From an uncultured Pelagibacteraceae bacterium (lineage in GTDB: Bacteria > Pseudomonadota > Alphaproteobacteria > Pelagibacterales > Pelagibacteraceae), in the NCBI GenBank assembly GCA_902608385.1, contig CACLNT010000003.1, positions 1 through 64,000 of the forward strand: a stretch of DNA of 64,000 nt. The letters are read 5' to 3'. The stretch's first letter is position 1, and each line of letters begins with the position of its first letter. The notes under the pieces are model-generated. The model was not told the origin of the DNA. It worked only from the letters and a program-made list of their open reading frames with translations, and searched no databases. The position numbers and the translations under genes are program-made. Below, piece after piece: positions 1-64,000 of the stretch.

Positions 1-1211
1 AGTACTTTATTTCCTATAGAATTTAATTTTTTTCTAATTTTTTTAGAACTAAATGTATTATTTAAGTTTTTTTGAATTATACTTTTTGCTTGTTTTATAG
101 TTTTAATTTTTGACGAAATGTTATTTTCATATAATAAATCATAAACTTCCAAAAAATTATCAATATTAGGTCCGTGAATAACTTTACATCCTAGTCTCGC
201 TGCTTCTATTGGATTTTGTCCACCATGACGTATTAATGAACCGCCTAAAAATACAATATTGCAAATTTTTATAAATAATTTTGTTTCCCCAAAAGTATCC
301 ACTAAATAAATGTCAGTTTTGCTATCTATTTTTTTTCCAGAACTGTGCAAATGAACTTTTAATCCAATATTTTCTATTTCTTCTTTAATATCTGATGATC
401 TGTGAATATGTCGAGGAATTATAATAGTAACGCTATTTGTGTATTTTTTTTTTAAATCCGCATGTATTTTGGCACAAAAAATTTCTTCCTCGTGATGAGT
501 GCTAATGGCTCCAAATAATATTCTTTTAAAATCAAAAAATTTTTTAGCATCTTTATTAATTTTATTAATATTTTTTAAACTTGTTTCAGAAAACTTTAAA
601 TTTCCTAATTTTTTAATATTTTTTGCTCCTAGTTTTTTAAGATAATTTTTAGTCTCATTATTTTGTGCTAAACAAATATCAAATTTTTTAAATATTGATC
701 TAGAAAAAAAAGATATTTTTTTCCATTTTTTATAAGTTTTTTTAGTTATTCTAGCATTTAACAATATAAGTGGAGTGTTTCTATTTTTTAAATTTATTAT
801 CATGTTTGGCCAAATTTCAGATTCTATAAAAATAGCCAATGATGGTTTCCAATAATTTAAAAATTTTTTTGTTATAAAATTTGAATCTATGGGAAGAAAT
901 TGATGAATAGTTTTTTTTAATTTAAAATTGTTAAATACTTTTGCAGAACTTAAGGTATTTGATGTTAAAAGTATTTGTTTTGTATTTTTTTTTTTTTCCA
1001 GATTTTCTATTAAAGGCATTACACTCAATATTTCACCTACACTTGAACCATGAAACCAAATTAATTTTCCTAATTTTCTTTTATTATTGTAAAGCCCTAA
1101 TTTTTCTAAAAATCTCGTATGATGCTCTTTTTTTTTAAAAATTCTAAAAATTATTATTAGGGGTGAAATTAATAATGTTAAATTTATTAGTATTCTATAA
1201 AGAAATAACAT
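1..1211 (-). CDS. waaA: 3-deoxy-D-manno-octulosonic acid (Kdo) transferase, 3' end cut by window edge
   Basis: Adds Kdo from CMP-Kdo to the lipid A precursor on the cytoplasmic face of the inner membrane. The complement from 1211 gives 403 uninterrupted codons with no stop before the window edge, so the C-terminus is missing. Visible features: a hydrophobic N-terminal anchor (about residues 1-23), FHGSSVGE near 52, ESEIWPN near 130, ISTHHEEE near 233 and GGSLIRHGGQNP near 320, the usual order in this GT-B glycosyltransferase family. The ATG shares its A with the msbA stop (TAATG), so the two are translationally coupled; both serve lipid A/LPS biogenesis. An A13 run inside the gene stays in frame. 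Confidence 0.93.
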   Translation of the reverse strand, partial: MLFLYRILINLTLLISPLIIIFRIFKKKEHHTRFLEKLGLYNNKRKLGKLIWFHGSSVGEILSVMPLIENLEKKKNTKQILLTSNTLSSAKVFNNFKLKKTIHQFLPIDSNFITKKFLNYWKPSLAIFIESEIWPNMIINLKNRNTPLILLNARITKKTYKKWKKISFFSRSIFKKFDICLAQNNETKNYLKKLGAKNIKKLGNLKFSETSLKNINKINKDAKKFFDFKRILFGAISTHHEEEIFCAKIHADLKKKYTNSVTIIIPRHIHRSSDIKEEIENIGLKVHLHSSGKKIDSKTDIYLVDTFGETKLFIKICNIVFLGGSLIRHGGQNPIEAARLGCKVIHGPNIDNFLEVYDLLYENNISSKIKTIKQAKSIIQKNLNNTFSSKKIRKKLNSIGNKV

Positions 1212-2950
1212 TAACTTTTTCTTATCTGCTTTTGATAAAAACTTTTGTATATTTCTGAATTTGATAAAAGTTCTGTATGAGTTCCATTTTCAATTACCTT
1301 TCCATTATTTATTACATAAATAGAGTCTGAATTTAAAATTGTTGAAAGACGATGAGCAATAACCACAGCTGTTCTTTCTTTAATTAAAATATTTAAAGCT
1401 TGCTGGATTTTGTTCTCTGTTTCAGCATCAAGAGAAGATGTGGCTTCATCCAACAAAATTATCTTACTTTTTTTTAACATTGCTCTTGCTATAGATATTC
1501 TTTGTTTTTCGCCTCCTGACAATCTTAATCCATTTTCCCCTATTAATGTGTTGTATTTTTCAGGAAGTTTTTGAATAAAATCATCTGCAAAAGATAATTT
1601 AGCAACTTTTCTTATTTCATCCTTACTTGCATTTAAGTCTGCATAGGCAATATTATTTATAATTGTATCATCAAAAAGTGTGACATCTTGAGAAACCAGT
1701 GAAATATTTTTTCTTAAAGATGAAAGTTTTGATTTATAAATTGACTGTTTGTCGATAAGCACATCACCAGAATTAGCGTCATAAAATCTTGGAATTAAAT
1801 TTAAAATCGTTGATTTTCCTGCACCACTGTAACCAACTAATGAAGTCATTTTTCCACCTTTTATTTTAAGATTAATTGAATTTAAAGCTGAGTCTTCTTT
1901 AGTATCATACTTAAAATTTACATTCTTAAAATCAATATCACCCAAAACTATTTTTAATTCCTGATCTGAGTTTTTTTCAAAAATTTCATTTTTATGATCA
2001 ATAATAGGCAGGATTCTTCTTGCGGCAGATAGACTTTGATTAATTGAAATGTTTAAAGTTGCCAAAGATCTAACTGGTTGATATGCCAACATCATAGCAG
2101 CTAAAAAAGAAAAGAAATTATTTATAGCCAGTTCATTGCTAATTATTAATTTTCCTGAATAAAAAATAAGACTTGCTATCATTATTCCGGTTAAAGTTTC
2201 CATTATTGGCGAAGCCCTAACCAAAACTATTTGAGTTTTTTTTGATTTTTCTTTTAGATTATCAAGAAACTTTTTTGATCTCTCATTTTCAAAATTTTCT
2301 TTTTGAAAAATCTTAATTAATCTGTGGTTTTTGAATATTTCAAATAGGTAAGTTGTAAGATCTCCGGCTCTTTCTTGAAGTTCTGTTGTTACTTTTCCCA
2401 TCCTTTTGCCAAGACTTCTGGCAAAGAAACTTGCAAGAGGAATCATGATTAGAGCTACTAAGGATAATTTCCAATTTTGATAGAACATTACACATAGAAG
2501 GCCAATTAAAGTAAGTGTGTCTTTAGAAATATTCAATAAACCTGTACTTACAAGATTAGTAAGTAAGTTTGCGTCAAAAGTTAAATTAGATATATATTTT
2601 CCTGAGTTTTTTTTATCAATAAGCTTCGTATCAGCTTTAATCAGATTGCTGAGCATATCAGATTGAATATTTCTTTTTACATCTTCTGCAACTCCAATCA
2701 TGATAACTTTTGCTAGGTACATTGATATTCCTTTTGTTGCAAAAGCTAAAATAATAAGTCCAGGAATAATCAAAATTAATGTTTGGTTCTTTTCTATAAA
2801 TATTTTTTCTATCGCAGGGTCTAATAGCCAAGCTATAGATGAAGTACTTCCCGCAACTAATAAAGAAAAAAATATAGAAAGTAGGATTTTGTTTAGATAA
2901 CTTTTTGTATAAGTTTTAAATAATCTTTTTATAATTTCAAAATTATTCAT
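1211..2950 (-). CDS. msbA: Lipid A export ABC transporter, permease/ATP-binding protein (MsbA type)
   Basis: Half-transporter that flips lipid A-core across the inner membrane using ATP. At 579 aa it has the usual MsbA length. An N-terminal six-helix membrane domain (about 1-310) precedes a nucleotide-binding domain with Walker A GYSGAGKS near 373, signature LSGGE near 475, Walker B IILLDEA near 497 and the H-loop IAHRLS near 530. It lies directly before waaA and 3 nt after ubiA, so all three are probably one transcript. A general multidrug exporter is the alternative reading, but the coupling with waaA favours lipid A transport. Confidence 0.93.
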   Translation of the reverse strand: MNNFEIIKRLFKTYTKSYLNKILLSIFFSLLVAGSTSSIAWLLDPAIEKIFIEKNQTLILIIPGLIILAFATKGISMYLAKVIMIGVAEDVKRNIQSDMLSNLIKADTKLIDKKNSGKYISNLTFDANLLTNLVSTGLLNISKDTLTLIGLLCVMFYQNWKLSLVALIMIPLASFFARSLGKRMGKVTTELQERAGDLTTYLFEIFKNHRLIKIFQKENFENERSKKFLDNLKEKSKKTQIVLVRASPIMETLTGIMIASLIFYSGKLIISNELAINNFFSFLAAMMLAYQPVRSLATLNISINQSLSAARRILPIIDHKNEIFEKNSDQELKIVLGDIDFKNVNFKYDTKEDSALNSINLKIKGGKMTSLVGYSGAGKSTILNLIPRFYDANSGDVLIDKQSIYKSKLSSLRKNISLVSQDVTLFDDTIINNIAYADLNASKDEIRKVAKLSFADDFIQKLPEKYNTLIGENGLRLSGGEKQRISIARAMLKKSKIILLDEATSSLDAETENKIQQALNILIKERTAVVIAHRLSTILNSDSIYVINNGKVIENGTHTELLSNSEIYKSFYQKQIRKS

Positions 2951-2953
2951 AAA

Positions 2954-3826
2954 TTAAAAAGAAACCTTACCGACTAGTAAATTTACAAAAATAATAAATC
3001 CAAAAAAATTGTTGCTTTTAAATATATTAAGACAGACTTCTGGTTTTAATGAATCAAATTTTTTTATTTGGTATAAAAACAAATGAGATATTGGTATAAT
3101 TGACAAGATAAAGAAAGCTAAATTTAGTTTCATTAAGTAGCCCATTGCTAAATAAAGAAGCATGAATAAAAAAAATACAATTTTTAAAAACATTTTAGAA
3201 TTATTTTTGAATAAAATTGAAGTTGATTTTACTCCTATTATTTCATCATCTTTAATATCTTGAAATCCATATATTGTGTCGTAACCAAGTGTCCAAAATA
3301 TGGCTCCTAAATAAAATATTATTGGTTTAATATCTATTTCAGGATTTATAGAGGTCCATCCAAGTATAATTCCATAGTTAAAAGTTATACCCAGATATAA
3401 TTGAGGCCAGTATGTAAGTCTTTTCATTAAAGGATAGGTAAAGGCCAATGGCATTGAACAGATTGCCAAAGCTATTGTAAAAGAATTAAAATTAATAAGA
3501 ATTAATAAAGCCAACAAGCATAAAATTGAGGCGTAAAACAAGGCAAGTTTAATTGAAATTTCTCCTGAAGCTATTGGTCTAGATTTTGTTCTTTGAACTT
3601 TTTTGTCAAAGTTTCTATCTGATATATCGTTAATTATACATCCTGCAGATCTCATTAATATTGCGCCAGTTAAAAAAAAAATTAAATATTTACAAAAAAT
3701 TAATAAACTTCCATTAAAATCATATGCAATAGTTAAGCCCCATAAACAAGGCCAAAAGAGCAGCATATAACCAATTGGTTTTTTTAATCTTGTTAGTTCA
3801 ATAAAAAGATTTAGTTTTTGCAGCAT
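2954..3826 (-). CDS. ubiA: 4-hydroxybenzoate polyprenyltransferase
   Basis: Integral membrane prenyltransferase that attaches the polyprenyl tail to 4-hydroxybenzoate in ubiquinone synthesis. The 290-aa protein is hydrophobic with about eight or nine helices. Both Mg-diphosphate motifs are present: NDISDRNFD near residue 65 and DTIYGFQDIKDD near 182, the latter diagnostic for UbiA proper. It is first in the ubiA-msbA-waaA run and is divergent from the DUF2721 gene across a 50-nt gap that must hold both promoters. Confidence 0.93.
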   Translation of the reverse strand: MLQKLNLFIELTRLKKPIGYMLLFWPCLWGLTIAYDFNGSLLIFCKYLIFFLTGAILMRSAGCIINDISDRNFDKKVQRTKSRPIASGEISIKLALFYASILCLLALLILINFNSFTIALAICSMPLAFTYPLMKRLTYWPQLYLGITFNYGIILGWTSINPEIDIKPIIFYLGAIFWTLGYDTIYGFQDIKDDEIIGVKSTSILFKNNSKMFLKIVFFLFMLLYLAMGYLMKLNLAFFILSIIPISHLFLYQIKKFDSLKPEVCLNIFKSNNFFGFIIFVNLLVGKVSF

Positions 3827-3876
3827 AATTTACTTGTAAATAACAAAGCCTAGATTCATAATCAAATTGATTCGTT

Positions 3877-4281
3877 ATGAATGTTGACTACACAGTAACT
3901 GCTTTGATGTTTCCAGCTATACCGCTTTTAATGAGTGTTTATGGTAATCGTTTTCACACACTAAGTAATTTAATTAGAAAAATACATGACGAATATGTTT
4001 GGGAAAAGCATATTCCTCCAGAATGGGAAAAACAGTTAATAAATTTAAATGGTAGAGTTAAATGGCTAAAATATACCCTTGCGTGTGCAAGTTTTGGATT
4101 TTTATTTAATATGCTAACAGTTTTTGCTCTTTACTTAGATATGATTTTTTTGGCACGAATTATTTTTGGATCATGTTGTTTATCAATGATAGTTTCTGTT
4201 CTATTTTTTATTAGAGATATACATCTATCAACTGAAACATTAAAATTACATTTGTCAGATATGAAAATTGATTTGGACTAA
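3877..4281 (+). CDS. DUF2721 family membrane protein
   Basis: Small integral membrane protein of unknown function, 134 aa. The N-terminal half carries a hydrophobic stretch followed by a conserved-looking NRFHTLSNLIRKIHDEY segment typical of DUF2721, and two further helices (about 68-92 and 96-114). It converges on the quinone oxidoreductase gene with a 4-nt overlap of stop codons. Nothing in the sequence identifies a substrate or partner; the family name rests on sequence resemblance only. Confidence 0.8.
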   Translation: MNVDYTVTALMFPAIPLLMSVYGNRFHTLSNLIRKIHDEYVWEKHIPPEWEKQLINLNGRVKWLKYTLACASFGFLFNMLTVFALYLDMIFLARIIFGSCCLSMIVSVLFFIRDIHLSTETLKLHLSDMKIDLD

Positions 4282-5249
4282 GGTATAATTATAGCTGGTC
4301 CAAGAATTTTTCTAGATTCTAAATCTTTATGAACTTCCACAATATTTTCTAACTTATATTTTTTAAATATTTCAATTTTAACTTTTCCTGATCCAATTTT
4401 TTCAAATAAAATTTTTGCACCTTCATCAATTTCTTCTCTTTTGCTTAAATATTGTTGCATGGAAGGTCTTATAAAATACAAACCTTTTGGTTGTAACAAT
4501 TTTGGCACATCTATGGGAGATAAAGCTCCTGAAGCGTTTCCAAAAGATACCATCATTCCTCTTATGCTTAGACATTTTAACGAACCTTCAAGGGTAGTTT
4601 TGCCTACACCATCATAAACTACAGAAACACCTTTGCCATTTGTAATTTCTAAAACTTTTTCTGAAAAATTTTCTTTGTTGTAATTTATTATATGATCATA
4701 CCCATAGCTTTTAGCTTTATCTATTTTTTCATCAGTTCCAACTGTACCAATTACTTTACACCCAAGAGTTTTTGCCCATTGTCCAAATATTTGACCTACG
4801 CCTCCAGCCGCAGCATGAAATAGAATTGTTTCTCCAGATTTAACTGGATAAGTTTTGTGTAATAAATAAAAAGTAGTTAAACCTTTGGTCATTAAAGTTG
4901 CAGCAACTTCAAGATCAATATTATTTGGAACTTTTACAAGATTTTTTATTGGATAATTTCTATGCGTTGAATAAGCTCCTAATGGTGCCCCAGAATAAGA
5001 AATTTTATCACCAACACTAAATTCTTTAACATCAGATCCTATTTCTTTTATTATTCCTGCTGCCTCAACGCCTATTCCAGATGGAAGTTTTAAAGGGTAA
5101 AGACCGGATCTGTGGTAAGTATCAATATAATTTAAACCGATTGCTTTATGTTCAATTGTTACTTCATCCGTATCAGGTTTATCTAAAGTAATTTCTTTTA
5201 TTTTTAATACCTCTGGTCCACCAGTTTTTGATATTTCTACAGCTTTCAT
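4278..5249 (-). CDS. qor: NADPH:quinone oxidoreductase, zinc-independent MDR family
   Basis: Medium-chain dehydrogenase/reductase expected to reduce quinones or enones with NADPH in the cytoplasm. The 323-aa protein has the GroES-like N-terminal domain and a Rossmann motif HAAAGGVGQ near 145-153, with the AxxGGVG form of zeta-crystallin/Qor proteins and none of the structural zinc cysteines of alcohol dehydrogenases. Its start overlaps the pirin stop by 4 nt, so the CDGSH, pirin and qor genes form one operon that looks like a redox-stress set (inference). Confidence 0.9.
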   Translation of the reverse strand: MKAVEISKTGGPEVLKIKEITLDKPDTDEVTIEHKAIGLNYIDTYHRSGLYPLKLPSGIGVEAAGIIKEIGSDVKEFSVGDKISYSGAPLGAYSTHRNYPIKNLVKVPNNIDLEVAATLMTKGLTTFYLLHKTYPVKSGETILFHAAAGGVGQIFGQWAKTLGCKVIGTVGTDEKIDKAKSYGYDHIINYNKENFSEKVLEITNGKGVSVVYDGVGKTTLEGSLKCLSIRGMMVSFGNASGALSPIDVPKLLQPKGLYFIRPSMQQYLSKREEIDEGAKILFEKIGSGKVKIEIFKKYKLENIVEVHKDLESRKILGPAIIIP

Positions 5250-6082
5250 TTTACAAACGTACCATTATGATAATCTTCGACAGCTTGCAATATCTCTGAT
5301 TTGGTATTCATCACAAATGGACCGCCTCTAGCTATATCTTCATTAATTGGTTTTCCTGAGATTACTAAAAATTTTGAATTTGATTTAGCTCTTATACTTA
5401 AATCTTCACCCTTTGTGAGCAGTATTAAAGTGCTGTCTTTAACTTGATTATGTTTGTTTTTACCAATTTCTATTTCTCCATTGATTAAATAAATAAAAGT
5501 GTTGTGAGTAGATGGTATTTTAAAATTAAATTCTTTATCTTTATTTAGCTCAACATCAAAATAAACTGGTTCAACGTTATGGCCTTTAACAGGACCTTCT
5601 GCGATTTCAAATTTCCCAGCAATTACTTTTACTTGTTTATCATCGTCTTTATGAATACTCATTTTATCAGCATCAATATAGATATAATTAGGCTTACTCA
5701 TTTTTAATTTAGCAGGCATGTTAATCCACAACTGAAACCCATGAAGTCTACCTTGAGACATTGCAGGCATCTCTGAATGAATTATTCCACTTCCTGTTTT
5801 CATCCATTGAACATCTCCTGAAGACATTCTACCTTTAGCTCCCGTGCTATCTTCATGTTCAAATTCACCTTGAAGCATATAAGTAACTGTTTCAATTCCT
5901 CTGTGAGGATGGGAAGGGAATCCACCTATGTAATCATCTTTATTGTCTGACCCAAATTCATCTAACATTAAAAAGGGGTCAAAATAATTTGGTTCAACTC
6001 CTATACTTCTTTTTAATTTAACTCCAGCACCATCAGATGCTAAAATTGGATCAATAATTTTACTTACTTCTATATTTTTCAT
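5246..6082 (-). CDS. Pirin family protein
   Basis: Bicupin metalloprotein. Some bacterial pirins are quercetinases and others bind partner proteins, so the substrate cannot be told from sequence. At 278 aa it has both cupin domains. The metal-binding N-terminal cupin shows HPHRGIETVTYML near 57 and IHSEMP near 100, giving the His/His/His/Glu ligand set. It starts immediately after the CDGSH gene stop (TAA then ATG with no gap) and overlaps qor by 4 nt. Confidence 0.92.
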   Translation of the reverse strand: MKNIEVSKIIDPILASDGAGVKLKRSIGVEPNYFDPFLMLDEFGSDNKDDYIGGFPSHPHRGIETVTYMLQGEFEHEDSTGAKGRMSSGDVQWMKTGSGIIHSEMPAMSQGRLHGFQLWINMPAKLKMSKPNYIYIDADKMSIHKDDDKQVKVIAGKFEIAEGPVKGHNVEPVYFDVELNKDKEFNFKIPSTHNTFIYLINGEIEIGKNKHNQVKDSTLILLTKGEDLSIRAKSNSKFLVISGKPINEDIARGGPFVMNTKSEILQAVEDYHNGTFVK

Positions 6083-6319
6083 TTACCTGTTATGTGAACC
6101 ATCACAAAATGGTTGATTATTAGTTTGTTTACAAGTGCAAAAAAACATTTTTTTGGTTTCTTCAGCTTTATATACAACTGGACTAAATTCTGTACCTTTG
6201 TGAGATGCATCACAGAATGGTTGTTTCGAACTTTTTCCACATGAGCACCAATAATAAGATTTATCTTTTTCAACTTCGACTGCAATTGGTCCATCCCCGG
6301 CTCTTTGTCCTTTAGTCAT
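6083..6319 (-). CDS. CDGSH iron-sulfur domain protein with two CDGSH motifs
   Basis: Probable [2Fe-2S] protein of the type with two CDGSH sites in one chain. The 78-aa sequence contains CSC...PFCDASH (residues about 25-40) and CTC...PFCDGSH (about 60-75), each with the three Cys plus one His that ligate a cluster. The first site has Ala in place of the usual Gly. It leads the CDGSH-pirin-qor operon, whose products are all redox- or metal-linked. The partner and physiological role are not known. Confidence 0.92.
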   Translation of the reverse strand: MTKGQRAGDGPIAVEVEKDKSYYWCSCGKSSKQPFCDASHKGTEFSPVVYKAEETKKMFFCTCKQTNNQPFCDGSHNR

Positions 6320-6362
6320 TTTTACCCTTTTGTTATTTTTTTATAAGAAGATAGGTACTTGG

Positions 6363-7025
6363 CTAAGCAATATCAAGTAACTGTTTTAAGTTCTTCACTT
6401 CATTTTTTGGTTTGTAGTCCAGATTATCAAAAATATTATTACTTCTGTTTACCCATACTGTATTGAATCCGTAATTTCCACCCGCAGATACATCCCAAGT
6501 GTTTGCACTTAAATATGCAACTTCATTTTTTTTTATTTGGTATTTTTTTATTGGAATATCGTAAACTTTTGAATTGGGTTTATAAACTTTTACTTCCTCA
6601 ATTGAAAAAATATCATTAAAGATATTATCTAAATTGTTACTTTTAACTAATTCATTTAACAGGGAGGGTGTTCCATTTGAGAGAATTGCCAACTTATAAT
6701 CTTTTTTTTTTAGATTTTGTAAAACTTCTTTTACCTCTGGAAAAGTGGATAATATTTTATAAAGGTCTAATAATTCATTTCTCATTGAAGGATCTATTTT
6801 AAAAACTTTCATTGATTTATCTAAGCTGTCTTCTGTTATTGCCCAAAAGTCTTTATGTCTATTCATTAAGCTTCGAAGCCAAGTATATTCAAGTTGTGTT
6901 GTACGCCAGTAATTTGCAAAACTCTCCCACTTGTCCCCAATTTTGCTTTTACATTTTTCTGCAGCTGAATTGACATCAAATAAGGTGCCATATGCATCAA
7001 AAATTATTGCTTTAACATTTTTCAT
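6363..7025 (-). CDS. Haloacid dehalogenase type II (HAD superfamily hydrolase)
   Basis: HAD-fold hydrolase resembling (S)-2-haloacid dehalogenase, which would hydrolyse 2-haloacids to 2-hydroxyacids. In the 220-aa protein the nucleophile motif is IIFDAYGTLFD (Asp10), motif II is SNGTP near 114, the motif III Lys is near 147 in VYKPNSK, and the motif IV region is SANTWDVSAGG near 172-182. The WDVSAGG form is typical of the type II dehalogenase branch. True substrate is uncertain. It is divergent from rsmE with only 17 nt between start codons. Confidence 0.88.
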   Translation of the reverse strand: MKNVKAIIFDAYGTLFDVNSAAEKCKSKIGDKWESFANYWRTTQLEYTWLRSLMNRHKDFWAITEDSLDKSMKVFKIDPSMRNELLDLYKILSTFPEVKEVLQNLKKKDYKLAILSNGTPSLLNELVKSNNLDNIFNDIFSIEEVKVYKPNSKVYDIPIKKYQIKKNEVAYLSANTWDVSAGGNYGFNTVWVNRSNNIFDNLDYKPKNEVKNLKQLLDIA

Positions 7026-7042
7026 AAATTAACTTAATAAAT

Positions 7043-7756
7043 ATGAGTAATATTAGATTATTTTTTCCAGAAAGTTTATCACTTAATTTAAAAGCTAAAC
7101 TTGATAAATTGCAATCTCACTATGTAAATAAGGTTATGCGAGTAAAAATTAATGAAACTTTTTCTTTATTTAATCAGAACGGGGAGTGGGAGGCAAAAAT
7201 TAAAGAAATTTCAAATGGAATAGTAGAATTTAATATTACAAATAAATTAAGACAAAAAGAAAATTCAAAAGAAATCTGGCTAGCTTTTTCTCCAATTAAA
7301 TCTAATTACTTTAATTTCATGATCCAAAAAGCAACTGAATTAGGAGTAACTAAATTTTTACCAATCATTACAGACCGTACAATTGTTAGAAAAATAAATT
7401 ACGAAAGGGTTAAAAAAATTATTATAGAAGCATCGGAACAATCTAATCGTCTGACAGTTCCTGATATTGAAAAAACTCAAAATTTAAAGTCTTTTTTAGA
7501 AAAAAATAATAATAAAGTTAACATGATTTTTGGGGACATAAATACTGAAAATCAAAAACTAGATTCTAAAATAAAAAAAGAAAATAAACCAATTTGTATA
7601 ATAATTGGACCAGAAGGAGACTTCACAGAAAATGAAAGGAAAGAAATTATTAATTTTAAGAGCCTTCAGTCACTTAAAATAAACAATAATATTTTAAGAT
7701 CAGAAACAGCTGTAATTTCTTCACTTTCTATAATTAACTATTTTTTAAATTTATAA
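7043..7756 (+). CDS. rsmE: 16S rRNA (uracil(1498)-N(3))-methyltransferase
   Basis: SPOUT methyltransferase that methylates N3 of U1498 in 16S rRNA using SAM. The 237-aa length is standard. An N-terminal PUA-like domain (about 1-70) is followed by the SPOUT domain with IIGPEGDFTENE near 188-199 and LRSETA near 217, which form the knotted SAM site. Its 3' end overlaps the SCO gene end by 6 nt (convergent). Upstream space is just 17 nt, shared with the haloacid dehalogenase. Confidence 0.93.
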   Translation: MSNIRLFFPESLSLNLKAKLDKLQSHYVNKVMRVKINETFSLFNQNGEWEAKIKEISNGIVEFNITNKLRQKENSKEIWLAFSPIKSNYFNFMIQKATELGVTKFLPIITDRTIVRKINYERVKKIIIEASEQSNRLTVPDIEKTQNLKSFLEKNNNKVNMIFGDINTENQKLDSKIKKENKPICIIIGPEGDFTENERKEIINFKSLQSLKINNNILRSETAVISSLSIINYFLNL

Positions 7757-8335
7757 ATATTTTTTAATTATTTTAATTGATCTTTTTAAGTCATCTTTAT
7801 GAGTAATACGATCAACATATTTTCCATTTTGAAGCAATATAATTGGAGAGCTGTGATTAACAGTATATTCTCCGTCTTCTGAAAATATTTTTTGACTAGC
7901 TATGCCCCATGATTGAGAAAGTTTAAATATTTTTTCTGGATTTCCAGTAATACCTGTAAATTTACTTTCAAAAGAATTTAAATAATCTTTCATTATTTCT
8001 GGAGTATCTCTTTCAGGATCAATACTAATAAAAAAAACTTTTAAAGATTTATTTTCTTTTTTTAACCTCTCTAAAATAATACTTAGTTTATTTAAAGTCA
8101 TTGGACACACATCTGGGCAGTGAGTAAATCCAAAAAACAAGGCTGCAGCAGGTCCTTGAAAAGATTTTTCAGTTACTACATTGTTATTAACATCTTTTAA
8201 TGAAAATTCTGATCCTTTTATTGATGCGACATAATCTTCTTTTTTATCTTGCATTGAAAGCATTATGGGCAACATTATAAATAAAAAAATCCCAAAGCAT
8301 CCACCTAATATTATTAATGATGTCTTTAATTTCAT
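7751..8335 (-). CDS. SCO1/SenC family copper chaperone
   Basis: Membrane-anchored thioredoxin-like protein that delivers copper to the CuA site of cytochrome c oxidase subunit II. In the 194-aa protein an N-terminal anchor (about 5-28) precedes the copper motif FGFTHCPDVCPMTL with Cys near 73 and 77. The third ligand, His, lies in VNHSSP near 159. It is divergent from a subunit III-like gene (31-nt gap) and close to coxBAC, which fits a role in oxidase assembly. No ctaG/cox11 gene is seen in this cluster. Confidence 0.93.
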   Translation of the reverse strand: MKLKTSLIILGGCFGIFLFIMLPIMLSMQDKKEDYVASIKGSEFSLKDVNNNVVTEKSFQGPAAALFFGFTHCPDVCPMTLNKLSIILERLKKENKSLKVFFISIDPERDTPEIMKDYLNSFESKFTGITGNPEKIFKLSQSWGIASQKIFSEDGEYTVNHSSPIILLQNGKYVDRITHKDDLKRSIKIIKKYL

Positions 8336-8366
8336 AATTAAATGTTTATATTCTTATCATATATTT

Positions 8367-9047
8367 ATGTCGAATTTTATTAAGAAACTTTTTGGCACAC
8401 TAGCAGAAAAACCTTGGGAAAAAGAACAAGCAGCTATTGACACTTATCATTCAGGCAAGACTTTTAATTTATCAATGCAAACTTCAGCAGTTATAGTTAT
8501 TTTTGGTCTAAGCACAGTGTTATTTAGTTTAATTCTTACTGGTTATCTTTATACAATGCCCCCAGAACAAGACACAAAGTTTTTGTTTAAACCAAATTTA
8601 TTATGGATAAACACAATTGTTTTATTTTTTGTAACTTATTTTTTCAGCAAAATTACAAAAGATTTAAACAAAAATAACACAACTCAGATTAAAAAAAATT
8701 TAATCCTTGTTGGAGGGTTAAGCTATTTATTTTTATTTGGTCAAATCTTTTTTTGGTATCAATTAATGCAAGATGAAAAATTTGTTCATACAAATACATA
8801 TTTTTCTTCATTCTATATTTTTACGGCATTACATGGTTTGCATCTTTTAGGAGGTTTGTTTTTTTGGGGAAAGGTTTGTTCAAAAACTCTTAAATTAGAA
8901 CAGAGTGAAATTATAAATCAAAAGAAAAACATATCAGCATTATCTTTATATTGGACATTTTTGTTAATTGTATGGTTAATTTTTTTCTCAACTATTTATG
9001 TTTTCAACGATGCTTTTATTGCTTGGTGTAAAGCAATACTTACATAA
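8367..9047 (+). CDS. Cytochrome c oxidase subunit III-like membrane protein
   Basis: Member of the heme-copper oxidase subunit III family, 226 aa, with about five membrane helices and the family-like segment FTALHGLHLLGGLFFW near 163-178. It is separate from the subunit III inside the cox operon at 12044. The frame is open further upstream to 8265, but that extension runs inside the divergent SCO gene; the ATG at 8367 gives MSNFIKKLFGTLAEKPWEK, a normal cytoplasmic start. Whether it joins the same oxidase or an alternative one cannot be decided here. Confidence 0.85.
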   Translation: MSNFIKKLFGTLAEKPWEKEQAAIDTYHSGKTFNLSMQTSAVIVIFGLSTVLFSLILTGYLYTMPPEQDTKFLFKPNLLWINTIVLFFVTYFFSKITKDLNKNNTTQIKKNLILVGGLSYLFLFGQIFFWYQLMQDEKFVHTNTYFSSFYIFTALHGLHLLGGLFFWGKVCSKTLKLEQSEIINQKKNISALSLYWTFLLIVWLIFFSTIYVFNDAFIAWCKAILT

Positions 9048-9231
9048 AAAGAACTAGAATAGCTCCAACTATAGCAATTAAAAATAATAGTATATTTACA
9101 GATTTTAAGTATCTTTTAATTTCTGGTTTTTTCTCAGCTTTTGAAAATAATCCTGCTCCAAAAGATATAACTAAATAGAAAAGCAATACCATGGAAAGTA
9201 TGGCAACCAAAATTCCAAATTTACCTAGCAT
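9040..9231 (-). CDS. Small two-helix membrane protein (63 aa), unknown function
   Basis: Unrecognised 63-aa protein with two hydrophobic helices (about 4-28 and 45-62) joined by a basic loop (SKAEKKPEIKRYLKS), giving a hairpin topology. An AGGA sequence lies about 6 nt before the ATG, supporting translation. It sits between the subunit III-like gene (8-nt convergent overlap) and coxB, on the opposite strand to both. Position suggests a link with oxidase assembly, but this is inference from context only. Confidence 0.6.
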   Translation of the reverse strand: MLGKFGILVAILSMVLLFYLVISFGAGLFSKAEKKPEIKRYLKSVNILLFLIAIVGAILVLFM

Positions 9232-9275
9232 ATTTCCTGAATATACATGCTAATTTAAGGTTTTTTTAAGACATT

Positions 9276-10154
9276 TTGTCTCTAGATTATATACATATTT
9301 CTTTTATAAGTTTTTTTATGCATGTTGGATTTATCTTTTTGGCAGTCATAGTTGGATCAATATTGTTCCATATTTTTACCCCATGGTATTGGACTGATAT
9401 AGCGTCAAATTGGGGAGCTATGGATGACACTATTACTTTAACATTTTGGGTTGGAGGAGGTGTTTTTGTAGCGGTTTGTCTTTTTATGGTCTACTGCGTA
9501 TTTAAATTTTCATACAAAGAAGGACGCAAGGCAGAATATAAACCAGAAGATAAAAGATTAGAAAAAATACTTACATGGGCGACTACTTTAGGAGTGGCAG
9601 CACTTTTAGCTCCAGGACTTATTGTTTGGAATCAATATATTAATGTTCCAAAAAATGCACTTAGCATTGATGTTATGGCTTGGCAGTGGGGATGGCAATA
9701 TAGATTACCTGGTGAAGATGGGAAATTAGGCAGTACTAAAGTAGAAAACATAAATGATAACAATCCTTTTGGAATAATTTTAGAAGATACAAATGGTAGA
9801 GATGATGTTTTAATACAAAGTGATGTGTTGCATTTAAAAAATAATAAGCCCGTAAAAATTTTATTAAGATCAGTTGACGTGCTTCACAATTGGTACGTGC
9901 CTCAATTTAGAGCAAAAATGGATGCTGTTCCAGGCACTATAACTTATTATTGGTTCGAACCTAATAAGGTCGGGGAATATGAAGTTTTGTGTGCTGAATA
10001 TTGTGGAGTTGGACATTATGCTATGAGGGGAAGAGTTTTTGTTAAAAACGAAGAAGATTACAAAAATTGGATCAAAGAACAGGAGACTTTTTCAGATTTA
10101 ATTGCGAGACAAAAAATAATAGAATTTAGTGAGACAAAATTGGCAAAGAAATAA
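9276..10154 (+). CDS. coxB: Cytochrome c oxidase subunit II
   Basis: Carries the CuA centre that takes electrons from cytochrome c and passes them to subunit I. About 292 aa with three hydrophobic stretches (about 10-33, 55-76, 98-120) and a C-terminal cupredoxin domain. CuA ligands are visible: His in VLHNWYVP near 203 and CAEYCGVGHYAM near 239-250 (two Cys, His, Met). The start at 9276 is TTG; an in-frame ATG at 9318 would remove 14 residues before the first helix, so the N-terminus is uncertain. First gene of coxB-coxA-coxC-subunit IV. Confidence 0.95.
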   Translation: MSLDYIHISFISFFMHVGFIFLAVIVGSILFHIFTPWYWTDIASNWGAMDDTITLTFWVGGGVFVAVCLFMVYCVFKFSYKEGRKAEYKPEDKRLEKILTWATTLGVAALLAPGLIVWNQYINVPKNALSIDVMAWQWGWQYRLPGEDGKLGSTKVENINDNNPFGIILEDTNGRDDVLIQSDVLHLKNNKPVKILLRSVDVLHNWYVPQFRAKMDAVPGTITYYWFEPNKVGEYEVLCAEYCGVGHYAMRGRVFVKNEEDYKNWIKEQETFSDLIARQKIIEFSETKLAKK

Positions 10155-10192
10155 TTTAAATGATTAAAAAAAAACATATATAAAAGAAATTT

Positions 10193-12031
10193 ATGTCAGA
10201 AGATATTAATGAAAATAAAACAATACAAGCACAATCCTCAGAAACTATTTCTGGTGGAGAAACAGGAGTTGCACCTGACATTGATTATGTAAGACCTGCA
10301 GAATTAGCTGATCAGGATTTATATCATGGGCATACCTTTATTACTAAATGGGTTTTTTGTCAGGATGCAAAAGTTATTGGGGTGCAATATTTTCTTTTGG
10401 CAACCTTTACAGGTATAATTGGACTCATTCTTTCTTGGCTAATGCGTTTACAATTGGGTTTCCCAGGAGCAGCCGGTTTCATGACTGCAGAACATTATTA
10501 TCAGTTTGTTACTATGCATGGAATGATAATGGTAGTTTATTTTTTAACTGCACTATTTCTTGGAGGATTTGGCAATTATTTAATTCCATTAATGACAGGA
10601 GCAAGAGATATGGTTTTTCCTTATGTTAATATGGTAAGTTTTTGGATGTTCTTTGTTGCTGTAGGAGTTTTATTAGCAAGTTTTTTTGTTCCAGGTGGGC
10701 CAACAGGATCAGGCTGGACTCTTTATCCTCCTCAGGCAATTTTAGAAGGAACTCCAGGATCAGGTATGGGAATAATTTTAATGTGTGTATCTTTAATTTT
10801 ATTTGTAGCTGGGTTTACTATGGGCGGACTAAATTATTTAATTACAATTTTACAAGCTCGTACTAGAGGAATGACTTTAATGAGGATGCCTTTAACAGTC
10901 TGGGGCATTTTTACGGCAACTGTTTTAGCAATGCTAGCTTTTCCAGCACTATTAGTAAGTGCACTAATGATGACTTTAGATAAAGTGCTTGCAACAAGTT
11001 TCTTTATGCCAACAATTTTAAAAGCCGGGGAAGTTTTAGAGTATGGCGGAGGAACTCCTATTCTTTTTCAACATTTGTTTTGGTTTTTTGGTCATCCTGA
11101 AGTTTATATTGTTGCTTTACCTGCTTTTGGAATAGTTTCAGATTTAATCTCGGTTCATTCAAGAAAAAATATTTTTGGATATAGAATGATGGTTTGGGCA
11201 ATCGTTGTTATAGGAGCTCTAAGCTTTTTTGTTTGGGCACACCACATGTATGTCAGCGGAATGCATCCTTGGTTTGGTTTTTTCTTTGCAACCACAACAC
11301 TTATCATAGCAGTTCCAACTGCAATGAAGGTTTATAATTGGATTTTAACTCTTTGGAGAGGAAATATTAGATTGAATACTGTAATGCTGTGGTGCCTTGG
11401 TTTTATAGTCACTTTTGTAAATGGTGGTATTACTGGAATTTTTTTAGGAAATGTTACTGTTGATGTTCCATTATCTGATACATATTTTGTTGTTGCTCAC
11501 TTCCATATGGTCATGGGCATTGCACCTTTAATGGTAATTATGGGAGCGGTCTATCATTGGTTCCCTTTAGTTGCTGGAAGAATGTTAAGTGAAAAATTGG
11601 GAAAATGGCATTTTTGGATTACATTTTTAGGAGCATACTCTATTTATTTTCCTATGCATTACTTAGGATTTATTGGAGTGCCAAGAAGATATTTTGAAAT
11701 GTATGATAGTCCATACATAACTTCAGCGGTTGGAATGAATCAATTTATAAGTACATCTGCGTTTATAGTTGGTGCAGCACAGTTCATTTTGATTTACAAT
11801 ATAGTTGTAAGTTTAAAAATAGGAAAACCCGCAGGAAAAAATCCTTGGCAAGCAAATTCACTAGAATGGCTTACACCTACAGTTCCTCCTGAGCATGGTA
11901 ATTGGGGTGATAAACTTCCAGTAGTTTACAGATGGCCTTATGATTTTAGTGTTCCTGGAGCAAAAGAAGATTTTATACCTCAAACAACACCACCAAGTGA
12001 AGTAGTTGAGACTGAGGTAGAAAAAACATAA
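10193..12031 (+). CDS. coxA: Cytochrome c oxidase subunit I
   Basis: Catalytic subunit with low-spin heme and the heme-copper oxygen-reduction site, about 12 helices, 612 aa. Key residues: TMHGM near 108 (low-spin heme His), FGHPEVYI near 299 (CuB His and cross-linked Tyr, with the A1-type Glu), AHHMYVSGM near 348 (CuB His pair), and HFHMVMG near 436 (heme ligands). The D-pathway GARDMVFP and K-pathway Lys in PTAMKVYNW are present. It has an N-terminal hydrophilic extension of about 60 residues compared with typical subunit I. Confidence 0.97.
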   Translation: MSEDINENKTIQAQSSETISGGETGVAPDIDYVRPAELADQDLYHGHTFITKWVFCQDAKVIGVQYFLLATFTGIIGLILSWLMRLQLGFPGAAGFMTAEHYYQFVTMHGMIMVVYFLTALFLGGFGNYLIPLMTGARDMVFPYVNMVSFWMFFVAVGVLLASFFVPGGPTGSGWTLYPPQAILEGTPGSGMGIILMCVSLILFVAGFTMGGLNYLITILQARTRGMTLMRMPLTVWGIFTATVLAMLAFPALLVSALMMTLDKVLATSFFMPTILKAGEVLEYGGGTPILFQHLFWFFGHPEVYIVALPAFGIVSDLISVHSRKNIFGYRMMVWAIVVIGALSFFVWAHHMYVSGMHPWFGFFFATTTLIIAVPTAMKVYNWILTLWRGNIRLNTVMLWCLGFIVTFVNGGITGIFLGNVTVDVPLSDTYFVVAHFHMVMGIAPLMVIMGAVYHWFPLVAGRMLSEKLGKWHFWITFLGAYSIYFPMHYLGFIGVPRRYFEMYDSPYITSAVGMNQFISTSAFIVGAAQFILIYNIVVSLKIGKPAGKNPWQANSLEWLTPTVPPEHGNWGDKLPVVYRWPYDFSVPGAKEDFIPQTTPPSEVVETEVEKT

Positions 12032-12043
12032 AGAAATAATATT

Positions 12044-12757
12044 ATGTCGTCTGATCCAAAAATAGAAGGCTACAAATTTAAACCCGGATATAGCGGAATG
12101 GCAGCAGACACTGCTTCTGACCAAACTATGTTTAAAGGCGTACACTGGGGTAAGGCAATGATGTGGATTTTTTTGTTAAGTGACACATTTATATTTAGTT
12201 GTTTTCTAATTTCATACATGAAAGGTAGAGGGTCAACGCCAGAAGAATGGCCAAATCCAAGCGAAGTATTTGCTTTAAACGCATTTGGAGTACCTGTTCC
12301 ATTGCTATTGATTGCCATAATGACATTTGTATTGATTACAAGTAGTGGAACCATGGCGTTAGCAGTTAAGTATGGCTACGAAAGAAATAGAAAAATGTGT
12401 GGCTGGTTAATATTAGCTACGGCTTTAGGTGGACTTACTTTTGTTGGAATGCAAGTTTTTGAGTGGTCAAAATTAATTCATGAAGGTGTTAGACCTTGGG
12501 AAAATCCTTTTGGAGCAGCGCAATTTGGTTCATTTTTTTTCATGATTACTGGGTTTCATGGAACCCATGTCTCAATTGGTGTAATTTTCTTATTTATTTA
12601 CGCTTATAAAACTTTTGCGGGCCACTATGATGAAGGAAAAAGAGGATGGTTTACAACAATGAAAGGTGATTATGTAGAAATTGAAATCCTTGGTTTATAT
12701 TGGCACTTTGTAGATTTAGTATGGGTATTTATTTTTGCATTTTTTTATTTGTGGTAA
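12044..12757 (+). CDS. coxC: Cytochrome c oxidase subunit III
   Basis: Seven-helix-type core subunit that stabilises subunit I and its proton uptake. The 237-aa protein has an N-terminal hydrophilic stretch of about 40 residues, then helices with typical subunit III features such as MITGFHGTHVSIGVIF near 166-181 and the C-terminal EILGLYWHFVDLVWVFIF. It starts 12 nt after coxA and is followed 11 nt later by subunit IV, so it is cotranscribed. Identification is secure from sequence and position. Confidence 0.95.
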   Translation: MSSDPKIEGYKFKPGYSGMAADTASDQTMFKGVHWGKAMMWIFLLSDTFIFSCFLISYMKGRGSTPEEWPNPSEVFALNAFGVPVPLLLIAIMTFVLITSSGTMALAVKYGYERNRKMCGWLILATALGGLTFVGMQVFEWSKLIHEGVRPWENPFGAAQFGSFFFMITGFHGTHVSIGVIFLFIYAYKTFAGHYDEGKRGWFTTMKGDYVEIEILGLYWHFVDLVWVFIFAFFYLW

Positions 12758-12768
12758 ATTAAATAATT

Positions 12769-13107
12769 ATGGATGAGATAAAAAAAGAACAAACAACAAC
12801 ACATAAGATAGGAATATATCTTTGGATATGGGGACTACTATTTGTTTTAAGTTTCTTTTCATACATGGTCGATTGGTATCAATTTCAAGGATTGCTTAGA
12901 TGGTCTTTGATATTAATATTTATGTTTTTAAAAGCAGGGTTAATCATGGCTTTCTTTATGCATTTGTTTTGGGAAAGATATGCGCTAGTGAATGTGCTTT
13001 TATGGCCCATGACAGCAATCGCATGCTTTGTTGGCTTAATGGTTGCAGAAGGTAAATATACACTCTTTTCAAGACTTTTTTATTTTTTTGTAGAAGGAGG
13101 TCAATAA
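12769..13107 (+). CDS. Cytochrome c oxidase subunit IV family protein
   Basis: Small accessory subunit of the oxidase, 112 aa with three predicted helices (about 14-34, 45-66, 74-93). The segment LKAGLIMAFFMHLFWER near 55-71 is typical of prokaryotic subunit IV/CyoD-like proteins (compare KxxxxxxFFMH). It lies between coxC and a small unknown gene, spaced 11 and 3 nt, inside the cox operon. The exact role of this subunit is unclear even in better-studied bacteria. Confidence 0.85.
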   Translation: MDEIKKEQTTTHKIGIYLWIWGLLFVLSFFSYMVDWYQFQGLLRWSLILIFMFLKAGLIMAFFMHLFWERYALVNVLLWPMTAIACFVGLMVAEGKYTLFSRLFYFFVEGGQ

Positions 13108-13110
13108 AAC

Positions 13111-13374
13111 ATGGATGGTTATACTATACTTGCTGGAGCCTTAATATTCTTCTTTTTGTTTATTTATTTAACTTGGCTTGGTGTTTCAATTAAAGCTGTA
13201 AACCAAGAGGAACAAAAATCAAATATCAAAATTAATCCTTATGACAATTCGCCTTTACATAGAAGATTAATTGATAAAAAAAATAAGCAAGTAGGATTTT
13301 TTGATTTAGGCAATCATATTCTTATAGTCGGATTTATACTGCTAGTTATATTTATATCAATAAACGTAGAATAA
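13111..13374 (+). CDS. Unknown 87-aa membrane protein in cox operon
   Basis: Not recognised. The protein has an N-terminal helix (about 5-27), a hydrophilic middle rich in Lys and Asn (about 30-66) containing NPYDNSPLHRRLIDKK, and a C-terminal helix (about 67-86). It follows subunit IV after 3 nt, with an AGGAGG ribosome-binding site at 13095-13100 inside the preceding gene, and precedes ctaB by 2 nt. Its fixed place between structural and heme O synthase genes suggests a small oxidase subunit or assembly factor (inference). Confidence 0.75.
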   Translation: MDGYTILAGALIFFFLFIYLTWLGVSIKAVNQEEQKSNIKINPYDNSPLHRRLIDKKNKQVGFFDLGNHILIVGFILLVIFISINVE

Positions 13375-13376
13375 TT

Positions 13377-14288
13377 TTGTCTAACAATACAATTAAAAAA
13401 AAAATTACCTTATTAGATTCAAACGATTATATAAAATCATTATTATTATTAATGAAGCCAAGAGTAATGTCTCTTGTAATATTTACATGTGCAGTTGGAC
13501 TATTAACTTCTAATGTAAACATAAACATAGTTAATGGAATGATATGTATAATTTTTGTTGCACTGGGCTCAGGAGCTGCAGGATGTTTGAATATGTGGTA
13601 CGAGTCTGATTTGGACGCTTTAATGACAAGAACCTGCTTAAGACCAATTCCAACTGGTAAAATTAATAAGAATCAAGCATTAGTATTTGGAATATTGCTT
13701 ACAGTTATTTCGGTTAGTTCCTTATATTATTTTTCGAATTTTTTATCTGCATTTTTATTATTTTTTACAATTGCATTTTATCTTTTTGTTTACACAATTT
13801 GGTTAAAAAGAAAAACACCACAGAATATTGTTATTGGAGGTGTGGCTGGAGCACTTCCGCCTGTAATAGGATGGTCTATAGCAACTAATTCTATATCTAT
13901 TGCATCATTTTCTTTATTTTTAATAATATTTTTTTGGACACCATCTCATTTTTGGGCATTAAGTTTATACAAGGCAGATGATTATAGGAAAGCAAGAATA
14001 CCGATGATGCCTCTTACAGACGGAGTAGAAAAAACTAAAATTTATATATTTATTTACTCACTATTAATGCTGCCAGTTATAATTTTACCTTACGCAATTA
14101 ATTTTTCAGGCTTTGTATATTTAATTCCGGCAATGGTACTTACAATTTATTATAATTTTATATGTTATGATTTATACAAACATAAAAAAAATAAATTTGT
14201 TTTAAAAAAAGCAAAAAAAGTATTTGGCTATTCAATTTTGTATCTCTTTTTGATTTTTGTATTGTTTTTAGCAGATAATTTAATTTAA
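13377..14288 (+). CDS. ctaB: Heme O synthase (protoheme IX farnesyltransferase)
   Basis: UbiA-family membrane enzyme that converts heme b to heme o, precursor of heme a for the oxidase encoded just upstream. The 303-aa protein has about eight or nine helices, the KPRVM segment near 27, the diphosphate motif NMWYESDLDALMTRT near 72-86 and the later YKADDYRKARIPMMP near 199-213. The start used is TTG two nt after the previous stop; an ATG 25 codons later lies at the edge of the conserved region and would be short. Confidence 0.94.
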   Translation: MSNNTIKKKITLLDSNDYIKSLLLLMKPRVMSLVIFTCAVGLLTSNVNINIVNGMICIIFVALGSGAAGCLNMWYESDLDALMTRTCLRPIPTGKINKNQALVFGILLTVISVSSLYYFSNFLSAFLLFFTIAFYLFVYTIWLKRKTPQNIVIGGVAGALPPVIGWSIATNSISIASFSLFLIIFFWTPSHFWALSLYKADDYRKARIPMMPLTDGVEKTKIYIFIYSLLMLPVIILPYAINFSGFVYLIPAMVLTIYYNFICYDLYKHKKNKFVLKKAKKVFGYSILYLFLIFVLFLADNLI

Positions 14289-14336
14289 ATATTGCGACCC
14301 AAAAAAATTGGGTTAGAATCAGTAAATAACTTGGAA

Positions 14337-15704
14337 ATGAAATATATAAGTACACGGAATAATTCAAAAGAATACAATTTTGGAGAAGTTTTTCTAAAAG
14401 GTCTTGCTGATGACGGAGGTCTTTATGTACCAAAATCATTAAAAAAATATAGCTCTGAAGAATTGCAAGAACTAAAAAAATTAAATTATAATGAACTATC
14501 TACTGAAATAATAAATCTATTTTCAGCAGATTTTATTTCAAGAGAAGAACTTTCATCTTTAATTAATAAATCATACTCAACATTTAGAGAAAAAGAGGTT
14601 GTAAAAATCTCAAATATTGGGGCACTGAAATTATTAGAATTATTTCATGGCCCAACATTAGCTTTTAAAGATGTTGCAATGCAATTCATTGGTAATTTGT
14701 ATGAATATTACCTAAGTAAAAATGACAAAAAAATAAATATAGTTGTTGCAACTTCAGGAGATACTGGTGCAGCAGCTATTGATGCAATTAAAGGAAAATC
14801 TAATTTAAATATATTTGTCTTACATCCAAACAATAAAATTTCATCTGTACAAAGAAAAATAATGACTACTGTTGAAGAAAAAAATGTTTTCAACATTGCA
14901 ATAGAAGGAAATTTTGATGATTGCCAAAATATTGTAAAACAAATGTTTTCTGATTTAGAATTTTCTAAATCTATAAATATGTCAGGAGTAAACTCAATTA
15001 ATTGGGCAAGAATTATTGCTCAAGCAGTGTATTATTTTTACTCATATTTTAAATTAGGCAAAGAAAATATTTCTTTTTCTGTTCCAACTGGAAACTTTGG
15101 CGATGTATTTGCGGGTTATCTTGCAAAGAGAATGGGGTTACCAATTGACAAGTTGATTGTTGCAACAAACGAAAATGATATTTTGCATAGAGCGATCTCA
15201 AAAGGAGATTATATTTCTAAAAAAGTTAAAGAAACATTGTCACCTAGTATGGACATTCAATTAGCAAGTAATTTTGAAAGGTTAATTTACTATGTAAATA
15301 ATTCTGATTCTGAAATAACAGCAGATATTATGAAAAAAATTAAGCAAAATTCTTATCAAATTGAAAAGAACAATTTAGAGATAATTAAAAAAGATTTTTT
15401 ATCTGAAAGTTGCAATGAACAAGAAACGTTAGACATTATTAAAAAAAATTATGAAGAAAATAATATAATATTAGATCCTCATACAGCTGTTGGAGTAGGA
15501 GCTGCAAAAAAACTATCTTTTAATGATTGTGTAGTTTTATCAACAGCACATCCATGTAAATTTCCAGATGCCACAAACAATGCAATAAATAAACATGAAA
15601 AATTACCTAAGGGACTTCAGCATGTGCTTGATAAATACGAAAATTTTCAAGTATTAAAAAACAATACAGAAGAAGTAAAAAACTTTGTTAAAAGCAAAAT
15701 CTAA
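14337..15704 (+). CDS. thrC: Threonine synthase
   Basis: PLP enzyme that converts O-phosphohomoserine to threonine, last step of threonine synthesis. The frame opens at a TTG (14292), but the ATG at 14337 gives MKYISTRNN, the usual ThrC beginning, and 455 aa. The PLP lysine is in GPTLAFKDVAMQF near residue 109, and the phosphate-binding ATSGDTGAAA is near 140-149. It follows ctaB closely and so may ride on the cox transcript. thrB lies 1.4 kb away on the other strand. Confidence 0.95.
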   Translation: MKYISTRNNSKEYNFGEVFLKGLADDGGLYVPKSLKKYSSEELQELKKLNYNELSTEIINLFSADFISREELSSLINKSYSTFREKEVVKISNIGALKLLELFHGPTLAFKDVAMQFIGNLYEYYLSKNDKKINIVVATSGDTGAAAIDAIKGKSNLNIFVLHPNNKISSVQRKIMTTVEEKNVFNIAIEGNFDDCQNIVKQMFSDLEFSKSINMSGVNSINWARIIAQAVYYFYSYFKLGKENISFSVPTGNFGDVFAGYLAKRMGLPIDKLIVATNENDILHRAISKGDYISKKVKETLSPSMDIQLASNFERLIYYVNNSDSEITADIMKKIKQNSYQIEKNNLEIIKKDFLSESCNEQETLDIIKKNYEENNIILDPHTAVGVGAAKKLSFNDCVVLSTAHPCKFPDATNNAINKHEKLPKGLQHVLDKYENFQVLKNNTEEVKNFVKSKI

Positions 15705-15705
15705 A

Positions 15706-15729
15706 GGGGCGTTCTGTTGCCAGGTGCCC
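15706..15729 (-). terminator. GC-rich hairpin, copy 1 of 3 (likely csp terminator, also end of thrC)
   Basis: Begins 1 nt after the thrC stop. Read on the minus strand, GGGC pairs with GCCC around the core CCTGGCAACAGAACG, and the stem is followed by a T-rich stretch (TTTAGATTTT), as for a factor-independent terminator of the minus-strand csp gene. The same core recurs at 16134 and 16683. Between this hairpin and csp there is also a long-range TTGGGG/CCCCAA pairing (15750-15755 with 15790-15795), of unclear meaning. Confidence 0.6.
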
Positions 15730-15822
15730 TAAAAATCAACCTATAATTATTGGGGCAGAAATTAAATTTTATAATTTTTTAAAGTTCCACCCCAAATGTG
15801 TTTGAAATTTATTGAAATATGA

Positions 15823-16026
15823 TTAAGCTTTTTGCAGATTAACTGCGGAAGGACCTTTTTCACCGTTCTCAACTTCAAATGTTAATGCGTCACCTTCGTT
15901 TAACTCTAAGTTTGCTTCTCGAGCTGCTGAAGAATGTACAAAAACATCTTTTTCTTTGTCATCTCTTTCAATGAAACCGTATCCTTTGGTTGCATTAAAC
16001 CATTTAACTTTTCCGTTTATACTCAT
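15823..16026 (-). CDS. Cold-shock protein, CspA family
   Basis: Small single-domain RNA/DNA-binding protein (67 aa) that melts RNA structure. The OB fold shows RNP1-like KGYGFIE near 14-20 and RNP2-like DVFVHSSA near 27-34. It stands alone with its own predicted promoter (16086-16113) and an untranslated leader of about 50 nt that starts with a perfect 8-bp hairpin. The name does not prove cold induction, since many family members are constitutive. Confidence 0.95.
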
Positions 16027-16056
16027 TTTATTTTCTTTCTTTTTAATTTAACTTTA

Positions 16057-16076
16057 TTGTTAGTAAAAACTAACAA
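16057..16076 (-). promoter_or_regulatory. Perfect hairpin at 5' end of predicted csp mRNA
   Basis: TTGTTAGT and ACTAACAA form an uninterrupted 8-bp stem with a 4-nt loop, 30 nt upstream of the csp ATG. With the predicted transcription start near 16079, the hairpin would lie at the very 5' end of the mRNA. No T-run follows, so it is not a terminator. It may protect the mRNA or act in temperature-dependent folding; neither is shown by sequence. Confidence 0.55.
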
Positions 16077-16085
16077 CAGTGCACC

Positions 16086-16113
16086 TTTAAATTGATTTGA
16101 TAAGAAATGTCAA
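16086..16113 (-). promoter_or_regulatory. Predicted sigma-70 promoter of csp
   Basis: On the minus strand, TTGACA (16108-16113), a 16-nt spacer and TTTAAA (16086-16091) fit a sigma-70 promoter, with a perfect -35 and 4 of 6 matches at -10. Predicted start of transcription is near 16079. Confidence 0.5.
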
Positions 16114-16133
16114 GTTAATATAAACTAGAGAAT

Positions 16134-16156
16134 GGGCGTTCTGTTGCAGGTGTCCC
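16134..16156 (-). terminator. GC-rich hairpin, copy 2 of 3 (downstream of GNAT gene)
   Basis: Shorter copy of the repeated hairpin: minus-strand GGG and CCC arms around CCTGCAACAGAACG, one base shorter in the loop than copies 1 and 3. It lies 30 nt after the stop of the GNAT gene. No clear T-run follows on the minus strand, so terminator function is less certain for this copy. Confidence 0.45.
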
Positions 16157-16186
16157 GAACTTTGTAGCGTTATTTCTTAATCAGTC

Positions 16187-16669
16187 TCAACACTTTTCAA
16201 GCACTACTGAATTTTCAATTTGTTTTGTTGGTATTTTCCAATATTTTTTTAACAATAAAGTCGTTTCTTCTTTTGTATGAAGAATAAAACCAAATTTTTG
16301 ATAAAATTGAATTGCCCAAGTCGCATCCTTCCAAGTGCCAACTAACAAACGAGTATTGTGATTTTTTTTTAATAAATATTCTATCAATGCACTTCCAGCT
16401 CCTCTATTTTGGTAAGAAGATAAAGTATATGCGTGCCTTACAAGAATAACATCTTTTACTTTTTGAACCCCTATAACTCCAATCAATTTATTATTTTGAT
16501 GATAACCATGCATACGAACCCCATCACTAAACTCATCTAACAATTCTTGTTCTGACATGTATGGCTCTTTCCAACAATCATTAGGAATAATACTTTTGTA
16601 CTTTAGGGAAGCATTATTAATTATATTTAAAATTTCAGAAGTATTATTTTGTTTATACTCTTTTATCAT
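16187..16669 (-). CDS. GNAT family N-acetyltransferase
   Basis: Acetyl-CoA-dependent N-acetyltransferase of unknown substrate, 160 aa. The acetyl-CoA loop is QNRGAGSALIEYLL near 87-100, matching the Q/RxxGxG/A pattern, with a strand-helix arrangement before it and the C-terminal FYQKFGFIL near 123-131. It is flanked on both sides by copies of the GC-rich hairpin, so it is probably a single-gene transcript set into the rnhA-csp interval. It may be a local insertion relative to related genomes (inference). Confidence 0.88.
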   Translation of the reverse strand: MIKEYKQNNTSEILNIINNASLKYKSIIPNDCWKEPYMSEQELLDEFSDGVRMHGYHQNNKLIGVIGVQKVKDVILVRHAYTLSSYQNRGAGSALIEYLLKKNHNTRLLVGTWKDATWAIQFYQKFGFILHTKEETTLLLKKYWKIPTKQIENSVVLEKC

Positions 16670-16682
16670 TTGTAATTAAAAA

Positions 16683-16707
16683 GGGGCGTTCTGCTGCCAG
16701 GTACCCC
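16683..16707 (-). terminator. GC-rich hairpin, copy 3 of 3; terminator of the ispH-thrB-rnhA operon
   Basis: Starts 2 nt after the rnhA stop on the minus strand. GGGG and CCCC arms enclose a conserved core (CCTGGCAGCAGAACG) and the stem is followed directly by TTTTT, the classic factor-independent terminator form. Sequence identity with copies 1 and 2 extends through the loop, more than termination requires. Confidence 0.7.
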
Positions 16708-16709
16708 GA

Positions 16710-17132
16710 TTATAAATTTGCAGCTTCTCTGGCGATTAAATCAACTTCATTATTTAATTTATCAGTAGAGTGTGCTTTTACCCAACTCCACTTTATTTCA
16801 AATGAATTAGATAAAAGACCTAACTCTGTCCAAAGTTCTTTATTTTTAACTGGTTGTTTGTTTGCAGTTTTCCATCCATTTTTTTTCCAATTATGGATCC
16901 ACTCTGTTATTCCTGACTTTACATATTTAGAGTCTGTAAAAATTTGAACTTTACTGCCTTTGGAAATTTTATTTAATGCTTTTATTGGAGCAAGTAGCTC
17001 CATCTGATTGTTGGTAGTATTTTTTTTACTTCCTTTTATTTGAGTTTTTTTTCCATCTTTAATAATTATTGCAGCCCATCCACCATTACCTGGATTTCTT
17101 ATGCACGATCCATCCGTATAAATTTTAATCAT
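16710..17132 (-). CDS. rnhA: Ribonuclease HI
   Basis: Cleaves the RNA strand of RNA/DNA hybrids in the cytoplasm. The 140-aa protein has the catalytic acidic residues Asp7 (YTDGSC), Glu45 (QMELLA), Asp67 (FTDSKY) and the Asp near 132 in NEVDLIA, plus the flexible-loop His in KAHSTD. It starts directly after thrB (zero nt gap) and ends at a strong hairpin terminator. The ispH-thrB-rnhA order is common in alphaproteobacteria. Confidence 0.95.
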   Translation of the reverse strand: MIKIYTDGSCIRNPGNGGWAAIIIKDGKKTQIKGSKKNTTNNQMELLAPIKALNKISKGSKVQIFTDSKYVKSGITEWIHNWKKNGWKTANKQPVKNKELWTELGLLSNSFEIKWSWVKAHSTDKLNNEVDLIAREAANL

Positions 17133-18101
17133 TTAATTATAATAATTTTTAAAATTGCTAAATTTATTATGCACTCTAAGTTTTTGAATATATTCTCTTG
17201 GATTCTTTATTTTAATAACAGCATTTTTGGGAGTATTTAAGTAATCATACGTTCTTGTTAATAAATATCTAAGAGCTGCACCTTTACACAAGATATTTAA
17301 AGATTTTTTTTCCTTAACAGAAAATTTTCTTACTTTTGAATAACCTTTAATAAGATTAGTTGATTTTTTCTTATTAAATATAAATTTATTATTTTTTTTA
17401 TCAAAACATAATGCATTTATACAAATAGCAATTTCGTACATTAAAAAATCATTACATGCAAAATAGAAGTCTATATATCCATGAAATTTATTTTGTTTAA
17501 AAAAAATATTATCAATGAACAAATCAGCATGAATGATTCCATAAGGTAAATTTTTTGGCCATTTATTTTTTATTTGTAAGAAACTATTTTTCATTAAACT
17601 ATTTAAATTCGGGCTTATAATTTTAGATTTATTTCCAATTTTATTTAATAGTTTTGGCCATTCTCTTAAAGATAAAGAATTTTTTCTATAAAGTTTTATT
17701 TTTTTTGATGCTCTGTGAAATTTAGCTATATTTTTTCCAATTTCATAACAGTTCTTTGAGTTTAATTTTAACTTATCTTTTCCCTCGACAAAGGAAACAA
17801 TAGAGCCAGTTTTATTTTTAATTTTTATTAAAAAGCTTCCTTTTTTATTTCTTTGAGGTTTTGGACAGTTAATTTTATATTTACTCAACTTGTCCATTAA
17901 ATTCATAAAGAAAGGTAAATCTTTTTTTTGAACCCTTTTTTCAAAAAGTGTCAGAATGAATTTTTTGTTTTTTGTTTTTAAAAGATAGTTAGTATTTTCA
18001 ATCCCTTTTTTAATACCTTTAAAATGAATTATTTTTCCTAAATTAAATTTTTTTTCGATAGATAAGATGTTGTTTCTTGAAATTTTAGTGTATATGGCCA
18101 T
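17133..18101 (-). CDS. thrB: Homoserine kinase (ThrB, phosphotransferase-fold type)
   Basis: Phosphorylates homoserine to O-phosphohomoserine, substrate of ThrC encoded nearby. The 322-aa protein belongs to the aminoglycoside-phosphotransferase fold form of ThrB found in alphaproteobacteria, not the GHMP form. Visible are the N-terminal ENTNYLL segment, a catalytic loop IIHADLFIDNIFF near 196-208 and YIDFYFACND near 216 (second metal Asp). It abuts ispH and rnhA with no spacer, so the three are one operon. Confidence 0.9.
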   Translation of the reverse strand: MAIYTKISRNNILSIEKKFNLGKIIHFKGIKKGIENTNYLLKTKNKKFILTLFEKRVQKKDLPFFMNLMDKLSKYKINCPKPQRNKKGSFLIKIKNKTGSIVSFVEGKDKLKLNSKNCYEIGKNIAKFHRASKKIKLYRKNSLSLREWPKLLNKIGNKSKIISPNLNSLMKNSFLQIKNKWPKNLPYGIIHADLFIDNIFFKQNKFHGYIDFYFACNDFLMYEIAICINALCFDKKNNKFIFNKKKSTNLIKGYSKVRKFSVKEKKSLNILCKGAALRYLLTRTYDYLNTPKNAVIKIKNPREYIQKLRVHNKFSNFKNYYN

Positions 18102-19046
18102 TTAATTTAATTTTCCTGGAGTTTTAAATATTACATTTTCTTTAATAATTTCCACTTCTTTAATATTGACATTGATCTCTTTTTTAATTTTATCAATAAA
18201 ATTTTTTACCAATATTTCCGGAGCTGATGCACCAGACGAAATTCCTATAGTAGAACAATTAATAATTTTTTTAATTGGTATTTCGCTCTCTGTGTGAATA
18301 AGTTCTGATTGTTTACACCCTGCTTGCTGCGCAACTTCAACTAATCTTAAAGAATTAGAAGAATTTTTGCTACCAATGATAAAAAACATTTCACATTCCT
18401 TTGCTATTTTTTTTACTGCAGCTTGGCGATTAGTTGTAGCATAACAAATATCTTCTTTTACCGGTTCTTTTATTTCTGGAAATTTATTTTTTAAAACTTT
18501 CACTATTTTTTTTGTGTCATCGACAGAAAGAGTGGTTTGCGTAATATAAGCAATTTTTTTGTCATTTTTTTTTACATAGTTATTTGCATCTTCAACTCTT
18601 TCTATTAAATCAATGGAATTTTTTGGTAGTTGACCCATAGTACCTATTACTTCAGGATGATTGAAGTGACCAATTAAAAGAATATGGTAATTATTTTTAT
18701 ATAATTTTTCTGCTTCCTTATGAACTTTAGATACAAGCGGACAAGTAGCATCTACATATTCTATGTTAAGATTTTTTGCTTTTTCAGGTACAGATTTAGG
18801 AACACCGTGCGCAGAAAATATTACAGGTCTTGTCTTATCTTGAATTTCGTCTAACTTTTCTACAAAAATTGCTCCAATTTTTTTTAAATTATCAACAACA
18901 TATTTATTGTGAACAATTTCATGTCTGACATAAACAGGAGAGCCAAATTTTGTTATACTTTTTTTTACAATTTCAATTGCCCTGTCAACACCAGCGCAAA
19001 ACCCTCTAGGAGCCGCAAGTAAAATTTTAATTTCTTTATTTTTCAT
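18102..19046 (-). CDS. ispH: 4-hydroxy-3-methylbut-2-enyl diphosphate reductase
   Basis: Last enzyme of the non-mevalonate (MEP) isoprenoid pathway, an iron-sulfur protein producing IPP and DMAPP. At 314 aa it is of normal length. The three cluster cysteines are visible: RGFCAGV (Cys17), DATCPLV near 102 and DICYATTNRQ near 199. The C-terminal SSGASAPE substrate loop is also present. ispE of the same pathway lies at 31.2 kb. It heads the ispH-thrB-rnhA operon. Confidence 0.95.
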   Translation of the reverse strand: MKNKEIKILLAAPRGFCAGVDRAIEIVKKSITKFGSPVYVRHEIVHNKYVVDNLKKIGAIFVEKLDEIQDKTRPVIFSAHGVPKSVPEKAKNLNIEYVDATCPLVSKVHKEAEKLYKNNYHILLIGHFNHPEVIGTMGQLPKNSIDLIERVEDANNYVKKNDKKIAYITQTTLSVDDTKKIVKVLKNKFPEIKEPVKEDICYATTNRQAAVKKIAKECEMFFIIGSKNSSNSLRLVEVAQQAGCKQSELIHTESEIPIKKIINCSTIGISSGASAPEILVKNFIDKIKKEINVNIKEVEIIKENVIFKTPGKLN

Positions 19047-19090
19047 TTTTTCTAAAGATTATTTTAACAATATACTATGTTAAGAAGATA

Positions 19091-19588
19091 TTATGAATTG
19101 ATCTTTTTTAATGCTATTTTTGTTTCTTCTAAATTTTTTTCAAAAATATTGTCTAGTTTTGATTTGTCAATTAAAGTAGTGATAACTTTTTTTACAGAAT
19201 CTACTGCTATTTTTACTGAAATATTTTTTATTTCTTTAAGCGCTGTTTCTTTCATTTGAAAAATTTTGTTTTCTCCTAAATTTTTTTTAATTTCTGAAGA
19301 TTTATGAAACTTATCATTAATTTCTATTACTAGCTTTTCTGCTTCTCTTTTTGCCTCCTTTAAAATTTTTTTACTTTCCATGTTTGCGCTATCAAGTTTA
19401 TTTTGAGCATTGTCTAGTAGAAGTTTAGATTCAGATCTTAATTTTTCACTTTCTTCTATTTCATTTTTAATGTCTAATATTAATTTATTTAAAGTTTCAT
19501 TAATTTTTTGAGGTATTTTTAAATAAATTAGTCCTCCACAAAATACTATAAAAGATACTGCTACCCAAAATGTTGCATCAAATGCCAT
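19091..19588 (-). CDS. atpF: ATP synthase F0 subunit b
   Basis: Peripheral-stalk subunit with one N-terminal helix (about 4-23) and a long charged coiled coil to the C-terminus. The frame extends upstream to 19618, but the start at 19588 gives MAFDATFWVAVSF, the typical alphaproteobacterial b-subunit start, and 165 aa. It overlaps the b' gene by 11 nt. Last gene of the F0 operon; F1 genes are not in the window, as usual in alphaproteobacteria. Confidence 0.92.
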   Translation of the reverse strand: MAFDATFWVAVSFIVFCGGLIYLKIPQKINETLNKLILDIKNEIEESEKLRSESKLLLDNAQNKLDSANMESKKILKEAKREAEKLVIEINDKFHKSSEIKKNLGENKIFQMKETALKEIKNISVKIAVDSVKKVITTLIDKSKLDNIFEKNLEETKIALKKINS

Positions 19589-20165
19589 AGTATTTATCCT
19601 TATCTTTAGACAGGTCATTAACTATTGCAGATATACTACTGTTATTTACTTCAATGGAAGTTAATTGTCGAATTACATCTGTAGAAATTTCAATTGCAAT
19701 TTTATTAATTTTTTCTGGAGCTTTATTTTTTAAATCTTCTATTTCAATTTCCGCTTTTTTTATTTCTTCATTAATCTCTTTGTCTAAATTTTCTTTTTTT
19801 TGATTAATATCTTTAAGCATTTTTTCACGAGTTTGATTAAAATAATTTTTTGCTTCGATTTTACTATCTTGTACAATCTTATTGTATTCTTTTATTTTTT
19901 CTTCACTTTCCTCTCTAGATTTCTCTGCCGTCTCAATATTCTCTAATATTTGTGATTTTCTTTTTTCAAGATTGGCACTTATTTTTGGAAGTATGAGTTT
20001 AGAAAGCACTAAATACAATGTTCCAAATGTTAGTACTAACCAAAAAATTTGAGAAATCCAAAATTCAGGATTTAATTGAGGCATACCACCGCTTTCAGAT
20101 GCAAAAGCTTCCTCTAAAAATAGGAAGCTTAAAAAGATCAACTGAAAAATCTTTTTTTTAATCAT
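19578..20165 (-). CDS. atpF': ATP synthase F0 subunit b'
   Basis: Second, divergent stalk subunit that pairs with b, found in photosynthetic bacteria and alphaproteobacteria. The 195-aa protein has a hydrophobic N-terminus resembling a signal peptide (about 5-22, ending AFASES), then PQLNPEFWISQIFWLVLTF as membrane anchor (about 29-47), followed by a coiled coil. It starts 5 nt after atpE and overlaps atpF by 11 nt. Confidence 0.92.
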   Translation of the reverse strand: MIKKKIFQLIFLSFLFLEEAFASESGGMPQLNPEFWISQIFWLVLTFGTLYLVLSKLILPKISANLEKRKSQILENIETAEKSREESEEKIKEYNKIVQDSKIEAKNYFNQTREKMLKDINQKKENLDKEINEEIKKAEIEIEDLKNKAPEKINKIAIEISTDVIRQLTSIEVNNSSISAIVNDLSKDKDKYYGI

Positions 20166-20170
20166 TATAT

Positions 20171-20398
20171 TTAAAATGCAAATAAAATAATTAATGCAAC
20201 TACTAGTCCAAATAAACCAGTTGCCTCAGCTAAAGCAAATCCTAATAATAAATTAGGAAATTGTTTTTGAGCTGCAGACGGGTTTCTCATTGCGCCGGAA
20301 AGGTAATTACCAAAAATAATACCAATACCAACACCAGCACCAGCTAATGCAATTGCCGCTAGTCCTGCTCCGATCATTTTTGCCGCTTCTAGTTCCAT
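20171..20398 (-). CDS. atpE: ATP synthase F0 subunit c
   Basis: Proteolipid that forms the rotating ring. The 75-aa hairpin of two helices has the polar loop RNPSAAQ near 38-44 and the proton-carrying Glu58 in GFALAEATGLF. An AGGAGG ribosome-binding site lies just upstream (TAAAAAAAGGAGGACAT on the coding strand), strong as expected for the most abundant F0 subunit. It follows atpB by 19 nt. Confidence 0.96.
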   Translation of the reverse strand: MELEAAKMIGAGLAAIALAGAGVGIGIIFGNYLSGAMRNPSAAQKQFPNLLLGFALAEATGLFGLVVALIILFAF

Positions 20399-20417
20399 TA
20401 TGTCCTCCTTTTTTTAA

Positions 20418-21152
20418 TTAATGGTGTAAATTTAATGCATCGTTTAAATAGATGCATGTTAAAATTGCAAAAACATATGCTTGAAGAAAAGCAACTAAAA
20501 TCTCCAAACCAGTTAAAGCAACTGAAAAACTCAGTGGAAGCCATCCACCAACTATTCCGAGACTGATAACAAAGCCTCCGAAAACTTTCATCATAGTATG
20601 ACCAGCCATCATGTTTGCAAATAAACGAACAGATAAGCTAATTGGTCTGCTTAAATAAGATATAACTTCGATAACAACAATTAGTGGCAATAATAAAACT
20701 GGTACTCCACTAGGAACAAATAACTTCAAGTATCCAAATCCATGTTTAATAAAACCAATAATTGTAACTCCAATAAAAATAAAAGTTGCCAAGATAAAAG
20801 TTACAATAATGTGACTAGTAACTGTAAATGCGTAAGGAATCATTCCAAACATATTGCAAAACAGCACAAACATAAAAAGTGAAAAGATAAATGCAAAATA
20901 TGGTTTTGCTTTTGACCCAGCTGTATCACTTATCATTTTTGAAACAAATGTGTAACTAAGTTCTGCTAGAAGTTGAAGTTTACTAGGAAGTGTTGAATTT
21001 TTTTTTGTCCCAAGATTAAAAACAAATAAAATAGCAATTGAACTAATTAGCATGAACAAACTAGCATTAGTGAAAGAGATATCAATTTCTCCTAATTTAA
21101 TTTCTGGGCCAATTCTATATACTTCGAATTGGTGCATCGGATTTGTTGCCAT
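20418..21152 (-). CDS. atpB: ATP synthase F0 subunit a
   Basis: Stator membrane subunit with the proton half-channels, 244 aa and five or six helices. The essential Arg is in SLSVRLFANMMAGH near 174-187 and the C-terminal FAILTCIYLNDALNLHH is typical. It lies 6 nt after atpI and before atpE in the atpI-B-E-F'-F operon. Confidence 0.95.
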   Translation of the reverse strand: MATNPMHQFEVYRIGPEIKLGEIDISFTNASLFMLISSIAILFVFNLGTKKNSTLPSKLQLLAELSYTFVSKMISDTAGSKAKPYFAFIFSLFMFVLFCNMFGMIPYAFTVTSHIIVTFILATFIFIGVTIIGFIKHGFGYLKLFVPSGVPVLLLPLIVVIEVISYLSRPISLSVRLFANMMAGHTMMKVFGGFVISLGIVGGWLPLSFSVALTGLEILVAFLQAYVFAILTCIYLNDALNLHH

Positions 21153-21158
21153 AGCTTT

Positions 21159-21434
21159 TTATTTTTGCATTTTTTTTGCAGATTTGAAGACATTTACAAT
21201 ACCGGCAATCACACCTACGAAAAAAAATATTAATATTAACCACGGTTTAGTACCAAAGGTTTTGTCTAAAATAAACCCAATAATTGTCCCAACTGCCACA
21301 TGAGCTACTAATTCAGTGCTCATTTTAAAGGCTGTTCCCAAGGAAGAAGTGTGCTGATCATCTTGGTAAAGTTTTTTCTTTAAAAGTTTTTTTTTTGCAA
21401 TCTCTAAGCGAGTTTTAAATGTATCTTTTAGCAT
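21159..21434 (-). CDS. atpI: ATP synthase assembly protein AtpI
   Basis: Small two-helix membrane protein associated with c-ring assembly of F0. The frame opens at 21482 inside smc, but the ATG at 21434 gives MLKDTFKTRLEIAK and 91 aa, separated from the smc stop by 7 nt. Helices are at about 42-60 and 64-82, with the basic N-terminal region and GFILDKTFGTKPW between them, typical of the AtpI/Q family. First gene of the F0 operon, possibly cotranscribed with smc. Confidence 0.85.
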   Translation of the reverse strand: MLKDTFKTRLEIAKKKLLKKKLYQDDQHTSSLGTAFKMSTELVAHVAVGTIIGFILDKTFGTKPWLILIFFFVGVIAGIVNVFKSAKKMQK

Positions 21435-21441
21435 TGAAATT

Positions 21442-23838
21442 TTACGCCACCATGCCTTCAGCTTTTTGCAAGTCAACAGCAACTAGCTGGCTAATTCCTT
21501 TTTCTGGCATTGTCACTCCATACAATCTATCCATTTTCGACATTGTTAAAGCATGATGCGTAACAATTATAAAACGTGTGTTAGTAATTTTAGTTAGCTC
21601 ATCTAATAAAGTACAAAATCTAGTTACATTTGCATCATCTAATGGAGCATCAACTTCGTCTAGCACACAAATCGGAGAAGGGTTTGTTAAAAAAACTGCA
21701 AATATTAATGACAATGCAGTTAAAGCTTGTTCGCCACCAGATAGCAGAGTTATAGATTGCAATCTTTTACCTGGAGGACTAACCAACATTTCTAATCCTG
21801 CTTCAAGAGGATCGTCCGCATCTATTAATTCTAATTTGGCATTTCCTCCATTGAATAATTTTGTATAAACTTCATTAAATTTTCTATTAACTTTTTCAAA
21901 AGCCTCTAGAAGTTTCTCTCTTCCTTTTTGATTTAACTCATTAATACTTTCTTTTAATTTTATAATAGCTGCCACTAAATCTTGTCTGTCCTGTCCCATT
22001 TTTTTAATTTCTGTTTCGTATTTGCCAGTTTCTTCATCAGCACGAAGATTTACAGATCCTAATTTTTCTCTTTCTCTTTTTTTTTTATCAAGCAACTCTT
22101 CTTGCGTGACAGCATCAGGTAAATTTTCTACTTGATTAAGGTTTGAAAATTCAAGAATATCATTTTCATTTAGATTAAGCTCAGTTTTAACTCTTTCTAA
22201 AAGATCATCTTTTCGCTTTTTTAATCCTTCAATTGTTGCTCCAGAACTTGCTTTTCTTTCTCTAATTTGAATTGTTTTTTCTTGAGTTTCATTTAATTCA
22301 GATCTTAAAGAATTAATTTTTTTATCTATTTCTTCAATTATAACTTCATTTTCATTTTTTTCTTTTTCAGAAATTCGTAAATTTTCAGATATTTGACCTT
22401 TTTTTTCTGCTTGTATTTGAGGTTGTTTTTCAAGCTGATCTAGTTGACTTGATAATATTTTTTTTCTATCGGTTAATTCTGTAATCATTTTTTCTGAATT
22501 AATTAGTAAATTTCTCCAACTTTCTATTTCCATTTCAATTGTGCCAATTCTTTGTTTTCTTTTTATTGACTCATTTTTTATATTTTGATTTTTACTGTAA
22601 CTATCTGCATATGCTTCTATGATTATTTTGCAGCCATCAAGAATAATTATTGCTTCATCATTTTTCTGAGCACTTATCAATTCTTTTACTTTGTCTATCT
22701 CAACCTTTAATTTATTTTTTGTAATATCTAAGTCTTCGTTAGATTTTTTTTCTGTGTCATAGTATTTTGAGTCAATTTCTATTAGTTCATTTTTTTCTTC
22801 TTTCAATCTTTTTTCGTTTGAAGTTGCATCGACTATAATACTTTTTTCCCTGTCAGAATCTTCTTCAATGGTATTTAAAGATTTCTTAATGTTTTCTATT
22901 GCAGTCTGAGTTCGTTCATTTTGTTCATCTAAGCTTTTAAGCTCCAGGTTTAAACGTTGTAATCTTGATAGATTTTCAATATTTTTTTCTCTTAATGGAG
23001 AAACTTTTTCTGTCTCCTTTTTAATTAAGTTTTCAAAGACGCTTATCTGTTCATTAAACCCACTTACTTCATTTTCTGCTTCGCTATTAATTTCATTTTC
23101 TAATTTAATTTCATTATCAATGTCTTTGAGTCTTAAATAATATAACCCAGCTTCAATTTTTTTAATTTCTTCTGAAATAATTTTATATTTTTCAGCTTCT
23201 TCTGCTTGTTTTTGAAGATTTATCAATTGTTTTTCCTGTTGTCTTCTTAGTTCATCAGCTCTCTTTAGGTTATTTTCAGCTGCGTTTAATCTTAACTCTG
23301 CCTCATGTCTTCTAACGTGAAGTCCAGCAATTCCTGCTGCTTCTTCTAAAATAGCTCTTCGATCACTTGGCTTAGCTGTAACTAACGCTCCAATACGGCC
23401 CTGGCTTATGATTGAAGGCGAATGAGCTCCTGTAGACAAATCAGCAAAAAACATTTGAGCATCTTTTGCTCTTACTTCTTTATGGTTAATATAAAACTTT
23501 GAACCCTTATCTTTTTCAATTTTTCTTCTAATTTCTACTTCATCTAGATTTTTATATTGTATTGGACCATCTTTAGTTTCATTATTTATGCTTATTGAAA
23601 CTTCTGCAATATTTTTAGAAGATTTATTTGAAGTTCCCGAAAATATTACATCTTCCATTCCTGAACCTCTCATACTTTTTGCTGAAGTTTCACCCATAAC
23701 CCATCTTAAAGATTCTACTATATTAGATTTTCCACAACCATTAGGCCCAACTATTCCTGTTAGACCCTTTTCTATTAGAAAATCAGTCTTTTCTGCAAAT
23801 GATTTAAAACCATTAAGTTGGATTTTTTTAAACTCCAT
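21442..23838 (-). CDS. smc: Chromosome segregation protein Smc, short form lacking a visible hinge
   Basis: ATPase that compacts and helps to segregate the chromosome. Head halves are complete: Walker A GPNGCGKS (31-38), signature LLSGGEQAL near 695-703, and Walker B with CVLDEVDAPLDD near 722-733. The middle is coiled coil (about 170-640). The protein has only 798 residues, against about 1150-1190 for usual Smc, and between the coil halves (about 389-416) there is only a short linker with no glycine-rich hinge domain. It sits in the DUF721-dsbA-smc run before the F0 operon. No frameshift is needed to explain the length. Confidence 0.93.
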   Translation of the reverse strand: MEFKKIQLNGFKSFAEKTDFLIEKGLTGIVGPNGCGKSNIVESLRWVMGETSAKSMRGSGMEDVIFSGTSNKSSKNIAEVSISINNETKDGPIQYKNLDEVEIRRKIEKDKGSKFYINHKEVRAKDAQMFFADLSTGAHSPSIISQGRIGALVTAKPSDRRAILEEAAGIAGLHVRRHEAELRLNAAENNLKRADELRRQQEKQLINLQKQAEEAEKYKIISEEIKKIEAGLYYLRLKDIDNEIKLENEINSEAENEVSGFNEQISVFENLIKKETEKVSPLREKNIENLSRLQRLNLELKSLDEQNERTQTAIENIKKSLNTIEEDSDREKSIIVDATSNEKRLKEEKNELIEIDSKYYDTEKKSNEDLDITKNKLKVEIDKVKELISAQKNDEAIIILDGCKIIIEAYADSYSKNQNIKNESIKRKQRIGTIEMEIESWRNLLINSEKMITELTDRKKILSSQLDQLEKQPQIQAEKKGQISENLRISEKEKNENEVIIEEIDKKINSLRSELNETQEKTIQIRERKASSGATIEGLKKRKDDLLERVKTELNLNENDILEFSNLNQVENLPDAVTQEELLDKKKREREKLGSVNLRADEETGKYETEIKKMGQDRQDLVAAIIKLKESINELNQKGREKLLEAFEKVNRKFNEVYTKLFNGGNAKLELIDADDPLEAGLEMLVSPPGKRLQSITLLSGGEQALTALSLIFAVFLTNPSPICVLDEVDAPLDDANVTRFCTLLDELTKITNTRFIIVTHHALTMSKMDRLYGVTMPEKGISQLVAVDLQKAEGMVA

Positions 23839-23846
23839 GAATAAAC

Positions 23847-24437
23847 TTATATCAGTTTTTCAATGGATTTTTTTAAATTTTTATAGTTTAGAGACTTATC
23901 AAACTTTTTATTATTGATTATTATCGTAGGAGTAGCATTTACTTTAAATTTTTTAACTCCTTCGATTCGATCATTTAAAACGTAATCTTCAATTTTTTTG
24001 TTGTTTGTGCATTTTTCAAAGTCAATAGCAATATTTTCATCTTTTAAAAGTTTTTTCAAATTTTCATTTGCTGTTTCTACAGTTTCACCGATTGCCCATT
24101 TTTTCTGATTTGAAAACAAAAAATTTAAAACATCTGATTTTCCATCATTTCTGCATTGAGCAATTTTTGAAGCATTTAATGCAGCCATATCTAAAGGAAA
24201 ATGTCTAAATTCTATTTTAACTATTCCCGTATCAATAAATTCTTTTTTTAATTGAGGGTAAATATCCTTATGAAAATCTGCACAGTGACCACATGTTAAA
24301 GACTCATATGTAATAATAGTTATTTTAGCATCTTTATTACCTTCATATATTCTTTGGATAGAATTTGAAGTATCAGCCAGTATTTGATTGCTAAAACTTA
24401 AAACCAAGATACTTAATGCTAAAAATATTTTTTTCAC
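23847..24437 (-). CDS. DsbA family thiol:disulfide oxidoreductase
   Basis: Periplasmic thioredoxin-fold protein expected to form or isomerise disulfides. The 196-aa sequence has a signal peptide (about 1-21, cleavage near LADTS), the active site SLTCGHCADFH with CGHC near 47-52, and the cis-Pro loop NATPTIIIN near 165-173. It overlaps the DUF721 gene by 4 nt and precedes smc by 8 nt, in a gene order shared by many alphaproteobacteria. Confidence 0.9.
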   Translation of the reverse strand: MKKIFLALSILVLSFSNQILADTSNSIQRIYEGNKDAKITIITYESLTCGHCADFHKDIYPQLKKEFIDTGIVKIEFRHFPLDMAALNASKIAQCRNDGKSDVLNFLFSNQKKWAIGETVETANENLKKLLKDENIAIDFEKCTNNKKIEDYVLNDRIEGVKKFKVNATPTIIINNKKFDKSLNYKNLKKSIEKLI

Positions 24438-24919
24438 TTTTGTTTAAATAATTTACTTAATTCAATTAATGATTTTTTAATTTTATCATTTTTAATATCA
24501 ACAATTTTATTCATATATTTGCTATTTGTCGCATTATGTTTAGTTTTAGATTTTTTAACATTAGTTTTACTATCATCAAAGCTTACAAGTTTTAACTTTT
24601 CCGCAACTGTATAACCAAAATAACTATTTATTTTGTCTAATATTTGTTTTTTTGAATACTCCATATCCACTTCATGACCTCTTTTCACCATAATAAGCAA
24701 ATAGCCAGCTCTTAATTTATTAGAATTTTTAAATGATTTTGGGTAACAAACTTTAAACAAATCATCCCCAACTATGTATTTCCAGTTATTTAAAGTTTCT
24801 GAAAATATATGGCCTTTTTTTATTATTATTTTTTTAACATTTTTTGGCAAAGTGTCTTTAAAGGATCTTAAGCCTTGAATGAACCTGTTTCTCTGCTTAC
24901 TATTATTTCTATATTGCAT
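24434..24919 (-). CDS. DUF721 domain protein (DciA-related)
   Basis: Member of the DUF721 family. Relatives called DciA load the replicative helicase DnaB in bacteria that lack DnaC/DnaI; whether this protein does so is inference. The 161-aa protein has the family core NWKYIVGDDLFKVCYP near 46-61 and LLIMVKRGHEVDMEYSK near 76-92, with a Lys-rich C-terminal tail. Its ATG abuts the divergent mutY ATG (CATATG), leaving no intergenic space. It is first in the DUF721-dsbA-smc run. Confidence 0.82.
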   Translation of the reverse strand: MQYRNNSKQRNRFIQGLRSFKDTLPKNVKKIIIKKGHIFSETLNNWKYIVGDDLFKVCYPKSFKNSNKLRAGYLLIMVKRGHEVDMEYSKKQILDKINSYFGYTVAEKLKLVSFDDSKTNVKKSKTKHNATNSKYMNKIVDIKNDKIKKSLIELSKLFKQK

Positions 24920-25903
24920 ATGAATAACATAATATTAACAAAAAAAATTCTTGATTGGTACGATAATAATAAAAGAATTTTGCCTTGGAGAAAAAAATGT
25001 TCTCAAAAAAAAAGAGAATATTTTACTTTAGTAAGTGAATTTATGTTGCAACAAACACAAGTTTCTACAGTTATTCCTTATTTTAAAAACTTTGTAAAAA
25101 ATATTCCCAACCTTAAAATGCTTGCAAAAGCTCAAAATAAAAAATTAATCAAACTTTGGGAAGGTCTTGGATATTATTCTAGAGCAAGAAATTTAAAAAA
25201 AACTTCGCAAGTTATTATTAAAAATTTTAAAGGAAAAGTACCCGAAAATTTTGAAGATTTAAAATCATTACCTGGAATTGGCAATTATACTGCAAGTGCA
25301 ATTTTAGCTATTGCATTTAATAAACCATACATTCCATTAGATGGCAATATAGAAAGAGTTTTAAAAAGATATCTTTATTTAAAAAAGGAAAATGAAATAC
25401 AAAAAAAAAATCTTAAAGAAAAAAAATCTGTATTTGGATTATCTAAACGATCAAGTGATTATGCCCAAGCTCTAATGGAGTTAGGGGCATTAATTTGTAA
25501 GCCGAGTAATCCTTTATGTAATCAATGTCCTATTTCAAAAAAATGTAAGTCTTTTAGAAAAAAAGATTTTAATTTAATAAAGAATACTAAAAAAAATATT
25601 AATAAGTATTTTATCTTAAAAGTTTATAAAAAAGATCAAAGGTATTTGTTAATCAAAAACACTAAATTTAATTTTTTAAAAAACTTAAGAATTTTTCCTA
25701 TGGAAGAATTATTTCAACCTAAAAATTTTAATGAAAATTTAAATTTTAAAATGTCCAATATGAATATGAATATTAAGATACAGTATTCAAAAAATAATAT
25801 AAAACTACCTTCTTCTTATTGGGTTGATCAAAAAAAATTAAATAATTATATGTTACCGACATTCACAAAAAAAGTTGTTAAATATTTAGAAAATAATAAA
25901 TGA
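24920..25903 (+). CDS. mutY: A/G-specific adenine glycosylase
   Basis: Removes adenine mispaired with 8-oxoguanine in base-excision repair. The frame is open from 24875, but the ATG at 24920 gives MNNIILTKKILDWY, the usual MutY beginning, and 327 aa. The catalytic Glu is in SEFMLQQTQ near 37, the helix-hairpin-helix with catalytic Asp is LPGIGNYTAS...PLDGNIERV near 116-146, and the [4Fe-4S] cysteines C-x6-C-x2-C-x5-C are near 193-209. The stop overlaps the next gene by 4 nt. Confidence 0.95.
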   Translation: MNNIILTKKILDWYDNNKRILPWRKKCSQKKREYFTLVSEFMLQQTQVSTVIPYFKNFVKNIPNLKMLAKAQNKKLIKLWEGLGYYSRARNLKKTSQVIIKNFKGKVPENFEDLKSLPGIGNYTASAILAIAFNKPYIPLDGNIERVLKRYLYLKKENEIQKKNLKEKKSVFGLSKRSSDYAQALMELGALICKPSNPLCNQCPISKKCKSFRKKDFNLIKNTKKNINKYFILKVYKKDQRYLLIKNTKFNFLKNLRIFPMEELFQPKNFNENLNFKMSNMNMNIKIQYSKNNIKLPSSYWVDQKKLNNYMLPTFTKKVVKYLENNK

Positions 25904-27078
25904 AAAAAATTGCAATTATTGGGGCAGGGATATCAGGATTATTTATTGCGAATCTATTTAAAAAAAATCCAAATTATCAAGTATCAATCTATGAAAAAAA
26001 TAACTCAGTTAATCTTAAAGAGGGTTATGGAATTCAATTATCAGTCAACAGTATAAAACTTTTGAATGAAATTGGTTTTAATAAGCTAGATGAATTAGAA
26101 AAATTTAATCCTGAAAAAATTGATTTTTATTCAATTAATAACTCAAAAAAAATATGTGAATTAAATATTTCAGATTTTAACTCTGAAAACTGCAAGTATA
26201 CCACTTTAAAGAGATCTACTTTAATTAATTTTTTAAAAAAGGATTTGGAGGATCTAATAAAAACTGGCTATAATATTTTAAAGATAGATCAGCAAAACCA
26301 ACAAATCAAACTTTCTTTTGAGAATAATGAAGTTAAGGAATGTGATTATTTAATTATTTCTGATGGAGTTTTTTCAAAAAGCAAAAGTCTTATTTTAAAT
26401 AATCAAACCAAACCAAAATTAAACGGCACATTAGCAATTAGAGGAAGCATTATCCAGGGTCTTATATGGGACAAAAAAAATAATGGGCCCAGTATTATAA
26501 AGAGCATAGATGATGAAAATATTTCTATTTTTTTAGGTTCTAATTTTCATTCCGTGATTTATCCAGTGAATCCTCATGGAGATTTAAATTATATAGCCAT
26601 AATGAAATACAAATTGTCCCTTCAAGAAGAAAAAAATTATTCACTTTTTAATGACGAATCTTTTGCAAGAAAAGTATTAAGTAAAATTCCAATAAAGGAT
26701 GAAATTACTAGTAATTTACAAAATATTAAAATTTTTCCAGTATTTGTAAGTGATGATTTTTATCAACTACAAAATAATAATATACATTTAATTGGGGATG
26801 CTTTTTTTACGTTTCCTCCTTCGTTTGCTCAAGGTGCATCTCAATCAATAGAGGGTGCATATGAATTGTTTAAAAGTATTGAAAAAAATTCCGAAAGTAT
26901 TTTTTTTAAAAATAGGGTGAGAAAAACAAAGATGGTTAATAATAGATCAAAATTAAATCAATTTGCTTTCCATTTATCTAATCCTTTAACTATATTTTTT
27001 AGAAATATTTTTTTGAAAAGATTAGTAAAAAATAAAAAGTTTTTAGAAAATTATTTAGGCAAAGTTTATAAAAATTAA
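25900..27078 (+). CDS. FAD-dependent monooxygenase, substrate unknown
   Basis: Class A flavoprotein hydroxylase fold, 392 aa. Visible are the dinucleotide motif IGAGISGLFIANL (7-19), the DG motif DYLIISDGVFSKS near 148-160 and the GD motif HLIGDAFFTFPPSFAQGASQSIEGA near 299 onward. Relatives include salicylate hydroxylase and the ubiquinone hydroxylases UbiH/UbiF; the sequence does not decide between them. It is translationally coupled to mutY (ATGA overlap) and converges on ccrM with a 4-nt overlap. Confidence 0.85.
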   Translation: MKKIAIIGAGISGLFIANLFKKNPNYQVSIYEKNNSVNLKEGYGIQLSVNSIKLLNEIGFNKLDELEKFNPEKIDFYSINNSKKICELNISDFNSENCKYTTLKRSTLINFLKKDLEDLIKTGYNILKIDQQNQQIKLSFENNEVKECDYLIISDGVFSKSKSLILNNQTKPKLNGTLAIRGSIIQGLIWDKKNNGPSIIKSIDDENISIFLGSNFHSVIYPVNPHGDLNYIAIMKYKLSLQEEKNYSLFNDESFARKVLSKIPIKDEITSNLQNIKIFPVFVSDDFYQLQNNNIHLIGDAFFTFPPSFAQGASQSIEGAYELFKSIEKNSESIFFKNRVRKTKMVNNRSKLNQFAFHLSNPLTIFFRNIFLKRLVKNKKFLENYLGKVYKN

Positions 27079-28148
27079 CTATTAGAGATTAATCTTTGTC
27101 TCAAATGATCAATAGGTACTACCGCACCATCTAAATTATAATGCCAATAAGTCCACCCATTGCAACTTTCAGCACCTAGAATTGTTGCTGCCACTTTATG
27201 AATTGAGCCTTCTGTTTGTGCATGTTTAATACTGCCATCGGCCATAATTTTTGCTCTAACTTTCTTTTTATTATCAAAAATAGTGCTGCCAGGCTTTATT
27301 ATTCCTAATTCAACTAAAGAACCAAAAGGTATTCTTGGTTTTGATCTATTATTTTTTAATGTGTCTAAATAATCATCATCTATAGGTTTCGTATTTTTTA
27401 ATCTTTCTTCTGCTGCTTTAAAATAATTTTTTTCTTTTTCAATTCCGTAATAATTTCTTCCCAGTTTTTTTGCAACTGTAGCCGTTGTTCCAGATCCAAG
27501 AAAAGGATCCAAAATCATATCCCCTTTATTTGAAGAGGATAATAAAACTCTATGTAATAGGGACTCAGGTTTTTGCGTAGAATGAATTTTCTTACCATTC
27601 TTTTTTAATCTTTCAGCTCCGTTACAAATTGGCAAGCTCCAAGTAGATCTCATTTGCAAATCATCATTTAAACATTTTAAAGATTGATAATTAAATGTGT
27701 ATTTTGAATTTTTTTCTTTAGAAGCCCAAATTAATGTTTCATGAGCATTAGTAAATCTTGTTCCTCTGAAATTTGGCATTGGATTATTTTTGTTCCAAAT
27801 TACATCATTAAGTATCCAAAATCCTAAGTCTTGTATTTTAGCACCAACTCTAAAAATATTATGATAACTACCAATTACCCAAATACTACCATTTTTTTTT
27901 AATAATCTTTTGCATTCCAAAAGCCAATCATTAGTAAATTCATCATAAGTTTTAAAACTTTCAAATTGATCCCATTTGTCATTTACTGCTTTTACTTTGG
28001 ACCTATCAGGTCTGATTAATTTATTTCTTAGTTGCAAATTGTATGGAGGATCAGCAAAAATTAGATCAAAACTTTCATCAGGGATTTTTTTTAATTCCTT
28101 AAGACTGTCTCCGTTAATAATTTTATTTTTTAAAGTTGAACTAATCAT
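27075..28148 (-). CDS. ccrM: Cell-cycle DNA adenine methyltransferase CcrM (GANTC)
   Basis: Beta-class N6-adenine methyltransferase that in other alphaproteobacteria methylates GANTC after replication. The start at 28148 gives MISSTLKNKIINGDSL and 357 aa; an upstream in-frame TTG (28163) adds five residues but overlaps the -10 box. Catalytic DPPY lies in IFADPPYNLQL near 34, the SAM motif is LDPFLGSGTTATVAKK near 217-232. The C-terminal domain (about 270-350, ending in WTYWHYNLDGAVVPIDHLRQRL-like residues) is specific to CcrM. rnhB lies just upstream. Confidence 0.93.
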   Translation of the reverse strand: MISSTLKNKIINGDSLKELKKIPDESFDLIFADPPYNLQLRNKLIRPDRSKVKAVNDKWDQFESFKTYDEFTNDWLLECKRLLKKNGSIWVIGSYHNIFRVGAKIQDLGFWILNDVIWNKNNPMPNFRGTRFTNAHETLIWASKEKNSKYTFNYQSLKCLNDDLQMRSTWSLPICNGAERLKKNGKKIHSTQKPESLLHRVLLSSSNKGDMILDPFLGSGTTATVAKKLGRNYYGIEKEKNYFKAAEERLKNTKPIDDDYLDTLKNNRSKPRIPFGSLVELGIIKPGSTIFDNKKKVRAKIMADGSIKHAQTEGSIHKVAATILGAESCNGWTYWHYNLDGAVVPIDHLRQRLISNS

Positions 28149-28162
28149 TTTTATAAAAAACA

Positions 28163-28191
28163 ATTAGACTCCAGCTAAGAGTCTCCGTCAA
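28163..28191 (-). promoter_or_regulatory. Predicted ccrM promoter with internal GANTC sites
   Basis: On the minus strand, TTGACG (28186-28191), a 17-nt spacer and TCTAAT (28163-28168) give 5 of 6 matches at both boxes, with a start near 28156, 8 nt before the ccrM ATG. GANTC sites lie in the spacer (28179-28183) and across the -10 box (28167-28171), forming a 6-bp inverted repeat AGACTC/GAGTCT. Further sites are at 28211-28215 and 28239-28243. CcrM action here would change methylation of its own promoter. Confidence 0.6.
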
Positions 28192-28230
28192 CCTGCGATT
28201 GAATTAATTTGAGTCCAGTTGTGATCTAAT

Positions 28231-28803
28231 TTATTTTAGACTCAATATATTGTGTATTGGCTGAAATGTTTTTCTATGGTGCCTGGTTATCCCAAATTTT
28301 TTAATTGCTGATAAGTGGTCTTTAGTTCCATAGCCTGCATTTTTATTCCAAAAATATCTAATATATTTTTTTGACATTTTTGTAATTAAACGATCTCTTG
28401 AAACTTTAGCAATTATTGAAGCAGCAGATATCTCAGGTATTTTTTGATCTCCTTTAACCACATATTTTAAATTGTAATTTTTAATTTTTGGAATTTTATT
28501 TCCATCTATCAATATTTCCCCAGGTTTTTTTTTTAGTTTTACTATTGCTCTTTTCATTGCAAGTAGACTTGCATTTAAAATATTCATTTTTTCTATTTCT
28601 TTCAATGAAGCAGAACCAATAGACCAATAGGAATTTTTTTTTATATATTTTTCTAGTATTTCACGATTTTTTTTTGATAATTTTTTTGAGTCTTTTAGCT
28701 TCTTCTTATCTAATTTTTTTTTTAGTATAACTGCAGCAGCATAAACAGGTCCAATTAGACTTCCTCTGCCAACTTCATCCACGCCAGCTATAGTTTTTTT
28801 CAT
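28231..28803 (-). CDS. rnhB: Ribonuclease HII
   Basis: Removes single ribonucleotides and RNA primers from DNA. The 190-aa protein has the family motif AGVDEVGRGSLIGPV (catalytic Asp9 and Glu10), KDSKKLSKKNRE near 37-48 and the later acidic residues in the ILIDGNK segment near 96-102. It lies 4 nt after the uracil-DNA glycosylase gene and upstream of ccrM, an arrangement seen in other alphaproteobacteria. Confidence 0.95.
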   Translation of the reverse strand: MKKTIAGVDEVGRGSLIGPVYAAAVILKKKLDKKKLKDSKKLSKKNREILEKYIKKNSYWSIGSASLKEIEKMNILNASLLAMKRAIVKLKKKPGEILIDGNKIPKIKNYNLKYVVKGDQKIPEISAASIIAKVSRDRLITKMSKKYIRYFWNKNAGYGTKDHLSAIKKFGITRHHRKTFQPIHNILSLK

Positions 28804-28807
28804 ACAA

Positions 28808-29527
28808 TTAAATTTCTATATTTTTTTGATTGATTTCTTTACGAATAATTTTTAGATCTTCCCATGAAAATTTTTTTTGATCAGGTTTTCTTAAAAGATA
28901 TGCTGGATGAAATGTAATAATAGTTTTGTAGTTTTTTTGCTTAATAATTACTTCTTTCCATTGACCTCTTTCTTTTGATATTCTTTTATTGCTTCCTAGT
29001 ATAGCTTCCATTGCAGTACTGCCCATAAGTATTAAAATTTTAGGATCAATGATTGAAATGTGTTCTTTAAGATATTTAGAATATCTATTTATTTCTGATT
29101 GTTCTGGTTTTCTATTGTTAGGAGGCCTGTAATTTACCACATTAGTTATATAAATTTTTTTTCTTTCAATCTCTATTGCTTTAAGCATTTTATTTAATAA
29201 GTTTCCCGCATCACCTACAAAAGGTTTTCCTAACTCATCTTCTTTTTGACCTGGACCCTCACCAACTATCATTATTGAACTTTGAATATTACCGTCTGCA
29301 AAAACTATTTTTGATGCATTGTTTTTTAATTTACAATCTTGAATTGAATTTATTTCTTCTTTTAATTTTATAAGTTTTTTATGTTTATTTTCATTTTGTT
29401 TACTTGGATTATTAATTTTTTTTTTTAAACGATTTATTGGACTGTTATTAAATACATAATCATATTCAATTGAGTTTAATAATTCTATATCCAAACTGTC
29501 TTTTTGATTTATTTGTTTTTTAATCAT
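28808..29527 (-). CDS. Uracil-DNA glycosylase, family 4 type, without most Fe-S cysteines
   Basis: Expected to excise uracil from DNA. The 239-aa protein has VGEGPGQKEDELGKPFVGDAG near 86-106 (family motif A), NYRPPNNRKP near 131-140 and the C-terminal HPAYLLRKPD near 203-212 (catalytic loop). Family 4 enzymes bind a [4Fe-4S] cluster with four cysteines; here only the one in QDCKL remains, and the CRPP and the following Cys are Tyr/other. Loss in alphaproteobacterial relatives is my recollection, not checked. Divergent from the TPR gene, starts 11 nt apart. Confidence 0.88.
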   Translation of the reverse strand: MIKKQINQKDSLDIELLNSIEYDYVFNNSPINRLKKKINNPSKQNENKHKKLIKLKEEINSIQDCKLKNNASKIVFADGNIQSSIMIVGEGPGQKEDELGKPFVGDAGNLLNKMLKAIEIERKKIYITNVVNYRPPNNRKPEQSEINRYSKYLKEHISIIDPKILILMGSTAMEAILGSNKRISKERGQWKEVIIKQKNYKTIITFHPAYLLRKPDQKKFSWEDLKIIRKEINQKNIEI

Positions 29528-29532
29528 AGAAT
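29504..29532 (+). promoter_or_regulatory. Predicted promoter of TPR-ispE operon, giving a leaderless mRNA
   Basis: TTGATT (29504-29509), a 17-nt spacer and TAGAAT (29527-29532) fit sigma-70 boxes. The expected transcription start is at or next to the ATG at 29539, so the mRNA would have no leader. The -35 box lies inside the divergent glycosylase gene. Confidence 0.5.
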
Positions 29533-29538
29533 AGAATT

Positions 29539-31227
29539 ATGTTAACAAAGTTTTATAAAGTATTTTGCCTTACATTATTATTAATTTTTCAAAGTCCACT
29601 ATACTCTAAAAGTAAAGATATTAAGAAATTTAATTCGAAGGATTTATCTAGCTATCTTTCGGGACTCGTGTCTTACGATAATCAGAAAAATATTGATGCC
29701 TTAAAGTTTTTCACTTTATCCGATTCTTTAATAAGCAAACATGATCCGTACCTTAAAAAATATATTTTTTCTTTGGTAATGGAAGGAAAAATTAATAAAT
29801 CTATAAAAAAATTAAAACAATTTTCAGGTGAAAAAAGTTCAGATTTTTTTGAAGCCTATTTAATATTAACGCTTGATAGTATTAAAAAAAAAAATTTTAA
29901 AAATACTAATAAATATCTAAATGAACTATCAAGATTTAAAGAAAATAGCACATTTGAACTAATTATTTACGAGTCTCTAAAAAATTATATTTATCTTTTT
30001 GAAAACAAACAAACTTTATCGAATGGTAATACTTTAGGTAATTTATCACTTATTAACAATGCATTTAATAGTTGTTATCTAGAAGAAAAACAAACTAAAA
30101 ATCATTTTGAAAATTTATTTAATAGTGGTGAATTTGATTATTCAAGGTATATTTTTTTTTACATTAATTATTTAATTGAACAAAAACAATTTGTTAAAGC
30201 AAAGGAATTTACAGATCAAATAGATATTTTAAGTAGCAGCCTACTAATTGCTCAAACAAAAAATTGGATTGATAATAAGGAATTTAATAAATTTAATCAG
30301 ATTTTTTCCTGTAAAAATGAAACAGATATTTTGAGTGAATTTTTCTTTTTAATTTCTAATATATATTCATCAGAAGATGAAATAGGAAAATCAAATTTTT
30401 ATTTAAAAATATCAAACTTTTTAAATCCAAAATTTCATTTTAATTTGTCTTTATTTGTTGAAAATTATTACAATAGTAAAAATTATAGAAAGACTGAAAA
30501 AGTATTAGATAATTTTGATAAAAGTGATGATCTTTATTATTGGTATAATATAAAAATAAAAACACAAATAATTTCTCAAGAATTAGGACAAGAGCAAGCA
30601 TACAATTTTTTAAATTCAAAATTTAAAAAAATCAAAAAACCCTCAGTAAAAATTTTATATGATATGGCCAATTTGGTGAAAGGTTTTGAAAAACATCAGA
30701 TTGCCATAAATTATTATAATGAACTTCTTACAAAAATTAATATGAATTCAAATACTTATGCAGAAATTTTATTTAGACGAGGCGGGAGTTATGAAAGATT
30801 AAAAAAGTTTAATAAATCTGATGAAGATTTATTACAATCTTTAGAAATTAATCCAGATGAAGCTTACGTTTTAAATTATTTGGCTTATTCATGGTTAGAA
30901 AGAAATTATAAAATTGATACCGCAATAGAAATGCTACAAAAAGCATACAAACAAAAAACAAACGACCCATTTATTATAGATTCTGTTGGTTGGGGATATT
31001 ATTTAGTTGATGATTTAATTGAAGCAGAAAAATTTTTGAGAAGAGCAATTGAATTAATGCCAAACGATCCAATAGTTAATGATCATTATGGAGATATATT
31101 ATGGAAAATGGATAGAAAAATTGAAGCCAGATATTATTGGAAAAGTGTTTTAAAATTTAAAGATACTGAAGAAAAAATGAAAGAAAATATTAAATTTAAA
31201 CTTCTCAAAGGTTTAAAAATAATTTAG
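29539..31227 (+). CDS. Tetratricopeptide-repeat protein, exported
   Basis: Protein of 562 aa with a signal peptide (about 1-24, SPLYSKS) and helical repeats throughout. Clear TPR units occur in the C-terminal part, for example AEILFRRGGSYERLKKFNKSDEDLLQSLEINPDEAYV near 410-447 and the following DPFIIDSVGWGYYLVDDLIEAEKFLRRAIELMPNDP unit near 480-515, given here by description of their ends. It precedes ispE by 3 nt, an order seen in other alphaproteobacteria. Probably periplasmic or outer-membrane associated scaffold; function unknown. Confidence 0.85.
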   Translation: MLTKFYKVFCLTLLLIFQSPLYSKSKDIKKFNSKDLSSYLSGLVSYDNQKNIDALKFFTLSDSLISKHDPYLKKYIFSLVMEGKINKSIKKLKQFSGEKSSDFFEAYLILTLDSIKKKNFKNTNKYLNELSRFKENSTFELIIYESLKNYIYLFENKQTLSNGNTLGNLSLINNAFNSCYLEEKQTKNHFENLFNSGEFDYSRYIFFYINYLIEQKQFVKAKEFTDQIDILSSSLLIAQTKNWIDNKEFNKFNQIFSCKNETDILSEFFFLISNIYSSEDEIGKSNFYLKISNFLNPKFHFNLSLFVENYYNSKNYRKTEKVLDNFDKSDDLYYWYNIKIKTQIISQELGQEQAYNFLNSKFKKIKKPSVKILYDMANLVKGFEKHQIAINYYNELLTKINMNSNTYAEILFRRGGSYERLKKFNKSDEDLLQSLEINPDEAYVLNYLAYSWLERNYKIDTAIEMLQKAYKQKTNDPFIIDSVGWGYYLVDDLIEAEKFLRRAIELMPNDPIVNDHYGDILWKMDRKIEARYYWKSVLKFKDTEEKMKENIKFKLLKGLKII

Positions 31228-31230
31228 TCA

Positions 31231-32070
31231 ATGAAATTAAAGTCTTATGCCAAAGTTAATCTTTCATTAAACATTGTAGGAAAATTTAAATCAAAAAAAC
31301 ATAAGATCGAAAGTTTAGTATCATTTTTAGATTTTTATGATTTAATATACTTAAGACCAATAAGTTTTAATAAACACAAAGTTTATTTTACAGGTAAATT
31401 TGCGAGAGGCATAAGTAGAAACAATACAATTTCTAAACTTTTACATATACTTGACCAAAAAAAATTACTTAACAATCAAAAGTTTGAAATTAAAATCAAA
31501 AAAAATATCCCTCAACAATCTGGAATGGGAGGAGGATCCATGAATGCCGCATGTTTAATTAATTATTTTTATAATAATAAAATTATTAAATTGAACAAAA
31601 AAAGGTTAATAAATCTAGCTAACTTGATAGGATCAGATGTTATACTTGGAATAAATCCCAAAAATACAATTTTATCTTCTAGTGGAAAATTGACTAAGTT
31701 TAAAAAAAAACTTGGTTTACATGTATTAATTGTGAAACCTAATTTTGGCTGTTCTACAAAATTTATTTACTCCAAGGTAAGATGTTATTCTAAAGCTAAA
31801 TATAATAATCCAAAACAATTATTGTTAAGTAAGAAAAATATTGTCAATTCAAGCAATGCATTAGAAAAGATTGCCTTTAAAGAATATCCAAAATTAATTA
31901 GAATAAAATTATTTTTATTAAAATTATTAAAAGTAAAATTTGTTAGAATGTCCGGATCAGGATCCTCAATTTTGGCTTATTTTTATTCTAAAAAAGCTAC
32001 AGAAAATGCAAGAAAGGAATTTAAGAAGAAATTTAACAACTATTGGTGTATTACATCAAAAACTATATAA
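31231..32070 (+). CDS. ispE: 4-diphosphocytidyl-2-C-methyl-D-erythritol kinase
   Basis: GHMP kinase of the MEP isoprenoid pathway, phosphorylating CDP-methylerythritol. The 279-aa protein has the N-terminal KSYAKVNLSLNI, the ATP-binding glycine loop PQQSGMGGGSMNAA near 95-108 and the C-terminal MSGSGSSILAYF near 240-251. It follows the TPR gene by 3 nt and is therefore cotranscribed. An A9 run within it is in frame. Confidence 0.95.
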   Translation: MKLKSYAKVNLSLNIVGKFKSKKHKIESLVSFLDFYDLIYLRPISFNKHKVYFTGKFARGISRNNTISKLLHILDQKKLLNNQKFEIKIKKNIPQQSGMGGGSMNAACLINYFYNNKIIKLNKKRLINLANLIGSDVILGINPKNTILSSSGKLTKFKKKLGLHVLIVKPNFGCSTKFIYSKVRCYSKAKYNNPKQLLLSKKNIVNSSNALEKIAFKEYPKLIRIKLFLLKLLKVKFVRMSGSGSSILAYFYSKKATENARKEFKKKFNNYWCITSKTI

Positions 32071-32102
32071 TTTTTTTTTTTTGTGATATACGAAATTAAT
32101 TT

Positions 32103-32176
32103 TGGGGCGTAGCCAAGTGGTAAGGCAGCGGTTTTTGGTACCGCCATCCTAGGTTCGAATCCTAGCGCCCCAGCCA
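32103..32176 (+). tRNA. tRNA-Gln (anticodon TTG), CCA encoded
   Basis: Full cloverleaf: acceptor TGGGGCG pairs with CGCCCCA, anticodon stem GCGGT/ACCGC encloses loop TTTTGGT with anticodon TTG (reads CAA), and the T arm has CCTAG GTTCGAAT CCTAG. Discriminator base G is at 32173 and the 3' CCA (32174-32176) is encoded in the DNA. The cca gene starts 3 nt later. An AT-rich stretch upstream (GATATA near 32085) may hold its promoter. Confidence 0.95.
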
Positions 32177-32179
32177 TAT

Positions 32180-33454
32180 ATGATAAATTTATTAAATAAA
32201 ATTTTTTCTCAATCAAAAAATTTTAATTATTTAAACTTAGCGTTTCAAAAAATTAAAAAAGAAAATGAGATAAGAGAAATATTCAAAGCTATAGAAGAAT
32301 TTTCAAAAAATAGCGAAATAAGATATGTTGGCGGTTGTGTCAGAAAAGTTATTAATGATGAACCGATTGACGATATTGATCTTGCGGTAAATTTAAACCC
32401 AGATGATGTCTGTAAAATTTTAAAGAAAAATAATATTAAATTTTATAAAACAGGAATTGACCATGGAACAGTCACTGTTTTGATTAATAACAAAAAGTTT
32501 GAGGTAACTTCATTAAGAAAAGATATTTTAACTGACGGAAGACATGCAAAAGTTGAATTTTCGAATGATTGGTATGAAGATGCATCAAGAAGAGATTTTA
32601 CAATAAATTCAATTTATGCCGATATTGATGGAAATTTATTTGATCCTTTTGACGGAAAAAAAGACTTAGAAAATGGTGAAATAAAATTTATTGGAGAAGC
32701 TGAAAAAAGAATTAAAGAAGATTATCTAAGAATTTTAAGATATATAAGATTTTTTCTTAGTTATAGTAAAAAAAAGCACAATTTAAATGTTGCTAAAATT
32801 ATAAAACAAAACTTAGATGGATTTAGTAAAATTTCACCAGAAAGGCTGTTAGGAGAATTTAAAAAATTAGTTTATTCTAGTGGTTTTTCTAAATTAACCA
32901 AAGATATATTCTGTTTTGAAATTATTAAATTAATTTTTCCTCAATTTAAAAATATTAATATTTTTAAAAAACTAAATAATTTTGCCAAAGAAAATATTAA
33001 TAATTTAGATTTTATTCTTTTAATATCTCTAATGATTATTGATGACACTGATAATGTCGATTATTTTATATACAAATTTAATATTTCAAAAAAAGATGAA
33101 AAAAGAATTTTGTTTTTGAATAATTTTTTTTCATCAAAAATTAATAACAAAACTTTTTCTAAAAAAAATCTAAATAAAATTTTATATTTTAATGGCAAGC
33201 AATCATTATTGGATTTGCTTTATTTTCAAATTTTTAGATCAAAAAAAGTTGATAAAAAACTAGTAGAAATGATAGAATTTTTTAAAGATAAAGAGGCACC
33301 ATTATTGCCTCTAAGAGCTATCACTTTGATGACAGAATACAATATCTCTGAGGGAAAGGAACTTGGAGTCAAGTTAAAGAAAATAGAAGAAAAATGGGTA
33401 GAAAATAATTTTGAGATTTCAAAATTAGAAGTTCAAAAAATCATAAAAAATTAA
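32180..33454 (+). CDS. cca: CCA-adding tRNA nucleotidyltransferase
   Basis: Adds or repairs the 3' CCA of tRNAs. The 424-aa class II enzyme has VGGCVRK near 50-56, the catalytic acidic pair in PIDDIDLAV near 61-69, the basic [16 protein letters not shown] motif near 134-149 and [14 protein letters not shown] near 177-190. Its ATG lies 3 nt after the encoded CCA of tRNA-Gln, so no separate leader or Shine-Dalgarno sequence outside the tRNA exists. It converges on greA with a 4-nt overlap. Confidence 0.94.
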
Positions 33455-33945
33455 ATATATTTTACGTCTTTAATTTCAAAGTTTTTTGTACCTGCGGGTG
33501 TAGATATTTCAATTAAATCGCTTTTGTTTTTTCCAATTAATCCTTTGCCGATAGGTGATTGAAAATATATAAGTTTTTTTTTTAAATCTGCTTCATCTTT
33601 TCCAACAATTTTATAATTAATTTTTTCTCCAGTATCTAAATTAGTTAAATAAACAGTTGAGCCAAAAATAACTTTTCCTTCATTTGTCATCTTTGTTATA
33701 TCGATCACATCAGCTCTAGCAATTATGTCATTAATCTCTTGTATTCTTCCTTCATTATGAGACTGTTGTTCTTTAGCAGCGTGGTACTCTGCATTTTCTT
33801 TTAGATCTCCGTGAGATCTTGCTTCGGCTATAGCGTTAACTATTTCAGGGCGTTTTTTTTCTTTTAAAAAAACTAATTCATTTTTTAGTTTTTCAAGGCC
33901 CTCAATAGTTATTGGTTCTTTATTCACATTATTTCCATTTTGCAT
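33451..33945 (-). CDS. greA: Transcription elongation factor GreA
   Basis: Stimulates transcript cleavage by stalled RNA polymerase. The 164-aa protein has the N-terminal coiled coil with the acidic tip region [21 protein letters not shown] near 42-62 (Asp and Glu at the tip) and the C-terminal FKBP-like domain with [14 protein letters not shown] near 131-144. Its start overlaps the hemF 3' end by 17 nt. Confidence 0.95.
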
Positions 33946-34738
33946 TTGGAGGCATAGACATTAATATTGCTTCAGGGTTACCTCCACTATTTAATCCAAA
34001 TTTTGTTCCACGATCATACAACAAATTAAACTCAACATATCTACCTCTTTTAAATAATTGAATTTCTTTTTCTTTTTTCTTCCATTTTAAAAACATTTTT
34101 TTTTCTACAATTTTTTTAACTAAATTAGCAAAAGTAATACCAACATCTTTAATAAAAGAAAAATTTTTTTCCCAATTACCCATTTTATAATCAAAAAAAA
34201 TGCCTCCTATACCTCTTAATTCATTTCTATGAGTTATATAAAAATATTCATCACACAGCTTTTTATATTTAGAATAATATTTATTATTATGTGTATTGCA
34301 TATTTTTTTTAACTCAGTATGAAAATATTTTTTTTCATTATTATCAGTAATACAAGGAGTTAGGTCTATTCCTCCTCCAAACCAAATTTTTTGTGTACAA
34401 ATAAATCTAGTATTAAAATGCATAGCAGGGATTTTTGGATTTTTTGGATGTAATACCACAGAAATACCTGAAGACCAAAAGCTAGCATTATTTTTTGTTC
34501 CAGGGATTTTTTTTGCAAATTCTTTGGAAAATTTTCCTACCACATTCGAAAATGCAACACCTCCTTTTTCAATTACTTCACCTTTGATTATTCTAAACTC
34601 ACCATGTTTCCATTTATTTTTTTTAAATTTTTTGTTAGAGCCATATTTTCTTTCTAATTGTTCAATGTTATTACAAATTATATTTTGTAAACTAATGAAC
34701 CATTCTTTAGCTAATTTTTGTTTTTTTTTAATTTTCAT
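33929..34738 (-). CDS. hemF: Oxygen-dependent coproporphyrinogen III oxidase
   Basis: Converts coproporphyrinogen III to protoporphyrinogen IX with O2 in heme synthesis. The 269-aa protein shows FSNVVG near 64, [10 protein letters not shown] near 102-111, [10 protein letters not shown] near 117-126 and the C-terminal [17 protein letters not shown] near 248-264, all typical of HemF. It is a little shorter than the E. coli enzyme. It is linked to trmL upstream (6-nt gap) and greA downstream. Confidence 0.94.
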
Positions 34739-34744
34739 ATTTTT

Positions 34745-35209
34745 TTAAAAAATTTTATTTTGTCTCATACTTTCAGCAAGTACTATTGCAACTGAAGAAG
34801 CTATATTTAACGATCTTTTGCCAGGCTTTAATGGTATTTTAATTCTATTATCAACCAATTTGTGAATTTTTTCAGGCACCCCAGAGCTTTCTCTTCCAAA
34901 TAAAATTGTATCATTAATTTTAAACTTAAACGATGAATATACATCAGAAGCCTTAGTAGTCATAAGTACTATTCTTTCATTTTCCTTTTTTTTAAATTTA
35001 AAAAAAGATTCTTTGCTTGGGTAAAATTTAATCATTTTTTCATCAAGGTAATCTAATACTACTCTTTTGAAGCGTTTATCATTAAATATAAATCCACATG
35101 GTTCAATGATCTCAATCATAGCACCTAAGCAAGAACACGTTCTAATAATTGCAGCTGTATTTTGGGGTATATCCGGTTCATAAAGCGCTATTTTTGGGCC
35201 TAAATTCAT
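34745..35209 (-). CDS. trmL: tRNA (cytidine(34)-2'-O)-methyltransferase
   Basis: SPOUT methyltransferase that modifies the wobble ribose of some tRNAs. The 154-aa single-domain protein has YEPDIPQNTAAIIRTCSC near 10-27, LFGRESSGVPE near 103-113 and IPLKPGKRSLNIASSVAIVL near 125-144, the SpoU/TrmL motifs in order. It is divergent from petA across 88 nt that hold a perfect inverted repeat at 35253-35268. Confidence 0.93.
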   Translation of the reverse strand: MNLGPKIALYEPDIPQNTAAIIRTCSCLGAMIEIIEPCGFIFNDKRFKRVVLDYLDEKMIKFYPSKESFFKFKKKENERIVLMTTKASDVYSSFKFKINDTILFGRESSGVPEKIHKLVDNRIKIPLKPGKRSLNIASSVAIVLAESMRQNKIF

Positions 35210-35252
35210 TTTTTGTGTGTCATTGTTGCCATTAGAAATAAATCTTTTTTAC

Positions 35253-35268
35253 TATATGAAATCATATA
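35253..35268. promoter_or_regulatory. Perfect palindrome upstream of petABC (candidate operator)
   Basis: TATATGA-AA-TCATATA is a perfect 7-bp inverted repeat with a 2-nt centre in the trmL/petA gap. A weak promoter for petA (TTGCCA at 35226-35231, 18-nt spacer, TACTAT at 35250-35255) would place the palindrome over the -10 box and the start site. The binding protein is unknown. Confidence 0.35.
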
Positions 35269-35297
35269 TTAGATAAGAATAAACATAATTTTTTAAT

Positions 35298-35810
35298 ATG
35301 TCAGAGCAAAAAAAACCTAAAAGAAGGGATTTTTTATTTACAGCATCATATGCCATAGGCGCTGTTGGTGTTGGTGCAGCAGTTTGGCCTTTAGTAGATC
35401 AAATGAATCCAGACAAATCAGTAAAAGCTTTAGCTAGTACTGAGGTCGATGTTAGCTCGTTAGAACCTGGAAAATCAATAACAGTTCTTTGGAGAGGAAA
35501 ACCAGTTTTTATAAAAAGAAGAACAGAAGAAGAAATATCTGAAGCAAGAGCAGTTAAGATGGACGATCTTATACATCCAGAAAAAGATGAAGATAGAGCA
35601 AAAAATCCGGAGTGGCTAGTAATGATTGGAGTTTGTACTCATCTAGGATGTGTGCCTCTAGGAGACAAAGGCGATTATAATGGTTGGTTTTGTCCTTGCC
35701 ATGGTTCACACTACGATACTTCTGGAAGAATCAGGAAAGGCCCGGCCCCTACAAACCTTGAAGTGCCTAAATACAAATTTATTAATAACAATATAATTAA
35801 AATAGGTTAA
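35298..35810 (+). CDS. petA: Cytochrome bc1 complex Rieske iron-sulfur subunit
   Basis: Transfers electrons from ubiquinol to cytochrome c1. The 170-aa protein has a twin-arginine-like N-terminus (KRRDFLF near 8-14) followed by one membrane helix, then the Rieske [2Fe-2S] motifs CTHLGC near 113 and CPCHGS near 133 that supply two Cys and two His. First gene of petABC, 7 nt before petB. Confidence 0.97.
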
Positions 35811-35817
35811 GAACTTT

Positions 35818-37077
35818 ATGAGTGATCATAACTATGTACCGTCTTCAAAATTAGGTAAATGGTTTAATGATCGATTGCCTTTGTTGTCTTTAAGTGCTCA
35901 TTTAAGTGAGTATCCTACACCAAAAAATTTAAATTATTGGTGGACTTTTGGAGGCATATTAACTTTCTGTTTAGTTGCCCAGATTATTACAGGAATTGTA
36001 TTAGCAATGCATTATGTAGCACATGTAGATTTAGCTTTTGCAAGTGTTGAGCATATAATGAGAGATGTAAATTATGGATGGCTACTGAGGTACTTTCATG
36101 CAAATGGAGCATCAATGTTTTTTTTAGCAGTTTATATTCATATTTTTAGATCGCTATATTATGGATCTTATAAGTCACCAAGAGAAGTTATATGGATTAT
36201 AGGAATGATAATATATTTTTTAATGATGATGACGGCATTTATGGGATACGTATTACCCTGGGGACAAATGAGTTTTTGGGCCGCAACAGTAATAACAAAT
36301 TTATTTAGTGCAGTTCCTTTTGTAGGTGAAAGTATTACGAATTGGTTATGGGGAGGTTTTGCAGTTGATAACCCAACATTAACAAGATTTTATGCTTTGC
36401 ATTACCTTCTTCCTTTTTTAATTTTTGGTTTAGTAATTTTACATATTTGGGCTCTACATGTTCCAGGAAATAATAATCCAATTGGAATTGAACTGAAAAA
36501 ACCATCAAAAGATACTGTTCCTTTTCACCCATATATAGTTATTAAGGATTTATTTGCTTTGTTACTTTTTTTAATTGTATTTGCTTTTTTTGTTTTTTAT
36601 GCACCAAATATATTGGGTCATGCTGACAATTATATTGAGGCAAACCCTATGGTTACTCCAAATCATATAGTTCCAGAATGGTACTTATTGCCTTTTTATG
36701 CAATATTAAGATCAGTACCAGACAAACTTTTTGGAGTTATTGCAATGTTTGCTTCAATTTTTGTTTTGGTAATATTGCCATGGTTGGATACTTCTAAAGT
36801 TAAATCAGCAATTTTTAGACCTATATACAAACAGTTTTATTGGATACTAGTTATAGATGTTCTTATATTAGGCTATATGGGAGCAATGCCTGCAGAAGGA
36901 ACATACTTGCTAATAGCTAGAGTAGCTACCACATATTATTTTCTTCATTTTTTAATTATTTTGCCAATCCTTGGTAAAAAAGAAAAGACACTACCAATAC
37001 CATTAAGTATTACAGATCCAGTCATGGGTGTGTCACCAAATCCTGATATGGTAAAAAAAAAAGAAATTTACAATTAA
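35818..37077 (+). CDS. petB: Cytochrome bc1 complex cytochrome b
   Basis: Eight-helix diheme subunit with the quinol oxidation and quinone reduction sites, 419 aa. Visible are GSMFFL-type helix B residues with the heme His residues ([12 protein letters not shown] near 92, and the later [22 protein letters not shown] near 193-214), [19 protein letters not shown] near 142-160 and the Qo-site PEWY near 285. It lies between petA and petC with gaps of 7 and 4 nt. Confidence 0.97.
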
Positions 37078-37081
37078 TTTT

Positions 37082-37864
37082 ATGAGAAATTTTATTAAAT
37101 TATTTAGTTTTTTATTTTTAATTATAATTCTTTTCAGTCAAAACGCTTTTACAGAAGAAAAAAAAAAATTACTGGATCCTGGTTGGAGTTTTAAAGGTTA
37201 TTTTGGAAAGTTTGATAGAGCTTCATTACAAAGAGGTTATCAAGTTTACACAGAAGTTTGTGCCTCATGTCATTCAATGAAGTATTTAAGCTATAGAAAT
37301 TTGACAGAAGAAGGAGGTCCAGAATTTTCTAAAGAACAGGCAAAGGCTATAGCGGCAAATTTTGAAGTAATTGATGGACCAAATGATGATGGAGAAATGT
37401 TTACAAGACCTGCAAAACTATCAGATAAGTTTGTTAACCCATATCAAAACGATAAAGAAGCAATGGCTTCTAATGGGGGAGCGTATCCTCCAGATTTTTC
37501 TGTCTTAGTAAAAGCAAGAAGTGGGGGAGCAGATTATATTTATTCATTATTACTTGGATATGAAGATCCACCTAGCAATGTGATATTGGATGATGGAGTT
37601 TATTATAACAAATACATGTATGGAAATATGATAAGAATGCCAAACCCTTTGTCAGATGGCCTAATAGAGTATAATGACGGCACAGAAGCAACAGAGGAGC
37701 AAATGGCAAAAGATTTGGTAACTTTTCTTTCATGGGCGGCAGAACCTCATCTTGAGGCAAGACACAAAATTGGCTTTAAAGCAATTGTATATTTAATAAT
37801 TTTAACTATTTTAGCTTATTTCAGCATGAAAAGACTTTGGTCACGTGTTGAATCTAAAGTTTAA
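37082..37864 (+). CDS. petC: Cytochrome bc1 complex cytochrome c1
   Basis: Heme c protein of the bc1 complex, 260 aa. It has a signal peptide (about 1-24), the covalent heme motif CASCHSMKYLSYRNL with Cys60/Cys63/His64, the sixth-ligand Met region GNMIRMPNPLSDG near 181-193, and a C-terminal membrane anchor (about 231-250). The 3' end overlaps the 3' end of ychF on the other strand by 24 nt. Confidence 0.96.
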   Translation: MRNFIKLFSFLFLIIILFSQNAFTEEKKKLLDPGWSFKGYFGKFDRASLQRGYQVYTEVCASCHSMKYLSYRNLTEEGGPEFSKEQAKAIAANFEVIDGPNDDGEMFTRPAKLSDKFVNPYQNDKEAMASNGGAYPPDFSVLVKARSGGADYIYSLLLGYEDPPSNVILDDGVYYNKYMYGNMIRMPNPLSDGLIEYNDGTEATEEQMAKDLVTFLSWAAEPHLEARHKIGFKAIVYLIILTILAYFSMKRLWSRVESKV

Positions 37865-38915
37865 TATATCACCATCTTTCACAATATAATCTTTACCTTC
37901 TAACCTCATTTTTCCATTTGTTTTAGAGCTCAACCATCCTTGGTTTTTTATGAAATCATCGTAAGCAATTGTTTCAGCTCTAATAAAACCTTTTTCAAAA
38001 TCCGTATGAATCTCTCCCGCTGCCTTTGGCGCAAGGCAATTCTTCTGAATAGTCCAAGCTCTAGTTTCTTCTGGTCCTGATGTAAAAAAAGTTTCTAATT
38101 CTAAAACATTATAACCTTTTTGTATTAACATGTTAAGGCCCGTTTCTTTTAACCCAATCATTTTCATGTAATTTATTTTTTCATCATTTTCTAATTGATT
38201 TATTTGATTTTCAATTTCCGCTGAAACAACTAGTGTATTTTTATCTCCAAATTTATTTATGAAATCTTCAGTATATTTGTTACCATTTTGAATACTTTTC
38301 TCATCTACATTACATACGTATATTTTTGGCTTGATTGATAGAAGTGCACTTTGATTTAAAATTTTGTTATTAAATTGTTCAGCTAAAATTTTAAGGTTTT
38401 TATTGTTATTAATGCAATCTAAAGCTATTTCCAAAATTTTTAACTGTTCTTTATCTATATTTTTCTTGTTTTTTTTTATCAAGTCTTTTTTGGATAGACT
38501 CTAAATCTGCTAGCATCATTTCAGTTTCAATAATTTCTAAATCTCTTATCGGGTTTACATTTGGATTAACATTTTGAATATCTTCTGAGTCGAAACATCT
38601 AATCATATGAATAATCGAATCAACTTCTCTAATGTGTGATAAGAATTTATTTCCTAACCCTTCACCTTTAGAAGCACCCTTTACAAGACCCGCTATATCA
38701 ACAAAAGATATTGTAGTGTTTATTTTTTTTTTTGAATTAGAAATTTTAACCAATTGGTCCAATCTATCATCAGGGACAGGAACAACGCCAATATTTGGAT
38801 CAATAGTACAGAAAGGAAAATTTTCTGCTTGGGCTTTACTTGAATTTGTTAAAGCATTAAATAAAGTTGATTTACCAACATTTGGCAAGCCAACAATTCC
38901 ACATTTGAAGCTCAT
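37841..38915 (-). pseudogene. ychF: YchF-family ATPase, frameshifted as read (one extra A in an A9 run)
   Basis: Obg-related ATPase that associates with ribosomes. Two frames cover it: 38451-38915 (154 aa, Walker A GLPNVGKS at 9-16, G3 [17 protein letters not shown]) and 37841-38482 (the C-terminal part with the ATP-specific NVDE region and TGS domain ending GKDYIVKDGDILNFRF). Removing one A from the run at 38469-38477 joins them into a normal 357-aa protein. Either a sequencing error, a recent mutation or slippage-dependent expression. Overlaps petC 3' end by 24 nt. Confidence 0.9.
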
Positions 38916-39475
38916 TACTTATTATTTATTGTGCTAGAAAAAAGATCTAATTTTTTATCAAGTAGAATTGATAAAGATTCAGTTATATTAGTAGTGATTT
39001 TTTTCAAGTCTTTAATTTCTTCTTCATCAAAATCTTTAAGAACATGATCCACTACATCAGAATTTTTTTTTGGTTTGCCTATTCCTATTCTTATTCTAGA
39101 ATAATCTTTTCCAATAAATTTATCTATTGATTCAATTCCATTATGTCCAGCACTTGATCCACCAAATTTTGCTTTAATTTTTCCAAAATCGATATCAAGA
39201 TCATCATGAAAAACAATTACATTTTCAGCCTCAATCTTAAAATATTCTATCAATTCTCGAATACATATTCCTGAGTTATTCATAAATGTTAGAGGTTTAA
39301 TTGCATAAACTTTTTTGCCCTTAATATTTCCTGTTGTAAGCAATCCTTTAAATTTTGGTTTTTGTTTTGAAAGACCAAATTTTTGATTTATAGCATCAAT
39401 GATTTTGAAACCAATATTGTGCCTGTTGTTTTCACTATCAGGCGTTGGATTTCCTAAACCTACAAATAAAAGCAT
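38915..39475 (-). CDS. pth: Peptidyl-tRNA hydrolase
   Basis: Releases tRNA from prematurely dropped peptidyl-tRNA. The 186-aa protein has [19 protein letters not shown] near 5-23 with catalytic His19, LTFMNNSG near 62-69 and [24 protein letters not shown] near 90 onward (given by its ends: Asp92 region and GGSSAGHNG). It sits between rplY and ychF in the prs-rplY-pth-ychF order typical of alphaproteobacteria; its stop shares a base with the ychF start. Confidence 0.95.
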
Positions 39476-39516
39476 AATTTTTTACAATCGAATCTGAAGA
39501 TTTTCACTTTTTTTGA

Positions 39517-40275
39517 TTATTTTTTTTCGGCCGCTGGTTTCTTTTCTTCTTTTTTATTTTTATCAGCTTCTTTTTTGTCACCTTTTTCGCCTTCTTTTTT
39601 ATCGCCCTCTGCTGCTTTAGCTTCTCCTTCTGCTCCTTCAGCAGTTGTTTCCGCACCTTCCTCCGTACCTTCGGCGCCTTCGACAGATTCTTCAGCAGGT
39701 TTTTCTGGCTCTTTAATAACTGTTGGTGCAGCAAGCGTTGCTACAACAAAATCTCTTCCTTGAATTGTTGGTGTTACACCCTCTGGTAATTTGATTGATG
39801 AAATTTTAAAACTTTCACCAATATCTTTATTTTCTAAATCTACAATTAATTCATCAGGTATATTTTCTGTTGGACATTTTAATTCAACTTTTCTTCTGAC
39901 AATATTAAGAACTCCACCTCTTTTTAATCCTGGTGATTTTTCATTGTTTATAAATTTAACTGGAATCTCTAAAGCTATTTTTGCGCCTCCAACTATTCTT
40001 AAAAAATCTACATGAATTGGCTCATCAGTGATTGTATCAAATTTTATTTCTCTTGGTAAGACATTTTGAGAATTGCCTTCAATGTTTAATGTTAAAATAT
40101 TTGATAAAAAATTTTCTTTATCTGCCAATAACTTGATTACTTTTTTTGAAATTGCAATTTTTTGGTTTTGATTTTTTCCACCATAAACTATTGCTGGAAC
40201 TATACCCTTTGATCTAAGAGTCTTAACTTCACCTTTAGTATTTGTATTTCTAATACTTGCTTCAATTGAATTCAT
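39517..40275 (-). CDS. rplY: 50S ribosomal protein L25/general stress protein Ctc
   Basis: 5S rRNA-binding ribosomal protein with the long Ctc-type C-terminal domain. The ATG at 40275 gives MNSIEASIRNTNTKGEV and 252 aa; a GTG at 40296 would add seven residues. KGIVPAIVYGG near 22-32 marks the L25 domain, and the Ctc domain runs to about 190. The last 60 residues are a low-complexity Glu/Ala/Gly/Lys tail, in DNA visibly richer in G+C than the surroundings. Overlapping open frames there are shadows. Confidence 0.93.
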   Translation of the reverse strand: MNSIEASIRNTNTKGEVKTLRSKGIVPAIVYGGKNQNQKIAISKKVIKLLADKENFLSNILTLNIEGNSQNVLPREIKFDTITDEPIHVDFLRIVGGAKIALEIPVKFINNEKSPGLKRGGVLNIVRRKVELKCPTENIPDELIVDLENKDIGESFKISSIKLPEGVTPTIQGRDFVVATLAAPTVIKEPEKPAEESVEGAEGTEEGAETTAEGAEGEAKAAEGDKKEGEKGDKKEADKNKKEEKKPAAEKK

Positions 40276-40319
40276 AAAAACAAGGGTTTTTATCACATGT
40301 TATTTATAACTCAAGAAGA

Positions 40320-41253
40320 TTATTTGAATAAGTCAGACACCGATGTTGAATTGGAAATTCTTTTTATAGCTTCACCCATTAAATTGGAAACAGTTAAAAC
40401 TTCAATATTTTTAGCTTTATTAACTCTTATTTGATTATCAATGGTATCTGTTATAACCAATTTTTTTATTACTGATTTTTGAATTTTTTTTTACTGCTTC
40501 ACCACTTAAGACTCCATGAGTTATGTAGACATAAACTTCTTTTGCACCTCTATCTTTTAGAGCTTTTGCAGAATTTATAATAGTTCCTCCTGAGTCAATT
40601 ATATCGTCAACTACAATACAAGTTTTATCTTTAACATTCCCAATTATGTTCATTACTTGTGATTTTCCTGGTGCAGGTCTTCTCTTATCAACAATTGCCA
40701 AACCAACATCTAATGATTTACCAAGAGCTCTAGCTCTTTCAGTTCCACCAACATCAGGAGCTACACAAATAATATTTTTGCTTTTAACATTTTTTTTTAT
40801 ATGTCTTGCAAAAATAGGCGTACAAAATAAGTTATCAACCGGTATATCAAAAAAACCTTGAATTTGCCCAGCATGTAAATCAACTGTTACAACTCTATCT
40901 GCTCCAGCTTTTGTAATTAAATTAGAAACTAATTTTGCAGAAATAGATGTTCTTGGTACTACTTTTCTATCTTGTCTTGCATAGCCAAAGTAAGGAATAA
41001 CCGTTGTAATATTTTTTGCCGAAGATCTTTTGAGCGCATCAATACATAACAACAATTCCATCAAGTTGTCATTTGCCGGCGAAGAAATTGATTGAATTAT
41101 AAAAATACTATTGCCTCTAATATTTTCATTAATTTCTATGTATATCTCTCCATCTGCAAATTTTCTAATACTTGAATTAATAATTTTAGACTTTAAATAT
41201 TTTGAAATTTTTTTACTTAAGTTTTTATTGCTATTTCCAGCTAGTAATTTCAT
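40320..41253 (-). pseudogene. prs: Ribose-phosphate pyrophosphokinase (PRPP synthase), frameshifted as read (extra A)
   Basis: Makes PRPP for nucleotide, His and Trp synthesis and is normally essential. The main frame (40438-41253) reads through YARQDRK near 98, [15 protein letters not shown] near 165-179 and the PRPP loop [12 protein letters not shown] near 216-227, then leaves the family after SGEAVKK. Removing one A from the A9 run at 40484-40492 restores the normal C-terminus ([11 protein letters not shown]... GEAIKRISNSTSVSDLF) ending at 40320, 310 aa, the usual length. An essential gene being broken points to sequence error or slippage. Confidence 0.92.
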
Positions 41254-41262
41254 TGGGGTAAT

Positions 41263-42025
41263 CTAATTAATCATAATTACAGAAATATTTCTACCATAAT
41301 CATTTTCTTTATTGTGAATGGATCTTCTCGCACTAAAGAAATTATTTTTTGGTTCAAAAGTATCTTTGTTAATTTTTTCTAAGTTTTTAACACCTAATTT
41401 TTTCAATTGAGAGTAGATATAATTATTTAGGCCAAAATATGTTTTATTTTTCACTAATTTAAAAAAAATTTTGTTTTGTCTGTCTTTTTTAAGAAATTTG
41501 TCTTCAAAATCTTTTTGTATTTCATAGTTTTTTTTGCGAAATACCAGGTCCAATTACCGCAATTAAATTTTTAGCACTACTTCCATTATTTATTAAAAAT
41601 TTAATAACTTTTTTAATTATTCCTTTATAAGCACTTTTCCATCCAGCATGAATTGCAGAAATGATTTTGAGTTTTTTATCATAAATTAATATTGGCACAC
41701 AATCAGCAGTTAAAATACCTATGGCAATTTTTTTAACATTAGTAATTAAAGCATCTCCTTTTAATCTTTTTTTGTTAAATTTAAAATTTTTATTTATAAA
41801 ATAAAGTTTATTACTATGAACTTGATTTAACAAAATAAGTTTATTTGAGAAACAGTCAATTTTTTTACAAACTATTTTTAAGTTATTTTTTACATTTTTT
41901 TTTGCATCAGAAGAACCTATGCCACAATTTAAACTTTTATATATTCCTTTTGATTTTCCACCTTGCTTATTAAAGAAACCATGCTTTATCTCTTTAAATT
42001 TTGAAAGTTTTTTTGATTTTATCAA
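41263..42025 (-). pseudogene. pgeF: PgeF/YfiH-family protein, frameshifted as read (extra A)
   Basis: Laccase-domain purine nucleosidase/oxidase-type family; relatives act as peptidoglycan editing factor. The N-terminal frame (41522-42025, 167 aa) has LNQVHSN near 67, LTADCVPILIYD near 104-115 and IHAGWKSAYKGI near 124-135, the conserved zinc Cys/His residues. The C-terminal frame is 41263-41553 (FFSARRSIHNKENDYGRNISV). Removing one A from the A8 run at 41528-41535 joins them into 253 aa. Its ATG overlaps the midA stop by 4 nt. Confidence 0.88.
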
Positions 42026-43074
42026 TTTATAAATCCAGTTTGAAAATTAACATTTTTTTTTGTACCTAGCACGACTTTAAAAATTTCACCCATTGAATGT
42101 TTATCAATTAATCTTTTAACCCTGAAGTAAATGTCTGCTTTTTTTGAAAAAGGCAAGTTTTTAGAAATAATTTCTGCTCTTTTTAATATTCCAAGATTTA
42201 GAAGGAAGCTTTTTTGATTTGTCATTCCGTTTATTTTTAAATTAAATTTTTTGAGTATTTTTTCTATAAGCTTAAAACTAAGATTATAAGTAATGTCAGA
42301 TTTGCTAAAATTATTTAACACGTTTTCAAATTTATGATTAGATATTGATTTAAGAGTATTTTTCATATTTTTGCCCCAATATCCATAATCAATGATTAAT
42401 ATTCCTCCATTATTTGAATTTATTTTCTTTGAAATTATTTTTAAATATTCAGTCGCCAATGGCGAATATTCAATAAATTTCTGTTTATGAGAAATTTTAA
42501 AACCAATTTTTTTTTCAAACTTTTTTATATCAATTAAAATATCTATAAACTTTGGTCCATTTAATTTAAAAAATTTGACATTTCTCTCATACCATTTGTT
42601 ATTTTTTTTAATAAATTGTTTGATGGGCAAAGCATCAAAAAATTCATTTCCGATAAATATGCTTGGGATATTTGATAATTCACTTAAATTTTTTAACCAT
42701 TTAATATTTTTATTTTTAAGTTTTTGTTTTTGAATTTTTTTTAAATAAACACTTTTCTCCAAAATATTAATTTTGTAGCAATTTTTAAATAAAGGGAATC
42801 TATCAAAAGTTTTAATTATTTGTTTTATCATTTCACCGTTGCCAGCACCTAACTCAATGAGATTAAATTTTTTAGGACATTTTAAATTTTCCCAGAATAA
42901 AATTATCCATACTGCAATCATTTCTGAAAATAATATAGAAATGTTTGGGGCGGTTATATAATCACCACTTTTTCCAAAAGGATTACCTTTCATATAATAA
43001 CCAGATCTTCTATTATATAGTGCTTCGTAAATATATTTATCTACGGTTAAAATATTATTTTTTTTAATTTTCAT
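42022..43074 (-). CDS. SAM-dependent methyltransferase, MidA/NDUFAF7 (DUF185) family
   Basis: Protein arginine methyltransferase family; the eukaryotic member NDUFAF7 assists complex I assembly. The 350-aa protein has GYYMKGNPFGKSGDYITAP near 26-44, the SAM glycine motif LIELGAGNGEM near 72-82, NEFFDALPIKQF near 142-153 and ILIIDYGYWG near 226-235. It overlaps lgt by 11 nt and pgeF by 4 nt. The bacterial substrate is not known, but a respiratory complex I link is plausible (inference). Confidence 0.87.
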   Translation of the reverse strand: MKIKKNNILTVDKYIYEALYNRRSGYYMKGNPFGKSGDYITAPNISILFSEMIAVWIILFWENLKCPKKFNLIELGAGNGEMIKQIIKTFDRFPLFKNCYKINILEKSVYLKKIQKQKLKNKNIKWLKNLSELSNIPSIFIGNEFFDALPIKQFIKKNNKWYERNVKFFKLNGPKFIDILIDIKKFEKKIGFKISHKQKFIEYSPLATEYLKIISKKINSNNGGILIIDYGYWGKNMKNTLKSISNHKFENVLNNFSKSDITYNLSFKLIEKILKKFNLKINGMTNQKSFLLNLGILKRAEIISKNLPFSKKADIYFRVKRLIDKHSMGEIFKVVLGTKKNVNFQTGFIN

Positions 43075-43834
43075 TTTTTTTTAAATATAAAAAAATTCCT
43101 AAAAAGAAAAATGCAATACTAATAAATTGTCCAAGAGTTAGTTGATATATTAAGTAGCCAATTTGAAAATCTGGCTCTCTAAAAAATTCTAATGCAAATC
43201 TAAAAAAAGAATAAAATATTAAGAACATTGATGAAATTAATCCTGGATTTTTAAAATTATCTTTTTTTGAAAAATGATTTAATAGAAAGAAAAGAATTAG
43301 TCCTTCAAATATAGCCTCGTATATTTGCGAGGGATGTCTTGATATATTATCAATAGTAACAAATTTTACTGACCAAAAAACATCCGTCTCCCTTCCATAA
43401 AGTTCTGAGTTAATAAAATTTGCTACTCTTCCCAAAAATAATCCAATTGGAGCAACTAAAGCAATTAAATCTAAAAAAATATATGAATTAATTTTATGTT
43501 TTTTACAAAATATTGTGGTTGCTAAAACAACTCCTATTAATCCACCATGGAAAGACATGCCTCCATTCCAAACCATTAATATTTCAGAAAAATTATTCAA
43601 ATAATAATTGAAATTGTAGAATATAACGTAACCCAAGCGACCACCTATGATAATTCCTATTATTAAATAAGCTATTAGATCATCAAATAAATTAAGCAAT
43701 TTTTCATCTTTGATTAATTTTTTTTTGCAATAAAGCCATCCAAATATAATTCCAAAAATATATGCTAAAGAATACCACCTTATTTCAAAGGAAAAAATTT
43801 GAAATGCAACTGGGTCAAAATTATTAATAAACAT
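43064..43834 (-). CDS. lgt: Prolipoprotein diacylglyceryl transferase
   Basis: First enzyme of lipoprotein maturation, transferring diacylglycerol from phosphatidylglycerol to the lipobox Cys. The 256-aa integral membrane protein (about seven helices) has MSFHGGLIGVV near 92-102, the signature GRVANFINSELYGRETD near 133-149 and RHPSQIYEAIFEG near 162-174. It heads the lgt-midA-pgeF operon and is divergent from the ubiK-like gene (45-nt gap). Confidence 0.95.
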   Translation of the reverse strand: MFINNFDPVAFQIFSFEIRWYSLAYIFGIIFGWLYCKKKLIKDEKLLNLFDDLIAYLIIGIIIGGRLGYVIFYNFNYYLNNFSEILMVWNGGMSFHGGLIGVVLATTIFCKKHKINSYIFLDLIALVAPIGLFLGRVANFINSELYGRETDVFWSVKFVTIDNISRHPSQIYEAIFEGLILFFLLNHFSKKDNFKNPGLISSMFLIFYSFFRFALEFFREPDFQIGYLIYQLTLGQFISIAFFFLGIFLYLKKNEN

Positions 43835-43879
43835 TTTTAAATAATAAATGTAGAATATATTAATTTTATAAATGAATAT

Positions 43880-44128
43880 ATGTCAAAATCAAAATTTGTA
43901 ATTGATAAATTAGCGAAGTTATTTGAGCAGGGTCTTATATCTTATAGAGATTTAAGTTCTGAAATCATTAGTATATTAAACTCAAAAAGAGATGAAATAA
44001 TTTTTAAAATGAAACTGACTAGCAAAGAAGAAACGGAGATCTTGAATAATAGAATTGAAAATTTAGAAAAAAAAATAAAAAAATTAGAAAAAAATTATTT
44101 AAAAAAAAAAACTAAAAAGGGAAGGTAA
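43880..44128 (+). CDS. UbiK/BMFP-family accessory protein
   Basis: Small protein (82 aa) of the family formerly DUF526, a membrane-fusogenic coiled-coil protein that supports ubiquinone biosynthesis in E. coli (UbiK). The N-terminal part (KFVIDKLAKLFEQG) is an amphipathic helix and the C-terminal half (about 47-76) is a Leu/Lys-rich coiled coil. Identification rests on length, architecture and its usual place beside lgt in alphaproteobacteria. Its 3' end overlaps the kinase gene by 17 nt. Confidence 0.78.
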   Translation: MSKSKFVIDKLAKLFEQGLISYRDLSSEIISILNSKRDEIIFKMKLTSKEETEILNNRIENLEKKIKKLEKNYLKKKTKKGR

Positions 44129-45425
44129 CTTTAACTCTCAGACCATTTTGTGGAGATTTGTCCAAGGCAATATTTCCTCCATGTGATTTAACTACATCTG
44201 AAGCAATGGACATTCCAAGGCCCACGCTGGATTTAGAGTCACCTCTACTTTTATCTATCTTATAAAATGGTTTAAAAACATTATCATATTCTTTTTCTGA
44301 AATTCCTGGACCATCATCGTCTATTATTAAAGACAAGAAACCTTTACTTTTAGATAACTGGATATCAATATTATTTGAATATTTTATACTATTATCAATA
44401 AGATTATTTAGACATCTTTGAATTAGAATTTTTCTGCCATTCATAATAATTGTTTTGTCTAATTTTGTTGATATATTTTTATTTTCATACTTATCAATAC
44501 TGTTTAATATCAACTCAGCTATATTAAATTTTTCTGTTTTTTCAGCAAAGCTAGAACTTGCAAACTGCAAGTATTCATTTAACATTTTTTCCATATCCTG
44601 CACATCATTCGATAATTTTTTTGCAATTTCTTGATCTTTTATAAATGCTATTTGCAATTTTATTCTCGTTAAAGGCGTTCTAAGATCGTGACTAATTCCT
44701 GACAACATTTCTGATCTTTGATTTAGATGACGAATTATTCTTTTTCTCATTTTGTCAAATTCATAACCTGCCTGTCTTATCTCAAGTGCACCCGAAGGTC
44801 TGAATTCATCTAATTCTTCACCTCTACCAAATTTTGCCGATGCTTTAGCTAAATTTGTTATTGGTCTAGTTTGATTTTTTAAAAAAATTAACGAAATAGC
44901 AATCAATAAAAAAGCAGGAAAAGTTATCCATAGTGCAAACATTCTTGCAGAACTGGTTGTTACTCTTTCTTTTGGAATATAAAATTGAAAGTGTCCATTT
45001 AAATATTTAATTCTCAAATCAATTAAATTTTTATACGAAGTTGTATCAAACCAATAATTAAATTGTTTAGATTTTAATTCCCTTCTTAAAGTTCTATCTA
45101 TAGGACTGAACCATCTTTGAGGATCATCTTTAGGTAATAATTTTAATGGTTCAAATTTTACATGAAAATGTAAATTTTTATTAAAAAGATTAATTAATGA
45201 ATCTTTATTATACTCTTCGTTTTCATATGCACTTATAAAAGTTGCAATTTCCCCAACTAAAGCTCTAGTCATTCCTTTATTAGTTTTTATCCAAAGGCTA
45301 TCAAAAAAAACTATAGAAATAGTTATTTGTAAAATAATTATAGGAGCTGCAACAATTAATAATGCTCTGTAAAATAATCTTTTAGGTAAAAGATTTTTGA
45401 TAAATCTACTCAATCCATAAAACAT
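44112..45425 (-). CDS. Sensor histidine kinase, EnvZ-like
   Basis: Membrane sensor kinase (437 aa) paired with the next gene. Two membrane helices (about 17-40 and 168-187) enclose a periplasmic domain of about 125 residues, followed by HAMP, the H-box ISHDLRTPLTRIKLQI with His near 244, N-box CLNNLIDNSIKYS near 345, and G boxes DDDGPGIS near 370 and VGLGMSIASDVVKSHGG near 399-415. Its start overlaps the regulator stop by 20 nt. The stimulus is unknown; an EnvZ name does not imply osmosensing here. Confidence 0.92.
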   Translation of the reverse strand: MFYGLSRFIKNLLPKRLFYRALLIVAAPIIILQITISIVFFDSLWIKTNKGMTRALVGEIATFISAYENEEYNKDSLINLFNKNLHFHVKFEPLKLLPKDDPQRWFSPIDRTLRRELKSKQFNYWFDTTSYKNLIDLRIKYLNGHFQFYIPKERVTTSSARMFALWITFPAFLLIAISLIFLKNQTRPITNLAKASAKFGRGEELDEFRPSGALEIRQAGYEFDKMRKRIIRHLNQRSEMLSGISHDLRTPLTRIKLQIAFIKDQEIAKKLSNDVQDMEKMLNEYLQFASSSFAEKTEKFNIAELILNSIDKYENKNISTKLDKTIIMNGRKILIQRCLNNLIDNSIKYSNNIDIQLSKSKGFLSLIIDDDGPGISEKEYDNVFKPFYKIDKSRGDSKSSVGLGMSIASDVVKSHGGNIALDKSPQNGLRVKVTFPF

Positions 45426-46083
45426 AACCAGCTCCTCTTATTGTTTGTAAGTATTTTGGATTTTTGGGGTCAATTTCAATTTTTTTTCTTAATCTTGTTA
45501 TTATAACATCAATAGATCTTTCTTTATCTAGATCAATTAATTTTCCAATAGATTCTCTTGAAAAAGTTTGGCCAGGAGCATTAATCATTTTTTCCAGTAT
45601 AATTTTTTCTGTATTATTTATTTTAAATTCTTTTTTATTTTGAATTATTAATGACTTGCTCAAATTTATTTTAATATTATCAAATTCAATAATTTTTTTT
45701 TGATTTTTAATTTTTGTTTTATCTAAAATATTTTTAATTCTTAAAATTAGTTCTTTTGGCTCAAATGGTTTTGGCAAATAATCGTCAGCTCCAGTTTCCA
45801 AACCCTTTATTCTTTCAATGGCCTCACCCTTTGCAGTTAGTAGAATAATTGGTGTATTGATTTTATTCTTATTTTCTAAAGTAAATTCTAGGCCAGTTTT
45901 ACCTGGCATCATTATATCTAGAACTATTAAATCAAATTTAATTATTGAAATTTTCTCTTTTGCATCTTCTGCATTATTTGCAGTTGTAATTAAAAAATTA
46001 TTTTCAGTTAAATATTGTTTTACTAAATTTCTTATTCCATCATCATCATCAACAACAAGTATATGGCCAATAAATTTATTCAT
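45406..46083 (-). CDS. OmpR-family response regulator (PetR-like)
   Basis: Two-domain DNA-binding regulator, 225 aa. The receiver has the acidic pocket DDDD at 12-15, phosphorylation site Asp56 (LIVLDIMMPGKTG) and Lys near 106 in DYLPKPFEPKEL. The C-terminal winged helix ends RGAGYVLWIE. The gene order MarR-type/OmpR-type/kinase beside ilvE resembles petP-petR loci of other alphaproteobacteria, where the regulators affect cytochrome bc1 genes; petABC here is about 8 kb away. That link is inference. Confidence 0.9.
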   Translation of the reverse strand: MNKFIGHILVVDDDDGIRNLVKQYLTENNFLITTANNAEDAKEKISIIKFDLIVLDIMMPGKTGLEFTLENKNKINTPIILLTAKGEAIERIKGLETGADDYLPKPFEPKELILRIKNILDKTKIKNQKKIIEFDNIKINLSKSLIIQNKKEFKINNTEKIILEKMINAPGQTFSRESIGKLIDLDKERSIDVIITRLRKKIEIDPKNPKYLQTIRGAGYVLWIE

Positions 46084-46513
46084 GAATTATTTTTTTTAAA
46101 ACATTGTCAAAGAATAAAACTTCTTCTGGAGTTGAGTCAAGAAAGGCCTTATAAATTCTTTTTTTTTGAACTGAAAAAATTTCATCAAAAAGTTTTTCAC
46201 CTTTTTCACTTAAAAAAATATGCTTTAATCTTGTGTCTTTTTTATCTTTTTTAAAAGATATTGCATCTAGTTTTATTAGATCTTTTATAACTCTATTTAA
46301 ACTTTGTTTGGTAATTTTTAATTTTTTTAATAATTCTGAAATTGTTATGCCTTTATAAATGGACAATAAGTGAATAACTTTGTGATGAGCTATTCCAATT
46401 GAATATTTATCTAATGTTTTTTTTGCATCAGAAAAAGACTCTCTGTAGCCCATAAAGAGCTTTTCAATGAATTCTTTCAATTGATCATCTTTTAAATATA
46501 AAAGTTCATGCAT
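46076..46513 (-). CDS. MarR-family transcriptional regulator (PetP-like)
   Basis: Winged-helix dimeric repressor family, 145 aa. The DNA-binding part is ISELLKKLKITKQSLNRVIKDL near 59-80 followed by the wing KKDKKDTRLKHIFLSEKG near 88-105 with the conserved DxR (Asp-Thr-Arg). It is cotranscribed with the response regulator (8-nt overlap) and divergent from ilvE across a 61-nt AT-rich region, which it may bind. Confidence 0.88.
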   Translation of the reverse strand: MHELLYLKDDQLKEFIEKLFMGYRESFSDAKKTLDKYSIGIAHHKVIHLLSIYKGITISELLKKLKITKQSLNRVIKDLIKLDAISFKKDKKDTRLKHIFLSEKGEKLFDEIFSVQKKRIYKAFLDSTPEEVLFFDNVLKKIIHE

Positions 46514-46527
46514 ATTGGTAAGTTATA

Positions 46528-46556
46528 TTGACATATTATATATACAAAGATATTTT
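46528..46556 (+). promoter_or_regulatory. Predicted promoter of ilvE
   Basis: A perfect TTGACA (46528-46533), a 17-nt spacer and TATTTT (46551-46556, 4 of 6) point to a sigma-70 promoter with a start near 46563, 12 nt before the ilvE ATG. It lies in the short gap shared with the divergent MarR-family gene, so autoregulation could also touch ilvE. Confidence 0.5.
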
Positions 46557-46574
46557 TTGAAGAAAATAAATCTA

Positions 46575-47456
46575 ATGATACCCTACGATAAAAGAGAAGG
46601 CAAAATTTGGTACAACAATAATCTTGTAGATTGGCAAGAAGTAAAACTTCATGCTCTAAGCCATGGATTACATTATGGTAGTTTTGTCTTTGAGGGGTTA
46701 AGAGTTTATGATGGAGAAATATTCAAATTAGAAGAACATACAGATAGACTTTATCACTCTGCAAAAAGGATGGATATTAAAATTCCTTATTCAAAAGATG
46801 AAATTAATAATGCTACTAAAAAAATTGTTTCAGTCCAAAATATTCAAAATGGATATGTTAGACCTTTTACTTGGCGAGGAAGTGAAATGATGGCGGTTTC
46901 CGCACAAAAAACAAAAATACATGTAGCAATTGCAACTTGGGAATGGGGTTCTTATTTTGATCCAAAATTAAAAACTGAAGGAATAAAATTAAATATTTCT
47001 AAGTGGAGAAGACCAGCGCCAAATACAATTCCTTGGGACACTAAAGCTTCAGGATTATATATGATATGCACGCTTTCAAAACATGAAGCAGAAAGAGATG
47101 GATATACAGATTCATTAATGCTTGATCACGAAGGCAATATTGCTGAAGCAACTGGAGCAAATATATTTTTTAAAGATAATAATGGAGAATTACACACTCC
47201 AATTCCAGATTCTTTTTTAGATGGAATAACTAGGAGAACAATAATTGAAATAGCAAAATCTAAAAATATAAAAATAAATGAAAGAAAAATTTCACCAGAT
47301 GAGCTTTCTAGTTTTGCAGGATGTTTTTTAACAGGTACGGCAGCAGAAGTTACTCCTGTATCGAAGATTACCGAAAATACTTATAAAGTTTGTAATCTTA
47401 TTTTAGATTTGTCTGTAAGTTACGATAAATTAGTTCGAAAAAAGAAAGCTGCCTAA
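46575..47456 (+). CDS. ilvE: Branched-chain amino acid aminotransferase
   Basis: PLP fold-type IV aminotransferase for Leu, Ile and Val. The frame opens at a TTG (46515), but the ATG at 46575 lies behind a good promoter and gives MIPYDKREGKIWYN, a normal IlvE start, and 293 aa. Visible are HGLHYGSFVFEGLRVY near 31-46, the PLP Lys in WDTKASGLYM near 156 and EATGANIFF near 191-199. It converges on pgsA with a 4-nt overlap. Confidence 0.94.
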   Translation: MIPYDKREGKIWYNNNLVDWQEVKLHALSHGLHYGSFVFEGLRVYDGEIFKLEEHTDRLYHSAKRMDIKIPYSKDEINNATKKIVSVQNIQNGYVRPFTWRGSEMMAVSAQKTKIHVAIATWEWGSYFDPKLKTEGIKLNISKWRRPAPNTIPWDTKASGLYMICTLSKHEAERDGYTDSLMLDHEGNIAEATGANIFFKDNNGELHTPIPDSFLDGITRRTIIEIAKSKNIKINERKISPDELSSFAGCFLTGTAAEVTPVSKITENTYKVCNLILDLSVSYDKLVRKKKAA

Positions 47457-48037
47457 TTTTTTTCATCTTCAGAAATAGCATGATCAATACCTTTTCTAAG
47501 ATATTCGTATCCTGTGTATAAAGTTAAAAACGCTGATAACCATAATAAGATTATTCCAATTGTTTGAGCGTTATAATCTTGGAAATTTACAATTTTATTT
47601 CCTGTTTCGCCAGTTAATAAAATTGCTATTGAAAACATTTGTAAAAATGTTTTCAATTTTGCTAAATTTGAAACAGGCATTTTTATTTGTCCTTTAGCTA
47701 AAAATTCTCTTAATCCAGAAATCAATATTTCCCGAGTTAAAATTATAATTGCCGCTAATACTTCATAATTTTTAATTGTCCCATCCATTACCAACAGAAT
47801 TAAAGCCGCTGCTACAATTATCTTATCTGCAATTGGATCTAATAATTCTCCAAGTTTAGATTCTTCTTTAAACATTCTAGCTAGCAATCCATCTAGAAAA
47901 TCAGTAAACGAAGCTCCGATAAATAATGCAAAAGCAATAAAATCACCATAAAAACCTGGAAGATAAAAAGCTAAAACAAAAAAAGGTACAATTATTATTC
48001 TGCCGATAGTTAAAATATTTGGTATTTTTATTTTCAT
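47453..48037 (-). CDS. pgsA: CDP-diacylglycerol-glycerol-3-phosphate 3-phosphatidyltransferase
   Basis: Makes phosphatidylglycerol phosphate at the inner membrane, precursor of phosphatidylglycerol used by Lgt. The 194-aa protein has about five helices and the CDP-alcohol phosphotransferase motif DGLLAR...G...D...D in residues about 48-72 (DFLDGLLARMF followed by GELLDPIADK). It lies 1 nt after uvrC, a common alphaproteobacterial pairing. Confidence 0.94.
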   Translation of the reverse strand: MKIKIPNILTIGRIIIVPFFVLAFYLPGFYGDFIAFALFIGASFTDFLDGLLARMFKEESKLGELLDPIADKIIVAAALILLVMDGTIKNYEVLAAIIILTREILISGLREFLAKGQIKMPVSNLAKLKTFLQMFSIAILLTGETGNKIVNFQDYNAQTIGIILLWLSAFLTLYTGYEYLRKGIDHAISEDEKN

Positions 48038-48038
48038 A

Positions 48039-49874
48039 TTATTCGTGAAAAAAATTATATATCTTTTTTGCTACTTTTTCTTCAACACCTTCGACTGATT
48101 TAATTTCATCAAAACTTGCAGATTCTACTGCTCTTGCTGATCCAAAATGATTTAATAAAGCTCTTTTTCTTACAGATCCAATGCCATTAATTTGATCTAA
48201 GAGAGATTTACTTATACCCTTTTTTCTTTTAGCTCTATGTGCACTAATTGCAAATCTGTGTGCTTCATCTCTTAATCTTTGTAAAAAGAAAAGTGTTGGA
48301 TCATTCTTTTCAAATTTAAAACTTTTTCTATTATGAAAAAAAGTTTCATTACCACTATTTCTAAATTTTCCTTTTGCAATAGCAACTATTGGTAAGTCAT
48401 GTAACCCAAATTCATTCAAGACTTCTCTTGAGGTAGTATATTGTCCTTTTCCACCATCAATTAATAAAAGATCAGGAAGTGATAAATAATTACCTTTCTC
48501 GAGCAAAGCTCTTCTAAATCTTCGGCTCAGTACTTCTTTAAGCATTGCATAATCATCATTTTCAGCACTTTTTGTTTTGATATCAAATTTTCTATATCTT
48601 TTTTTTATAAATCCCTCTTCTCCGAAAGTAATCATCGCGCCAACACTATTTGTTCCTTGAATGTGACTGTTATCATAAACTTCAATTAAACTAATATTAT
48701 TTTTAATATTGAATTTTTGATTTATTCTTTCAAATAAATTTTTATTATTATTTGCTTCATAAATTTTTCTATTTAAAGATTCTTTTGCATTTTTTTCTGC
48801 AAGCAAAACAACGTTTGATTTGGATCCTTTTTTTGCAATTGTAATTACAATATTTTTATCTTCTTTTGAACTTAATGTTTTTTCAATTAATTTTTTATCT
48901 TTGATATCATGATTTAAAATAACTAATTTTGGAACATTTTTATTTTCATAAAACTGCATTATAAATGAAGACATTATTTCAGAAATACTTTGATCAGGAT
49001 CATGTTTAGGGAAATAGGATTGATTTCCCCAATTTTGTTTAGATCTGTAGAAAAATACTTGAACACAAGTTTTACCAGATTCTTTATATGCTGCAATTAC
49101 ATCAGCATTTACTAAGTTGGATTCATTAATCTTTTGAGAGGATTGAATTATATTTAGTGATTTGATTTTATCTCTAAGCATTGAAGCTTTTTCAAAATCT
49201 AGTTTTTCACTTGCTTCTTCCATCTGTTTGGATAAATTTTTTTGAATTTCTCTTGATTTTCCGGAGACAAATTTTATTGCATCTTGAACGGAGTTTTTAT
49301 ATTCAACTTTATCTACATATCCTACGCATGGCGCAGAACATCTTTTGATTTGGTATAAAATACATGGACGTTTTCTATTTTTAAATGTGCCTTCATCACA
49401 AACTCTGATTTGAAATATTTTTTGAAGCATTTTGATTGTCCAATTTGCTGAACCAGCAGATGCAAATGGACCAAAATAAAAACCATCTTTATCTTTTTTT
49501 CCTCTATGCTTAATTAGTTGAGGCCACTTATCTTTTTTACCAATGTATATAAATGGAAACGATTTATCGTCTTTCAGTAAAATATTGAACTTTGGTCTAA
49601 ATTTTTTTATTAAATTTGCTTCCAAAAGCAAAGCTTCACTTTCATTAGAAGTTGTTGTAATTTCTATTTTAAAAGTTTGTGCCAACATTCTTTCTGTTCT
49701 AATTATATGGTTTTTTTCTGAAACATAGCTCTTAAGTCTGCTAGGTAAGTTTTTTGCCTTCCCAACATAATGAACATCACCTTTGTGGTTTATCATTCTA
49801 TAAACTCCTGGGCTTTTAGGTATTAAAGATAGTTCTTTTTTGATTACTTCTTTGCCAAGATCAGAGCTTTTCAT
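48039..49874 (-). CDS. uvrC: Excinuclease ABC subunit C
   Basis: Makes both incisions in nucleotide-excision repair with UvrB (encoded 1 kb away). The chosen ATG (49874) gives [15 protein letters not shown] and 611 aa; the frame opens 10 codons earlier, deeper in folB. GIY-YIG domain: [20 protein letters not shown] near 20-39; UVR motif near 190-225 ([13 protein letters not shown]); Cys-rich [15 protein letters not shown] near 160-174; RNase H-like part [17 protein letters not shown] near 400; C-terminal helix-hairpin-helix near 555-600. Confidence 0.95.
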
Positions 49875-50280
49875 GGTTTCTTTTTTTGGAAATTTGTATT
49901 CCAACTGATGAACAGTCTTTCATAATTTCTAATTTTTCTATTTGAAGATTTATTTTATCAATTCTTTTATCTTTAAATAACTCATCAAAAACATCCTCTG
50001 CCAATGTTTCAAGAAAGTTATAATGTTTATTTTTTACTAATTTTTTTATTAGTTTTACTATTTTGTCGTAATTAACTATTGATTTTAAATCCTTATCATT
50101 AGTTGGCTTTTTATCTCTGTAGTCAATTTTTAATGTGAATTTTACTTTCTGTGGTTTATTTTTTTCAAAATCGAAATAACCTAGCTTCAAATCTAAAGTT
50201 AGATCTTTTATGATAATTTTTTTCTCATAATTAAATAAAGTTTTTCCTATTTTAATAACTTTTAGATTACTTTTGTTCAC
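49861..50280 (-). CDS. folB: Dihydroneopterin aldolase family protein
   Basis: FolB/FolX-type enzyme of folate synthesis, 139 aa. The family features are [21 protein letters not shown] near 22-42, [12 protein letters not shown] near 67-78 and [16 protein letters not shown] near 85-100 (with the catalytic-region ETLAE). It overlaps the SDR gene by 4 nt and uvrC by 14 nt (with the chosen uvrC start). The N-terminal ~18 residues are not typical, so a later start is possible. Confidence 0.83.
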
Positions 50281-51032
50281 TCTTTTCCGCCCATTATATC
50301 TGGTGTTTGCCAGTTTAAATTTTGCCCACTATCAACAGCCAGCACTTGTCCAGTAATTGATCTGTTTTTAATAAAAAAATCAACTGTATTACAAATTTCT
50401 GATACATTAACTTGTCTTTTTAAAGGAGTGGATAAATATTGTTTTTTAAAATGTTTTTCACTTTGTCTTTTATTTTTAAGAGTTGGTCCTGGAGCAATCC
50501 CATTTACTCTTATTTTTGGTGCTAAGCTTATAGCACTAGTTTTGGTCATAGTATAAAGGCCAGTCTTACTTATTGTGTATGAAAAGAAGAATGGTGTTAA
50601 TTTAAAAACTCTCTGGTCAATAATGTTGATAATATTGTTATTTTCGCCTTTAACGTTTTTTGCAAACTCTTTTGATAATAATGCTGGCGCTCTTAAATTT
50701 GTTCTTAAATGTTTTCCCCAGCTGTCAGTAGTAAAATTTTCTAATTTATCATCTTCAAACAATGAAGCATTGTTTACTAAACAGTCAAAATATTTTAATT
50801 TTATTTTACAAAATTTTACTATTTTTTTTAAATCAGTTTCTTTGCTTAAGTCTCCTTTAATCAAATATACTTTTGTTAAATTTTTTGATAATTTTTTTTT
50901 TAATTTTTCAGCATTTAATTTTGATTTATTATAATGAATTACAATTTCAACTCCAGGACCAGATAGTTTATTTGCAATTGCGGCACCAATTCTTGTAGCG
51001 CCGCCAGTTATAATTATTTTATTTGCTTCCAC
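50277..51032 (-). CDS. SDR-family oxidoreductase, possibly pteridine reductase-like
   Basis: Short-chain dehydrogenase, 251 aa. NAD(P) motif [12 protein letters not shown] near 9-20, NNAS near 87, and catalytic YTISK near 151-155 ([13 protein letters not shown]) are present. The TGGATRIG form and the overlap with folB suggest a FolM-type dihydromonapterin/dihydrofolate reductase, which could substitute for a classical FolA; this is inference from context. It overlaps uvrB by 19 nt. Confidence 0.85.
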
Positions 51033-53185
51033 TTTTTCTTTCCTTTTTTTGCTCTTGTTCCTGGCATACCCATAGTTGATCTTCCTTTTGGATAAATCTT
51101 ATTATTTAGGCTGTACTGTTTTACTTTAGGATTTAGTGTAATCTCTAATTCAGTACTTTCAAGTTTTCTAATTTCATCTCTTATCTTAGCGGCTTCTTCA
51201 AATTCTAGGTTTGAGGCAGATTCTTTCATTTTTTTGTTTAGAACTTTTAGGTGTTTTTTTAGATTTCCTCCAATATTTTCATTAGTTCCTACTTTTATAT
51301 AATCTTTTTCATAAACGCTTTCTAATACATCACTTATCTCTTTTTTTATTGTTGTTGCTCTAATGTTATTTTTTTTATTGTATTTTACTTGAATAGTTCT
51401 CCTTCTATCTGTTTCTTCAATGGCTTTATTAATACTGTTAGTTTTTTTATCAGCATATAAAATAACTTTACCATCTAAGTTTCTTGCAGCTCTTCCAATT
51501 GTTTGAATTAATGATCTTTCCGATCTTAAAAAACCTTCTTTATCAGCATCTAAAATTCCGACTAGGGCACATTCTGGAATATCCAATCCTTCTCTTAAAA
51601 GATTGATACCAACAAGAACATCAAATACACCCATTCTTAGATCCCTCATAATTTCAATTCTTTCAAGCGTATCAATATCAGAGTGCATGTATCTAACTTT
51701 AATTCCATTTTCATGAAGATATTCAGTTAAGTCTTCGGCCATTCTCTTTGTTAAAGTTGTAACCAAGACTCTATAATTTTTTTCAATAGTTTTTTTACAT
51801 TCATGCATTAAATCATCCACTTGATTTTTTGCAGGCCTTACTTCAACAGGTGGATCAATTAGTCCTGTTGGTCGAATTACTTGATCAATATGTTTCCCTT
51901 TTACTTGCTCTAGTTCCCATGGTCCTGGTGTGGCAGATACGAAAATTGTTTGAGTTCTCATCATATTCCATTCTTCAAATTTAAGTGGCCTATTATCCAT
52001 ACATGAAGGCAACCTAAATCCATATTCGGCAAGAGTACTTTTTCTTGATCTATCTCCTTTAAACATTCCATTTAATTGAGGAACAGTTACATGACACTCA
52101 TCTACAAATATTAAAGTGTTATCTGGAAAATATTCAAACAGTGTAGGGGGTGGTTCACCAGGTTTTCTACCTGATAAAAATCTTGAGTAATTTTCAATTC
52201 CAGCACAAGATCCTGTTGCCTCAATCATTTCCAAGTCAAATTTAGTTCTTTCTTCTAAACGTTGTGCTTCAAGTAATTTATTTTGTTCTTTGTGTTTTTT
52301 GAGAGTGATTTCTAATTCTTTTTTAATATTTATTATTGCTTGCTCTATAGTGGGTTTTGGCGTGATATAATGACTGTTGGCATATATTTTAATTAATCTT
52401 AAGTCTTTAACATGATCTCCAGTTAGAGGATCAAATTCTTCTATTTTTTCTAATTTGTCACCAAATAAACTTAACCTCCATGCACGATCTTCTAAATGTG
52501 AAGGGAAAATTTCTAGATATTCTCCTCTAGCTCTAAAAGTTCCTCTATAAAAATTTTGATCATTTCTCTTGTATTGTAAGTTAACCAATGATTTTATAAT
52601 TTGTTCTCTATTATATTCAGAGTTTTTTTGAAGAGTTATGGTCATTTTGCTATAAGCTTCAACAGAGCCTAAACCGTAGATGCATGATACACTTGCAACT
52701 ATTAGAACGTCATCTCTTTCTAATAGCGATCTTGTTGCTGAATGTCTCATACGATCTATTTGTTCATTTATAGAAGCTTCCTTTTCAATGTAAGTATCTG
52801 ACCTGGGCACATAAGCTTCTGGAGTATAATAGTCATAATAAGAAACAAAGTATTCAACAGCATTCTCTGGGAAAAAATTTTTCATCTCCCCATAAAGTTG
52901 AGCAGCCAAAGTTTTGTTAGGAGCCAAAATTAATGAAGGTCTATTAGTTTTTTCAATGACTTTAGCCATTGTAAAAGTTTTACCAGAACCTGTAACCCCA
53001 AGTAGAACTTGATTAAACTCGCCTTTATTTGCACTATTAACTAATTTTTTTATTGCCTCTGGCTGATCTCCTGCAGGCTTAAAGTTTGTTACAAGTTTAA
53101 ATTTTTTACCTCCTTCAAGTTTTCCACTTATTTCTGGGTTTTTACTTTGAATATCTGTAATTAAATCTTGATAAGTATTTTGCAT
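51014..53185 (-). CDS. uvrB: Excinuclease ABC subunit B
   Basis: Damage-verifying helicase-like subunit of nucleotide-excision repair. The 723-aa protein has Walker [10 protein letters not shown] near 60-68, the beta-hairpin segment [21 protein letters not shown] near 115-134, DECHVT near 362, [13 protein letters not shown] near 525-537, QTIGRAARN near 560 and a C-terminal UVR motif ([20 protein letters not shown] near 660-679). It runs ahead of SDR, folB, uvrC and pgsA as one likely transcript. Confidence 0.96.
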
Positions 53186-53221
53186 ATATTAAACAAGGTA
53201 TTAGAATATTAATATTTTTCA

Positions 53222-54409
53222 ATGAGCATAATATCCGACAGTTTAAAACGTATAAAGCCATCGCCAACAATTGCGGTCACTCAAAAAGCTAGAGAATTGA
53301 GAGCTGCTGGAAAAGATATAATTGGATTAGGAGCTGGTGAACCAGATTTTGATACACCTAACAATATTAAAAACGCCGCAATAAAAGCCATAAGAGGGGG
53401 TGATACAAAGTATACTGCTGTTGATGGAACACCGGCTTTAAAAAAAGCAATAATTAAAAAATTTAAAAAAGAAAATAATTTAAAGTACTCTGCTGAAGAA
53501 ATAACTGTTGGAACAGGTGGAAAACAAGTTCTTTATAATGCATTCATGGCAACTTTAAATAGAGGAGATGAAGTGATTATTCCAGCACCTTTTTGGGTTT
53601 CTTACCCAGACATGGTTCTTTTAGCAGGAGGTAAGCCAAAAATTGTTAAGTGTAGTGAGGCAGATAATTTTAAAATAACTCCTAATAAATTAAAAAAAGC
53701 TATTTCAAAAAAAACAAAATGGTTAATATTAAATTCACCATCAAATCCTACAGGCGTGAGTTATAGTAAGAATGAAATAATAAAATTATCCAAAGTATTG
53801 GCTAAGCATAAAAAAATTCATATTTTAAGTGATGACATTTATGAGCATATTACGTATGACAAATCTAAATATTTTACTATTGCTCAAATTTCTTATTTAA
53901 AAAATAGAACACTTACCATGAATGGTGTTAGTAAATCATATGCGATGACAGGATGGAGAATAGGGTATGCTGGAGGTCCCAAAGAAATTATTAAGGCAAT
54001 TCGTAAAATTCAATCGCAATCAACTTCTAATCCTTCATCAGTAAGTCAGGCAGCGGCAGTCGAAGCATTAAACGGAACTCAAAAATTTATAAAAACAAGA
54101 TCTAAAGAGTTTAAAAAAAGAAGAGATTTTGTAGTTGGCAGCTTAAATAAAATTAATGGAATAAATTGTTTATTACCCAATGGCGCTTTTTATGTTTTTC
54201 CAAGTTGCAAAAAATTATTAGGTAAAAAAACAAAACTAAAATCAGATTCTGAATTTGTTGAAAAACTTTTAGAGAAAGCAAACGTGGCAGTCGTTCAAGG
54301 ATCTGCTTTCGGTTTGCCTGGCCATTTTAGAATTTCCTACGCTACATCGATGAAAAAATTAAAAATAGCAATGGAGAGAATAAAATTTTTTTGCAAAAAT
54401 TTAAACTAA
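53222..54409 (+). CDS. aspC: Aspartate aminotransferase (class I)
   Basis: PLP enzyme interconverting aspartate and oxaloacetate (with glutamate/2-oxoglutarate). The 395-aa alphaproteobacterial-type enzyme has LGAGEPDFDTP near 37-47, LNSPSNPTGVSY near 169-180, the PLP Lys in NGVSKSYAMTGWRIGY near 234-249 and the C-terminal FRISYATS near 370-377. It is divergent from uvrB (36-nt gap) and converges on the reductase gene with a 9-nt overlap. Some relatives also act as prephenate aminotransferase. Confidence 0.92.
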   Translation: MSIISDSLKRIKPSPTIAVTQKARELRAAGKDIIGLGAGEPDFDTPNNIKNAAIKAIRGGDTKYTAVDGTPALKKAIIKKFKKENNLKYSAEEITVGTGGKQVLYNAFMATLNRGDEVIIPAPFWVSYPDMVLLAGGKPKIVKCSEADNFKITPNKLKKAISKKTKWLILNSPSNPTGVSYSKNEIIKLSKVLAKHKKIHILSDDIYEHITYDKSKYFTIAQISYLKNRTLTMNGVSKSYAMTGWRIGYAGGPKEIIKAIRKIQSQSTSNPSSVSQAAAVEALNGTQKFIKTRSKEFKKRRDFVVGSLNKINGINCLLPNGAFYVFPSCKKLLGKKTKLKSDSEFVEKLLEKANVAVVQGSAFGLPGHFRISYATSMKKLKIAMERIKFFCKNLN

Positions 54410-55423
54410 TCCAAGTCTTACAACTGATTTTGCTGTATCAACTATAGCACCTTTTGCAGGTTTAAATTTAAAACCTAATAATTCTTCAGCATATGTTGTG
54501 TCAGTTTGCATTACAATTCCAAGGTCAGGTATCATTGTTTTAGCACTTGAGTCTAAATAACTAATTAATTTAACCATAAAATTTGGTAGTTCTTTTTTAG
54601 GAAGTTTTTTTGCATACTCAGGCATTGCTTCAGCCATTAATTGAGATAACTCAACTAGTTTTTTTACTTCTTTTCCAACAATTAATCTTCTTCCGCCAAC
54701 TTTGTTATTTCCAATGCAGGCAACATGTGCTTTTGCTATATCTTTTACATCAGAAATTAAAACTGCAAATTTAGGTGCTCCTGGAAATTTACCCTTCATA
54801 AATTGTCTTACGTATTCGATTGATGTACCACCTTTTTTATCCAATGCATCACCAAATACCCCACCAGGATTAATTGCTGTTAATTTATTTTTTAATCCTT
54901 TGCTTTCCATAAAATCCCAAGCAGCTCTTTCAGCTTTTGTTTTCGATAAAAAGTAATCACTCACACCCTCAACCCAATTAACATCTGTCCAATCATTTTC
55001 TCCAAATGAATAAGGATTACTTCTATTAGGCTTTCTAAACATTGCTACGATAGAGGAAGTTATAATTATTTGTTCTACATCAGCATTCAAACCAGCATTT
55101 AAAACCTTTAAAGTTCCATCTACAGCAACTGGCAATAAACTATCTCTATTATTTGAAACTTTCATAGGAAAAGGAGAAGCAACGTGCATTATATATTTAC
55201 ATCCTTTAGCTGCTTCATTCCATCCATCATCTTTTAAAAGATCTAGTTCAACAAATGACAATTTATCTATTGAAGCATATTTGCTTAAAGTTTCTTTTGT
55301 TTGTTCAATTAAATTTTTGTTTCTAACTGTTCCCAAAACTTCAAAGCCCGAATTTAATAATTCTATTGCAGTATGTTTTGCAATCCATCCACTTATGCCT
55401 GTTAAAAGTACTTTTTTAGTCAT
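54401..55423 (-). CDS. NAD(P)-dependent epimerase/reductase (dihydroflavonol-4-reductase-like)
   Basis: Extended SDR enzyme, 340 aa, of the aldehyde/ketone reductase branch. Visible are the cofactor motif LTGISGWIAKHTA near 7-19, MHVASPF near 78-84 and the catalytic YFLSKTKAERAAWDF near 156-170 (YxxxK). The physiological substrate is unknown. It lies 13 nt downstream of trxB on the same strand and may share its transcript. Confidence 0.85.
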   Translation of the reverse strand: MTKKVLLTGISGWIAKHTAIELLNSGFEVLGTVRNKNLIEQTKETLSKYASIDKLSFVELDLLKDDGWNEAAKGCKYIMHVASPFPMKVSNNRDSLLPVAVDGTLKVLNAGLNADVEQIIITSSIVAMFRKPNRSNPYSFGENDWTDVNWVEGVSDYFLSKTKAERAAWDFMESKGLKNKLTAINPGGVFGDALDKKGGTSIEYVRQFMKGKFPGAPKFAVLISDVKDIAKAHVACIGNNKVGGRRLIVGKEVKKLVELSQLMAEAMPEYAKKLPKKELPNFMVKLISYLDSSAKTMIPDLGIVMQTDTTYAEELLGFKFKPAKGAIVDTAKSVVRLGLV

Positions 55424-55436
55424 CTAATTCTTTCTG

Positions 55437-56381
55437 TTAGTGAGATAAAAATTTCTCTGCTTCAAGTGCAGCCATACAGCCCATTCCCGCAGCAGTTACA
55501 GCTTGTCTAAATATCTTATCTTTAACATCTCCTGCAGCAAAAACTCCAGGTATATTTGTCTCTGTTGAATCTGGTTTTGTTGTTAAATACCCTTCTTTAT
55601 CCATATCCAATTGATTTTTAAATAATTGAGTTGCAGGATCATGTCCAATTGCTATGAAAAGACCATCTATTTTTAATTCTTCTACTTTGTTTGTTTTGAC
55701 ATTTTTGATTTTTAAACTTTTGACATTTTTTGGTTCATTGTCTCCAATTACTTCTTCGACTACGCTGTCCCAAATAATTTCAATCTTTTTATTCTCCATT
55801 AATTTTTTTTGAAGCATTTTTTCTGCTCTAAGAGAATCTCTTCTATGAATTAATTGAACTTTTGATGCAAATTTTGTTAAAAACATAGCTTCTTCTACTG
55901 CAGCATTCCCTCCACCTACAACAGCAACTGTTTTTTCTTTAAAGAAAAACCCATCACATGTTGCACATGCAGATACACCGAAGCCTCTAAATTTTTGTTC
56001 AGACTCAATATTTAACCATCTAGCTTGAGCTCCAGTTGATATTATAATTGAATCTGAAGTATATTTTTGGCCACCATCTCCAACCGCTTCAAATGGTTTA
56101 GATTTTAAATTAACAGAAGAAATATGATCTTCAATTAGCTCAGTTCCAACTGCTTTTGCCTGGTCTCTCATTTGTTCCATTAACCATGGACCTTGAATTA
56201 CATCTGCAAACCCTGGATAATTTTCTACATCTGTAGTAGTTGACAATTGTCCACCTGGCTCAACTCCATAAACAAGAATTGGCTTTAACATTGCTCTTGC
56301 AGCATAAACTGCAGCCGTATATCCAGCAGGTCCAGATCCAATAATCAACACTTTTGTGTGTTTAGTTGGATTTTGATTCAT
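55437..56381 (-). CDS. trxB: Thioredoxin-disulfide reductase
   Basis: FAD enzyme that reduces thioredoxin with NADPH. The 314-aa low-molecular-weight type has GSGPAGYTAAVYAARA near 15-30, redox-active CATCDG near 139-144, NADPH motif GGGNAAVEEA near 156-165 and the FAD motif AAGDVKDKIFRQAVTAAGMG near 285-304. It is divergent from the ELM1-family gene (21-nt gap). Confidence 0.95.
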   Translation of the reverse strand: MNQNPTKHTKVLIIGSGPAGYTAAVYAARAMLKPILVYGVEPGGQLSTTTDVENYPGFADVIQGPWLMEQMRDQAKAVGTELIEDHISSVNLKSKPFEAVGDGGQKYTSDSIIISTGAQARWLNIESEQKFRGFGVSACATCDGFFFKEKTVAVVGGGNAAVEEAMFLTKFASKVQLIHRRDSLRAEKMLQKKLMENKKIEIIWDSVVEEVIGDNEPKNVKSLKIKNVKTNKVEELKIDGLFIAIGHDPATQLFKNQLDMDKEGYLTTKPDSTETNIPGVFAAGDVKDKIFRQAVTAAGMGCMAALEAEKFLSH

Positions 56382-56402
56382 ATGGAAGCTATATAGTAAT
56401 TC

Positions 56403-57356
56403 ATGACTAAATTAAAAGGGTTATTGTTAACAGAAGGTTTTCATGGAATGATTAGTCAAGTAGAAGGGCTAGCTAAAGCTTTAGATTTAGATTTTATACA
56501 CGAAAAAATTGAACTTAATAATTTTTGGAAATTAATTCCTCCAAAAATAACACCTGTAAAAAATTTTGTTTTTAAAAATAAGCTCAACCATGAATTTAAT
56601 ATTGTAATTTCATGTGGTAGAAAAAGTGTAATACCTTCACTTTGTTTAAAAAAAAAATATAAAAGTAAAATCATTAATATTCATATTCAAGATCCGAAAG
56701 TTTCGTTAAGTAATTTTGATTTTATAATTGCACCTGAGCATGACAACTTATTTGGCAAAAATATTATAACTAGCAAGGGCGCTATACACTATTTAACTAA
56801 CAGTGAATTAATTGAAAATGAAAATTATCTAAAACCCAAAATAGATCCGCAAAAAAAAATTATTTCATTTATCATTGGTGGTCCAAATAAATATTATGAT
56901 TATAATGATAAAATAATAGATGAAATATTTTCAAAAATTGAAAATAATTTTATTAAAAATAACTATCAAGCAATTATTATACCATCTATGAGGACACCTA
57001 AAAAAATAATTCAAAAGGTAAAAAACTATTTTGACAAAAACCAAATTATAATTACAGAAATCGATAAAAAAGCGTACCTATCGTCTTTAAAATTAGCAGA
57101 CCACATAGTTATAACATGTGACTCTACATCTATGATTTCAGAAGCAGCCATCACCGGCAAACCTATTTATATTGCACAGATGCCAGCAGTTAAAAACAAT
57201 GTTAGATTTAAAGAATTTTTTAAGTTGTTTAGCTCATTAAATATTATTAAAAATTTAGATTCAACTGTTGAAACATGGGATTATCAAAAACTAGATGAAA
57301 CTGACAAAATATCAGGTTATATAAAAGATAAAATAAAAAATCATGACTTTTCTTAA
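56403..57356 (+). CDS. ELM1-family protein (DUF1022)
   Basis: Member of the family named after plant mitochondrial fission factor ELM1, widespread in alphaproteobacteria and resembling GT-B glycosyltransferases. The 317-aa protein has LLLTEGFHGMISQVEGLAKAL near 7-27, VISCGRKSVIPSLCLKKKY near 66-84, FIIGGPNKYYDYN near 156-168 and VITCDSTSMISEAAITGKPIYI near 236-257. The bacterial role is unknown. It overlaps the next gene by 14 nt. Confidence 0.83.
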   Translation: MTKLKGLLLTEGFHGMISQVEGLAKALDLDFIHEKIELNNFWKLIPPKITPVKNFVFKNKLNHEFNIVISCGRKSVIPSLCLKKKYKSKIINIHIQDPKVSLSNFDFIIAPEHDNLFGKNIITSKGAIHYLTNSELIENENYLKPKIDPQKKIISFIIGGPNKYYDYNDKIIDEIFSKIENNFIKNNYQAIIIPSMRTPKKIIQKVKNYFDKNQIIITEIDKKAYLSSLKLADHIVITCDSTSMISEAAITGKPIYIAQMPAVKNNVRFKEFFKLFSSLNIIKNLDSTVETWDYQKLDETDKISGYIKDKIKNHDFS

Positions 57357-58005
57357 TTCAATATTAAATCATTCTAAAGAACATAGTCATCCGTTTAAAC
57401 ATTGGGAATTAAATGAGCCATTATCAAATGAAGTAATTCAAGAAATAATAAAAGCTGACATACCTAATGTAATCGATCATAGTTTGCACTATGACGGAAC
57501 AAGAGCAATTGATGGAGGGGCGGCAGAGTTTAGAGAGGGTATAGCTTCTGGAGGAAAAGCTATAAAATTTAGATGTTTTGTAACGAAGGATAATGCCAAA
57601 CAATTTCCTGCGTTGGTTAAATTGATTAACGAACTACAGTCAAAAAAAACTCACGAAAAAATTTCACAACTTATAAATAAAGATTTAACCAATTCATATG
57701 TAAGAGTTGAAGTTATCTGTGATAGAAAAGGATTTTGGTTAAAACCTCACTGTGATATTAAAGAAAAGTTACTTTCGTGCCTTCTATTTGTTAATGAGTT
57801 CAATGAGTCTGAAGAATTGGGTACAGACTTTTATAATGAGAAGCTAGAAAAAATTAAAACTGTTCCCTATAAAAATAATTATGGCTATTTTTTCTCTAGC
57901 GGTCCAGGGACTTGGCACGGAATGGAAAAGAAAGAGATCGTTAAAGAAAGACGTTGTTTACAAGTTAATTATGTTACTTTTCCAACCGACTGGAAAGTGG
58001 AGTAG
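57343..58005 (+). CDS. 2-oxoglutarate/Fe(II)-dependent oxygenase-like protein
   Basis: Predicted non-heme iron dioxygenase, 220 aa, substrate unknown. The iron triad fits: HCD in KPHCDIKEKLLSCLLFVN near 136-153 and a distal His in GPGTWHGMEKK near 187-197, followed by Arg near 203-204 in KERRCLQVNYV that would bind 2-oxoglutarate. It is translationally coupled to the ELM1-family gene, suggesting a shared, perhaps cell-envelope or sugar-related, task (inference). It converges on carB with a 19-nt gap. Confidence 0.8.
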   Translation: MTFLNSILNHSKEHSHPFKHWELNEPLSNEVIQEIIKADIPNVIDHSLHYDGTRAIDGGAAEFREGIASGGKAIKFRCFVTKDNAKQFPALVKLINELQSKKTHEKISQLINKDLTNSYVRVEVICDRKGFWLKPHCDIKEKLLSCLLFVNEFNESEELGTDFYNEKLEKIKTVPYKNNYGYFFSSGPGTWHGMEKKEIVKERRCLQVNYVTFPTDWKVE

Positions 58006-58024
58006 TCTAAAAAGCATTAGTTTT

Positions 58025-61000
58025 CTAGATATCTTGAAGAGAAGTTACTGTAATTTTTTTTGATTTAAGTGATTTAATACCTTCTATACAAGCATAAGCA
58101 GTAGACATATTTGTACAATATGGAACTTTATTAATTAGCGCACCTCTTCTTAATGCTCTTGCATCACTAATACGATGTTCGCTTTTTCCACCACCAGTAT
58201 TAATTACTAGAGCAATTTTTTTTGAATTTAACACGTCAACAATATGTGGCCTTCCACTACTTACTTTATTTATTTTTTTGCATTTCATGCCATTATTTGT
58301 AATTATGTTTGCGGTACCTTTAGTGCCACATAAAGTAAACTTTAGCTCAATTAATTTTTTTGCAAGGCCAACTACTTCTTTCTTATGTGAATCTTTTACA
58401 GATAAAAAAGCCAAACCTTTTGTTGGCAATGAATTTCCAGCAGAAATTTGACTTTTGGCATAAGCAAGACCAAAATTTTTATCTATTCCCATTACTTCTC
58501 CTGTGGATTTCATTTCAGGACCTAACAACACATCAACATTTGGAAATTTATTGAACGGAAAAACAGCTTCTTTTACGGCAAATATGTTCTTGTTTCGATT
58601 TATTAAATTAAATTTTGACAATTTTTCACCCACCATTACTCTTGAAGCAATTTTAGCTAAAGGAATTCCTTTAGCTTTTGATACAAATGGAACTGTTCTG
58701 CTGGCTCTTGGATTTACCTCAATGATAAAAATTTCATCGTTTTTAATTGCAAACTGTATATTCATGAAACCCTTTACCTTTAAAGCCAAAGCCAATTTTT
58801 TTGTTTGATTATTAATTTCTTCAATTAATTCTTTCTTAATAGCAATTGGTGGAATGCAGCAGGCTGAATCTCCGGAGTGTATACCAGCTTCTTCAATATG
58901 TTGCATAATACCTGCAACAAAAACTTTTTTGCCATCCGAAATAGCATCTACGTCAACTTCCATTGCATTATTTATAAACTTATCAATTAAAATTGGATTA
59001 TTCTCTCCAGCTCTGAATGCTTCTTCGACAAAATTTTTTAATTGATCTTTTTCATGAACTATTTCCATTGCTCTACCACCCAAAACATATGAAGGTCTAA
59101 CCATCAAAGGTAATCTAATTTTTTCTGCAATTTGCATTGCTTGATTGTATGTTTTTGCAATTCCACTTTTTGCTTGTTTTAAGTTTAATTTTATCAAAAG
59201 TTTTCTAAACCTGTCTCTATTCTCGGCAAGATCAATTGAAGAGTATTGTGTTCCTATTATTGGTAGTGAATTTTCATGAAGAAATTTTGCTAGTTTGATA
59301 GGAGTTTGTCCACCAAATTGAGCAATTATACCCAACAAACTTCCTTTGGATTTTTCTTTTAAAATTATGTTGTGAACATACTCTTCAACTAAAGGTTCAA
59401 AGTACAATCTATCACTTGTGTCATAGTCAGTGGAAACGGTCTCAGGATTGCAGTTAATCATTATTGTTTCATATCCTGCTTCCTTTAAGGAAAAACTTGC
59501 TTGACAGCAGCAGTAATCAAACTCTATGCCTTGACCAATTCTATTAGGTCCGCCTCCTAAAATAATCACTTTATTTTTAGAAGATGGATCTGCTTCACAC
59601 TCTGTGTTTAACATAAAGTTTCTTTGATAGGTTGAATACATATAAGGTGTAAAAGATTTAAATTCAGCAGCGCATGTATCTACTTTCTTAAATACTGGCA
59701 AAATCTTTAAAGCTAATCTTTTTTTTCTAACATATTCCTCTTTTAAACCAGATAATTGAGATAATTTTTTATCTGAAAATCCTATTGATTTAATTCTATT
59801 AAATTCATTAAAGTTTTTAGGCAGACCTTTTTTAGAGATTTTATTTTCCTCTTCTACAATTTCTTTAATTTGCTCTAAGAACCAAGGATCTACTTTTGAT
59901 AATTTGAATATTTTTTTTAAATTAATTTTTTTACGTATTGCTTCTGCAATTAATAAAATTTTATTAGGGATATTGGTCTTTAGTTTTTTTTCAATATCAC
60001 TCTTATTTAAATCAAAAATTCTATCCAAACCTGAAAAACCAACTTCTAAAGATATCAATGCTTTTTGAAGAGATTCTTTAAAATTTCTTCCAATTGCCAT
60101 AGCCTCACCAACAGATTTCATTGACGTTCCCAATATTGCTGGAGAGCCAGAAAATTTTTCAAATGTAAATCTTGGTACTTTTGTAACTACATAGTCAATC
60201 GTTGGTTCAAAAGATGCAGGGGTAACTTTGGTAATTTCATTTTTTAATTCATCAAGCGTGTAACCAATAGCTAATTTTGCAGCAACTTTTGCGATTGGAA
60301 AACCAGTTGCCTTAGAGGCAAGCGCCGAAGACCTAGAAACTCTAGGATTCATTTCTATAATGACCATTCTTCCATTTTTTGGATTAATGCCAAATTGAAC
60401 ATTCGAACCTCCTGTTTCCACTCCAATTTTTCTCAAGCATGCAATAGAAGCATTTCTCATAACCTGGTATTCCTTGTCTGTAAGAGTTAAAGCAGGCGCT
60501 ATGGTAATAGAGTCTCCCGTGTGAATTCCCATAGGGTCTAAATTTTCAATAGAGCATATTATGATGCAGTTATCTTTTTTGTCTCTAACAACTTCCATCT
60601 CAAATTCTTTCCAGCCTTCCAAACATTCTTCTACTAGAACCTGATTTGCTGGTGATGCATCAAGACCTTCTTTAACACGTTTGAAAAAATCTTTTTTAGT
60701 TTTGGCTATACCACTTCCAAGTCCACCAAGAGTAAATGCAGGTCTGATTATTGCTGGCAACCCAACTTTGCTTAAGCATTTCTTAATTTGTTTAATATTG
60801 TTAACGATTTCTGACTTTGGAAGATTTAATCCAATATCGCTCATATTTTTTCTAAATTTTTTTCTATCCTCCGCGTTGGAAATAGCTTTTGAATTTGCTC
60901 CAATTAGTTCAATTTTATATTTTTTAAGTAATCCAATTTTTTCTGCTTTGATTGCTAAATTAAGAGCAGTTTGTCCGCCCATAGTTGGTAAAATTGCATC

Positions 61001-61249
61001 AGGTTTTTCTTTTGCTAAAATTTTTTCTAAAATATCTGTTGTTATTGGTTCAATGTAAGTTTTATCTGCAATACCTGGATCAGTCATAATCGTTGCAGGA
61101 TTTGAATTTATTAGGATTACTTTGTAGCCTTCATCTTTTAATGCTTTACATGCCTGTGTGCCAGAGTAATCAAATTCACATGCTTGACCTATAATTATTG
61201 GACCTGCTCCAACTACTAAAATTTTTTTAATGTCTTTTCTTTTTGGCAT
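58025..61249 (-). CDS. carB: Carbamoyl-phosphate synthase large chain
   Basis: Uses bicarbonate, two ATP and ammonia from CarA to make carbamoyl phosphate for pyrimidines and arginine. The 1074-aa protein has two ATP-grasp halves, each opening with the GxGPxxIGQ/GxGPNRIGQ motif (residues about 14-22 and 559-567), [11 protein letters not shown] near 287, and the C-terminal allosteric MGS-like domain (about 940-1074). It overlaps carA by 23 nt. Confidence 0.97.
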
Positions 61250-62420
61250 TTTTTATTACTTCATTAATAAATTGTTTAAATAAGTAGTGACTATCTTGAG
61301 GACCTGGATTTGACTCAGGATGATATTGAACTGAGAAAATTGGTTTGTTTTTTAATTTAATTCCTTCTATGCAATTATCAAATAATGATTTATGAGTTAC
61401 TTCAACATTTTTTGGTAAACTTTCTTTAATAATTTCAAATCCATGATTTTGGCTCGTTATTTCAACTTTGTTATTAATTAAGTTTTTTACTGGATGATTC
61501 GCACCTCTATGGCCAAGTTTCATTTTTTTTGTTTTTGCTTTAAGCGCTAAGGCTAGTAATTGGTGGCCGAGACATATTCCAAATATTGGAATATTTTCTT
61601 TAATTAGTTTTTGAATTATATTTATTGCATACCTTCCAGTTGCCGCAGGATCACCAGGACCATTTGATAAAAAAATACCATCAGGTTTTAACTTAATAAT
61701 TTCTTCAGCTTGGAGATCACAAGGAACAACAGTCACCTCACAGTTAAAATTAGAAAAATATCTTAAGATGTTTTTTTTTATTCCATAATCAATGGCAATA
61801 ATTTTGTAAATTTTTTTTTTGTTTTTTTCAAAACCTATGTCCTTTCTCCAAGTTTTAAATCCTTGCCAAATATATATTTTTTTAGCTGTAACTGTTTTGG
61901 CTAAATCTAAACCTTTTAAACCAGGCCATTTAATAGAACTATTAAGTAGTTTTTTTAAGTTAAAATTTCCTTTTTTATCATTACAAATGGTGCCTTTAGG
62001 AGCTCCTTTATCTCTAATAAAATTAGTTAAACTTCTTGTATCTAGTCCAGTAATTCCCACTATTTTATTTTTTTTTAACCAGATATCTAAGTTTCTCAAT
62101 GATCTATAATTAGAAGGGTTAGTTATTTCTGAATTAAATATAACTCCTTTTGTCCAAATCTTATCAGATTCATGATCTTCATTGTTAGTTCCTACATTTC
62201 CAATATGTGGAAACGTGAAATTGATGATTTGTCCAGCATAAGATGGATCAGATATAATTTCTTGGTAACCAGTTAAAGAAGTATTAAAACAAACTTCTCC
62301 AGTAGCCATTCCTTGGTAACCGATACCAATCCCTTTAAATATATTTTTGTTTTCAAGAACTAAAACGCCTGATGAAAAATGTGAAAAATTTTTTGAGTTT
62401 ACTTTTTGCTTTTTGTTCAA
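61227..62420 (-). CDS. carA: Carbamoyl-phosphate synthase small chain
   Basis: Class I glutamine amidotransferase that supplies ammonia to CarB. The 397-aa protein has [12 protein letters not shown] near 67-78, SNGPGDPA near 251-258, the nucleophile Cys in [12 protein letters not shown] near 279-290 and the catalytic His/Glu in [12 protein letters not shown] near 367-378. The start taken is TTG at 62420; no ATG is available in frame before the conserved region. Transcribed divergently from the yqeY-type gene. Confidence 0.95.
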
Positions 62421-62543
62421 TTACAACTCATAAGTTAAAGGTTAATACAATAAAACCTAAATTTCCGCAACAGATCTAATGTATATTTAAAAAAAAAAAA
62501 TTTTTTCTTTTGAACAAAATTATCTATACAGTAGATTACAAAA
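62421..62543. promoter_or_regulatory. carA/yqeY divergent intergenic region
   Basis: One of the longer gaps (123 nt). On the plus strand TTGAAC (62510-62515), a 16-nt spacer and TAGATT (62532-62537) would start transcription at the yqeY ATG (leaderless). On the minus strand TTGCGG/17 nt/TATTAA is a weak candidate for carA. A central A-run followed by T-run (about 62489-62510) lies between them. No riboswitch or attenuator is apparent. Confidence 0.35.
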
Positions 62544-63005
62544 ATGTCCCTAAGAGATAAAATCGACACAAACTACAAAAATGCTTTAAAATCAAAAGAT
62601 AAAATTCAAATATCAACTTATAGGCTAATTTTATCGGGTATAAAGGATTTAGATATATCCAATAGATCAGGACCAAATAAGAAAGATACAAATGATGAAG
62701 ATATTAAAAAGTTATTAAAAAAAATGTTAAAACAGCGGTCTGAGTCTATAGATATTTACAAAAAAAATAACAGAAAAGATTTGCTAGAAGTTGAGGAAAA
62801 AGAATCGGAAATATTATCAAGCTACCTACCAAAGCAGCTTAGCGAAGAAGAAACTAAAAAAATTTGCACCGAAACTGTAAGTAAATTAGGCGCTAGTTCT
62901 ATTAAAGATATGGGGAAAGTTATGGGAGAATTAAAAAAACAACATGCGGATAGTTTAGACTTAGCTAAAGCTGGCTCTGTATTAAAAGAATTGTTAAATA
63001 AATAA
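62544..63005 (+). CDS. GatB/YqeY domain protein
   Basis: Protein of 153 aa related to the C-terminal tRNA-binding domain of GatB, found free-standing in many bacteria. Characteristic segments are TYRLILSGIKDLDI near 26-39, DEDIKKLLKKMLKQRSESIDIYKKNNRKDL near 50-80 (given as a region) and SSYLPKQLSEEETKKI near 93-108. It is coupled to dnaG by a TAATG overlap. Function as a free protein is unclear. Confidence 0.9.
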   Translation: MSLRDKIDTNYKNALKSKDKIQISTYRLILSGIKDLDISNRSGPNKKDTNDEDIKKLLKKMLKQRSESIDIYKKNNRKDLLEVEEKESEILSSYLPKQLSEEETKKICTETVSKLGASSIKDMGKVMGELKKQHADSLDLAKAGSVLKELLNK

Positions 63006-64000
63006 TGAAATATCCAAAAGAATATTTAGACGAAATTAAAGCGCGCTTGAAGGTTTCAACTGTTGTATCGAAAACTGTTAATCTAAAAAAAAGAGGAAAA
63101 GAATTTGTAGGTCTTTCTCCTTTTAAAACAGAAAAGACTCCATCTTTTACTGTAAATGATGAAAAAGGTTTTTATCATTGTTTTAGTACATCTGAACATG
63201 GAAACATTTTTGATTTTGTAATAAAAACACAAAATTTAAAATTTGGTGAAGCAGTAAAATCATTAGCAAATTTAGCAGGAATGAGACCATACACATTTTC
63301 AAAACAAGATGAAGAAAGAGAAAAAAATTGGCAAGAGTACTGCTCAATATACAATCAATATGTTAAATTTTATCATGATGAAATTTTAAAAAATGAACAG
63401 GCAGAAACAGCAAGAAATTATTTAAAAAAAAGAAACTTATCTAAAGAAGAAGTTAAAAAATTTAAGATTGGATACGTTAAAAAAAATCCAATTTTTTATG
63501 AAAAATTAAAAAAAGAATTTAGTGAAAAAATTTTAACTGAAAGTGGCCTATTTTATTTGGATGAAAAGAAAAATACTTATGTTGAAAGGTTTAGAAGTAG
63601 AATCATTTTTCCAATTAATAATATTTCAGGGCAACCTATAGGATTAGGTGGAAGAACAATTGAAGAAAATAATTATCTAGCAAAATATATTAATTCACCA
63701 GAGACTCTATTTTTTAAAAAAGGATCAAATTTGTATAATTTAGATTTTGCAAGAAAATTATCTAATAAAATTGATCATGTTTATCTTGTTGAAGGCTACA
63801 TGGATGTTATTGGATTAAACAAACATGGAATTGAAAATGTTGTTGCTAATCTTGGAACTTCATTGACAGATAAACAAATATTAATTTTGAATCAGTTTTT
63901 TGATGATATTATTATTTGTTTTGATGGTGATGAAAGTGGATATAAAGCAGCATTAAGGGCTGCAGAAAATTCAATAAAGGAACTAAAACCTGAAAAAAAT
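63005..64000 (+). CDS. dnaG: DNA primase, 3' end cut by window edge
   Basis: Synthesises RNA primers at the replication fork. The window holds the first 332 codons with no stop. The N-terminal CHC2-type region reads GLSPFKTEKTPSF near 35-47 and FYHCFSTSEHGN near 56-67: three of the four zinc ligands of the usual CPFH...CFGC site are replaced (Ser, Lys, Thr). The TOPRIM domain follows with VYLVEGYMDVIGL near 260-272 and FDGDESGYKAALRA near 304-317. The ATG overlaps the yqeY stop. Confidence 0.95.
   Translation, partial: MKYPKEYLDEIKARLKVSTVVSKTVNLKKRGKEFVGLSPFKTEKTPSFTVNDEKGFYHCFSTSEHGNIFDFVIKTQNLKFGEAVKSLANLAGMRPYTFSKQDEEREKNWQEYCSIYNQYVKFYHDEILKNEQAETARNYLKKRNLSKEEVKKFKIGYVKKNPIFYEKLKKEFSEKILTESGLFYLDEKKNTYVERFRSRIIFPINNISGQPIGLGGRTIEENNYLAKYINSPETLFFKKGSNLYNLDFARKLSNKIDHVYLVEGYMDVIGLNKHGIENVVANLGTSLTDKQILILNQFFDDIIICFDGDESGYKAALRAAENSIKELKPEKN

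Follow-up and report, generated by a model that had tools for sequence, protein, structure and literature searches.

How is the synthesis of CcrM, the adenine methyltransferase acting on GANTC, timed outside Caulobacter, above all in lineages without CtrA? The GANTC sites of Caulobacter ccrM lie in its leader and are thought to share in the control of the gene. Caulobacter ccrM is activated by CtrA (PMC3667746). Pelagibacter is reported to be without ctrA (PMC2877005, PMC7987155), and GANTC is methylated in a Pelagibacter strain, at a lower level near ori (PMC9516812). The ccrM locus of an uncultured Pelagibacteraceae bacterium suggests a concrete, testable answer, in which the enzyme would read its own product on its own promoter.

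The locus lies in a stretch of 64,000 nucleotides, hereafter the window. On the minus strand, ccrM occupies 27075..28148 and encodes 357 amino acids counted from its ATG. Its product matches the Pfam families N6_N4_Mtase (8.4e-67) and RAMA (1.2e-18) and, as a CcrM orthologue, is alike Caulobacter CcrMI over nearly its full length (structure 6pbd, E 5.6e-142, residues 9-352 of 357 covered). The gene upstream, rnhB for ribonuclease HII (28231..28803, also minus strand; Pfam RNase_HII 3.8e-42), is separated from ccrM by 82 nt. rnhB precedes ccrM in 50 of 50 named SAR11-type loci, one of which (L198) is titled only alpha proteobacterium and was assigned by likeness, and in 24 of 30 other named loci.

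A sequence-only reading had placed a promoter, TTGACG-17 nt-TCTAAT, upstream of ccrM, with one GANTC site in the spacer and one on the -10 box. On the minus strand, the putative core promoter reads TTGACG-GAGACTCTTAGCTGGAG-TCTAAT, with the predicted -35 box at 28186..28191 (read 28191-28186) and, after a 17-nt spacer, the predicted -10 box at 28163..28168 (read 28168-28163), which has C at -11. It was missing from the output of a simple promoter scan, so the case for it rests on reading the sequence and on comparison; conservation bears it out, since all 122 unique SAR11 upstreams contain TTGAC and the -10 box can be followed in the column counts of an alignment of 79 SAR11 promoters that have a site at +20. 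If transcription begins about 7 nt past TCTAAT, the ccrM leader would measure about 8 nt. The listed TTG start of ccrM at 28163 falls on the -10 box and is therefore unlikely to be the true one.

Four GANTC sites, all GAGTC or GACTC, begin at 28167, 28179, 28211 and 28239, within 77 nt upstream of ccrM as first described. Offsets are given here from TTGAC. Site A (28179..28183, GACTC on the minus strand) lies in the spacer at +8, and site B (28167..28171, GAGTC on the minus strand) lies at +20 and overlaps the -10 box, its final two bases falling inside TCTAAT; the placement of both is confirmed by motif search and conservation. Site C (28211..28215, minus strand, -24) is supported by motif search and by conservation in its own genus, and site D (28239..28243, minus strand) is the one whose membership of the element is least certain. 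Only sites A to C are intergenic, since D is inside the 3' end of rnhB. No GANTC is present between the -10 box and the ATG of ccrM in the window; some other SAR11 genera have one near the ATG. The analogy drawn with Caulobacter thus holds for the presence of GANTC near ccrM but only weakly for geometry, the sites being in the leader there and in the core promoter here.

One way to account for such a group is chance, or common descent with no selection acting on the sites. The figure of about 0.06 chance sites given by the sequence-only reading is of the right order: in 455,473 bases of the genome (the window and 20 further stretches, G+C 28%), a first-order model of intergenic sequence gives 0.024 G/C-centred GANTC and 0.12 GANTC of any kind per 77 nt. 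Over the whole window, GANTC occurs 105 times, below the 151.5 expected from shuffles. The ccrM upstream holds the sole cluster of four sites in 100 nt across the 455 kb examined, and the four other clusters, of three sites in 100 nt, are all in coding sequence. A hand Poisson estimate from the measured densities predicts about 0.2 four-site clusters in 455 kb by chance, and a single cluster is by itself only mildly surprising. The weight of the case is in the position before ccrM and in conservation. The sites recur at ccrM in many families with turnover of their positions, and controls are near zero, which leaves chance or mere descent with a negligible probability.

Of the family's 197 genomes, 179 contain a ccrM match. 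Removal of identical sequences reduced 131 SAR11 upstreams to 122; the named and other sets may share species and the rows are related, so that the following counts are not independent. With site A sought at +6 to +11 and site B at +18 to +26 (+18 to +20 class-wide), site A is present in 100 of these upstreams, site B in 102 and both in 85. At least one core GANTC is carried by 117 of 122, including 35 of 35 unique upstreams of the own genus, and absence from close relatives, which the sequence-only reading had named as one finding that would speak against it, is not what is seen. The offsets vary by genus (+8/+20, +9/+20, +9/+25, +8/+19), site B being at +20 in many genera, at +25 in genus g4 and at +19 in the sister family. 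Site A occurs alone in genera g2, g5 and g10 and site B alone in g3, g7 and g8; neither is present in both g9 upstreams, in one of three g12 upstreams and in two named SAR11 upstreams. In three upstreams of the SAR11 g9 type (L082, L083, L199), TAGTCTATT replaces GAGTC at the -10 region, losing GANTC and retaining the -10 sequence.

The distance from A to B is 11 or 12 in 66 of 67 SAR11 instances with site B at +18 to +20, and 16 in g4 (offsets +9 and +25). Eight of the 11 own-genus genomes contain the pattern TTGACN4GANTCN6GANTC a single time, in all 8 adjoining ccrM, against 0 for its reversed control in the same 11; in the other three, the window genome among them, the gap between the sites is 7 nt. 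Site C recurs at -24, with 27 instances across the 35 unique upstreams of the own genus, and the upstream offset seen most often class-wide is -15 (18 instances). A counterpart of site D, TATTGAGTC, is present in 12 of 38 own-genus upstreams.

The centre base of site A in SAR11 takes all four values (A 44, T 30, C 21, G 4) with GA and TC kept, which argues for selection on a methylation site. At site B, with 83 instances at +19/+20 among 122, the centre base is G in 79 and A in 4; this near constancy, together with the retention of AGTCTATT in g9 despite the loss of the site, indicates that the -10 box shares the constraint. The palindrome control AGNCT failed in SAR11 (87 of 122), which is ascribed to AGTCT inside GAGTCT; its count in the wider class is 3 of 99.

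The inverted repeat AGACTC/GAGTCT to which the sequence-only reading drew attention is present, but it is a by-product of two palindromic sites with centre bases that are complementary by chance. Followed as it is by a T run, it could be taken for an intrinsic terminator of rnhB; a terminator scan lists it, and the window copy folds at -9.1 kcal/mol. However, of the 66 SAR11 promoters that carry both A (at +7 to +10) and B (at +19/+20), just 21 have complementary centre bases, and complementary arms before the T run are therefore not conserved. Moreover, the sites shift in other genera and occur in G+C-rich relatives, and it is TTGAC and the -10 spacing that hold. The terminator reading was accordingly rejected as highly improbable.

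The same geometry extends beyond SAR11. From 144 alphaproteobacterial genomes drawn evenly across the class, 99 ccrM upstreams were analysed (of 102 genomes with full-length-type ccrM, the window's aside, two were not fetched, and one of the 100 fetched, 34 nt at a contig end, was dropped). Site A or B, at +6 to +11 or +18 to +20, is present in 66 of the 99 and both on one TTGAC in 38; seven control palindromes of the same composition give 0-3 upstreams with either site and 0 with both. Site A occurs in 58 of 99, and the 47 instances of site B comprise 43 at +19 and 4 at +20. The distance from A to B is 9-12 nt, most commonly 11 (19 of 38), or about one helical turn. Neither site is found in 33 upstreams, 12 of them without any GANTC in 420 nt. 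Among the 30 of 80 named ccrM loci counted as non-SAR11, 29 have enough upstream sequence, and of these 18 carry site A or B, 12 both on one TTGAC and 11 neither; the records with both include Salipiger, Gemmobacter, Actibacterium, Vannielia, Pontibaca, Novosphingobium and Croceicoccus.

Aligned on TTGAC, all 42 upstreams with GANTC at +19 have A at position 24 and T at position 28, both positions being outside the GANTC by which the rows were chosen. Because these correspond to -11 and -7 at a 17-nt spacer, they define a -10 box CANNNT whose first base is the last base of GANTC. Class-wide, GANTC at +19 is fused to this weak predicted -10 box. In the Pelagibacter type, site B is shifted by one and the -10 box is TCTAAT, which puts C at -11. 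Across the alignment of the 79 SAR11 promoters with the +20 site, the T and A after the site and the T at -7 are constant; the C at -11 is fixed by construction in these rows, chosen for site B, and is not counted as evidence. An alternative -10 box, TAATTN with a 19-nt spacer, appears less likely because its last base varies. A -10 box without A at -11 should melt poorly, and the Pelagibacter-type sequence therefore suggests a dependence on help for opening.

By comparison across SAR11 and the class, the core sites are shown to be selected as GANTC, with their placement held relative to the predicted -35 and -10 boxes. We regard it as nearly certain that the core GANTC is a selected promoter element made of CcrM sites, and probable that the activity of the ccrM promoter depends on methylation. 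The interpretation offered by the sequence-only reading, a feedback switch through methylation of the core promoter, is to this extent supported in part.

Genome-wide searches tie the geometry to ccrM. TTGACN{3,4}GANTCN{5,7}GANTC occurs at 63 places in the 144 class genomes, compared with 11 for the reversed control, and 28 of the 63 (27 and the window's own) lie 30-146 nt upstream of a ccrM match. The window genome has a second such place at G000:C6:33077. In the same genomes, TTGAC-N14-GANTCANNNT occurs at 117 places, compared with 34 for its reversed control, at least 42 of the 117 being at ccrM; its other places exceed the control only about twofold, and the pattern is thus mainly a ccrM signature. 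GAGTCTAAT is over-represented in 11 genomes (152 versus 61 reversed), but was rejected as a broad promoter class or regulon since, of the 30 places fetched from those 152, 27 are coding and the 3 intergenic ones are all at ccrM.

Which protein would read these sites? The window genome encodes GcrA, a factor absent from the sequence-only reading (G000:C9:14729-15169, E 8.0e-39, with matches to 7ye1/5yiu and 5yix), and the protein has a DNA-binding as well as a sigma-binding region. By binding to region 2 of sigma, GcrA accelerates open complex formation at methylated promoters (PMC7403470). It covers ctrA P1 from -35 to -10 if the promoter is fully methylated, and less if it is hemimethylated on one strand (PMC3667746). 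In Caulobacter, promoters whose GANTC falls between the -35 and -10 boxes are switched on at a defined stage of the cell cycle (PMC4287350). On balance, GcrA seems a somewhat better candidate than not for the main reader of the core sites.

Alternatively, N6-methyladenine at site B, which adjoins or falls within the -10 box, may directly weaken or strengthen the binding or melting of the promoter by sigma-70 RNA polymerase, GcrA being unneeded. In all 42 upstreams with GANTC at +19, the spacing between that site and the -10 bases is constant, and 15 of the 19 ccrM genomes in which GcrA went undetected retain a core site, one single-contig genome among them having both. Active CcrM lowers the activity of an Agrobacterium promoter region containing six GANTC even in E. 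coli (PMC11514494), which indicates that a GcrA-free effect of methylation can exist. However, GcrA is widespread, with a match in 93 of 144 class genomes and in 54 of 61 in a second search, and it is a known reader of such sites. The 19 negatives, defined by a full-length-type ccrM and no GcrA over the Pfam cut-off, may hold diverged GcrA that escapes detection; a permissive repeat search in them gave nothing over the cut-off, the best hit being a partial match at 2.5e-4, and PMC7987155 names only two orders as being without GcrA. Core sites are carried by 51 of 80 GcrA-positive genomes as against 15 of 19 GcrA-negative ones (Fisher p 0.28), and co-occurrence was set aside as proof of GcrA as the reader because no association was found. 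Where sites occur without detected GcrA, either GcrA was missed or there is another reader, perhaps RNA polymerase itself. A direct switch of this kind is a minority possibility, to which we give about one chance in several.

The reading that we prefer, and consider reasonably probable, is a dedicated sigma-70 ccrM promoter that senses its own methylation, probably via GcrA, with peak activity when hemimethylated and with negative feedback. CcrM would set the methylation state of its own core promoter, and ccrM transcription would follow that state. GcrA on RNA polymerase would read both core sites, about one helical turn apart, and would assist the opening of this promoter, its -10 box being insufficient for efficient melting by itself. 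Passage of the replication fork would hemimethylate the promoter and raise its activity to the highest level, and re-methylation of both core sites by CcrM would then damp it. The outcome would be a replication-timed pulse of ccrM with negative feedback in a lineage reported to be without CtrA. The distance between ccrM and parB is about 211-229 kb in all seven own-genus genomes that form a single contig; should parB mark the origin, ccrM would be replicated and hemimethylated early in the cycle.

The sign of the feedback is judged by analogy. ctrA P1 is modelled as on when hemimethylated and silenced once fully methylated (PMC3667746), and the Agrobacterium gcrA promoter, in which GANTC is over-represented, has lower activity in the methylated state, in E. 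coli as well (PMC11514494). For these reasons we infer that negative net feedback is slightly favoured. The GcrA data would fit positive feedback too: methylation would let GcrA activate ccrM, CcrM would sustain its own synthesis, and hypomethylation would turn the promoter off. GcrA activates methylated promoters in Caulobacter (PMC7403470, PMC3667746), and the weak -10 box, whether the class-wide CANNNT or the Pelagibacter-type TCTAAT with its C at -11, agrees with such activation. However, self-sustaining activation gives no pulse, and the known GANTC promoters of cell-cycle regulators, ctrA P1 and that of Agrobacterium gcrA, suggest that full methylation reduces activity. Positive feedback is thus rather unlikely.

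The arrangement that we favour resembles the GcrA/CcrM sigma-70 promoters of Caulobacter mipZ and ctrA P1 in having promoter GANTC with GcrA and CcrM both encoded, and mipZ also has two juxtaposed GANTC (PMC3667746). It differs from them in that the controlled gene is the methyltransferase itself and in that a pair of sites spaced by about one helical turn, its second member joined to the -10 box, recurs across the class. The Agrobacterium gcrA promoter likewise belongs to a cell-cycle regulator gene, but a different one. In SAR11, no GANTC was found in the 130 nt upstream of gcrA in 9 of 9 cases (L031-L040; 1 of 10 starts was not found), and methylation control of gcrA there was rejected because the gene has no GANTC close to it.

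PMC7987155 predicts ccrM as a core GcrA target in many orders, on the basis of an extended GANTC motif within -200 to +100 (YGAKTCG/K in Caulobacterales), with GcrA control of ccrM seemingly lost in Caulobacterales and Parvularculales. In that study, the position of the site within the promoter is not considered and very few conserved Pelagibacter orthologues looked GcrA-regulated, whereas the present comparison defines the core geometry and finds it most strongly in SAR11. Among the papers searched, a partial set that left out some key ones, no description of a fixed core geometry or of its fusion to the -10 box was found. Hence ccrM as a predicted GcrA target is already known (PMC7987155), and the core geometry and -10 fusion are apparently new.

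The two-site core promoter is present in most of the SAR11 genomes examined, and roughly two thirds of the alphaproteobacteria sampled with ccrM have one core site or more, which suggests that the Caulobacter arrangement is the exception. Tentatively, TTGAC-N3/4-GANTC-N5/7-GANTC fused to the -10 box may be an ancestral alphaproteobacterial element, in which methylation of the site near the -10 box acts directly on RNA polymerase and GcrA assists without being essential; this would be the original CcrM loop, replaced by CtrA in Caulobacter. As a small, putatively methylation-gated promoter, it is amenable to tests in vitro and in E. coli carrying CcrM.

GANTC pairs are also seen near other genes. 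Two GANTC lie 16 nt apart at 3853-3873 of the window, in a divergent intergenic region with one gene leading off each side. On contig C2 of the same genome, two GANTC (L134:12005 and 12033) lie at most 50 nt upstream of the start of a clpX-like gene, named by its sequence start, which is a possible second candidate for a methylation-sensitive promoter.
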